A DNA stretch of 32,823 nucleotides, taken from contig JADGNY010000075.1 of NCBI GenBank assembly GCA_017883235.1, positions 1-32,823 of the forward strand, written 5' to 3'. The notes beneath the pieces are model-generated. The model made no database searches and was not told the DNA's origin. It was given only the letters and a program-made list of their open reading frames with translations. Origin of the DNA: Thermoanaerobaculia bacterium (lineage in GTDB: Bacteria > Acidobacteriota > Thermoanaerobaculia > Gp7-AA8). Both the position numbers and the translations under genes were made by a program. The stretch's first letter is position 1. Each line of letters opens with the position of its first letter. Shown one piece after another: positions 1 through 32,823 of the stretch.

Positions 1-61
1 CAGCGACCACGTGCGCCCATCGGAAGATCAGGTTCAGGATCGTATTGAGTGGTTCGTGCAT
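1..61 (-). CDS. 5' end of a PuuD-like (urate hydroxylase N-terminal) membrane protein, cut by window edge
   Basis: Only the first 20 codons lie in the window, reading MHEPLNTILNLIFRWAHVVA. The start is well supported: a GAGGAG ribosome binding site lies just upstream of the ATG on the minus strand. The amphipathic start followed by a hydrophobic helix with an RWxHVVA pattern resembles the first membrane helix of urate-hydroxylase/PuuD-type and related membrane proteins. That family call rests on a very short stretch and is inference. The gene is divergent from the short-chain dehydrogenase at 109, so the 47 bp between them must carry both promoters. Confidence 0.5.
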   Translation of the reverse strand, partial: MHEPLNTILNLIFRWAHVVA

Positions 62-108
62 GCGTTCTCCTCAATCTCTGCGGTTTGGGGTAGCCTGCGC
101 CCGATTAT

Positions 109-807
109 ATGTCTCCCCATGAATTCGACGGCCGCGTGGCCATCGTCACCGGCGGATCGTCGGGTATTGGGAAAGCCACCGCGGAGTTGCTCGCCTCGCG
201 CGGAGCTCTGGTGACGATTTTCGCACGCTCCGCGTCCGCCGCCTCGCTTCCGCTGGAAAACGTGCTCGCCGTCGACGGCGATGTCAGCGATCCGGAGGCA
301 ATCGAGCGGCTGTTCGCGGAAACCGAATCGCGTTTCGGCGACTGCGAGATCCTCATCAACTGCGCGGGCATGATCGATCCGAAGCCGCTCGCCGAGGTGA
401 CGCCGGACGATTGGGACCGGATGTTCGCAGTCAACGTGCGCGGCACCTACCTCACCACGCGGCGCGCCCTCCCGGCCATGATCGCGAAGCGCGGAGGCGC
501 GATCGTCAACGTCGCATCGATCTCCGGCGTCATCGGGCCGGAGAAGTTTCCGGGCTACGTTTCGTACTGTGCCAGCAAGGCGGCGGTGATCGCGATGACG
601 GAAGCGCTGGCGGTGGAGGTCAAGCAGTACGGCATCCGCGTCAACAGCGTCAGTCCGGGGTCGGTCGACACGCGCATGTGGGCCGCGGCGAGCGGCGGCG
701 AGCCGGCAGCGATGACTCCGGGCGAGGTAGCCGAGGTCATCTGCTTCCTGGCGTCGGACCGGGCGCGCGCTGTGAACGGGCAGGACGTGCATGTCTACTC
801 AGCGTGA
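109..807 (+). CDS. Short-chain dehydrogenase/reductase (SDR, classical)
   Basis: A 232-aa classical SDR, an NAD(P)-dependent oxidoreductase expected in the cytoplasm; the substrate cannot be read from sequence. Visible motifs are the Rossmann glycine motif TGGSSGIG (residues 14-21), an NCAG in place of the usual NNAG, NVRG, a catalytic Ser in VASISG (about 137) and YCASK with Tyr153 and Lys157. Spacing from Ser to Tyr is about three residues longer than in FabG. The start at 109 places the glycine motif at the usual distance from the N-terminus. No strong Shine-Dalgarno is seen; a gattat sequence lies immediately before the ATG. The last 17 bp overlap the alanine racemase, so the two genes are probably co-transcribed and translationally coupled. 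Confidence 0.9.
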   Translation: MSPHEFDGRVAIVTGGSSGIGKATAELLASRGALVTIFARSASAASLPLENVLAVDGDVSDPEAIERLFAETESRFGDCEILINCAGMIDPKPLAEVTPDDWDRMFAVNVRGTYLTTRRALPAMIAKRGGAIVNVASISGVIGPEKFPGYVSYCASKAAVIAMTEALAVEVKQYGIRVNSVSPGSVDTRMWAAASGGEPAAMTPGEVAEVICFLASDRARAVNGQDVHVYSA

Positions 808-1948
808 GTCACGGCAGTCGCGGCCGACGCCGCAGCCGCCGCTGCGTCCAACGTACGTTGAAGTCGATCTTGGCCGTTTCGACCACAACGTTGATGTCAT
901 CGCGCGGTTGTTGCCGGAGGGCGCCCGGCTCGTTGCGGTACTGAAAGCAGACGGCGGGGGCCATGGCGCCGTGGAGCTGGCGAAGCGGTTGACGCTTGAT
1001 CGCGTGGCCATGATTGCCCTGGCTCTCATCGAGGAAGCGATCGAGTTACGGAGGGCCGGGATCGCTTTACCACTTCTCGTTCTCGGACCGCTGTCAAAGG
1101 AGCAGATCAGCATTGCGCTCGACAACGACGTCGCCATCGGCGTCGTCGGCCCCGAGGAGCTCGAACATGTCTGCGCGGTGGCGCGCGAGCGGGAGGTGAT
1201 CATCCATCTCAAGCTCGACACCGGCATGGGACGGATGGGTGTGCTCGAGAGTGAGCTGCCGCGCGTGATCGAATTGGTTCGCGCCACACCGCGTCTCCGG
1301 CTCGACGGCATTTACACGCACTTGGCCAACGCCGACGACGCAACCGATCCCTTTACGGAAATGCAGATCGCCAACTACGACCGGATGCTGGCGACGCTCC
1401 GCGAGCACGGCATCGAGGCGCCACTCCATCACTTCGCCAATTCCGCGGCCACACTGCGCGGCCTGGTGCGGCCGGGCGACTTTGCACGCGTCGGCCTCGC
1501 GCTCTACGGACCGCGCCGGATCGAAACCGCGGCCGGGGTCATCGAGCCGATACTTCGCTGGCGTACGGAGATCATGCGGCTCAAGGAGCTGCCTGCCGGT
1601 CATGCCGTTGGTTACGGAACGACGTTCCATACGAAGCGGCCCAGCCGGATCGCCACGTTACCGGTCGGTTATGCCGATGGTTATAGCCGCCTGCTCTCGA
1701 ACAATGCCGACGTTCTCGTGCGGGGACGGCGCGCGCCGGTCGTCGGGCGGGTATCGATGGATCTCGTCACGATTGACGTTACCGACATCCCTGAAGCCGT
1801 TGCCGGCGACGAGGTCGTGCTCCTCGGCGACGGCATCACCGCCGAAGAGCTGGGGCAACGGTCGCAGACCATCTCGTACGAAGTCTTCTGCCGGATCAGC
1901 GCACGCGTCCCCCGTTTCTATCGCAGGCCGGCACGGCCGGCAACGTAG
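791..1948 (+). CDS. alr: Alanine racemase
   Basis: A 385-aa PLP-dependent alanine racemase that interconverts L- and D-alanine for peptidoglycan synthesis. The PLP lysine is Lys52 in AVLKADGGGHGAV, the catalytic Tyr of the second domain is Tyr275 in AVGYGTTF, and the HFANSAATL and VGRVSMDL motifs and the C-terminal RVPRFY are all present. The position after the PLP lysine that is normally Tyr (KANAYGHG) is Gly56 here; in characterised racemases that Tyr contacts the cofactor phosphate. The ATG at 791 lies inside the SDR gene. The last codons (RPARPAT) are encoded by a dispersed palindromic repeat that also occurs at 22253, so the native C-terminus may have been slightly shorter. Confidence 0.95.
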   Translation: MSTQRESRQSRPTPQPPLRPTYVEVDLGRFDHNVDVIARLLPEGARLVAVLKADGGGHGAVELAKRLTLDRVAMIALALIEEAIELRRAGIALPLLVLGPLSKEQISIALDNDVAIGVVGPEELEHVCAVAREREVIIHLKLDTGMGRMGVLESELPRVIELVRATPRLRLDGIYTHLANADDATDPFTEMQIANYDRMLATLREHGIEAPLHHFANSAATLRGLVRPGDFARVGLALYGPRRIETAAGVIEPILRWRTEIMRLKELPAGHAVGYGTTFHTKRPSRIATLPVGYADGYSRLLSNNADVLVRGRRAPVVGRVSMDLVTIDVTDIPEAVAGDEVVLLGDGITAEELGQRSQTISYEVFCRISARVPRFYRRPARPAT

Positions 1949-1966
1949 GTTGCCCAAGGCTCGGCC
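1925..1966. repeat. Dispersed palindromic repeat, copy 1
   Basis: Contains AGGCCGGCACGGCCGGC, six variable bases, then GGTTGCCCAAGGCTCGGCC. The same 17+6+19 layout is found at 22253-22294, again straddling a stop codon. Here it contributes the last sense codons and stop of alr. Confidence 0.75.
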
Positions 1967-2056
1967 ACAATTTGCGCCCGAAGAACAGTTCCGAACAGGC
2001 CTTGGTAGGTTCCCAGGCGTTATGCGCCGTTTTCGGGTACGCTCCCGGTTCGCCGA

Positions 2057-2824
2057 ATGAACCTCCTGGAACGGGTCGGCCGCGTTTTCATCCGCCTCTT
2101 CGAACAGACCGGCCTCTGGTTCCGCATGCTTTTGCGGACCATCCTCTGGACGTTCCGCCCGCCGTTCGAAGGGCGCGAGTGGCTGCGGCAGATGGTGCGC
2201 GTCGGCGTCGACTCCATCCCCGTGGTCTTTCTGACGACGATGTTCACCGGGATGGTGATGGCGCTGCAGACGTACAACGGGTTCCATCGCGTCCACGCGG
2301 AGAACTTCGTCGGCAGCGTGGTGGCGCTGGCGATGCTGCGCGAACTGTCGCCGGTGCTGGTGGCACTGATGGTAACCGGCCGGGTCGGCTCGTCGATGGC
2401 CGCCGAGATCGGGACGATGCGCGTCACCGAGCAGCTCGACGCGCTGCAGGCGCTGGCCACCGATCCGGTTCAGTACCTGTTCGTCCCCCGTGTGATCGCC
2501 GGCATCGTAATGCTGCCTCTCCTGACCATCCTCGGCGATGCGCTCGGCGTCGGCGGCGGCTATCTCGTCGGCGTGAAGATGATGGGGGCGAACCCGGTGG
2601 TGTACGAACAGAACACCTATCAATTTCTGCAAATGAACGATGTCTGGAGCGGATTGATCAAGGCGGCCGTCTTCGGACTGATCCTGACACTCACCGGCTG
2701 CGTTCGCGGCTACTACACCAGCGGCGGGGCCGAGGGGGTTGGGCGGGCCACGACCACCGCGGTGGTCAGCGCGTCGCTGATCATTCTTTTTGCTGATTTC
2801 TTTTTGACGAAACTGTTGTTTTAG
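2057..2824 (+). CDS. mlaE: MlaE-type ABC transporter permease
   Basis: A 255-aa inner-membrane permease of the MlaE/TGD1 family, which with an MlaF ATPase moves phospholipids between membranes in Gram-negative envelopes. It has the family hallmark centre ALMVTGRVGSSMAAEIG (around residues 105-121) followed by the TEQLDAL/DPVQYLFVPR segment and several hydrophobic helices. Length is normal. It is followed 96 bp later by the cognate ATPase; no substrate-binding MlaD (MCE) gene follows, the next gene being a YihY protein. The intergenic gap to mlaF holds an inverted repeat. The start chosen gives the normal amphipathic N-terminus; no strong ribosome site is seen. Confidence 0.92.
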   Translation: MNLLERVGRVFIRLFEQTGLWFRMLLRTILWTFRPPFEGREWLRQMVRVGVDSIPVVFLTTMFTGMVMALQTYNGFHRVHAENFVGSVVALAMLRELSPVLVALMVTGRVGSSMAAEIGTMRVTEQLDALQALATDPVQYLFVPRVIAGIVMLPLLTILGDALGVGGGYLVGVKMMGANPVVYEQNTYQFLQMNDVWSGLIKAAVFGLILTLTGCVRGYYTSGGAEGVGRATTTAVVSASLIILFADFFLTKLLF

Positions 2825-2825
2825 C

Positions 2826-2913
2826 GAGGTTGCGGGGTCTCTCGGTTGCGAGGTCTCGCGGTGCTCTAGCGAGATACAACCCCGAGACCGCGCAACCGCG
2901 AGACCCCGAGACC
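2826..2913. repeat. Inverted repeat between mlaE and mlaF
   Basis: GGTTGCGGGGTCTCTCGGT and GGTTGCGAGGTCTCGCGGT on the left are matched by inverted GCAACCGCGAGACCCCGAG on the right, filling nearly the whole gap. A third version, GGTTGCGGGGTCTCGCGGT, lies at 32374-32392 after the amidohydrolase, and a shorter GGCAACCGCGAGACCGGT lies at about 10158 before the AAA ATPase. It is a dispersed family of unknown function and could form a strong mRNA hairpin between the two transporter genes. Confidence 0.75.
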
Positions 2914-2920
2914 AAGACTC

Positions 2921-3679
2921 ATGACCGACACCCCCATGATCTCCCTCCAGCACGTCGACAAAACGCTCGGCGGCAGGAAGGTGCTCGATGACCTGTCGTT
3001 CGACGTCGAGCGCGGCGAGGCGTTCGTGATCGTCGGGGGATCGGGTGTCGGCAAGAGCGTGACGCTCAAGCACATCATCGGTCTGATGAAGCCAGACCGC
3101 GGACACGTCGTCGTCGACGGTCAGGACATCAACGAGATGAAGGAGGTTGCGCTGAACCGGTTCCGGCGCAAGTTCGGGATGTCGTTTCAGGAGGGGGCGC
3201 TCTTCGACTCGATGTCGGTCTTCGAGAATATCGCTTTCCCCCTTCGCCGCCAGACGAAGTTCCGTGAGCAACAGATCGTGGCGCGTGTCGACGAATGCCT
3301 CGATCTCGTCCACCTCGACGGGGTTGCTTCGAAGCGGCCGTCGGAGCTCTCAGGCGGCATGCGCCGCCGCGTCGGGTTCGCGCGCGCCATTTCGCTGAAG
3401 CCGGAGATCCTGTTGTTCGACGAGCCGACCACCGGACTCGATCCGGTCATCAGCGATGTGATCGCGGAGCTCATCGTGGAGATGGACCGGACGCTCAACA
3501 CGACAACCGTGACGATCACGCACGACATGAAAGTGGCCTTCAAGATCGCCGACCGGGTGGCCATGCTCTACAAAGGCCGCATCGTCGAGGAGGGCACACC
3601 CGAGGAGTTCCAGCAATCGACGGATCCGATCGTCCGGCAGTTCATCGAGGGACGGGCGGAGGGGCCGCTGACGGAATGA
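2921..3679 (+). CDS. mlaF: MlaF-type ABC transporter ATP-binding protein
   Basis: A 252-aa ATPase that should energise the MlaE permease just upstream. Walker A is GGSGVGKS (39-46), the ABC signature is LSGGMRRR (about 143-150), Walker B is ILLFDEPTTGLDP (about 163 on), and a switch histidine is in TITHDM. LSGGM rather than LSGGQ is typical of MlaF. An in-frame ATG at 2936 (MISLQHV) is an alternative start that would remove five residues. Expected in the cytoplasm, bound to the MlaE dimer. Confidence 0.93.
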   Translation: MTDTPMISLQHVDKTLGGRKVLDDLSFDVERGEAFVIVGGSGVGKSVTLKHIIGLMKPDRGHVVVDGQDINEMKEVALNRFRRKFGMSFQEGALFDSMSVFENIAFPLRRQTKFREQQIVARVDECLDLVHLDGVASKRPSELSGGMRRRVGFARAISLKPEILLFDEPTTGLDPVISDVIAELIVEMDRTLNTTTVTITHDMKVAFKIADRVAMLYKGRIVEEGTPEEFQQSTDPIVRQFIEGRAEGPLTE

Positions 3680-3718
3680 GGCGAAACAGGTACAGCCATT
3701 GCTCCTGACCTCGGAGCG

Positions 3719-4756
3719 ATGAGCAAGTACTTCACTCTCTTCAAGCAGGCATTCGCTGAATTCAACCGCGATAAGGTCCCTCGTCTCGGGGCCGCACTGG
3801 CCTATTACACGATCTTTTCGCTGGCGCCGCTGCTGCTGATCGTCATCGCCATCGCCGGGCTCGCGTTTGGTCATGATGCCGCGCAGGGAAAGATCTTCGA
3901 GCAGCTCAAGGGTGTGCTCGGGCCGACGACCGCCGCCGCGATGCAGGAGATGCTGAAGAACGCCGCGAAACCGAAGAGCGGTTCGGTAGCGACCATCATC
4001 GGGATCATCACGCTGATCCTCGGGGCGTCAGGCGTGTTCGGGCAACTCAAGGACGCACTCAATACGATCTGGGACGTGAAGCCGAAAGAAGGCGGCGGGA
4101 TCATGACCCTGTTCCGTGACCGCTTTCTCTCCTTTGCCATGGTCTTCGGCATCGGCTTCCTGCTGCTCGTTTCGCTGGTGATCGACACCGCCATCGCTGC
4201 GATGGGCAAGTACGCGGGGAGCCACCTGCCCGGCGGCGAGGCCCTGTGGTACATCGTCGAGCTGGCGTTCTCGTTCTGCGTCATCACCGTCCTGATGGCA
4301 GGGATCTTTCGGGTGCTGCCGGATTTGAAGATCGAATGGCGCGATGTCTGGCTGGGCGCCGCGTTGACGTCGGCGCTCATCGTTCTTGGCAAGTTTGCGC
4401 TGGGCATTTACTTCGCCCGGAGCACGATCGGCTCGAGCTTCGGCGCTGCCGGCTCGCTGGTCATCGTCCTGCTCTGGGTCTACTACTCGGCGCAGATCCT
4501 CCTGTTCGGCGCCGAATTCACGCAGGTCTACGCCCGCGCACACGGCAGCCTTAAACAGGAAGCGAAGACCACGAAGCAGTCACCGGCCGTGACTTCGGCC
4601 CCGGTGCCGATTTACAAGACGGCGCCGGCTACGAGCGGCGGCACGGGCAAGGCTCTGGTGGGAGGCGTGGTGGGACTGTTGATCGGCGCTCTGATCGGTG
4701 TCGTGAGCACAACGATCGTCGTGATGAAGTCGGTGAAGCGGTTGTTTACGCCGTAG
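3719..4756 (+). CDS. YihY/BrkB family inner-membrane protein
   Basis: A 345-aa polytopic membrane protein of the YihY/virulence-factor-BrkB family, whose molecular role is not established. The family-typical start FNRDKVPRLGAALAYYTIFSLAPLLL is present (first helix around residues 20-50), as are the GQLKDALNTIWDVKP segment and later GSSFGAAGSLVIVLLWVYYSAQILLFGAEFT. After the usual core, a linker rich in Thr, Ser, Pro and Ala leads to an extra hydrophobic segment near the C-terminus (about 305-335), which is less common. It follows mlaF by 39 bp and may be read with it. It converges on the small gene at 4761 with only 4 bp between stops. Confidence 0.9.
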   Translation: MSKYFTLFKQAFAEFNRDKVPRLGAALAYYTIFSLAPLLLIVIAIAGLAFGHDAAQGKIFEQLKGVLGPTTAAAMQEMLKNAAKPKSGSVATIIGIITLILGASGVFGQLKDALNTIWDVKPKEGGGIMTLFRDRFLSFAMVFGIGFLLLVSLVIDTAIAAMGKYAGSHLPGGEALWYIVELAFSFCVITVLMAGIFRVLPDLKIEWRDVWLGAALTSALIVLGKFALGIYFARSTIGSSFGAAGSLVIVLLWVYYSAQILLFGAEFTQVYARAHGSLKQEAKTTKQSPAVTSAPVPIYKTAPATSGGTGKALVGGVVGLLIGALIGVVSTTIVVMKSVKRLFTP

Positions 4757-4760
4757 TTTC

Positions 4761-5030
4761 TTAATTCTTGCGCGCCGACATCGCCATCAATCCAACGCCG
4801 ACGACGATCGCGGCTACGCCGGCAGCAACCAAGGGGATGTGTGACTTCGCGTTCCTGATGCCGCGTTTGAGCGATCGTTCGAGGTCGTACCTCTGCTTGT
4901 TTGCGCGCCCGTCAATCTCCATTACCTTGCCCTTCACGCTGGGCATTTCGAAAATTTTGCCGATGGCCCACACCGTCAGCGTCGGAACCAGCCACATCAC
5001 CGTCGCGCGCGTCTGGGATTTGACGTTCAT
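4761..5030 (-). CDS. Small two-helix membrane protein, unknown function
   Basis: An 89-aa protein. The start at 5030 is chosen because AAGGAGGACGTC precedes that ATG at ideal spacing; a longer reading from 5057 would place that ribosome site inside the gene. It has one hydrophobic segment near residues 11-25 (MWLVPTLTVWAIGKIF), a charged middle (GRANKQRYDLERSLKRGIRNAK) and a second hydrophobic segment (LVAAGVAAIVVGVGLMAMSA) ending in a basic tail. I do not recognise a family; it has the look of small membrane-associated stress or holin-like proteins. It converges with the YihY gene. Confidence 0.7.
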   Translation of the reverse strand: MNVKSQTRATVMWLVPTLTVWAIGKIFEMPSVKGKVMEIDGRANKQRYDLERSLKRGIRNAKSHIPLVAAGVAAIVVGVGLMAMSARKN

Positions 5031-5080
5031 GACGTCCTCCTTGGGGTAGAAGAGCAAGGTTCAGGCCGGTATTAGCCCCA

Positions 5081-5161
5081 TGGGACCGCGCGCGTCTCGC
5101 GCGCGTGTGAATACCCACCATCCTGCCACTTGCAAGCGCGGTCGAGACGCCCGCGCTCCCA
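5081..5161. repeat. Paired inverted palindromic element
   Basis: TGGGACCGCGCGCGTCTCG (5081-5099) is matched by CGAGACGCCCGCGCTCCCA (5143-5161) in inverse orientation, with two mismatches, around a 43-bp spacer. The left arm runs into further CG alternations. It lies between the small membrane gene and the 3' end of the channel gene, both on the minus strand, and may act as a transcript-end structure. Confidence 0.7.
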
Positions 5162-5170
5162 GGGACAAAA

Positions 5171-6781
5171 TCACGGTCTCATCAACGCAGCAACCCCACC
5201 CACCGCCTCCGCGCTGCCACAAACGTACAGCTCGTCACCGGGCTCGACGACCATTTCGGCGGTGGTGGGGAGAAACGCGCCTGCCCGTTTCAGGGCCAGC
5301 AGCGAACAGCCATGTTGTCGTAGCGGCAAGCCGCGCAGCGGACGGCGGGCGTTGGCGACCACGGGCACGACCTGACGGTGCTCGTCGCGGGAACGGGCCA
5401 CGTGGCCGAGGAGGCGCGCGGAAAGCATCTCGCCGGAGATGTCGCTGATGGAGAGGGCGAAGTCGGCGCCGGCGCGATAGATGTTGTCGATGTTGCGCGA
5501 ATGGTTGACGCGGGCGATGACCGTCACATCAGACGCGGCGTCGCGGGCGATGACCGTGGCGAAGAGCGTGGCGTCGTCGCTGTTCAGCGCCAGGACCACG
5601 GCGCGGCATTCGTGCAGCGCGGCACGTTCGAGCACGGAAGGATCGAGTACGTTTCCGACGATGTCGACGCCATCCATCGCCTCCCGTTCGACGACGCGCA
5701 CCTCCTCGCCCGCATCGCAGAGCAGCTCATGGACCTTCCTCCCTACCTCGCCGAAGCCGGCGATGAGGTACGGCCCGTGGCGGCGGAGGAACCGGCTGCC
5801 GATCATCGCCGCCGCACGGTCGAGCGACGCGGCATCGCCGGCAATCTCGAGGATCGAGCCCGGCTCGATGATCATCGATGCATCGCAGCGCGCGTGCAGC
5901 CGGTTGCGAATCCACTGGCCGACGACGATGGCCCCGGTGGCTGCTCCGAGGTTTGAGGAGGCCAAGGTGAGGCCGGCCATGGGGCTCGCCGCGGCCACCC
6001 GAATCTCGCGGCGCTCGACCGACGGCAGATTCTCGGAGCCCGGTAAGCGCGGACTGATCCGATCGCTGGCGTGCGCCGCCAGCGCCGCCGCTACGATGTG
6101 CCGCGGCGTGTAGGCCGCCGTGGCACCGGCAAGCTCCATCGGTTTCCGATGTGCCGGCTCTTCCACAAACGCGAAGATCTCTCCGCGAAAGCCCATCTGC
6201 CGCGCCCGGAGAATCAGCGCGGCGTTTTCCTCATCACGGCCATTGGCCACGATCGCCCGCGCCTGCGCCAGCCGGCAGATGTCGAGCGCATCCTCCTCGG
6301 CGCGGCTGAAGACGACCGGCTGCTGGCGCTCCAGCACCGCGCGGGCGCTAACCTCATCGGTCTCGACGACGATCGAGGGAATGTCGTGCGCCTTCAGCCG
6401 CTGCAGCAGCGTCTCCACCGTCGGCCCGTAGCGGTAGACGACGACGTGGTTCGCCATTTTGGGAGCGATGCGCGGCACGCGCCGCTCGAAACGCTCTTCC
6501 AGGAACGGGACCAGGAAAACCGGCACGACGAGAAAGACGAGGAAGACGCCGGCGAACTGCACCACCACCACCAGAATTACCATGGCCGGATGGTGCCAAT
6601 GGCTGTCATAACCGTAACCGGTCGTGCTCAGAGTTTCGCCCGCCCACTCGAAGCTGTCCCAGAACGTCCGATGCATCCCTTCCAGCCGCGCCATCCCCTC
6701 CTGATAGAGCAATGCCGATGCGATCAGGAAAAGGACGAGGCCGACCGCGAGGCCGATGAGGCGTCGCGTGGAGCGGTGCAT
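5171..6781 (-). CDS. Potassium-channel-like protein with two RCK (TrkA-N/TrkA-C) units
   Basis: A 536-aa protein. Two N-terminal helices (about 8-27 and 55-85) flank a pore loop with TTGYG, the potassium-channel selectivity-filter motif. Two cytoplasmic RCK repeats follow: a degenerate first Rossmann unit starting HVVVYRYGPTVE and a canonical second one starting YLIAGFGEVGRKV, with a TrkA-C-like end (MVVEPGDELYVCG). This is the layout of Kch/MthK-type channels gated by nucleotide or ions. The start at 6781 (MHRSTRR) is chosen because upstream in-frame sequence is only a GGGAGTC-type repeat. The gene is divergent from rlmA, with that repeat between them. Confidence 0.85.
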   Translation of the reverse strand: MHRSTRRLIGLAVGLVLFLIASALLYQEGMARLEGMHRTFWDSFEWAGETLSTTGYGYDSHWHHPAMVILVVVVQFAGVFLVFLVVPVFLVPFLEERFERRVPRIAPKMANHVVVYRYGPTVETLLQRLKAHDIPSIVVETDEVSARAVLERQQPVVFSRAEEDALDICRLAQARAIVANGRDEENAALILRARQMGFRGEIFAFVEEPAHRKPMELAGATAAYTPRHIVAAALAAHASDRISPRLPGSENLPSVERREIRVAAASPMAGLTLASSNLGAATGAIVVGQWIRNRLHARCDASMIIEPGSILEIAGDAASLDRAAAMIGSRFLRRHGPYLIAGFGEVGRKVHELLCDAGEEVRVVEREAMDGVDIVGNVLDPSVLERAALHECRAVVLALNSDDATLFATVIARDAASDVTVIARVNHSRNIDNIYRAGADFALSISDISGEMLSARLLGHVARSRDEHRQVVPVVANARRPLRGLPLRQHGCSLLALKRAGAFLPTTAEMVVEPGDELYVCGSAEAVGGVAALMRP

Positions 6782-6790
6782 GGAATGATT

Positions 6791-6924
6791 GTAGGGTGTC
6801 GGGGGTCGGGAGTCGGGGGTCGTAGAAAAAGAAAGATTCGATCCCCGACTCCCGAACAATATCCCGACCCCCGACTCCCGACCCCCGACTCCCGACTCCC
6901 GACTCCCGACCCCCGACACCCTAC
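6791..6924. repeat. Inverted, internally tandem GGGAGTC/GGGGGTC repeat
   Basis: The left arm at 6791-6822 begins GTAGGGTGTCGGGGGTCGGG. The right arm at 6893-6924 is its inverse with a single mismatch. Inside, CCCGACT and CCCGACC heptamers are repeated in tandem. It fills the divergent promoter region between the channel gene and rlmA. Confidence 0.85.
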
Positions 6925-6933
6925 ATCTCCTCC

Positions 6934-7710
6934 ATGCCACCCCTCCTCTGCACCGTCCGCACCTGTCACGAGCCGCTTGCGCGCGAAGAGCGGCGACTGG
7001 TTTGTCCGCGCGGGCACTCGTTCGACATCGCGCGCAGCGGCTACGTCAATCTTCTCCAGCCGCAGGAACGGCGATCGAAGCAGCCGGGTGATACCGAGGA
7101 GGCGGTGGCTGCGCGGCGGCGTCTGCACGATCGCGGGGTGACGTTACCGCTGTTCGAGGCGATCGCGGAGATGGCCGCCGTCTCCGGTGACGACGTCGTC
7201 CTCGATGCCGGTTGCGGCGACGGTTTCTACGTCGGGTCGCTCGCTCGGAAACGAGGTTGCGCGGCACACGGTATCGATATCTCGATCCCTGCCATCGACG
7301 CCGCGGCGCGCCGCTATCCCGAGTGCGAGTGGATCGTCGGCAACGCCGATCGCTTCATCCCCTACGCCGATGCGTCGTTCTCGCGCGTCCTTTCGATCAC
7401 GGCACGGATGAACAGTCCCGAGTTCCGGCGCGTGCTCCGTGACGACGGACGGCTCCTGGTGGCCATCCCCGCTCCTGATGATCTGGTCGAGCTGCGCGGC
7501 GCAGGGCGCGATCGGGCCGCGCGAACCGTTGAGACGTTTGCGAACGGGTTCGCGCTCCTCGATCGGAGCCGCGCATCGACGGTGTCCGACCTCGATCGCG
7601 AGGCGGTCTACGACGTCCTCCTCTCCATCTACCGGCCTCGCGCCTTCGGGAAGGTCGAGGACATGCGGGTGACGTTCAGCCTCGACCTGCTGCTCTTCGC
7701 TCCGCGCTGA
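6934..7710 (+). CDS. rlmA: RlmA-like 23S rRNA (guanine-N1)-methyltransferase
   Basis: A 258-aa S-adenosylmethionine methyltransferase that closely follows the layout of RlmA, which methylates a guanine (G745 in E. coli) in 23S rRNA. An N-terminal zinc-binding knuckle with Cys6, Cys11, Cys24 and His28 (LVCPRGHSFD) is followed by the family block RSGYVNLLQPQERRSKQPGD and then SAM motif I VVLDAGCGDGFYVG. The Cys6-Cys11 spacing is wider than the CxxC of E. coli RlmA. The ATG at 6934 lies immediately after the inverted repeat and keeps the zinc knuckle intact. Whether the target base is the equivalent of 745 or 748 cannot be told from sequence. Confidence 0.88.
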   Translation: MPPLLCTVRTCHEPLAREERRLVCPRGHSFDIARSGYVNLLQPQERRSKQPGDTEEAVAARRRLHDRGVTLPLFEAIAEMAAVSGDDVVLDAGCGDGFYVGSLARKRGCAAHGIDISIPAIDAAARRYPECEWIVGNADRFIPYADASFSRVLSITARMNSPEFRRVLRDDGRLLVAIPAPDDLVELRGAGRDRAARTVETFANGFALLDRSRASTVSDLDREAVYDVLLSIYRPRAFGKVEDMRVTFSLDLLLFAPR

Positions 7711-7730
7711 GCGCTACAATCCGCCGCCCG

Positions 7731-8651
7731 ATGTCCGCCTATTTTTCCGTCGTCATCCCGACCTACAAGCGCCTGCCTATGCTGCTGCGCGTGCTCGATG
7801 CCCTCGACGCGCAGATCGACGCGCCGGAGTTTGAAGTCATCGTGATCGATGACGGATCGGCTGATGCGACAGCGAGCGTGATGTGCGAGCGGAACGCGAA
7901 GAATTACGCGCTGACGTTCCGTTCGCAGTCCAACGCCGGTCCGGGACAGGCGCGCAATCACGGGGTGTCGCTCGCCACCGGCCGATATGTCCTCTTCATC
8001 GGCGACGACACGGTGCCGGAGCCCCGTTTCCTCGCCGAGCACGCCCGCGTCCACCGCGACGCGAACGACGACCCGCTCGCAGCCTGCCTCGGCTACACCG
8101 GCTGGCCGCCCGGCGAGCGCGTCACCGCATTCATGGATTACATCAACGACTACGGCCTGCAGTTCGGCTACAAGCTGATCCGGGACGGCGAGATCGTTCC
8201 CTTCAACTTTTTCTACACCTCGAACATCTCCCTCGACCGACAGGTTCTCGGCGGCGAGCCGTTCGATACGACCTTCCCGGCCGCGGCGTGGGAAGACATC
8301 GAGCTGGCCTTTCGCCTCGATGCGCGCGGCCTGAAGATCCACTACAACGGCCGCGCCGTCACCCGCCACTACCACCCCATGACCGTCGATTCATTCACCC
8401 GCAGGCAGTACACGGTGGGCCGATCCGGCGCGATTTTCTACCGCAAGCATCCGGAGCTTGGCGGCTTCCTCGGCATTCACGAGCTGGAGACGCGAACACT
8501 TGCGGATGAACGGGAGCTGAGCCATCTCCGCCGCCGCGCACGGCTGGGGGAGAGATTCCGCGTTCTGGCGACGAATCGCGTATTCAAGACGTTGATGCGG
8601 GAGCACTACCTGCGGGGGTTGCGGGATGGGTTGGATGAGGGTTCATCCTGA
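7731..8651 (+). CDS. Family 2 glycosyltransferase
   Basis: A 306-aa GT-A fold transferase. The N-terminus FSVVIPTYKRLPMLLRVLDAL, the nucleotide-binding VIDDGSAD, NAGPGQARNHG, the DxD-like LFIGDDTVPEP and the later AAWEDIELAFRLDARG (the ED acceptor-side motif) are all typical of GT2 enzymes that extend surface polysaccharides. Sugar donor and acceptor are unknown. A TACAAT hexamer lies 10 nt before the ATG and no Shine-Dalgarno is visible, so the mRNA may be leaderless. It follows rlmA by 20 bp. Confidence 0.9.
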   Translation: MSAYFSVVIPTYKRLPMLLRVLDALDAQIDAPEFEVIVIDDGSADATASVMCERNAKNYALTFRSQSNAGPGQARNHGVSLATGRYVLFIGDDTVPEPRFLAEHARVHRDANDDPLAACLGYTGWPPGERVTAFMDYINDYGLQFGYKLIRDGEIVPFNFFYTSNISLDRQVLGGEPFDTTFPAAAWEDIELAFRLDARGLKIHYNGRAVTRHYHPMTVDSFTRRQYTVGRSGAIFYRKHPELGGFLGIHELETRTLADERELSHLRRRARLGERFRVLATNRVFKTLMREHYLRGLRDGLDEGSS

Positions 8652-8863
8652 CGTCTCGCGTAGCGAGGCCGTCAGGATCTCCGGTCAGACCGCGCAGACT
8701 GGTATTGAATACGCGGCCTGTGAAGTACAACCGGCTACGCAACGGCAAGTTCTGATCCGCGTTTCGGATCGGATCTCGGTGAAATCCGCTGACCGGTATC
8801 CAATTCACGGCAGCGCGGCGCCACCGGAGATCCTGACAGTCTCGCTGCGCGAGACGTCAGGAT
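8645..8863. repeat. Paired inverted palindromic element, ATCCTGAC type
   Basis: A 41-bp unit (8645-8685), beginning ATCCTGACGTCTCGCG and ending CAGGATCTCCGGT, is itself a hairpin. An inverted copy occupies 8823-8863, with about 137 bp of unrelated sequence between. The block GGCAGCGCGGCGCCACCGGAG near 8809 recurs in inverse form at about 23187-23208 in the element before wzm. It lies between the convergent glycosyltransferase and lepB genes and overlaps the last codons of both. Confidence 0.85.
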
Positions 8864-9519
8864 ATCCCTTTGAAGAACCGATGCAGTCGCGGCCGGTACC
8901 AGTGCGCCCGGTCGAGTGAGAACGCCACCGCCATCGCTTTCCCAACGATCCGCCGGCGCTCGATCATGCCGATGTAACGGCTGTCGTTGCTGTTGTCGCG
9001 GTTGTCGCCCATCACGAAATAGCGGCCTGGCGGTACGACCAGCGGCCCGTACGAGCGCATGGCCGGAATCTGCGGCGTGAACATCACATCATGCGTCTTG
9101 CCGTACATCGTCTCCTCGACGACGAATGACGTTCCCTGCTCGTCGTCCTCGCGCTGGCCGACCGGCTTCCACACCGCGGCCTTGCCGTTGACGAAGAGCT
9201 GGTTGTCGCGCATTTCGATCCTGTCGCCAGGCAATCCGACGACCCGCTTGACGAGCCGAACACCGTCCGCCGGCGAGAAGAGCACGACGATGTCGCCGTG
9301 CTTCGGATCGCTCCATTTCGCCACCTCGATCATCGTGAACGGGATCTTGAGGTCGTAGGCCAGCTTGTTGACGACCACTCGGTCGCCCTCTTCGATGGTC
9401 GGTTTCATCGACCCTGTAGGCACATCGTTCCAGTCGGCCAATGCGGATCGGAGCGAGCTGATGATCAGCAACATCAGGATGAAGACGCGGACTTCGTAAA
9501 AGACTTTCTTTTTATCCAT
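8857..9519 (-). CDS. lepB: Signal peptidase I
   Basis: A 220-aa type I signal peptidase, which cleaves signal peptides at the outer face of the cytoplasmic membrane. The catalytic Ser37 is in PTGSMKPT, the general base Lys91 is in LVKRVVGLPGDRIEM, and the conserved GDNRDNSNDSR box follows in the third conserved region. A single N-terminal hydrophobic segment (about residues 11-28) serves as membrane anchor. Length is normal for a single-anchor SPase I. The 3' end overlaps the inverted repeat at 8823-8863. The gene is transcribed away from the LTxxQ protein gene. Confidence 0.95.
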   Translation of the reverse strand: MDKKKVFYEVRVFILMLLIISSLRSALADWNDVPTGSMKPTIEEGDRVVVNKLAYDLKIPFTMIEVAKWSDPKHGDIVVLFSPADGVRLVKRVVGLPGDRIEMRDNQLFVNGKAAVWKPVGQREDDEQGTSFVVEETMYGKTHDVMFTPQIPAMRSYGPLVVPPGRYFVMGDNRDNSNDSRYIGMIERRRIVGKAMAVAFSLDRAHWYRPRLHRFFKGIS

Positions 9520-9669
9520 GAATGCGTACGCACTTTTTGATCGTGGCAGTCTGATGTGTAGGTAGCAGCAAGGCGGCTGGTTTCAACGTGAAAGCAGCCG
9601 GGCCGTTTTCAACGCCTTGAATGGTCCGTCGTAGTACGAACTGAAGCATTCCCGGAGGACTTGAACGTC

Positions 9670-10086
9670 ATGAAAAGGTTTGTCATTGCATTGATGGTTA
9701 CGGCAACGGCGGCGATTACCTTCGCCCAGACCGCGGACCCGGGCCAGTTCCACCGCCATGCGCGCGCGGACCGGTTCGCCTCGCAGCTCGATCTCACCGA
9801 CGCTCAGAAGCAGCAGATGAAGGATATCCGCACTGCTTCCCGCGAGCAGAACAAGCAGCTTTACGCTGATTACCGTGCCAAGCAGCAGCAGTTCCGTGCC
9901 CTGAAGCAGGCCAACGATCCCTCGGCCGACGACATCAAGGCGGAGCTGGAGACGATGCGGCCGCAGATCCGGGCCGCGCGCAAAGCGAGCCGTGAAGCGA
10001 TGCGTAATGTGCTCACGCCCGAGCAGCGATCGCAGCTCGAGCAGTGGAAGGCCGAGCGGAAGTCCAAGCGCCGCTCGAGCCGGTAG
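9670..10086 (+). CDS. LTxxQ-motif periplasmic protein (Spy/CpxP-like)
   Basis: A 138-aa secreted protein. Residues 1-20 form a signal peptide (MKRFVIALMVTATAAITFAQ) with a cleavage site near FAQ-TA. The mature part is highly charged and helical, with two copies of the Spy/CpxP hallmark: LTDAQ near residue 42 and LTPEQ near residue 116. Spy and CpxP are periplasmic chaperones or stress sensors; that role here is inferred. The ATG at 9670 is preferred over a TTG at 9661, since GGAGG ends 11 nt before the ATG but only 2 nt before the TTG. A terminator follows. Confidence 0.8.
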   Translation: MKRFVIALMVTATAAITFAQTADPGQFHRHARADRFASQLDLTDAQKQQMKDIRTASREQNKQLYADYRAKQQQFRALKQANDPSADDIKAELETMRPQIRAARKASREAMRNVLTPEQRSQLEQWKAERKSKRRSSR

Positions 10087-10107
10087 TTCCTTCCCCTTCC
10101 TCCTTGA

Positions 10108-10146
10108 AAGGCGCCGCTGATTCAGGATCGGCGGCGCCTTTCCTTT
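10108..10146 (+). terminator. Rho-independent terminator after the LTxxQ gene
   Basis: A perfect 10-bp stem, AAGGCGCCGC (10108-10117) and GCGGCGCCTT (10131-10140), with a 13-nt loop is followed by a T-rich tail TCCTTTG. It separates the LTxxQ gene from the AAA ATPase. Confidence 0.85.
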
Positions 10147-10190
10147 GCCGGCAACCGGCAACCGCGAGACCGGTTTAGACTGACGCGCCA

Positions 10191-11678
10191 ATGTCACACC
10201 GCACGTCCGTCCATGATCTGAAAAGCCTGGTGCTCTCGTTCCACTCGCTCATCGGCGTCGAGACAGTCGAGGAGGATCGGGTGCGCTCGCTGCTGATCGA
10301 GGTGGCCAACGATCTGAAGCAGCAGTTTTACGAATGGTCGCTGACCAGCGGTTTCAACCGGCTGCGCGGTGCCACGATCAACGGTACGCAGGATCCCCTG
10401 GCCGCCCTGCATCACATCACCGAGATCGAGAACACCGACGCCATCTATCTGCTGAAGGACATGGCCCGGCATCTCGAGAACCCGAACATCAGCCGTGCCT
10501 TGCGGGAGCTCGCGCAGAAGCTGACGTCGACCCGCTCGGCGCTGATCCTCACCGGCGATCCGCTCGAGCTGCCGCAAGATTTCGAAGCGCTTGCCGTCCG
10601 CTTCACGCTGGAGATGCCGGATGTGACCGAGCTGCGCGAGGTCGTCCGCGGCGTGGTCGACTCCATCAGCGCGCGGCAGCGGGTGCAGATCGATCTCTCG
10701 CGCGACGACGCGTTCCGGCTCGTGCAGGCGCTGCAGGGGCTGACGGTCAATCAGGCCCGCCAGGTCGTGGCCCAGGCAATCGTCGAAGACGGCAGGCTGT
10801 CCGCCGACGACATCCACACCATCGTCCGCTGCAAGGGCGAGATGATCGAGCACGGTGGGATCCTCGAGTTTTTTTCGGTAGATGAGAACAATTTCGAGAT
10901 TGGCGGCTTCGCGCGGCTGAAAGACTGGCTGCAAAGCGCCCGCGTCGGCTTTTCCCCCGAGGCGAGAGCACTCAATCTCAACGCACCGAAGGGAGTGCTG
11001 TTCGTCGGAGTGCAGGGCTGCGGAAAATCGCTGGCGGCGAAGTTCGTGGCCCGCGAGTGGGGACTGCCGCTGTTGAAGCTCGACGCCGGACGGCTGTACG
11101 AGAAGTACGTCGGCGAATCGGAGAAGAACTTCCGCAAAGCGACGACGCTGGCCGAGGCCATGGCGCCGGTGATTCTCTGGATCGACGAGATCGAGAAAGC
11201 CTTCGCCCAGGGCGGCAGCGGGGAATCGGACGGCGGCCTCTCCCAGCGCCTCTTCGGCTCGTTCCTGACCTGGCTGCAGGAGAAGAAGGACGAGGTCTTC
11301 GTCGTCGGTGCGGCCAACGACCTGATGAACGTTCCGCCGGAGTTGCTGCGCAAAGGCCGCTTCGACGAGATTTTCTTCGTCGACCTTCCGACGCGCGAAG
11401 AGCGGATGTCCATCTTCGCCATCCACCTCCGCCTCCGCAAACAGAACCCCGACGCCTTCGACCTGGCCGCCCTCGCCGGCGCCACCGACGGCTTCAGCGG
11501 CGCCGAGATCGAACAGGCCGTCATCTCCGCCCTCTACCGCTCGCTGCAGAAGAAACAGCCGGTCACCGCCGAGTCGATCATCGAAGCCGCGCGCAGCACG
11601 ACACCGCTGTCGGTGTCGCGAGCCGAGGATGTCGCGAGGGTGCGGGAGGTGGGGAAGAGATTTACGCCGGTGAGGTAG
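10191..11678 (+). CDS. Ycf46-type AAA ATPase
   Basis: A 495-aa AAA protein of the Ycf46 group found in chloroplasts, cyanobacteria and scattered bacteria; its role is poorly defined. The N-terminal 230 residues contain the degenerate ATPase-like region of the family (ALILTGDPLELP). The C-terminal AAA module has Walker A GVQGCGKS, KLDAGRLYEKYVGESEKNFR, Walker B VILWIDEIEKAF, a sensor in VVGAAND, an arginine finger in RKGRFDE and the AAA lid GATDGFSGAEIEQAV. A TAGACT hexamer ends 9 nt before the ATG and no Shine-Dalgarno is seen, so the message may be leaderless. It stands alone, between a terminator and the palindrome-rich region. Confidence 0.88.
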   Translation: MSHRTSVHDLKSLVLSFHSLIGVETVEEDRVRSLLIEVANDLKQQFYEWSLTSGFNRLRGATINGTQDPLAALHHITEIENTDAIYLLKDMARHLENPNISRALRELAQKLTSTRSALILTGDPLELPQDFEALAVRFTLEMPDVTELREVVRGVVDSISARQRVQIDLSRDDAFRLVQALQGLTVNQARQVVAQAIVEDGRLSADDIHTIVRCKGEMIEHGGILEFFSVDENNFEIGGFARLKDWLQSARVGFSPEARALNLNAPKGVLFVGVQGCGKSLAAKFVAREWGLPLLKLDAGRLYEKYVGESEKNFRKATTLAEAMAPVILWIDEIEKAFAQGGSGESDGGLSQRLFGSFLTWLQEKKDEVFVVGAANDLMNVPPELLRKGRFDEIFFVDLPTREERMSIFAIHLRLRKQNPDAFDLAALAGATDGFSGAEIEQAVISALYRSLQKKQPVTAESIIEAARSTTPLSVSRAEDVARVREVGKRFTPVR

Positions 11679-11837
11679 GGATTGTTTTGCCGGCGTCACA
11701 CCTGGATCCGAGGGGAGATCGTGAAAATCACGATCACGCCGGCCTCCTCATCGCTTGAGCATTGACGAATCAATACGTTAGCGTGCATCGAAACAAACTG
11801 GAAGTCCTTCTTCATCAACGCTGAAGTGGTGCTGATC

Positions 11838-12024
11838 AACGCTAAAGCGTTGATCGAGAAGCCATGACTCCCTCCTATTTGCTCGCGAGACATTCATGAG
11901 CAACGCTTTAGCGTTGATGACCAACGCTAAAGCGTTGATGATCAAGCCTCAAACCCTTCACGTTGGCCCTCCGGAGATTGACAACAAACGCTTTAGCATT
12001 CATGAATAACGCTAAAGCGTTGAT
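11838..12024. repeat. Scattered AACGCTAAAGCGTT palindromes
   Basis: Near-palindromic 14-mers AACGCTAAAGCGTT or AACGCTTTAGCGTT occur at 11838, 11902, 11923 and 12008, with a one-base variant at 11987. They are often flanked by TTGATGA or TCATCAA. The region is visibly more AT-rich than its surroundings and carries no credible gene. Between 11679 and 11837 I see only degenerate copies. Confidence 0.8.
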
Positions 12025-12364
12025 GAAGATCAACTCGTCTGATCTGGATTGCTACGAACGTGATGCCAAACAACGCTTTAGCGTTTGTCAATTACTCTTT
12101 AGCGTTGGCGAAGATCAACTCGTCTGATCTGGATTGCTACGAGCGTGATGCTAAACAACGCTTTAGCGTTATTCAATTACTCTTTAGCGTTGGCGAAGAT
12201 CAACTGGTCTGATCCGGATTGCTACGAACGTGATGCCGAACAACGCTTTAGCGTTATTCAATTACTCTTTAGCGTTGGCGAAGATCAGCTCGTCTGATCT
12301 GGATTCCTCCGAACATGATGCTGGCAACGGCGTTAGCTTTGCAAAACAATGCTTTAGCATTGGC
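12025..12364. repeat. 85-bp tandem repeat, four units
   Basis: Units start at 12025, 12110, 12195 and 12280, exactly 85 bp apart, each beginning GAAGATCA and continuing CTCGTCTGATCTGGATT or close variants. Each unit carries one palindrome (12072, 12157, 12242) plus a half-palindrome TACTCTTTAGCGTTGG. The fourth unit is diverged, and its palindrome has become AATGCTTTAGCATT (12348), with both arms changed so that pairing is kept. The last unit overlaps the 3' end of the ParE-type toxin gene. Confidence 0.92.
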
Positions 12365-12725
12365 GAAGAGGTACCAACCCGCTCCAGTTAGTGTTAGTTG
12401 CAGATGCCTTGATGAAGAACGCTTTGGCGTTGCCGCAACATGAACGAAAGTCTCGCGCGCCGTGCACGAATGCGACGATTGAGACGTGTTGATCTTCCAC
12501 GCGGTAGACGAGCCGGTAGGAGCCCACGAGCAACTCTCGGTAACGGGAATCGTTGAGTTCAGGCACGACACGACCGCGCTCGGAGAGCTCAGAAAGGCTT
12601 TCGGCCGCGCTGACCGCCTCCACCGCGAGACGTCGAGCCGCCGCAGGCGAGTCGAGGGCGATGTATTTGGCTGCGTCCTCGATCATCGCGATGACGCGAG
12701 GCGACCACCTTATTCGTCGAGCCAT
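12354..12725 (-). CDS. ParE/RelE-type toxin with repeat-derived C-terminal extension
   Basis: A 123-aa protein whose first ~93 residues match the ParE/RelE toxin fold: WSPRVIAMIEDAAKYIALDSPAAARRL, a GRVVPELND turn, YRELLVGSYRLVYRV and the terminal VHGARDF. ParE toxins inhibit gyrase and RelE toxins cut mRNA; which applies is not decidable here. The usual family length is 90-100 residues. The last ~28 residues (from about CCGNAKAF) are encoded by sequence of the palindrome zone, and the stop codon lies inside the palindrome at 12348. It overlaps the upstream antitoxin gene by 16 bp. Confidence 0.8.
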   Translation of the reverse strand: MARRIRWSPRVIAMIEDAAKYIALDSPAAARRLAVEAVSAAESLSELSERGRVVPELNDSRYRELLVGSYRLVYRVEDQHVSIVAFVHGARDFRSCCGNAKAFFIKASATNTNWSGLVPLRQC

Positions 12726-12898
12726 TTCGCCAGACGGCGCTTCACTTCCTCGTGCTCGACACCCTCTCCGCGGTCGATTTCCCCGGAGCCTCGGCTGATC
12801 TCATCGAGAACGTAGACTTGATACTGAATCTCTTCAAAGCTGGCTTCTGCCGGCAGGCGATTGAGCAATTCCCGAACTTCGTCTATGGCGGTATTCAT
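12710..12898 (-). CDS. Antitoxin partner of the ParE-type toxin
   Basis: A 62-aa acidic protein preceding and overlapping the toxin gene, the usual antitoxin-first order. It reads MNTAIDEVRELLNRLPAEA, a predicted helix, then EEIQYQVYVLDEISRG and a charged C-terminus ending RRLAKWLDE. Similar short proteins with an EEIQYHLYVLEKIERG-type segment are commonly paired with ParE toxins. No clear DNA-binding domain is visible, so autoregulation cannot be assumed. The start at 12898 has no obvious Shine-Dalgarno. Confidence 0.75.
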   Translation of the reverse strand: MNTAIDEVRELLNRLPAEASFEEIQYQVYVLDEISRGSGEIDRGEGVEHEEVKRRLAKWLDE

Positions 12899-13068
12899 AC
12901 GCAGCTAATGTTACCTTGCAGTCGCGTCGGATGTTCCCTTGGTAACCGCGCACCGGCTTTGCCTGTAAAGTCCTCATTTTACACGATTTTGCGGGCAGGA
13001 TGGGGGGTTTACGGGCAGGATGCGGTGGTCGGTACCTTCGTGGCTGTATCATCGGCGCTATTGAAAAT

Positions 13069-13869
13069 ATGGTAGCCGAGACAGACTGGACCGGACTCCT
13101 CGCCGGACGGCGGGATGATGAGCACGATGTAGTCCTGTCGTTCCCTGAGTTGAGCATCTTGCCCGACTCGGCGGGATCGATGCCGATTTATTGCGTCGGG
13201 AAGGATGGAGCGAGGTACTGGGTGAAGCTGCGGGAGAACCCGCAGGGAGATCGCGTACCGATCACGGAGCAAATCCTCGGGAGAATTGGCGCGCTGGTCG
13301 GCTTGCCATCGTGCGCTGTTCGCCGAATGTACATTTCGGCCGATCACGCTGGAACGCTCGTGTCGGGCGGTCGCCAGCTGAGGGTTGGCATCGAACACGC
13401 GTCCCTTGATGTTCGGGGAGCGGCGCTGTTTCGTGGGGATCGTGTGGATCGAGCCCGTGATGACAACGCACGGCGGGTCGTGGGTTGGTTCGCGCTTTTT
13501 GACTGGGGATGGGGTGATGATGTTCAAGGTCTTTGGGATCCGCAGGACGATCACCGATTCTTTAGCCACGATCACGGTTTCTATCTACCACCTGGAGGAT
13601 CATCATGGTCTATCGACGAATTGCGGCGCAGCGTTGATGTGGCCCATGAGGCACCCCTCGACACGAGCGGGTGCGATCCCTTTGCCGTCGCAGAAGTTGC
13701 GCAGAATCTCCTCAACGTTACCCGACCTCAACTTGTGGAGGCTCTCTCTTTCGTACCGAGGGAGTGGAATGTGACCGATCAGGAACTCGAAGCTGTGGGA
13801 TACTTTTTCGAGCGGCGCGCGCCAGCCGTTGCTGTTCGGCTCCGCGCGCGCTTCGGAGTTCAGCCATGA
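13069..13869 (+). CDS. HipA-like kinase-domain protein
   Basis: A 266-aa protein resembling the compact HipA-like (HipA_2) proteins that pair with DUF3037 proteins. Visible elements are a possible nucleotide-binding Lys in YWVKLRENPQGDR, TEQILGRIGALVGLPSC, a possible catalytic segment FALFDWGWGDDVQ and a possible metal-binding SHDHGFYL. The usual NTDRHxxN catalytic loop is replaced by GDDVQGLW, so activity is uncertain. The start at 13069 is chosen because upstream in-frame codons encode low-complexity sequence over a likely promoter region. The stop overlaps the ATG of the DUF3037 gene (ATGA), which indicates coupled translation. Confidence 0.7.
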   Translation: MVAETDWTGLLAGRRDDEHDVVLSFPELSILPDSAGSMPIYCVGKDGARYWVKLRENPQGDRVPITEQILGRIGALVGLPSCAVRRMYISADHAGTLVSGGRQLRVGIEHASLDVRGAALFRGDRVDRARDDNARRVVGWFALFDWGWGDDVQGLWDPQDDHRFFSHDHGFYLPPGGSSWSIDELRRSVDVAHEAPLDTSGCDPFAVAEVAQNLLNVTRPQLVEALSFVPREWNVTDQELEAVGYFFERRAPAVAVRLRARFGVQP

Positions 13870-14735
13870 GATACGACTTCAGCGTTCTGCGGTTCGTCCC
13901 CGACACACTCCGGGGAGAATTCGTGAACCTCGGGGTGATCGTCGGCAGCGATCAAACGGGAGAATGGGCTATTCGGCTGAACGAGAGCTACAAGCGTGCT
14001 CGCCGACTCGACACGGACAATGTCATCGACTCGGCGGTGTCTCTCGTCGTCGATCTGGGTCGAAGGTTCGATGAATACAACGACGCGATCGAGGAAGATC
14101 GTGCCCCATCAGATCCGATCTCGATCGACTGGTTGCGAGACTACGCGAGTCAGTCCAGGAATCTGCTGCAAGTGACCCCGCCAAGCGCTGTTTCCGCAGA
14201 GAATGTCGGCGAGGCCTTGACGCTGCTGTTCGGGCATTTCGTGTTCACGGACGAGGTCGCTCAACGAGCCACTTACATTCCCCGCTCGACCGCAGTCGCC
14301 GACATGGCGAAAGCGTACGGCCAGATCACTCTAGGTGCAGCCAACCTCGGTCGTCGTGCTGAAGTCGCGAGCAGTCGATACGCCGAGACATTCGACTTTG
14401 TTGTCGCGAACGGGCGCGCCCTCCAACTTACCGAGGCATTTTCCTTCGCGATCTCCGGGATTGACGAACTACGCCAAAGGGTGAAGGCATGGTCGTGGAC
14501 CGTGCGAGACATTCGCGAAAACGGCGGTACCGCACAACTCGGCAACCGCAAAGTTGGCGTGAGTCCCGATGTTGACATTGAAGCGATCGTCGTGGTGCCG
14601 CCACAGTCTAACGCCGCCGGGATAGATGCCTTTCAGGAGGCCCAAGCTGCATTTGAAACGAACCACGTGTACGTCGTACCACTGTCAAATGTAGGAGAAG
14701 TAGCGCGAAAGGCTGCGACTCTTCTGTGGCAGTAG
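13866..14735 (+). CDS. DUF3037 domain protein
   Basis: A 289-aa protein opening with MRYDFSVLRFVPDTLRGEFVNLGVIVG, the hallmark of DUF3037 proteins (Y-x-VLR-x-VPD...RGEFVN-GV). Function is unknown; members are very often encoded next to a HipA-like kinase, as here. The start is the ATG at 13866 that overlaps the preceding stop. The C-terminal half shows alternating helix and strand but no motif I recognise, ending VYVVPLSNVGEVARKAATLLWQ. It is followed after 6 bp by the convergent transposase relic. Confidence 0.85.
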   Translation: MRYDFSVLRFVPDTLRGEFVNLGVIVGSDQTGEWAIRLNESYKRARRLDTDNVIDSAVSLVVDLGRRFDEYNDAIEEDRAPSDPISIDWLRDYASQSRNLLQVTPPSAVSAENVGEALTLLFGHFVFTDEVAQRATYIPRSTAVADMAKAYGQITLGAANLGRRAEVASSRYAETFDFVVANGRALQLTEAFSFAISGIDELRQRVKAWSWTVRDIRENGGTAQLGNRKVGVSPDVDIEAIVVVPPQSNAAGIDAFQEAQAAFETNHVYVVPLSNVGEVARKAATLLWQ

Positions 14736-14741
14736 CTATGG

Positions 14742-15252
14742 CTAACCGCCGCACGCGGTTAGCGCCGCCTGCGTGCTCTTCGAGATCCCCGGCACCGTCA
14801 CCCCGAGTTCGAAGATTGAGTGAATCATCCGCGTGATGTTGAAGGCGATGACTTTCAAAAGCAGTTCGTTCACCTGAGCAGGAACGAGCTTGCTCCGCAG
14901 CGTCTCGCCGAACACCCGTTTCATGGCCGAGAACGTCGATTCCGAGTTGCTCGCTTGTGGTAGTGCGGAAGGAACTCGTCCTGCCGGTAGCTGTAGAGGT
15001 GGAAGAGCTTCGTCCAGAGCGGCGACTTCGGATGATCGACCATGTTGCTTTTGAACGGGATGTACACCTCCGCTTCGACAGCGGCGGCGGCATCCAAGTT
15101 GGTCTGCCCGATGTACGCCTTGTCTGCTGAGACTTCGGCCATGGTCACACTCTTCGCCCCTTCCGTGAGCAGCGGCGCGAATTCGTTGTAGTCGTGACGG
15201 TCACGGTCCAGTGATCGATGCGGCTGCGATCACGTTGGTTTTCGTTCCCACC
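14742..15252 (-). pseudogene. DDE transposase relic, frameshifted and 5'-truncated
   Basis: Three frames on the minus strand piece together a DDE transposase C-terminal half: VGTKTNVIAAASITG, then HDYNEFAPLLTEGAKSV, VSADKAYIGQTNLDA, VYIPFKSN, LWTKLFHLYSYRQDEFLPHY, and finally MKRVFGETLRSKLVPAQVNE. Restoring one base near 14951 joins HYHKR to SNSESTFSAMKRVFGE, which contains the catalytic Glu region. A second lesion lies near 15205. No N-terminal half or terminal inverted repeats are seen. It belongs to the IS4/IS5/IS1182-like DDE group; the exact family is uncertain. Confidence 0.8.
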
Positions 15253-15504
15253 AGCGTGCAGGATGCGCTCGAAACTGACGCCGCAACCGCCCTCCCGCCG
15301 TTGCTCGCGCTTCGCACCGTGACGCTCAGGCTGCCCACGTTCATCGTCTATACGCTGGAGACGATCGCCAGTAGGAACGGAACGACTCCAGACGCATGCC
15401 TCCATCAGGAGTTGATGGACTTTGCGGGAGTGTGGGCCGAGGAGATGGAAGCAACTCACCCCGGCTTCCGCCGCGCGTATCTCTTCCCCGGTCGGGAGGA
15501 ATGA
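15211..15504 (+). CDS. Small protein, probably 5'-truncated; ribbon-helix-helix-like
   Basis: The open frame encodes up to 97 aa, but its first ~15 codons lie in antisense over the transposase relic. The genuine part probably starts near 15265 and includes TVTLRLPTFIVYTLETIASR followed by NGTTPDACLHQELMDFA. The strand-then-two-helix pattern resembles ribbon-helix-helix DNA-binding proteins such as antitoxins. The upstream half is likely lost at the transposase junction, so this may be a gene remnant. No ribosome site is seen. Confidence 0.4.
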   Translation: MIDAAAITLVFVPTSVQDALETDAATALPPLLALRTVTLRLPTFIVYTLETIASRNGTTPDACLHQELMDFAGVWAEEMEATHPGFRRAYLFPGREE

Positions 15505-15582
15505 CGTACGGCAGCGTGACGCGGGAGAGACTAGTGATGGAGATCACGCGGGAGTGAATCAGGGGTGGCGATGTCAGGCCCG

Positions 15583-17115
15583 TCACGCGTCGGCGGGGAT
15601 GACGCGGGCGCTAAGGATGCCGTCGTCTAGCCGAAGGGTGTAGCCGAAGCTGCACAGAGAGCGACCGCCCATGACCATCTCAACGGACATCCCGATCGAA
15701 GCGCGCGAACCGCGCGTCGTAGCCCCGTATAGCAGGTTTTCGATGATTATGTCTCGCGGCCTGCGGTCGTCAAGCACCCAAACATCTTGCTTGGTATCGA
15801 CGTAAGCGAGCACTAGGTCGCGTGCCGCGTCGCCCGCCTTGATATCAATTTCGGGGCGATCCGAATTAACCCAGTATCCAGTTGCTCTCCTGTCGTTGCC
15901 AGCCCGGATGATCGCCTTGACGCCGATGGCATCGCCCGCTCTGCCGCCTGATGGGGGATCGTTTCGGAAGGGAAGGATGACGGCTATGTAGTTGTCGTCA
16001 TCGGGCGAACCTCTACCTAAGTGAATTGCAGGATTGCCAACTTTCGAATGAGCGAAACAAGGGAATGGCGGCAAAGGTTCTAGGTTTGGTAGCAACGGGA
16101 GTTCTTGTCCGTATTCGTTCACTTCCTTCGGCTTGCCATGCATGACGCGGGCTTCGCCGGTCTTCGGCTCGTAGTGCAGCGTTTCAATCTTCTCCCACTT
16201 GCGTCCGGTTCTTCGGTTGCTGAATGCGACCTTCATCTCGATATCGACCGGTTCATTTCGTAGCCGCGCCGACTCTCTCATGTACTCCTGGATTCTTTCG
16301 GACGTGCTATCAGGTTGCGGAAACTCCCGCTCCGGCACACCGAGAGCGTCAACCCTACGGCGCTTGATGAGCGCCTCAAACAAATGCGCCATCGTTGCCT
16401 TCTCCAGCGGAGTTCCCCAAAAGGTATGAGTGGCGAGTATTGGTGCCGACTCGCCGCTATCGAGATCGACGACGGGGAACTGCACGGCTTGCTCCGGCGT
16501 CTTGATTTCGAACGAACCCAAATCGTCAGAAACGTATTCGTCGATCGCTACGCGCGCTATCGAGACCTCCGTCGCGTCTCCGCCGTAGTTGTGTAGCTCA
16601 AACCGATTAGGCAGTTGGAAACGGAGCGACACATCCGGTTCATCGCGGGACAAGGCAGCGGTCTGTGTGTCGGCTACGGTAGCGGCTTCGGCGGAGGTGG
16701 CAACTAATGGTTCGGGTTCAGGATCTGGAATGAACTTGATATTTCGTTTTAGCTCGGCAAGATCATCCGCTATCGATTTCAGGAGTGCGGAGTTCTCCCC
16801 CTTCTCGCGGATAGCATCCCCCTTCTCGCGGATAGCAATCCGATTCTGGCACCACACCGCCGCGACAAAAAGAACGGCGCAAACGGCGGATAGCGTTATC
16901 CACACGGGACGATGCTCCTCTGACGGTTGGTGAATAGCCAAATACACCGAGAGGAAGGCGAGCGCTCCACCAAAAACCGCCACGGCTGTGGGGATCTGGT
17001 CGCGGAGCCAACGCATAACGACTCCGCGATGCGCCTCCGCGTTCGCCGGGTACTGCACCACGATGAACCGCTCGCCGTCTGGCGGGTTCGATGGCGGTCC
17101 CAGTGACTCAGGCAT
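15583..17115 (-). CDS. Orphan 510-aa membrane-anchored protein, unknown function
   Basis: I do not recognise a family. The N-terminus carries two hydrophobic segments (about residues 43-62 and 71-89) separated by a short loop, then a 7-residue tandem repeat AIREKGD/AIREKGE encoded by two identical 21-bp units, and a short coiled-coil-like stretch. A Glu/Pro/Ala-rich linker leads to a large soluble domain of about 350 residues with many beta-type segments (LRFQLPNRFELHNYGGDATEVSI). The layout suggests a membrane anchor presenting a cytoplasmic domain. It stands alone in the accessory region, on the opposite strand to its neighbours. Confidence 0.65.
   Translation of the reverse strand: MPESLGPPSNPPDGERFIVVQYPANAEAHRGVVMRWLRDQIPTAVAVFGGALAFLSVYLAIHQPSEEHRPVWITLSAVCAVLFVAAVWCQNRIAIREKGDAIREKGENSALLKSIADDLAELKRNIKFIPDPEPEPLVATSAEAATVADTQTAALSRDEPDVSLRFQLPNRFELHNYGGDATEVSIARVAIDEYVSDDLGSFEIKTPEQAVQFPVVDLDSGESAPILATHTFWGTPLEKATMAHLFEALIKRRRVDALGVPEREFPQPDSTSERIQEYMRESARLRNEPVDIEMKVAFSNRRTGRKWEKIETLHYEPKTGEARVMHGKPKEVNEYGQELPLLPNLEPLPPFPCFAHSKVGNPAIHLGRGSPDDDNYIAVILPFRNDPPSGGRAGDAIGVKAIIRAGNDRRATGYWVNSDRPEIDIKAGDAARDLVLAYVDTKQDVWVLDDRRPRDIIIENLLYGATTRGSRASIGMSVEMVMGGRSLCSFGYTLRLDDGILSARVIPADA
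16796..16837. repeat. Two tandem 21-bp units inside the orphan gene
   Basis: Two identical copies of a 21-bp unit (CCCCCTTCTCGCGGATAGCA preceded by T) lie at 16796-16816 and 16817-16837. They are in frame and add one heptad (AIREKGx) just after the second membrane helix. This looks like a recent duplication. Confidence 0.9.
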
Positions 17116-17438
17116 TTCTGAAGCCTACTCCTCCGGCGCGCGCACGGCTCTCCCGAGAAGAGCCCCGAGGCCCTGCGCGATCAACTGCCCATGAGCGCGC
17201 CTGCACCGGTCACCCTACCCGCGCCCTAGGCGCGGACTCCCGGCGGCTTTGCGGGCAGAACCCGGACTTCTCGGGCAGGACTGATTTTGCGGGCAAAGCC
17301 CCGCGCACCCTACCATCACCCACGCTGCCTTTTCGCCTTGATTGCCGCTGATCCACCTCGGGTGTGTTGCCCGGACCATCCATCGAGACACTCGGCGTAA
17401 CGTGATCTAATCTTCGGCATCGCGATTCGGGGGTTTGT
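17116..17438. other. Intergenic stretch with repeated GCGGGCAGGA-type motif
   Basis: No gene is credible in these 323 bp, which separate two divergently transcribed genes. TTTGCGGGCAGAA, TCGGGCAGGA and GATTTTGCGGGCAAAG occur within 17248-17300. A 13-bp word, GATTTTGCGGGCA, recurs at 12985-12997 upstream of the HipA-like gene, where CGGGCAGGA also appears twice. The promoter of the DUF2252 gene must lie here. Confidence 0.5.
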
Positions 17439-18773
17439 ATGTCGATGCTTTGCGAGCCTAATCTCTCCATCACCGAGCGGCTGGCGCGCGGCAAGTCACT
17501 CCGCGCGGGCTTACCGCGTGCCAAGCAAGGCGACTGGCAGCCTTCGTCCGACCGGGCCGACCCGATCGATACTCTGCAGGCCGCGGATCGCGGCCGCGTC
17601 GCCGAGTTGTTGCCCATCAAGTACGGGCGGATGGTGGTATCTCCGTTCGGCTTCTTCCGGGGCGCCGCGCCGGTGATGGCGCGCGATTTTGCGGTCTTGC
17701 CGCGAACGGGTTTGCTCGTGCAGCTCTGCGGGGATGCGCACATCCGAAACCTCGGTGCATTTGCATCGGCCGAGGGAAACATCGTCTTCGATATTAACGA
17801 CTTCGACGAGACCATCCGCGGTCCGTGGGAGTGGGACATGAAGCGGTTGGCCACGAGCTTCGTCCTGGCCGGCCGCGAATCAGGGACGACGGACCGGGGG
17901 TGCCGTGATGCAGTCGTAGTGCTGGTGGAGGCGTATCGCAGCGCTCTGGCGCGTTTTGCCCGCACCCCATTTCTCGAACTGGCGCGGCACCGCGTCGGAC
18001 GGGAGCTCGAGGCGAGACCGATCGACGCCCTTCTGAAAAAGGCCGAGCGCTCCACGCCGCGCCGGAACCTGCAAAAGCTCACTACGCGTGAGAGCGGCGT
18101 CATCCACTTCGCCAGCCGTCCGCCACTGCTACAGCGTCTCCCCAGCAGCGAGGCGGAGAGTGTGCTGGCGTCACTTCCCGCATATCGGGAGATGCTCGCT
18201 CCCGAGCGTCGCTTGATTTTCGACGCCTATCGCGCCGCGGACGTTGCCATGAAGCTGGCCGGCACCGGGAGCGTCGGAACGCGCGATTACGTCGTTCTCA
18301 TGTTCGGGATTGGAGAGGACGATCCGCTCTTTCTTCAGGTCAAGCAGGAGATGCCCTCATGCTGGGCTCCTTTTCTCGACGAGCCGCCTGCTGCACATGA
18401 CGGGCAGCGCGTCGCCGACGGTCAGTTGCGTACGCAGATGACGTCGGATCCGCTGCTCGGCTGGACCACGATCGACGGAAACCACTACCTCGTGCGCCAG
18501 CTCGCCGATCACAAGTCATCCATCGAGCCGCAGGAGCTGAGCGGCTCGGCCATCGTCGAATACGCGCGCGTCTGCGGCGAAGTCTTCGCCACCGCGCACG
18601 CCCGCACCGGCGACGCCGCGGCGCTGGCCGGCTATTGCGGGAAGCTAGACACGCTCGACCAGGCGCTGGCGCGTTTCGCTCTCGCCTATGCCGATACAAC
18701 GACCGTCGATCATGCGGCGCTGCAAGCGGCCATCCGCTCAGGCCGCATCGTCGCGGCCAAGACGGTGGCGTGA
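17439..18773 (+). CDS. DUF2252 family protein
   Basis: A 444-aa protein with the full set of DUF2252 blocks: KYGRMVVSPFGFFRGAAPVMA (around residue 61), VQLCGDAHIRNLGAFAS, IVFDINDFDETIRGPWEWDMKRLATS and the later YLVRQLADHKSSIE. The fold is thought to be distantly kinase/aminoglycoside-phosphotransferase-like, the GDAHxxN and DFDE blocks being the likely active site; biochemical function is not established. It is followed 45 bp later by the DUF4337 gene on the same strand, which may be co-transcribed or have its own promoter (a TACAAT lies close to that start). Confidence 0.9.
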   Translation: MSMLCEPNLSITERLARGKSLRAGLPRAKQGDWQPSSDRADPIDTLQAADRGRVAELLPIKYGRMVVSPFGFFRGAAPVMARDFAVLPRTGLLVQLCGDAHIRNLGAFASAEGNIVFDINDFDETIRGPWEWDMKRLATSFVLAGRESGTTDRGCRDAVVVLVEAYRSALARFARTPFLELARHRVGRELEARPIDALLKKAERSTPRRNLQKLTTRESGVIHFASRPPLLQRLPSSEAESVLASLPAYREMLAPERRLIFDAYRAADVAMKLAGTGSVGTRDYVVLMFGIGEDDPLFLQVKQEMPSCWAPFLDEPPAAHDGQRVADGQLRTQMTSDPLLGWTTIDGNHYLVRQLADHKSSIEPQELSGSAIVEYARVCGEVFATAHARTGDAAALAGYCGKLDTLDQALARFALAYADTTTVDHAALQAAIRSGRIVAAKTVA

Positions 18774-18818
18774 CGTTGCGGAAGGGCGCATCTCCCGCAC
18801 CCCGATTACAATAGGCCG

Positions 18819-19397
18819 ATGCCGGAGACGGAAGTCGATACGGACAAGCTGCAGGAAGCCATCCACGAGGAGCTCGAGCGCGAAGGCGGTAACCTGCTGA
18901 AGAGGATCGCGCTCACTACCGCGATCATGGCAGCCTTCGCCGCCGTAGCCGCGCTTCGTGCCGGAGCAACGGTCAATGAAGCACTGGCACTCAAGACCGA
19001 AGCGACGCAGTTGCAAGCGCAGGCGTCCGATCAGTGGGCCTACTATCAGGCCAAAGGGATCAAGGCCGCCACGCTCGACACCACGGCCGCCGTGTGGAGT
19101 GCTGCTGGGAAGCCTGTACCACCTGATATTGCTGCCAGCCGGAAGCGTTACGTTGCAGAGCAGGCCGCCATTTCGGCCGTGGCGCGCGAGAAGGAACACC
19201 AGCGGAACCAGCGCGGCGCCGAGGCGGAACACCTCCTGCACCTGCACCATCGCTTTGCGAACAGCGTCGCTCTGTTGCAGGTAGCGATCGCATTGGGGGC
19301 TGTCGCCGCGCTGACGAGAATACGCGTGGTCTGGGCCGGCTCCGCACTTGTCGGCCTTGCCGGCATCGCGTTTTTTGCCGCGGCGATCTTCGTATGA
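18819..19397 (+). CDS. DUF4337 family membrane protein
   Basis: A 192-aa protein of the DUF4337 type. After an acidic N-terminus there is one hydrophobic segment (IALTTAIMAAFAAVAALRAGA, about 30-50), then a long helical part typical of the family (EATQLQAQASDQWAYYQAKGIKA), a charged coiled-coil-like segment ending in HLLHLHHRFANSVALLQ, and two closely spaced C-terminal helices. Function is unknown. TACAAT ends 6 nt before the ATG and there is no Shine-Dalgarno, which suggests a leaderless message. Confidence 0.85.
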   Translation: MPETEVDTDKLQEAIHEELEREGGNLLKRIALTTAIMAAFAAVAALRAGATVNEALALKTEATQLQAQASDQWAYYQAKGIKAATLDTTAAVWSAAGKPVPPDIAASRKRYVAEQAAISAVAREKEHQRNQRGAEAEHLLHLHHRFANSVALLQVAIALGAVAALTRIRVVWAGSALVGLAGIAFFAAAIFV

Positions 19398-19557
19398 ATC
19401 GAGCCGCGTTGACGGGTGGCTTTGCTCCTGTGCCTCGCTGGCCGCGCCTTCAGGGATTCGAGTCTGGTTGGGTGTAGGTCCTCAACCGTTTCGATCGCCC
19501 GGCCGCGGAACGGGCTATGCGCTAGACGGCAATCCCAACCCAGCAACCCCTCCTCGA

Positions 19558-20238
19558 CTACCCCCTTTGCCCTCGCCGATTCACGATCGACATGAACTCG
19601 TCCCGCGTCTTCTCGTCCTCGCGGAACTCGCCGCGGAGGACGTTGGTTTCCATGAACGACGACTCCTGCTCCACGCCGCGCATGACCATGCACATGTGGA
19701 CGCCGCCCATCCAGACGGCGATGCCTCGCGGCTCCAGGATCTGCTCGATCGTGTCGGCGACGTCGTGAGCGAGATGCTCCTGCGATTGCAGCCGGCGCAT
19801 GTGCACCTCCACGATGCGCGGGATTTTCGAGGCGCCGATGATCATTCGCTCCGGGATGTAGCCGACGATGAAGTGTCCGAAGAACGGCAGGATGTGGTGC
19901 GCGCAGAGAGTCTTGTAGGTCCCGCCGATCACGACCAGGTTCTGGCATTGCTCATCCGTCGTCGAACACGCCTTGCGGAAGAGCGTCGTCAGCTTCTTCA
20001 CGTCGGTGTAGTCGTAGCCGCTGGTCATCGTCACGAGCGACTCAGCCCAGCGCCGCGGCGTGTCGACGATGTTCTCGTCGTCCATCTTCACGTGGAGGAG
20101 CTTGAGCACTTCGCGGAGATGGTGCTGCAGCCGCTCACGGTCGACGGTCGGGCGGGGAGAGCTGAGGAGGCTGCGGTCTTCGACGATTGCTTCGACCTCG
20201 GGAGCGATGACGAGATCGGTCGGGGTGCCGTTCTTCAT
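19558..20238 (-). CDS. folE: GTP cyclohydrolase I
   Basis: A 226-aa GTP cyclohydrolase I, which converts GTP to dihydroneopterin triphosphate for folate or related pterin pathways. Zinc ligands appear in TLCAHHILPFFG and in the MGGVHMCMVMRGVEQ block; the SKIPRIVEVHMRRLQSQEHLA segment is also diagnostic. The start at 20238 (MKNGTPTDL) is preferred to in-frame ATGs at 20283 and 20340, because a TACACT hexamer and an operator palindrome lie just upstream and would otherwise be coding. It is divergent from the acyl-CoA dehydrogenase. Confidence 0.93.
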   Translation of the reverse strand: MKNGTPTDLVIAPEVEAIVEDRSLLSSPRPTVDRERLQHHLREVLKLLHVKMDDENIVDTPRRWAESLVTMTSGYDYTDVKKLTTLFRKACSTTDEQCQNLVVIGGTYKTLCAHHILPFFGHFIVGYIPERMIIGASKIPRIVEVHMRRLQSQEHLAHDVADTIEQILEPRGIAVWMGGVHMCMVMRGVEQESSFMETNVLRGEFREDEKTRDEFMSIVNRRGQRG

Positions 20239-20256
20239 GGGCGGAGAGTGTAGCCG

Positions 20257-20286
20257 TTGACAACTGAATGAGCGTTCATTCATACT
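20257..20286 (+). promoter_or_regulatory. Acyl-CoA dehydrogenase promoter with TetR-type operator in the spacer
   Basis: A consensus -35 TTGACA (20257-20262) and a -10-like CATACT (20281-20286) are 18 bp apart. The palindrome TGAATGAGCGTTCATTCA (20265-20282), with perfect 7-bp arms, fills that spacer. This sequence is very close to operators bound by TetR-family fatty-acid regulators (TGAATGAACGTTCATTCA type). On the other strand a TACACT for folE lies 8 nt before its ATG, so the same operator covers the folE -35 region. Repression released by acyl-CoA is inferred; no TetR gene lies in the window. Confidence 0.75.
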
Positions 20287-20352
20287 TTCCCGACGCCTGC
20301 CAGCCTGGGGCGGCCTCGTTCTTGTAACAGCCCCATCCAAAGGAGTTTCACC

Positions 20353-22254
20353 ATGGCCGAAGTCAAGTCACAGGGCGCCGTCGATGCGATGGATGTCGCT
20401 GAAGGTGCGCGCGAGACCGAGTGGGAAAAACCGTCGTTCGTCGGCGACCTCTTTCTCGGCAAACTCAACCTCGATCTCATCCATCCGTTCCCCGAGCAGC
20501 CGGCGGCGGACAAGGCCGAAGCGGATGATTTCCTCCTCCGGCTGGAGCGCTTCCTGGCGGAGAACGTCGATGCCGACAAGATCGATGAGCAGGGCGAATA
20601 TGACTACTCGCTCTTCGAAGGCTTGAATCAGCTCGGCGCCTGGGGCATGAAGATCCCGAAGGAGTACGGCGGCCTCGGGTTCACCGCGACCAACTACAAC
20701 CGCGCCATCGGCCTCGTGGCCACGTGGTGCGGCTCGACCGTAGCCTGGCTCTCCGCACACCAGTCGATCGGCGTTCCGCAGCCGCTGAAGCTCTTCGGTA
20801 CCGCGGAGCAAAAGAAGAAATACCTCCCGCGGCTGGCGAAGGGGGCCATCTCCGCGTTTGCGCTGACCGAGCCCGGCGTCGGCTCCGACCCCGCCAAGAT
20901 GGAGACGACCGCGGTCAAGTCGCCGGACGGCAAGGGCTGGATCATCAACGGCGAGAAGCTCTGGTGCACCAACGGCACGAAAGCCGAGCTCCTCGTGGTC
21001 ATGGCCAAGACGGCTTCGAAGATCGTCAAAGGCAAAGAGAAAAAGCAGATCACGGCCTTCATCGTCGAGACGAATTCACCCGGCTTCACCATCGAGCATC
21101 GTTGCCAGTTCATGGGCCTTCGCGGGATCGGCAACGGCCTGCTGAAGTTCGACAACGTCTTCGTTCCGAACGAGAACCTCCTCTGGGGCGAAGGCCTCGG
21201 CTTGAAGCTCGCGCTGATCACGCTGAACACCGGACGCCTGACCATTCCGGCCGGTTGCGCGGCGGCGGGGCGGAAGATGCTCGACATCGCCAAGGACTGG
21301 TCGAACGAGCGCGTGCAGTGGGGCGCGCCGATCGGGAAACATGAAGCGATTGCCGCGAAGCTGGCCTGGATGGCATCGCACACGTTTGCCATGGAAGCGA
21401 TCGTCTGGTTGACGTCCGGCCTGGCGGACCGCGGCAACGTCGATCTCCGCCTCGAGGCGGCCATGGCCAAGTTGTTCAACACAGAGGTGGCCTGGCAGAT
21501 CAGCGATCACCTCGTGCAGATCCGCGGCGGGCGCGGCTACGAGACCGCGCAGTCGCTGCAGGCCCGTGGCGAAAAGGGCTACCCGGTCGAGCGGATCATG
21601 CGCGACATGCGCATCAACCGCATCTTCGAGGGAACGAGCGAGATCCAGCATCTCTTCATCGCCCGCGAAGCGGTCGACCCGCACATGAAGCGCGGCTTCA
21701 AGATCCTGCAGCCGGAGACGCCGATGGGCGAGAAGCTCAGCGCCGCGGCGAAAGCGGGCGTGCACTACGCGGCCTGGTATCCGTCGCGCTACATCGGCTG
21801 GTCGCACTTCCCGAAGTTTGGCGAGTTTGGAAAGCTCTCCGGGCACATGGGCTACATCGAGCGCGAGTCGCGCCATCTCTCCCGCTCGATCTTCCACGCC
21901 ATGATGCGGTTCCAGGCCAAGCTGGAGCGGAAGCAGATGGTGCTCTTCCGCATCGTCGACATCGGTACCGATCTCTTCGCCATGGCCGCGTCGATCAGTT
22001 ACGCAACGATGCTCGCCAAAAAGGGCGGCGCGGAGAAGAAGAACGCCATCGATCTTGCCGACGTCTTCTGCCGCGAGGCCCGGATGCGCATCGACGCCAA
22101 CTTCCACAATCTCTTCACCGACCACGACGACGCCGCGTATCACCTGGTCATGCATCTGTTGAAAGGCGAGTTCGACTGGTTCAAGGGCCACGTCGTTGAG
22201 CCTTTGATGCCGACCGCGGAACAGGTGGAAGAGGCGATGGCGAAGCTGGCCTAG
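20353..22254 (+). CDS. Acyl-CoA dehydrogenase, long (VLCAD/ACAD9-like) form
   Basis: A 633-aa FAD enzyme for the first step of beta-oxidation. The N-terminal and middle domains carry GAWGMKIPKEYGGLG, FALTEPGVGSDPAKMET and WIINGEKLWCTNG (FAD and substrate binding). The catalytic Glu lies in MRINRIFEGTSEIQHLFIAR (about residue 428). About 190 further residues follow the dehydrogenase core, matching the extra C-terminal helical domain of VLCAD/ACAD9-like enzymes; the short form has about 380 residues. An AAGGAG at 20339-20344 supports the ATG. Transcription probably starts about 60 bp upstream, from the TetR-operator promoter. Confidence 0.93.
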   Translation: MAEVKSQGAVDAMDVAEGARETEWEKPSFVGDLFLGKLNLDLIHPFPEQPAADKAEADDFLLRLERFLAENVDADKIDEQGEYDYSLFEGLNQLGAWGMKIPKEYGGLGFTATNYNRAIGLVATWCGSTVAWLSAHQSIGVPQPLKLFGTAEQKKKYLPRLAKGAISAFALTEPGVGSDPAKMETTAVKSPDGKGWIINGEKLWCTNGTKAELLVVMAKTASKIVKGKEKKQITAFIVETNSPGFTIEHRCQFMGLRGIGNGLLKFDNVFVPNENLLWGEGLGLKLALITLNTGRLTIPAGCAAAGRKMLDIAKDWSNERVQWGAPIGKHEAIAAKLAWMASHTFAMEAIVWLTSGLADRGNVDLRLEAAMAKLFNTEVAWQISDHLVQIRGGRGYETAQSLQARGEKGYPVERIMRDMRINRIFEGTSEIQHLFIAREAVDPHMKRGFKILQPETPMGEKLSAAAKAGVHYAAWYPSRYIGWSHFPKFGEFGKLSGHMGYIERESRHLSRSIFHAMMRFQAKLERKQMVLFRIVDIGTDLFAMAASISYATMLAKKGGAEKKNAIDLADVFCREARMRIDANFHNLFTDHDDAAYHLVMHLLKGEFDWFKGHVVEPLMPTAEQVEEAMAKLA

Positions 22255-22294
22255 GCCGGCACGGCCGGCTGCGCTGGTTGCCCAAGGCTCGGCC
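22253..22294. repeat. Dispersed palindromic repeat, copy 2
   Basis: AGGCCGGCACGGCCGGC, six variable bases and GGTTGCCCAAGGCTCGGCC, the same element as at 1925-1966. It starts within the stop codon of the acyl-CoA dehydrogenase gene. Confidence 0.75.
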
Positions 22295-22329
22295 GCCATC
22301 TTCTCTCTATCGTTCTGCCGCGCAAACTC

Positions 22330-22505
22330 CTAGGTGGAGCGGAACATCAGGCCGGCGTAGGTGGCGAAGAGCTGCTTATCGTCGAACGCCGTGACCAGGC
22401 CGTGCTTCTGTGCATAGAGCAGATTCCAGACGCCGAGGACGTCGGCCTTGCACTCCTCGAGCGTCGAGTAGAGCTCCTTGAGCGGGATGAGCGCGAAGAG
22501 GCGGG
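22330..22505 (-). pseudogene. C-terminal relic of an M49 (dipeptidyl-peptidase III-like) protein
   Basis: Reading back from a TAG at 22330-22332, the minus strand encodes about 57 residues including IPLKELYSTLEECKADVLGV, then WNLLYAQKHGLV and QLFATYAGLMFRST at the end. The LYSTLEECKADVLG block matches the second zinc-ligand helix of the dipeptidyl-peptidase III family (EExKA-D/E), and the rest fits its C-terminal region. Upstream the frame runs into the promoter region of the FHA gene with no start, so about nine-tenths of the gene is missing. It is a remnant rather than a functional small gene. Confidence 0.6.
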
Positions 22506-22565
22506 ATTGTACGCGACCCGAGCGCTCTGCTATCGTCGCGCCACTTCCCCGGCGCGAGGTCTTTT

Positions 22566-23150
22566 TTGATCATCGAGTGCACAAGTTGTCACGCGAGATA
22601 TCAGTACGACGAAGAGCGCTTCGAACGGAAGCCGTCGAAGAAGATCAAGTGCGCGAAGTGCCAGAGCATCTTCGAGATCCGGAATCCCGCCTTCGCCCCG
22701 AAGCCCGAGCCGGCATCCGGTGACTCGACCGCCGCGCGCTTCGCCAAGACCCATACGCAAACGCCTGTGCCGGAGGACACCACCGCGCAGGCCCCGCTTC
22801 CCCAGAAAGAGGACACCGGCCCGGTTCCCACCGCGCAACTCCCCGCGGGCAGGCGCCTGTCGATCGCCATCATCGCCGGCGCCGATGCCGGGACGGTCTA
22901 TCGCTTCGAGAAACCCCTCATCACCATTGGCCGCTCCGGCGCCGACCTGATCATCAACGACAGCGAAGCCTCGCGCCAGCACGCAGCCATTGAAGTGCGC
23001 GACCAGGTCGTTCTCCTGGAGGATCTGAAGTCGACCAACGGCACGCTCGTCGACGGCAGCAGGGTGACCGAGCCGGTCGAGCTGCAGGACAAGTCGGAGT
23101 TCCAGATCGGCAGCACGACGCTGATGCTGATCGTGACCGAGGATTCATAG
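22566..23150 (+). CDS. Zinc-ribbon and FHA domain protein
   Basis: A 194-aa protein starting at a TTG. The N-terminus is an MJ0042-type zinc ribbon (CTSCHARYQYDEERF...IKCAKCQSIFEI, four Cys at about 5, 8, 29 and 32). A proline- and threonine-rich linker leads to a C-terminal FHA domain with TIGRSGADLIIND, SRQHAAI and LKSTNGTLVDG, the phosphothreonine-binding loops. FHA proteins with this ribbon are common in myxobacteria and acidobacteria and are expected to recruit phosphorylated partners of Ser/Thr kinases. The TTG is the only start that keeps the first Cys pair. Confidence 0.85.
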   Translation: MIIECTSCHARYQYDEERFERKPSKKIKCAKCQSIFEIRNPAFAPKPEPASGDSTAARFAKTHTQTPVPEDTTAQAPLPQKEDTGPVPTAQLPAGRRLSIAIIAGADAGTVYRFEKPLITIGRSGADLIINDSEASRQHAAIEVRDQVVLLEDLKSTNGTLVDGSRVTEPVELQDKSEFQIGSTTLMLIVTEDS

Positions 23151-23165
23151 GTCTCTCAGGAGTCC

Positions 23166-23316
23166 ATCCTGCGCGAAGACGCAGGATCTCCGGTGGCGCC
23201 GCGCTGGCTTTGGCCCCATCCTGCGCGAAGACGCAGGATCTCCGGTTATCCCGCGCGGCTTGATCCAATGAACGGCAGCGCGGTCTCACCGGAGATCCTG
23301 CGTCTTCGCGCAGGAT
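23166..23316. repeat. Three-unit palindromic element, ATCCTGCG type
   Basis: A 29-bp hairpin unit, ATCCTGCGCGAAGACGCAGG continuing ATCTCCGGT, occurs twice directly (23166-23194 and 23218-23246) and once inverted (23288-23316). It fills the gap between the FHA gene and wzm. It shares its ATCTCCGGT end and the adjoining GGCGCCGCGC with the element at 8645-8863, although the stem is different. Confidence 0.9.
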
Positions 23317-23329
23317 AGACTCCACTTTC

Positions 23330-24121
23330 GTGGAGTCCCTCCGAACCCTCTACCGCTACCGCCAGCTCATCGCCGCGCTCACGGCGCGCGATCTGAAGGC
23401 GCGTTATCGCGGCTCGATCCTCGGATTTTTCTGGTCGCTGGCCAATCCGCTCCTGCTGCTGACGGTCTACACCGTGGTCTTCACCTTTTTCTTTCCGTCG
23501 AACGTCGTCCATCCCTATCCGCTGTTTCTCTTCTCCGGAATCCTGCCGTGGACGTTTTTCTCCGCGGCGGTGCTGGAGTCGACGACGTCGATCTCATCGA
23601 ACGCGGGGCTGATCAAGAAAGTGATGTTCCCCGCCGAGGCGCTGCCTCTGGTGACGGTGGCCTCGCACCTGGTGCACTTCGCGCTGGCGATGCCGATCCT
23701 CCTCATCGCCACGGTCGGGTTCGCGCTGCACGGCGACATCACCCTGAGCGCGACCATGCTTCTGGTGCCGTTCCTGATGATCCTGCAGACGCTTTTCGTT
23801 GCCGGCATCGCCATGACCGTGGCCTCCGCGTCCGTCCTCTTCCGCGACCTGCGCGACATCCTGACGAACCTGATGCAGCTCGGCTTCTTCGTCACACCGA
23901 TCCTCTACCTCATCGACCGCGTTGCCTCACGCCCCTTCCGCGCCCTTCTCCGTCTCAACCCGATGACGCCGTTCGTCGTCTCGTACCAGGACGTGCTCTT
24001 CTTCGGCCACCTCCCCGGAATCGCCGATACGCTGCTGATGCTCGCCTATGCGTTCGTCTCCGTGGCGATGGGGATCACGGTGTTCGGAAGGTTGCGGGAT
24101 ACGTTGGCGGAGGCGATATAG
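23330..24121 (+). CDS. wzm: Wzm-like polysaccharide ABC exporter permease
   Basis: A 263-aa ABC-2 type permease, the membrane half of an O-antigen or other surface polysaccharide exporter. The N-terminal RDLKARYRGSILGFFWSLANPLLLL is characteristic of the Wzm/TagG/KpsM class, followed by five or six hydrophobic segments and a NPMTPFVVSYQDVLF loop near the end. It starts with GTG at 23330, just after the palindromic element. The ATPase gene follows after a second element of the same general type. Substrate is unknown. Confidence 0.9.
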   Translation: MESLRTLYRYRQLIAALTARDLKARYRGSILGFFWSLANPLLLLTVYTVVFTFFFPSNVVHPYPLFLFSGILPWTFFSAAVLESTTSISSNAGLIKKVMFPAEALPLVTVASHLVHFALAMPILLIATVGFALHGDITLSATMLLVPFLMILQTLFVAGIAMTVASASVLFRDLRDILTNLMQLGFFVTPILYLIDRVASRPFRALLRLNPMTPFVVSYQDVLFFGHLPGIADTLLMLAYAFVSVAMGITVFGRLRDTLAEAI

Positions 24122-24131
24122 GGGATAGTTC

Positions 24132-24219
24132 ATCCTGAGGAGCGGAGCGACGAAGGATCTGGTGATTCCGGCCAGGGGTTATCAGTCGCCAGATCCTTCG
24201 TCGCTGCGCTCCTCAGGAT
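24132..24219. repeat. Paired inverted palindromic element, ATCCTGAGG type
   Basis: A 31-bp arm starting ATCCTGAGGAGCGGAGCGAC (24132-24162) is repeated in inverse at 24189-24219 with one mismatch; each arm can also fold on itself weakly. It occupies the gap between wzm and wzt and could form a long hairpin in their shared mRNA. Confidence 0.9.
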
Positions 24220-24234
24220 AAAGTTGAGAAACCA

Positions 24235-25611
24235 GTGCCCGACTACGCCATCGCCCTGACCAACGTCTCCAAGTCCTACCGCCTGTGGGGCCGCGGGTCG
24301 CAGTTCGCTACGCTCAAGAGCGCGCTGCTCAAGCGCGATCTGGCGCTGACCCCGGAGACGAGCGTGGAGGCGGTGCGGGATGTGTCGTTCGCGGTCGACC
24401 GCGGGGAAGCGTTCGGCATCATCGGGCGCAATGGCTCAGGGAAATCGACGCTTCTCAAGCTGATTTCAGGAATCCTCAAGCCGACGACAGGCAGCGTGCG
24501 GGTGAACGGGCGCGTGGCCGCGCTGATCGAGCTCGGCGCCGGCTTTCATCCCGAGATCACCGGGCGCGAGAACATCTACATCAACGGCATCATGCTCGGG
24601 CTTTCCCGAAAGGAGATCGACGCCCGCTTCGATCAGATCGTGGCCTTCTCCGGCATCCCCGATTTCATCGATCAGCCGGTGAAGACCTACTCCTCCGGCA
24701 TGTACGTCCGGCTCGGCTTCGCCGTCGCCGTCCACGTCGATCCCGATGTGCTGCTGATCGATGAAGTGCTTTCGGTCGGGGACGAAGAGTTCGCCGCGAA
24801 GTGCGTGGCCAAGATTCAGGAGATGAAGTATCGCGGCGTGACCCTCGTCTTCGTCACGCACCAGCTCGACCAGGTGCGCAACCTCTGCGACCGCGCGCTC
24901 TGGCTCGATCACGGCGAGCCGGAGACGATCGGCGATCCGGTGCGTGTCGTCGATGCCTATCTGCAGGCGGTGTCATCGACGCAGACAGTTCCGCCGCGTG
25001 CGGCAACAGATGAAACGAAGAAGCTCGAGACGCCGCGCGACGATCCCAACGAAGAAGAACGATGGGGTTCCGGCGAAGTCGTTCTGTCGCGCGTCGCTCT
25101 CGTCGACAATCGGGGTGATGAGCTCGTCGCCCTCGGACCGGGCACGCCGGTAGCAATCGAGATGGACATCACCGTGCGTGTGCCGCAGGACGACTTCGTC
25201 TTCGGCATCGGCATCTATCACGCCGACGGCACCTGCGTGTACGGCACGAACACCGATCTGGAAGGGCTGATGCCGGAACGGCTCGAATCCAACGGGCGCG
25301 TCCGCTTCATCATGCCCGCCCTCGATCTGGTGGCCGGTACTTACCGCATCGACGCCGCCATCCACACCCGCAACGGCCGCGCCTTCGACTACCGCCGCGG
25401 CGCCATCCGCTTCGTCGCCGGCTCCCGCGTCCACGACATCGGCGTCTACCGCCCCAAACACCAGTGGAAATTCGAAGGCGGCATCGCCATCAAAGAGATC
25501 GATCTCGAGCAGCGGAATGTGCCGATCGAGGTGGCGGAGGCGATGCGCGAGGCCAGGAAACCGAAAACGTTCAACCACAGAGACACAGAGAACACAGAGA
25601 AATCTCAGTGA
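24235..25611 (+). CDS. wzt: Wzt-like polysaccharide ABC exporter ATPase with carbohydrate-binding domain
   Basis: A 458-aa ATPase. Walker A is GRNGSGKS, the signature is YSSGMYVRLGFAVAV, Walker B is VLLIDEVLSVGD, and TGRENIYINGIMLGL is typical of the Wzt/TagH class. From about residue 285 a beta-rich C-terminal domain resembles the Wzt carbohydrate-binding module that recognises the glycan end (VFGIGIYHADGTCVYGTNT). Starts with GTG at 24235. The last residues, NHRDTENTEKSQ, are encoded by a palindromic repeat, so the original C-terminus probably lay near REARKPK. Confidence 0.9.
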   Translation: MPDYAIALTNVSKSYRLWGRGSQFATLKSALLKRDLALTPETSVEAVRDVSFAVDRGEAFGIIGRNGSGKSTLLKLISGILKPTTGSVRVNGRVAALIELGAGFHPEITGRENIYINGIMLGLSRKEIDARFDQIVAFSGIPDFIDQPVKTYSSGMYVRLGFAVAVHVDPDVLLIDEVLSVGDEEFAAKCVAKIQEMKYRGVTLVFVTHQLDQVRNLCDRALWLDHGEPETIGDPVRVVDAYLQAVSSTQTVPPRAATDETKKLETPRDDPNEEERWGSGEVVLSRVALVDNRGDELVALGPGTPVAIEMDITVRVPQDDFVFGIGIYHADGTCVYGTNTDLEGLMPERLESNGRVRFIMPALDLVAGTYRIDAAIHTRNGRAFDYRRGAIRFVAGSRVHDIGVYRPKHQWKFEGGIAIKEIDLEQRNVPIEVAEAMREARKPKTFNHRDTENTEKSQ

Positions 25612-25629
25612 TCTCTGTGTCTCTGTGGT
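25574..25629 (+). repeat. ACCACAGAGACACAGAG inverted repeat, possible terminator
   Basis: A perfect 17-bp inverted repeat, ACCACAGAGACACAGAG (25574-25590) and CTCTGTGTCTCTGTGGT (25613-25629), spans the wzt stop codon. The hairpin may end the wzm-wzt transcript, although no T-run follows. Its left arm is translated as NHRDTENTEK. Confidence 0.85.
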
Positions 25630-25645
25630 CGAAAGCTTTCGGATG

Positions 25646-26161
25646 TCACAAACGCGGCAAAGCCTTGTAAAACACCACCGTGTCGCACGGCGTCCCATCC
25701 GGATCCAATGCGTATGCCGGAATGACTCCCACCTCTGTCCATCCGCCGCGGCGATACAGCGATTCCGCGCCGTCGCCGCGCTTCGTGTCGAGCGTCAGGA
25801 GCGTGAAGCCGGCAGCCTGCGCACGGCGTTCGATCTCCAGCATCGGCATCGATCCCAGGCCCTGGCGTCGCGCCCGGCGATGGATGAGCAGCTTCGCGAT
25901 GTCCGCCCGGTGCCGCTGGTTCGGCATCCCCGCCGGGAGTATCTGAACCGTACCGGCAATCCCGTTCTCATCCCGCGCGACGAGAAAAATGGCCCGAGCG
26001 TCCGCTTTCGAGATCCGGTCCCGCCACCACGCTTCCGCGGATTCCAGCGTCGTCGAGTCGAGAAAGCCGAGCGAGGCACCGGAATCGATGGCGTCGAGCA
26101 GGAGCAGGGCGAGATCCCGAACGTCGCTGTCGCTAACCGGTAGAGCCAGTGGCTCGATCAT
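25646..26161 (-). CDS. GNAT family N-acetyltransferase
   Basis: A 171-aa GNAT enzyme. The central IFLVARDENGIAGTVQILP strands and the acetyl-CoA pyrophosphate-binding loop HRRARRQGLGSMPMLEIERRAQ (motif A, R/Q-x-x-G-x-G) are clear, followed by LTLDTKRGDGAESLYRRGGWTEVG and FYKAL at the end. The acceptor is unknown. It converges with wzt across the inverted repeat at 25574-25629. Confidence 0.88.
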   Translation of the reverse strand: MIEPLALPVSDSDVRDLALLLLDAIDSGASLGFLDSTTLESAEAWWRDRISKADARAIFLVARDENGIAGTVQILPAGMPNQRHRADIAKLLIHRRARRQGLGSMPMLEIERRAQAAGFTLLTLDTKRGDGAESLYRRGGWTEVGVIPAYALDPDGTPCDTVVFYKALPRL

Positions 26162-26225
26162 GGCCTGAGTTTACTGTCCACCCTGAGCGGCGAAAATCGC
26201 TTTACCGCAGACCAAATTCTGTTTT

Positions 26226-26666
26226 GACGTATGGCCATGGCACTACCGCAGAGGGGTTGTCTCCTGCGTGGGAAGGGGTTGACGTTATGCGTGAAGGTAG
26301 GCCACTTCAGGAACAGATCCATGGATGACGAAACCACTTCGATGTCCCTTCCGGCGAAAGGAGATTTGTTCTGACATATGGCCATGGCCCTATCGAAGAA
26401 TGTTTTTTGTTTCCGCGGGAGGGCAGTGACGTTATCGCTGAGGCCGGGAAGCCTCGAAATCACATCCATGGACGGAGAATCGATCAAACATTCGCTCGGG
26501 CCAGAGGAGATTTTGTTCTGACGTAGAGCCCTGGCCCTATCGAAGAATGTTTTTCGCTTCTTCGATATGCCGATTCCGATGTGCCGGAAGCAAATCAGCC
26601 TCCCAACGATGTCCATGGATCTACTCGTGCTCGGATCGTTATTTTGAGCTTGGAGGGGTTGATCAG
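26226..26666. repeat. 147-bp tandem repeat, three diverged units
   Basis: Units begin at about 26226, 26373 and 26520, exactly 147 bp apart, each opening near GACGTATGGCCATGG or GACATATGGCCATGG and containing CTATCGAAGAATGTTTTT in two of the three. Each also has a CCATGGA about 100 bp in. Because 147 is divisible by three, the minus strand stays open across all units and would encode 49-residue repeats (SMD...KTFFDRAMA...QNK). No ribosome site or convincing start is seen. Composition is less GC-rich than the neighbours. Confidence 0.85.
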
Positions 26667-26684
26667 GCGGCGTTCGTGGCTGCG

Positions 26685-26921
26685 TCTTCAGCAGATCGAA
26701 GAGTCTCCGGAGCGATATCGGCGCCGTTAGGCCAGCAAACAGTCCCTCCGGCGATGAAGAACCGTTTGAACGCACGTTTGGTCAGTCAGGCTTTGGAAGA
26801 CCTCGCCGTGAAGCCATCGGGTAAAGTCGACGATCTTCTCAGCACCGTCTGAAAACCCGATTCGGATTTGGTGTCCACGGACGTATTCGGCGCTGATGAC
26901 TCGGACTAACTGTTTGATCAT
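26685..26921 (-). pseudogene. Decayed DUF2442 gene
   Basis: From an ATG at 26921, preceded by GGAGTAAGGAA, the minus strand reads MIKQLVRVISAEYVRGHQIR followed by [29 protein letters not shown], a DUF2442 N-terminal half. The second half continues in another frame as [20 protein letters not shown] and DIAPETL, then returns in a third frame as LFDLLKT. At least two frameshifts are therefore needed. DUF2442 proteins are small and often lie in toxin-antitoxin-like pairs; no partner remains here. Confidence 0.75.
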
Positions 26922-26953
26922 TTCCTTACTCCGTTGGAACGATGCTCTCACCT

Positions 26954-27533
26954 AATTTCCGCCCTTCACCCACGGCAACGCCCACCGCCCTTCCCCCTCG
27001 TCGAGCTTCGGTAGCGGGACCGGTTTGCCCTGGCGTTTGAGCTGGGTCAGCTCCCAGAGCTTGGCGTATTTCCAGAACGTGTAGCAGACGTGCATGCCGA
27101 CCGAGATCACGCCCGCGTGTGCCGTCGAGGAAGCCGAGGTTGATGAGGAAGTCGCGGACGAATTTGGCGGTGGGGTGCCCGATGATGCCGAGGATGTTGG
27201 TGGTCTTGCCGTCGATGTACATCTGCGCGGCGCCCCAGTTCGCGTAGCGCGTCATCTTGGAGATCATGTGGTCGAAGGTGCGGATGTAGAAGTGATCCAT
27301 CTTCGCGTTCAGGCGGCCGGTGGCGCCGTCGACGAGCAGGTCGGCGTGGACGCGCTTGTTCGGATAGCGGGCGTGACCTTTGTGAAACAGCCGCGTGACG
27401 CGGTCGCGCTGCAGGCCGGAGAAGCGCACCGGCTTGCCGAGCATGAAGTTGAGGCGGCCGACGGAGTAAGCCCAGAGATGGAGCGGACCCTCGAGCGTGC
27501 GCAGGATTTCGTCGCGCAGCTTCGGCGTCACGC
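26954..27533 (-). pseudogene. 5'-truncated, frameshifted copy of the glycosyltransferase at 29553-30389
   Basis: Homology to the intact gene runs from about 26963 to 27533, covering its last ~190 codons; over a 163-nt stretch compared by eye there are 8 differences (about 95% identity). The catalytic N-terminal third is absent. A one-base insertion near 27110 (ATCACGCCCGCG against ATCAGGCCGCGG) shifts the frame after FLDGTRG. It cannot be functional. It lies in the same orientation as the intact copy, on the far side of the YwgA-HD pair. Confidence 0.93.
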
Positions 27534-27612
27534 GAAGCACCGGGCGCCCTCAATTCTCGGCTTACTGGGTCGGGACCGAGAGTTCCGTGAGAATCGAACG
27601 AATGACTTGGCC

Positions 27613-28143
27613 CTACGCCGCCAATTCTCTTCGCCAGCGGTCAACTTCCTCGACCGCTTTCTGCGCTTCGTCGGAAGTGATGTGCGGTTTTACCTCGCGG
27701 ATCTTCGTGGCACGTCCTTCGACGGATGTGTCGTCGGTGGTCACGGTGAAGAAAAGCGCGGTGGCGACGCGTTCGAGCTGCTTCACTCCGCGGCCGGCGA
27801 GATGCCTCACTACGAATTCGACTGCATTCCGATGTGCGGCGATCGTCTTTGCGGTGTGGGTTTCGAGGTATCCGACCTGTTCGCCGGGTTCGAATGTCGC
27901 GCCATACTCCGTGGGCTGCACGGCAATCATGTCGTCGGCCATCATCGAGCCGAGGTGGCGCTGAAGGTCGAACGAGAACGGGCCGTAGATGTACAACTGA
28001 AAATCGAACCCGAGCGGAACCTTCAGCAACTCCTGCATGACAAAGACGGACTTTTGAACCATCGTCTCGCCGCAGAAGCCGTTTCCGGCACGGCAATCCT
28101 TCACGAGCGTTGCCACAATCGCGGAGCGTTGCAGGTCATTCAT
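27613..28143 (-). CDS. YwgA-like protein, partner of the HD phosphohydrolase
   Basis: A 176-aa protein resembling Bacillus YwgA and related small proteins of unknown function: ETMVQKSVFVMQELLKVPLG, then FDFQLYIYGPFSFDLQRHL, the YGPFS block being the clearest. In Bacillus, ywgA lies beside the HD-domain gene ywfO, and the same pairing occurs here. The start at 28143 has AGGAG seven bases upstream; an ATG at 28149 overlapping the HD stop (ATGA) is an alternative. Coupled translation with the HD gene is likely. The C-terminus is helical and charged (EEVDRWRRELAA). Confidence 0.7.
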   Translation of the reverse strand: MNDLQRSAIVATLVKDCRAGNGFCGETMVQKSVFVMQELLKVPLGFDFQLYIYGPFSFDLQRHLGSMMADDMIAVQPTEYGATFEPGEQVGYLETHTAKTIAAHRNAVEFVVRHLAGRGVKQLERVATALFFTVTTDDTSVEGRATKIREVKPHITSDEAQKAVEEVDRWRRELAA

Positions 28144-28145
28144 TG

Positions 28146-29465
28146 TCATACTCCTAGCTCCATCTGTTGCGAAAGGATCGTTTTCTTGTTGTCGGCAAGC
28201 CACTTCATCGCGTCCTTCTTCTTCTCCGGATCGACGAAGACGGCGCCGACCGCTGCCGCCTTGAAGCCGGCGTAGATCGTCGACTCCGATCGTGACGTAC
28301 TGATGCTGCCGTCGTCGAGGAGGATCGGGAACTCGACGTTCTGCTGCTTCGGTGCGATTTGGCGATCACGAACGGCGGTGTCACCGAATCGCGCACGCAA
28401 CGCCTTTGCGACACATTCCACCGCGTCGGCGCGGAGCCGCTGATCGAGTGCGTTCCGCTCGTACACCTTCCGGAAATGGCCGCGACGAGCGATCCGATGC
28501 GCGGGATCGTGCCCCGGTGCGGCGGGGTCCGCGGCGGCGATGTTGATCGCGGAGAGCACTTCGTTGTCGGTCATGCGCAGGTGTCCTTCGACATCCGTGG
28601 GATAGGTCTTCAGCCACTGCACCATGAACTCGCTCAGATGGATATCGTACGCGAGTCGGACGTGATGGTAGTAGAGCTGGAGAAACATGAAGTGACGCGC
28701 GAGCTGGAGTGCCTCTGCAGCGTGGATGCCGCCTTTCTCGATGCCGATCATCGGCCGGTCGAGAGTCGGATGCCGAAGGATGCGTAGCGTGTCGATCAGC
28801 CGGTAGTGGTCAAAGCGGCCGTAAGCCACGCCGGCGTGATGAGAATCGCGAAGGAGGTAGTCGATGCGATCGACGCCAAACGCGTCGCCGGTGACGATCT
28901 CGGTCATCAGGAGGTCCCATTCCTTGAAGTCGGTCGCCTTGCCGAACCATTTGCCCCACTTCTCAGGCCCGATTGCGATCTTCGCCACCTGATCGGGGTC
29001 GGGTGCCGGCATCATTTGCTTCAGAACGTCGCGCATCTCTCCTGACCGTAGAACCTCAACCGTGAGCCATTCGTGTTTGCCGTCGGGAAGGAGTTGTTCC
29101 TCGGCCGCATGGGAAAACGGCAGATGCCCGAGGTCGTGAAACAACGCCGCGAGACGGACGGTCTTCCGCCAGGCGAGAAGCGTCTCGCGGTCGGGGAAGA
29201 TGTCCTGTACGCCAGAATGCCGATTGCGTTCGTCGGTGATGATGTCGAAGACCCGGCCCGCGAGCTCCATGACGCCCAGGGAGTGCTCGAACCGGCGATG
29301 CGTTGCACTCGGGTAGACGAGGTATGTGAGCGCGAGCTGGTGAATGTGCCGAAGGCGCTGAAACGGTCGCGAATTGATTGCCGCGACTTCGTCAGCCGTA
29401 ACGCGGACGAAGTTGTGAATCGGATCTCGAATCTCGTGTTGCAGCTTCGGCACGGCTTGAAGCAT
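28146..29465 (-). CDS. HD-domain phosphohydrolase, SAMHD1/YwfO-like (putative dNTPase)
   Basis: A 439-aa HD enzyme. It opens with the family block EIRDPIHNFVRVTADEV and PFQRLRHIHQLALTYLVYP. The metal and catalytic set is visible: His61 in RRFEHSLGVMELAG, His110-Asp111 in ALFHDLGHLPFSH, and Asp199 in GVDRIDYLLRDSHHAG. The order and wording are close to SAMHD1 (RFEHSLGV, HDLGHGPFSH, DYFARDCHH), which hydrolyses dNTPs. Activity on dNTPs is inferred from the family. It is transcribed before the YwgA-like gene, with a possible 4-bp overlap. The pair is bracketed by duplicated glycosyltransferase sequence. Confidence 0.88.
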   Translation of the reverse strand: MLQAVPKLQHEIRDPIHNFVRVTADEVAAINSRPFQRLRHIHQLALTYLVYPSATHRRFEHSLGVMELAGRVFDIITDERNRHSGVQDIFPDRETLLAWRKTVRLAALFHDLGHLPFSHAAEEQLLPDGKHEWLTVEVLRSGEMRDVLKQMMPAPDPDQVAKIAIGPEKWGKWFGKATDFKEWDLLMTEIVTGDAFGVDRIDYLLRDSHHAGVAYGRFDHYRLIDTLRILRHPTLDRPMIGIEKGGIHAAEALQLARHFMFLQLYYHHVRLAYDIHLSEFMVQWLKTYPTDVEGHLRMTDNEVLSAINIAAADPAAPGHDPAHRIARRGHFRKVYERNALDQRLRADAVECVAKALRARFGDTAVRDRQIAPKQQNVEFPILLDDGSISTSRSESTIYAGFKAAAVGAVFVDPEKKKDAMKWLADNKKTILSQQMELGV

Positions 29466-29552
29466 CGTAGCAGCTCGAAGAATTTGAGCTTCCTAATCTA
29501 CGATCGGTAGATGACGACTTATTGCTGGGCCGGACCCCGGTTGAAACGTGGC

Positions 29553-30389
29553 CTACCCCTTCACCCACGGCAACTCCCACCGTCCTTCCCCCTCATCAAG
29601 CTTCGGCAGCGGGACCGGTTTGCCCTGGCGTTTGAGCTGGGTCAGCTCCCAGAGCTTGGCGTACTTCCAGAACGTGTAGCAGACGTGCATGCCGACGGAG
29701 ATCAGGCCGCGGGTGCCGTCGAGGAAGCCGAGGTTGATGAGGAAGTCGCGGACGAACTTGGCGGTGGGGTGGCCGATGATGCCGAAGACGTTGGTGGTCT
29801 TGCCGTCGATGTACATCTGCGCGGCGCCCCAGTTCGCATAGCGCGTCATCTTGGCGATCATGTGGTCGAAGGTGCGGATGTAGTAGTGATCCATCCTCGC
29901 GTTCAGGCGGCCGGTGGCGCCGTCAACCAGCAGGTCGGCGTGGACGCGCTTGTTCGGGTAGCGGGCGTGGCCTTTGTGGAACAGCCTGGTGACGCGGTCG
30001 CGCTGCAGGCCGGAGAAGCGCACCGGCTTGCCGAGCATGAAGTTGAGGCGGCCGACGGAGTAGGCCCAGAGATCGAGGGGACCTTCCAGCGTGCGGAGGA
30101 TCTCGTCGCGCAGCCTCGGGGTCACCCGCTCGTCGGCATCGATGACGAAGATCCAGTCGTTCGTGGCGCGGTCGATGGCGTAGTTCTTCGCTGACGCCGC
30201 GCCGAGGTACTCACGCTGTTCGATGCGGACGCGGGGGAACTTCTCGCGCACCAGCTCCACCGTCCCGTCCTTCGAGAACGAATCGAGCAGATAGATCTCG
30301 TCGGCCCACTCCACCGAACGGATGCAGGCTTCGATGTTCTCGATCTCGTCAAGTGTGTGAATCAGAACGGTGACGGGGGCGCGGGACAT
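29553..30389 (-). CDS. Family 2 glycosyltransferase (WaaE/KdtX-like)
   Basis: A 278-aa glycosyltransferase with the N-terminus VTVLIHTLDEIENIEACIRS, SVEWADEIYLLDSFSKDGTV, the AASAKNYAIDRA segment and the DxD motif in WIFVIDADERVTPRLRDEIL. This pattern is that of the LPS-core or lipooligosaccharide glycosyltransferase family 2 group (WaaE/KdtX-like). The start at 30389 matches the family; longer open sequence upstream is antisense to the amidohydrolase. Its last ~190 codons are duplicated at 26954-27533. It diverges from the amidohydrolase, with 24 bp between starts. Confidence 0.92.
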   Translation of the reverse strand: MSRAPVTVLIHTLDEIENIEACIRSVEWADEIYLLDSFSKDGTVELVREKFPRVRIEQREYLGAASAKNYAIDRATNDWIFVIDADERVTPRLRDEILRTLEGPLDLWAYSVGRLNFMLGKPVRFSGLQRDRVTRLFHKGHARYPNKRVHADLLVDGATGRLNARMDHYYIRTFDHMIAKMTRYANWGAAQMYIDGKTTNVFGIIGHPTAKFVRDFLINLGFLDGTRGLISVGMHVCYTFWKYAKLWELTQLKRQGKPVPLPKLDEGEGRWELPWVKG

Positions 30390-30413
30390 TGAGCGAAATC
30401 GTACACTTTGCGC

Positions 30414-32372
30414 ATGCGAATCCGGGTTCTGCCTTTCCTCGCTCTCCTGTTCGCCGCTTGTGCTCATACCACGCCTCCGCAAACGCGCGCCTTCATCATG
30501 GGCGGTCACCGTGCCGGAACGGAGACTGTAACGACGCAGGGCAACACGCGCACGATCGACTTCGAGTTCAACGACCGAGGGCGCGGGCCGAAGACGCATA
30601 CGGTCATGAGCATTGATGCGCATTCGGTCACGGCGTCGCTGAAGACCGACGGCAACGACTACTACAAGGTGCCGGTGACGGAGACGTTCGCGAACGGCAC
30701 GTGGTCGAACGGCGCGGAGAGCGGCAACGGAAAGGCAGGCTTCTTCGTCTCCATGTACGGACCGCCCGAGGAGACGGGAGTGCTCGCGCGGGCGCTGCTG
30801 GCGGCGCCGAATCAGCGGCTGGCGCTTCTCCCGGCCGGAGAGGCCTCGATCCGCAGGGTTGGTGAGCTGAACGTCTCGGCAGGCGGGAAGACGCAGCACA
30901 TCACCTGCTATGAGATCAGCGGCCTCGGATTCACCCCGTCGCCCGTTTGGCTGGACGATCGGAACGAGCTGTTCGCCTCGGCGTCGTCGTGGGCGTCCAC
31001 CATCGCCGATGGATGGGACTCCGTCATCCCGCGGCTGCTGGAATCGCAGGACAAATGGCACGATGAGGCGGTGTCGCAGGCGGCGGCGCGTCTCACGCAT
31101 GTGCCGGCCGGCGGCGGCATCGTCATCACCAACGCCCGGCTCTTCGATCCGGTCACGATGACGACGACTCCCGGCACGACGATCGTGATCCGCGGTAATC
31201 GCATTGAATCGGCGGGCGCAGGCATTGCGGCGCCCGAGGGGCTGGAGAGGATCGACGCGCAGGGACGCACGGTCATCCCCGGGCTGTGGGACATGCACAC
31301 GCACAACTCGGAAGACGACGGGATGCTCGACATCGCCAACGGCGTCACCTCGGTGCGCGACCTGGCCAATGACACCGATTTTCTGCTCGATCTTCGGAAG
31401 AAGTACGAGCGCGGCGCGGCCATCGGCCCGCGCATCGTCCTGGCCGGCATCATCGACGGTCCGGGCAAGTTCGCCGGGCCTACGAAGGTGTTAGTGGACA
31501 ATGCTGAGCAGGCACTTGCCGCGGTCGACAATTACGCGAAGCTGGGTTACGAGCAGATCAAGATTTACAGCTCGGTGAAGCCGGAGTTGGTGCCGGTCAT
31601 CGTACGCAGGGCGCACGAGCACGGGCTACGCGTCAGCGGCCACATCCCGGCGTTCATGCGCGCCGAGGATGCCGTGCGTGACGGGTACGACGAGATCCAG
31701 CACACGAACTTTCTCTTCCTGAATTTCTGGCCGGACGTGGCGGACACGCGTACGCCGATCCGTTTCACTGCCGTTGCCGAACGTGCTGCGTTGCTCGATC
31801 TGCAGTCAGCGCCGGTGAAGACGTTTCTCGATCTGCTGCGCGAGAAGAAGATCGTCATCGATCCGACGGTGGCGATCTTCGAAGGGATGTTTACCGCGCG
31901 CAAAGGAACCATATCGCCGGGCTACGCGATGATTGCCGACCGTTTGCCGCCGCAGGTGCGCCGCGGCTTCCTCACCGGCGGACTTCCTGTTCCCGAGGGG
32001 ATGGACCAGCGCTACCGCGACTCGTTCCGAAGCCTTCTGGCGATGGTGAAGGCGCTCTACGACAATCACATCACGATCGTGGCCGGTACTGACGCCATGG
32101 CCGGTTTCTCACTGCACCGCGAGCTGGAGCTGTACGTCCAGGCCGGCATTCCGGCCGCCGAGGTGCTTCGTATCGCCACCCTTGGCGCCGCCAGCGTGAT
32201 GAAGCACGACGACCAGCTCGGCTCCATTGCCCCCGGCAAGTTGGCCGATCTCGACATCATCGACGGCGATCCCTCGAAGAACATCAGCGATGTTCGTAAG
32301 GTCGTGACGGTGATCAAGGATGGGAAGGTCTACGACGCGCGAGCCGTGGCGGGGGAGATTGGAGTGCATTAG
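30414..32372 (+). CDS. Lipoprotein amidohydrolase
   Basis: A 652-aa secreted metal-dependent hydrolase. The signal peptide MRIRVLPFLALLFAAC ends in a lipobox (LFAAC), so the mature protein should be lipid-anchored. The first ~230 residues are a family-unspecific beta domain. The amidohydrolase core then follows, with the metal motif HxH in LWDMHTHN, a Lys in GYEQIKIYSSVKPE, His in RVSGHIP and EIQHTNFLF, Asp in IVAGTDAMAG, and the closing ASVMKHDDQLGSIAPGKLADLDIIDG. Substrate is unknown; peptidase/prolidase-like relatives exist. TACACT ends 6 nt before the ATG. Confidence 0.9.
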   Translation: MRIRVLPFLALLFAACAHTTPPQTRAFIMGGHRAGTETVTTQGNTRTIDFEFNDRGRGPKTHTVMSIDAHSVTASLKTDGNDYYKVPVTETFANGTWSNGAESGNGKAGFFVSMYGPPEETGVLARALLAAPNQRLALLPAGEASIRRVGELNVSAGGKTQHITCYEISGLGFTPSPVWLDDRNELFASASSWASTIADGWDSVIPRLLESQDKWHDEAVSQAAARLTHVPAGGGIVITNARLFDPVTMTTTPGTTIVIRGNRIESAGAGIAAPEGLERIDAQGRTVIPGLWDMHTHNSEDDGMLDIANGVTSVRDLANDTDFLLDLRKKYERGAAIGPRIVLAGIIDGPGKFAGPTKVLVDNAEQALAAVDNYAKLGYEQIKIYSSVKPELVPVIVRRAHEHGLRVSGHIPAFMRAEDAVRDGYDEIQHTNFLFLNFWPDVADTRTPIRFTAVAERAALLDLQSAPVKTFLDLLREKKIVIDPTVAIFEGMFTARKGTISPGYAMIADRLPPQVRRGFLTGGLPVPEGMDQRYRDSFRSLLAMVKALYDNHITIVAGTDAMAGFSLHRELELYVQAGIPAAEVLRIATLGAASVMKHDDQLGSIAPGKLADLDIIDGDPSKNISDVRKVVTVIKDGKVYDARAVAGEIGVH

Positions 32373-32373
32373 G

Positions 32374-32587
32374 GGTTGCGGGGTCTCGCGGTGGGGAGTA
32401 AATGTCATTCCGAGAGACGCGAGGAATCCCCAGCCCGGACGACGCTGCTCATTCGTTTGAGATGGACAAAGGAGGGGGGCGGTCAGGCGCTATCGTTGCT
32501 ACCGGAAGCGATGCACGCACCTGCCCCCTGATTCCAGTGTCGCTGACGCGGCACGTCATTGCCGCGATAGCGGCAACAAGACGGTGG
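32374..32587. other. Intergenic region with short dispersed repeats
   Basis: No gene is credible from 32373 to the window end (451 bp). This part holds GGTTGCGGGGTCTCGCGGT at 32374-32392 (shared with 2828) and TGTCATTCCGAGAGACGCGA at 32402, a dispersed-repeat-like sequence. Sequence near 32545-32575 (GACGCGGCACGTCATTGCCG) partly matches the inner arm of the palindrome that follows. Confidence 0.5.
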
Positions 32588-32759
32588 CCAGGGGTGCGAG
32601 CGTTTTTTGCGAGCACCCCTGGTAAAGAGATGTCGTGGTTTGGTGTCGCGTCAGCGGCACTGGAGTAATCGGGGACGCCATCCAGTGCCGCTGACGCGGC
32701 ACGCTTTCAAGAGCGACCCAGATACCAGGGGTGCTCGCAAAAAACGCTCGCACCCCTGG
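32588..32759. repeat. Nested 172-bp palindromic element
   Basis: Outer 35-bp arms, CCAGGGGTGCGAGCGTTTTT... at 32588-32622 and its exact inverse at 32725-32759, enclose inner inverted arms GCGTCAGCGGCACTGGA (32648-32664) and TCCAGTGCCGCTGACGC (32681-32697). Each outer arm is itself a hairpin with stem CCAGGGGTGC. From 32760 to 32823 I see nothing further. Confidence 0.92.
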
Positions 32760-32823
32760 CTGATATGGAGTGACCCTGTCAAGTTACGCTGCCCGTGGTT
32801 TTGCGCCTTTGATTTTGTTTTTC

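Follow-up and report, generated by a model that had tools for sequence, protein, structure and literature searches.

A candidate dNTPase and restraining partner beside a duplicated glycosyltransferase gene end in a soil acidobacterium

Background

In a soil acidobacterium, the gene for an HD phosphohydrolase and the gene for a small YwgA-like protein lie between an intact glycosyltransferase (GT) gene and a duplicate of its end. This arrangement raises the question of how the pair came to be there and what the two proteins would do together. The locus is contained in a 32,823-nt stretch of DNA that was analysed as a whole (the window) and for which a preliminary description, made from the sequence, was available.

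Results and discussion

Layout of the locus

All four genes lie on the minus strand in the order intact GT gene (copy A), HD gene, YwgA-like gene, and second GT 3' end (copy B) (Table 1). The start of the YwgA gene overlaps the stop codon of the HD gene (ATGA). The GT copies align over 573 columns with 93.9% identity (E 0), from an abrupt start at 30128 in copy A and 27534 in copy B to the 3' end of the GT gene (29557 and 26962, respectively). With the indel removed, 538 of 573 positions match, and the copies are 573 and 574 bp long; a 573-bp match at 94% far exceeds chance. Copy B is without the first ~260 bp of the gene and, the shift due to an extra G aside, its GT frame contains no stop codon before 26952. 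The alignment bears out the preliminary description, in which the HD and YwgA genes were placed, in a single orientation, between an intact GT gene and a 5'-truncated, frameshifted copy of ~570 bp. The ~95% identity estimated there by eye becomes a computed 94%, and the junctions, given as near 27533 and 29559, are now set by the limits of the homology, with the 5' junction at ~27534-27540. The reported absence of an integrase also holds; at or near the locus no integrase, tRNA, att repeats, or long terminal repeat was found.

Table 1. Features of the locus and its flanks (positions in the window)
Feature	Position	Strand	Evidence or remark
GT copy A, intact glycosyltransferase family 2 gene, 278 aa	29553..30389	-	Pfam PF00535 E 1e-15; orthologue 93% aa identical in nearest relative; ATG at 30389, stop at 29553
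HD phosphohydrolase, SAMHD1/EF1143/YwfO type, 439 aa	28146..29465	-	Pfam HD + HD_assoc_2; PDB profile matches 2hek, 2o6i (EF1143), SAMHD1; alignment
YwgA-like protein, 178 aa, DarG C-terminal-domain fold	27613..28149	-	AF2 model; 7yk3 match by Foldseek + VIA; PADLOC DarG
GT copy B, 3' part of GT gene, 5'-truncated	26952..27534	-	94% identity across 573 bp (27534-26962)
Frameshift in GT copy B: one-base insertion, extra G near 27114	27112..27115	-	Alignment of copies
Non-homologous joint, YwgA stop to GT copy B	27535..27612	.	GT 5' part unmatched there
Small ORF past GT copy B, within variable stretch	26727..26951	-	Weak DUF2442 match, below Pfam gathering score
ABC transporter ATP-binding gene, conserved flank of site	24235..25611	+	Syntenic in G001, G002, G003
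Amidohydrolase gene, conserved flank on opposite side	30408..32372	+	Pfam PF01979; syntenic in G001 + G002

The HD enzyme

Profile comparison matches the HD protein to 2hek (2e-66), EF1143 (1e-37), and SAMHD1 (5e-29). In the alignment its metal and catalytic residues are conserved (HRRFEH61, H110-D111, H114, H119, H131-E132, and D199), and it contains the dNTPase motif (H..HD..D, with the histidines of GH.PFSH and HE). From family and residues, we infer a SAMHD1/EF1143-type deoxynucleotide triphosphohydrolase. The protein falls below the NCBIfam cut-offs for anti-phage dGTPases (NF041026, 17 bits versus 400; TIGR01353, 28 versus 152). With SAMHD1 and EF1143 (PDB 2o6i, 3irh, 4lrl) it shares the HD family, the metal and catalytic residues, and, probably, dNTP triphosphohydrolase activity; however, the function of those enzymes has been described without a YwgA-type partner. 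The structure model of the HD protein is of low confidence (pLDDT 66), and no claim is built on it.

Pairing and distribution

YwgA is present in 9 of 396 Acidobacteriota genomes, and in 9/9 an HD gene lies immediately upstream. The window's own genome also has a second YwgA copy (C101), preceded by just the last ~70 aa of HD. The distances among the HD proteins parallel those among the YwgA proteins (Mantel r 0.91, p 2e-4), and the HDs with a YwgA partner split from the partnerless ones with a support of 100/99. At the other HD loci YwgA is not found (0/16 and 0/18), and these partnerless subfamilies are likely the housekeeping ones of the Acidobacteriota. Absence of the pair from most of the host's family points to horizontal transfer. 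Judged by these sequence comparisons, HD and YwgA are a tight, co-inherited unit that has moved horizontally, as the preliminary description had proposed; the protein distances, the rarity of the pair, and the HD-free relatives all agree with that proposal, and the tally it had suggested, of YwgA genes beside HD genes, is the 9/9 given above.

When the pair is incomplete, YwgA is the gene that is intact: HD is reduced to the stub at G000:C101, absent from a Gemmatimonadaceae contig (YwgA 78% aa identical), and frameshifted in G414, and no intact HD of the partnered clade was seen without YwgA. A partner that outlives the enzyme, without the reverse, is the asymmetry expected for an antitoxin, here observed in few cases, of which one could stem from mis-sequencing and another is a lone gene on a short contig of a metagenome. 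Neither GenBank phages nor IMG/VR contained a phage-borne relative of YwgA. In phage records of Listeria, Staphylococcus, and Enterococcus the HD matches look chromosomal, and the Klebsiella phage and plasmid HDs inspected have no adjoining YwgA.

Neighbourhoods: defence or housekeeping

HD-YwgA loci occupy unrelated neighbourhoods in different genomes. At four loci the module lies between hmaB and hmaC within Hma, next to SIR2-HerA, next to SIR2-like/AbiEii, or next to phage tail genes; several loci have ordinary, metabolic neighbours only. A defence role for the pair is plausible. The candidacy for defence put forward in the preliminary description gains from the Hma, SIR2-HerA, SIR2-like/AbiEii, and prophage neighbours and loses from a Bacillaceae pair that lies in a seemingly core part of the chromosome. 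At the latter locus (Priestia megaterium, L136) an HD gene is followed by a YwgA gene (YwgA profile E 7e-12, DarG match 5e-8), and we take the two to be YwfO and YwgA. Identity with the window pair is ~27% for HD and 19% for YwgA. The order, HD gene then YwgA-family gene, is the same, but the place of the Bacillaceae pair in the chromosome is apparently conserved, whereas the Acidobacteriota loci are patchy and moving.

The neighbours of the Priestia pair (pta, lipoate ligase, rsfA, tautomerase, and site-2 protease genes) suit nucleotide housekeeping. The HD enzyme might then trim dNTP pools or remove damaged nucleotides, with YwgA as a positive or fine-tuning regulator, and the patchiness of the module would reflect loss and occasional transfer without any part in defence. 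The suggestion that YwfO is a cleaner of modified nucleotides (PMC4993169) and the loci with only metabolic neighbours are in line with such a function. However, the module is rare in Acidobacteriota, differs in location from genome to genome, and has been acquired twice in the window's own genome; some of its sites are in or next to defence loci or a prophage, and the other HD subfamilies of the phylum, likely housekeeping, are without YwgA. Overall, a purely housekeeping function is considered somewhat unlikely.

Origin of the glycosyltransferase scar

In the close relatives G001, G002, and G003 the same site is present with its flanks kept, a single GT gene, and no HD or YwgA. Thus, the locus is an occupied variable site, and the empty site with one GT copy, which the preliminary description had named as a check, exists. 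Measured from the nearest relative, the GT copies stand at an equal distance (88.9% and 90.0%). A native copy is not distinguishable, both being about equally far from G001, G002, and G003, with the informative sites evenly split; the copies are each other's closest relatives (tree support 0.97). Among the 35 differences between them, 26 are synonymous. On its own branch copy B has 6 amino-acid changes in 11, compared with 3 in 14 for copy A. When half of the unresolved changes are included, ~7/16 of the changes in copy B alter an amino acid, versus 76% expected without selection (P ~0.005). Because this is under the no-selection expectation, copy B was functional during part of the divergence.

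The GT end could instead have been duplicated in place, with HD-YwgA landing between the copies later, an alternative that concerns the scar only. Both the closeness of the copies to each other, at equal distance from G001, and the greater share of amino-acid changes on the branch of copy B would fit such a history. However, the divergence, mostly synonymous and with too few amino-acid changes in copy B, is as expected if both copies were working genes much of the time, and this pattern favours the entry of a diverged copy over an old duplication in place, which we regard as unlikely. That the duplication is an artefact of assembly or strain mixing is very improbable: the genome, in 246 contigs, could be a metagenome bin, but the 6% difference between the copies makes a repeat-collapse error unlikely, the joint between YwgA and copy B has no homology to mislead an assembler, no N runs were seen, and the module is present independently in other assemblies.

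Self-comparison of 13 other HD-YwgA loci revealed no duplication of a flanking gene. This speaks against duplication of gene ends as a general mode of integration, which is rejected, and the duplicated GT end is a one-off scar of recombination. The earlier idea of an element that entered the GT gene and brought a diverged 3' part is consequently retained in part: a mobile unit, relatives with a single GT gene, and synonymous divergence agree with it, but a dedicated GT-integrating element is not supported, since there is no integrase and none of the other HD-YwgA loci compared shows such a duplication. In the favoured route, HD-YwgA would have arrived on DNA that brought a diverged GT end with it. 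This DNA would have been joined through homology at one junction and without it at the other, probably stranding one GT 3' end, now frameshifted. The module sits just beyond the GT gene, at a spot that is variable among relatives. Homology-facilitated illegitimate recombination (PMC3240628), with homology at one end only, and the Vibrio cholerae T6SS arrays (PMC5361080), with one-end homologous joining, likewise leave a resident gene end stranded; the difference from these cases is that here the route is deduced from one locus.

Fold of the YwgA-like partner

The AF2 model of the YwgA-like protein (pLDDT 93.8) resembles the DarG domain of 7yk3 (chains B/D), both by Foldseek (E 6e-5, probability 1.00; next E 0.14) and by VIA (Z 17.0 over 164 residues, rmsd 3.1; next best Z 9). 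A PADLOC match to DarG (1.7e-8) covers positions 163-311 only of the DarG model; the NCBIfam DarG score is 28 versus a cut-off of 250, and the 178-aa protein has no N-terminal macrodomain. DarG matches extend throughout the YwgA family, including the Bacillaceae YwgA. A PDB sequence search with YwgA returned nothing, DarG being indicated only by structure comparison and profile libraries. This fold had not been foreseen in the preliminary description.

In DarTG the DarG domain blocks the active site of DarT, according to the account of Deep et al. 2023 given in PMC11481870. The YwgA-like protein has in common with DarTG (PDB 7yk3, PMC11481870) the fold of the C-terminal domain of DarG, the part that binds and plugs the toxin. 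It differs in standing alone, without the DarG macrodomain, and in having as its neighbour an HD phosphohydrolase rather than the ADP-ribosyltransferase DarT. The charge of YwgA gives no support to DarG-like DNA mimicry, since the protein is not strongly acidic (pI 5.7 in the window, 8.5-9.8 in some relatives).

A common fold does not prove a common function, and by its model YwgA could be a DNA-binding regulator. Its residues 1-105 also resemble winged-helix regulators (PadR/MarR; Z 7.5-9), and the overlap of the HD and YwgA genes would fit autoregulation, as might be expected of a transcription factor or DNA-binding accessory of the HD gene that does not inhibit the enzyme directly. However, the full-length DarG match (164 residues, Z 17) is far above every winged-helix match, chance often produces Z values like those of the winged-helix matches, and the corresponding domain of DarG acts by binding the toxin. 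A role for YwgA as a transcription factor is therefore rated as quite improbable.

A proposed restrained dNTPase module

The reading proposed here, which is held with slightly less than even confidence, is that of a mobile two-gene module in which YwgA binds and restrains a SAMHD1-type dNTPase in the fashion of an antitoxin, and whose horizontal entry left the GT scar. YwgA would bind the HD enzyme and check its activity, in the way that DarG acts on DarT. This check would be lifted, probably through phage infection or nucleotide imbalance, and the freed HD enzyme would drain dNTPs, halting DNA replication.

A regulated dNTPase pair is established in defence by Clover, which consists of the dGTPase CloA and the nucleotidyltransferase CloB, a Pol-beta-type enzyme that produces an inhibitory dinucleotide (PMC12265719). 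The restraint of CloA by CloB would be a parallel for that of HD by YwgA, by a different chemistry. Both systems have two genes, one for an HD-domain dNTPase and one for a partner by which the enzyme is restrained or, for YwgA, may be restrained; the window HD resembles CloA at the level of enzyme class only. Clover is found in defence islands, and its enzyme is toxic once the activity of the partner is lost. In contrast to CloB, YwgA has the fold of a DarG domain and no nucleotidyltransferase match.

It is also possible, though we hold this more tentatively and the balance is against it, that HD-YwgA represents an anti-phage system of toxin-antitoxin type, so far undescribed, with direct inhibition of a SAMHD1-type dNTPase by a stand-alone DarG-fold protein. 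The fold would then be a general "enzyme-plugging" antitoxin domain, with DarT as its target in DarTG and HD dNTPases as its targets in the window and in Bacillaceae. No description of an HD-YwgA system was found in the open-access literature, and one could exist beyond that scope.

The uncharacterised YwgA family thus gains a fold and a testable job, that of an inhibitor of the adjoining HD enzyme. If the proposal is true, immunity by dNTP depletion would be kept in check by at least two unrelated means, a nucleotide signal in Clover and a protein plug in HD-YwgA, and the toxin-binding domain of DarG would be a member of a wider antitoxin family.

Organization of the locus

The window, which is the complete contig G000:C127 (32,823 bases) within a 6.9-Mb genome, carries on its minus strand, from position 30389 downward, an intact glycosyltransferase (GT) gene (copy A), a gene for a phosphohydrolase of the HD type, a YwgA-like gene, and a second GT 3' end (copy B). 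This layout, as read in the preliminary description, is correct on all main points. When the two GT copies are aligned, as that description advised, they are 94% identical across 573 bp, with a single base inserted in B; the homology starts abruptly ~260 bp inside the GT gene and ends at the gene end. The small ORF adjoining the 85-base array elsewhere in the window is, by eye, ParE-type toxin-like; it corresponds to PHROG 2455 (unknown function).

Features of the HD-YwgA locus and other features of the window
Feature	Position	Strand	Remark
GT copy A	30389-29553	minus	family 2 glycosyltransferase, intact
HD phosphohydrolase	29465-28146	minus	
YwgA-like gene	28149-27613	minus	start codon overlaps HD stop (ATGA)
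GT copy B	27534-26962	minus	second GT 3' end
ORF region	26158-26775		147-base internal tandem duplication (26220-26413 and 26367-26560, ~70% identical); lower GC; non-conserved by appearance
Repeat array	11808-12725		85-base tandem repeats in AT-rich stretch, adjoining small ORF
Inverted repeat	32587-32760		38 bases, perfect; arms 98 bases apart; close to contig end

The same site in relatives

In both other members of the genus (G001 and G002) and in one relative of the same family (G003), an ABC permease gene, an ABC ATPase gene, and a single GT gene lie in the same order, and the amidohydrolase gene past the GT is also kept in G001 and G002. Between the ATPase and GT genes, G001 has unrelated sequence (~0.9 kb), the sister species G002 has a minisatellite array (L045, 13598-14146) at the variable site beyond the GT, and G003 has almost nothing. 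Given these differing intervals and the single GT, the spot beyond the GT is variable, and HD-YwgA with GT copy B occupies it only in the window genome. Thus, the site with one GT and lacking the module, sought after the preliminary description, is present in all three relatives. No HD gene of the module type was found anywhere in the genomes of G001 and G003; the HD-YwgA pair of G002 is located elsewhere, within a hydrogenase gene cluster.

Origin of the duplicated GT end

GT copies A and B are each other's closest relatives and are about equally identical to G001 (88.9% and 90.0%, respectively). They show 35 differences, 26 of them synonymous. Of 11 changes polarised to the B branch, 6 are amino-acid changes; when unresolved changes are also shared out, an apportioning that is an assumption, the figure is ~7 of 16, versus 76% expected without selection (P ~0.005). 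By these counts, copy B probably worked as a gene during part of the divergence, which favours a union of two diverged copies over an old duplication in place.

Homology-facilitated illegitimate recombination leaves one homologous and one non-homologous joint (PMC3240628, PMC5361080). The scar is similar, its joint being homologous in the GT and non-homologous after YwgA; incoming DNA would have joined via homology in the GT and without homology past YwgA. Since no flanking duplication was found at any other HD-YwgA locus compared, the scar is a one-off. The earlier proposal that an element integrated inside the GT gene, leaving a duplicated gene end, stands only in part: the joining of two diverged copies is favoured, but the scar is not the signature of an element.

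Pairing and distribution of the module

Searching with a profile built from four YwgA-like proteins, we detected the gene in 4 out of 149 genomes in the class and in 9 out of 396 in the phylum. The pairing is tight: the suggested tally places HD directly upstream in 9/9 phylum genomes, counting G325, where the contig ends within HD and YwgA has an in-frame TGA, and G414, where HD is broken by a frameshift. HD and YwgA also share a common history: over the 12 pairs compared, their distances are concordant (Mantel r 0.91, p 0.0002). In the tree, YwgA-partnered HDs separate from 16 unpartnered HDs (support 100/99), and YwgA was found at 0/16 and 0/18 loci of other HD subfamilies. The concordant distances, and the absence of the module from the site in relatives, bear out the idea of a paired, mobile unit.

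Outside the phylum, three more pairs occur in two genomes, in the phylum of a 4.3-kb Gemmatimonadaceae metagenome contig that itself carries a lone YwgA sharing 78% identity with the window protein (L058, 1310-1843), possibly through transfer across phyla or a binning error. An archaeal plasmid has one YwgA copy without HD, Bacillaceae have a distant HD-YwgA pair (seen in Priestia), and Listeria has HD without YwgA. A second, intact YwgA of the window genome, on contig G000:C101, follows an HD reduced to its last ~70 codons (a remnant 79% identical to that of G002) and directly adjoins a SIR2-HerA pair (L057, G000:C101:12000-29000, 8280-12429); this is apparently an HD-YwgA unit shortened by a defence module. 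Thus, YwgA is kept with HD lost or broken at three loci (G000:C101, the Gemmatimonadaceae contig, and G414), versus no case of the reverse in the partnered-HD clade.

The YwgA partner and the HD enzyme

By sequence search, YwgA matches DarG, the antitoxin of the toxin DarT, weakly. AlphaFold2 modelled YwgA with high confidence from five sequences (pLDDT 93.8). In a Foldseek comparison with the PDB, this model significantly matches only 7yk3, a DarTG complex, through both of its DarG chains (E 6e-5, probability 1.00; the following match has E 0.14). A structural aligner superposes 164 of the 178 residues with Z 17.0, against 9.2 for the runner-up, and each YwgA that was examined hits the PADLOC model for DarG, in every case at model positions ~160-328, after the macrodomain. 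The predicted structure thus shows YwgA to carry the antitoxin-domain fold. According to a passage citing Deep et al. 2023 (PMC11481870), the DarG domain in DarTG occludes the DarT active site. A further stand-alone protein strongly matching the DarG C-terminal part (1e-44) lies ~5 kb from one HD-YwgA pair (L070, 2240-2848).

The HD protein groups with EF1143, 2hek, and SAMHD1 in profile matches. Its metal ligands and catalytic histidines are kept in the alignment; the roles of these residues we take from SAMHD1. Since it scores below the cut-offs curated for dGTPase families, it is, judged by sequence, of the SAMHD1 kind rather than a Dgt or one of the named anti-phage dGTPase family.

Genomic neighbours

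One HD-YwgA module (G009:C22; L049, 5622-17268) sits between hmaB and hmaC, in opposite orientation, within an Hma (helicase-methylase-ATPase) defence locus that otherwise looks complete. Another (G208:C42; L073, 4876-10467) is flanked by a SIR2-like gene and DUF1828/AbiEii genes, possibly a larger defence cluster. A third (G722:C179; L082, 2174-9500), whose HD apparently has a long N-terminal extension, adjoins prophage major tail and tape measure genes. With the SIR2-HerA locus, neighbours fit defence at four loci, a plain count rather than an enrichment. Other module loci have ordinary metabolic neighbours. Because of these, and because the four-locus count is uncontrolled, the role in defence raised in the preliminary description is kept as a hypothesis.

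A proposed regulated HD dNTPase pair

The best reading is that YwgA would inhibit the HD dNTPase as a protein partner; we infer dNTP hydrolysis, binding, and inhibition, as well as a trigger and an outcome. The Clover system, in which a partner protein holds an HD dNTPase in check, is a working defence design (PMC12265719). The module is alike in pairing a putative HD dNTPase with a partner that would restrain it, but the Clover partner is other than YwgA. The module belongs among the regulated HD dNTPase pairs, a kind already known, and its interest lies in the fold of the partner more than in the GT scar.
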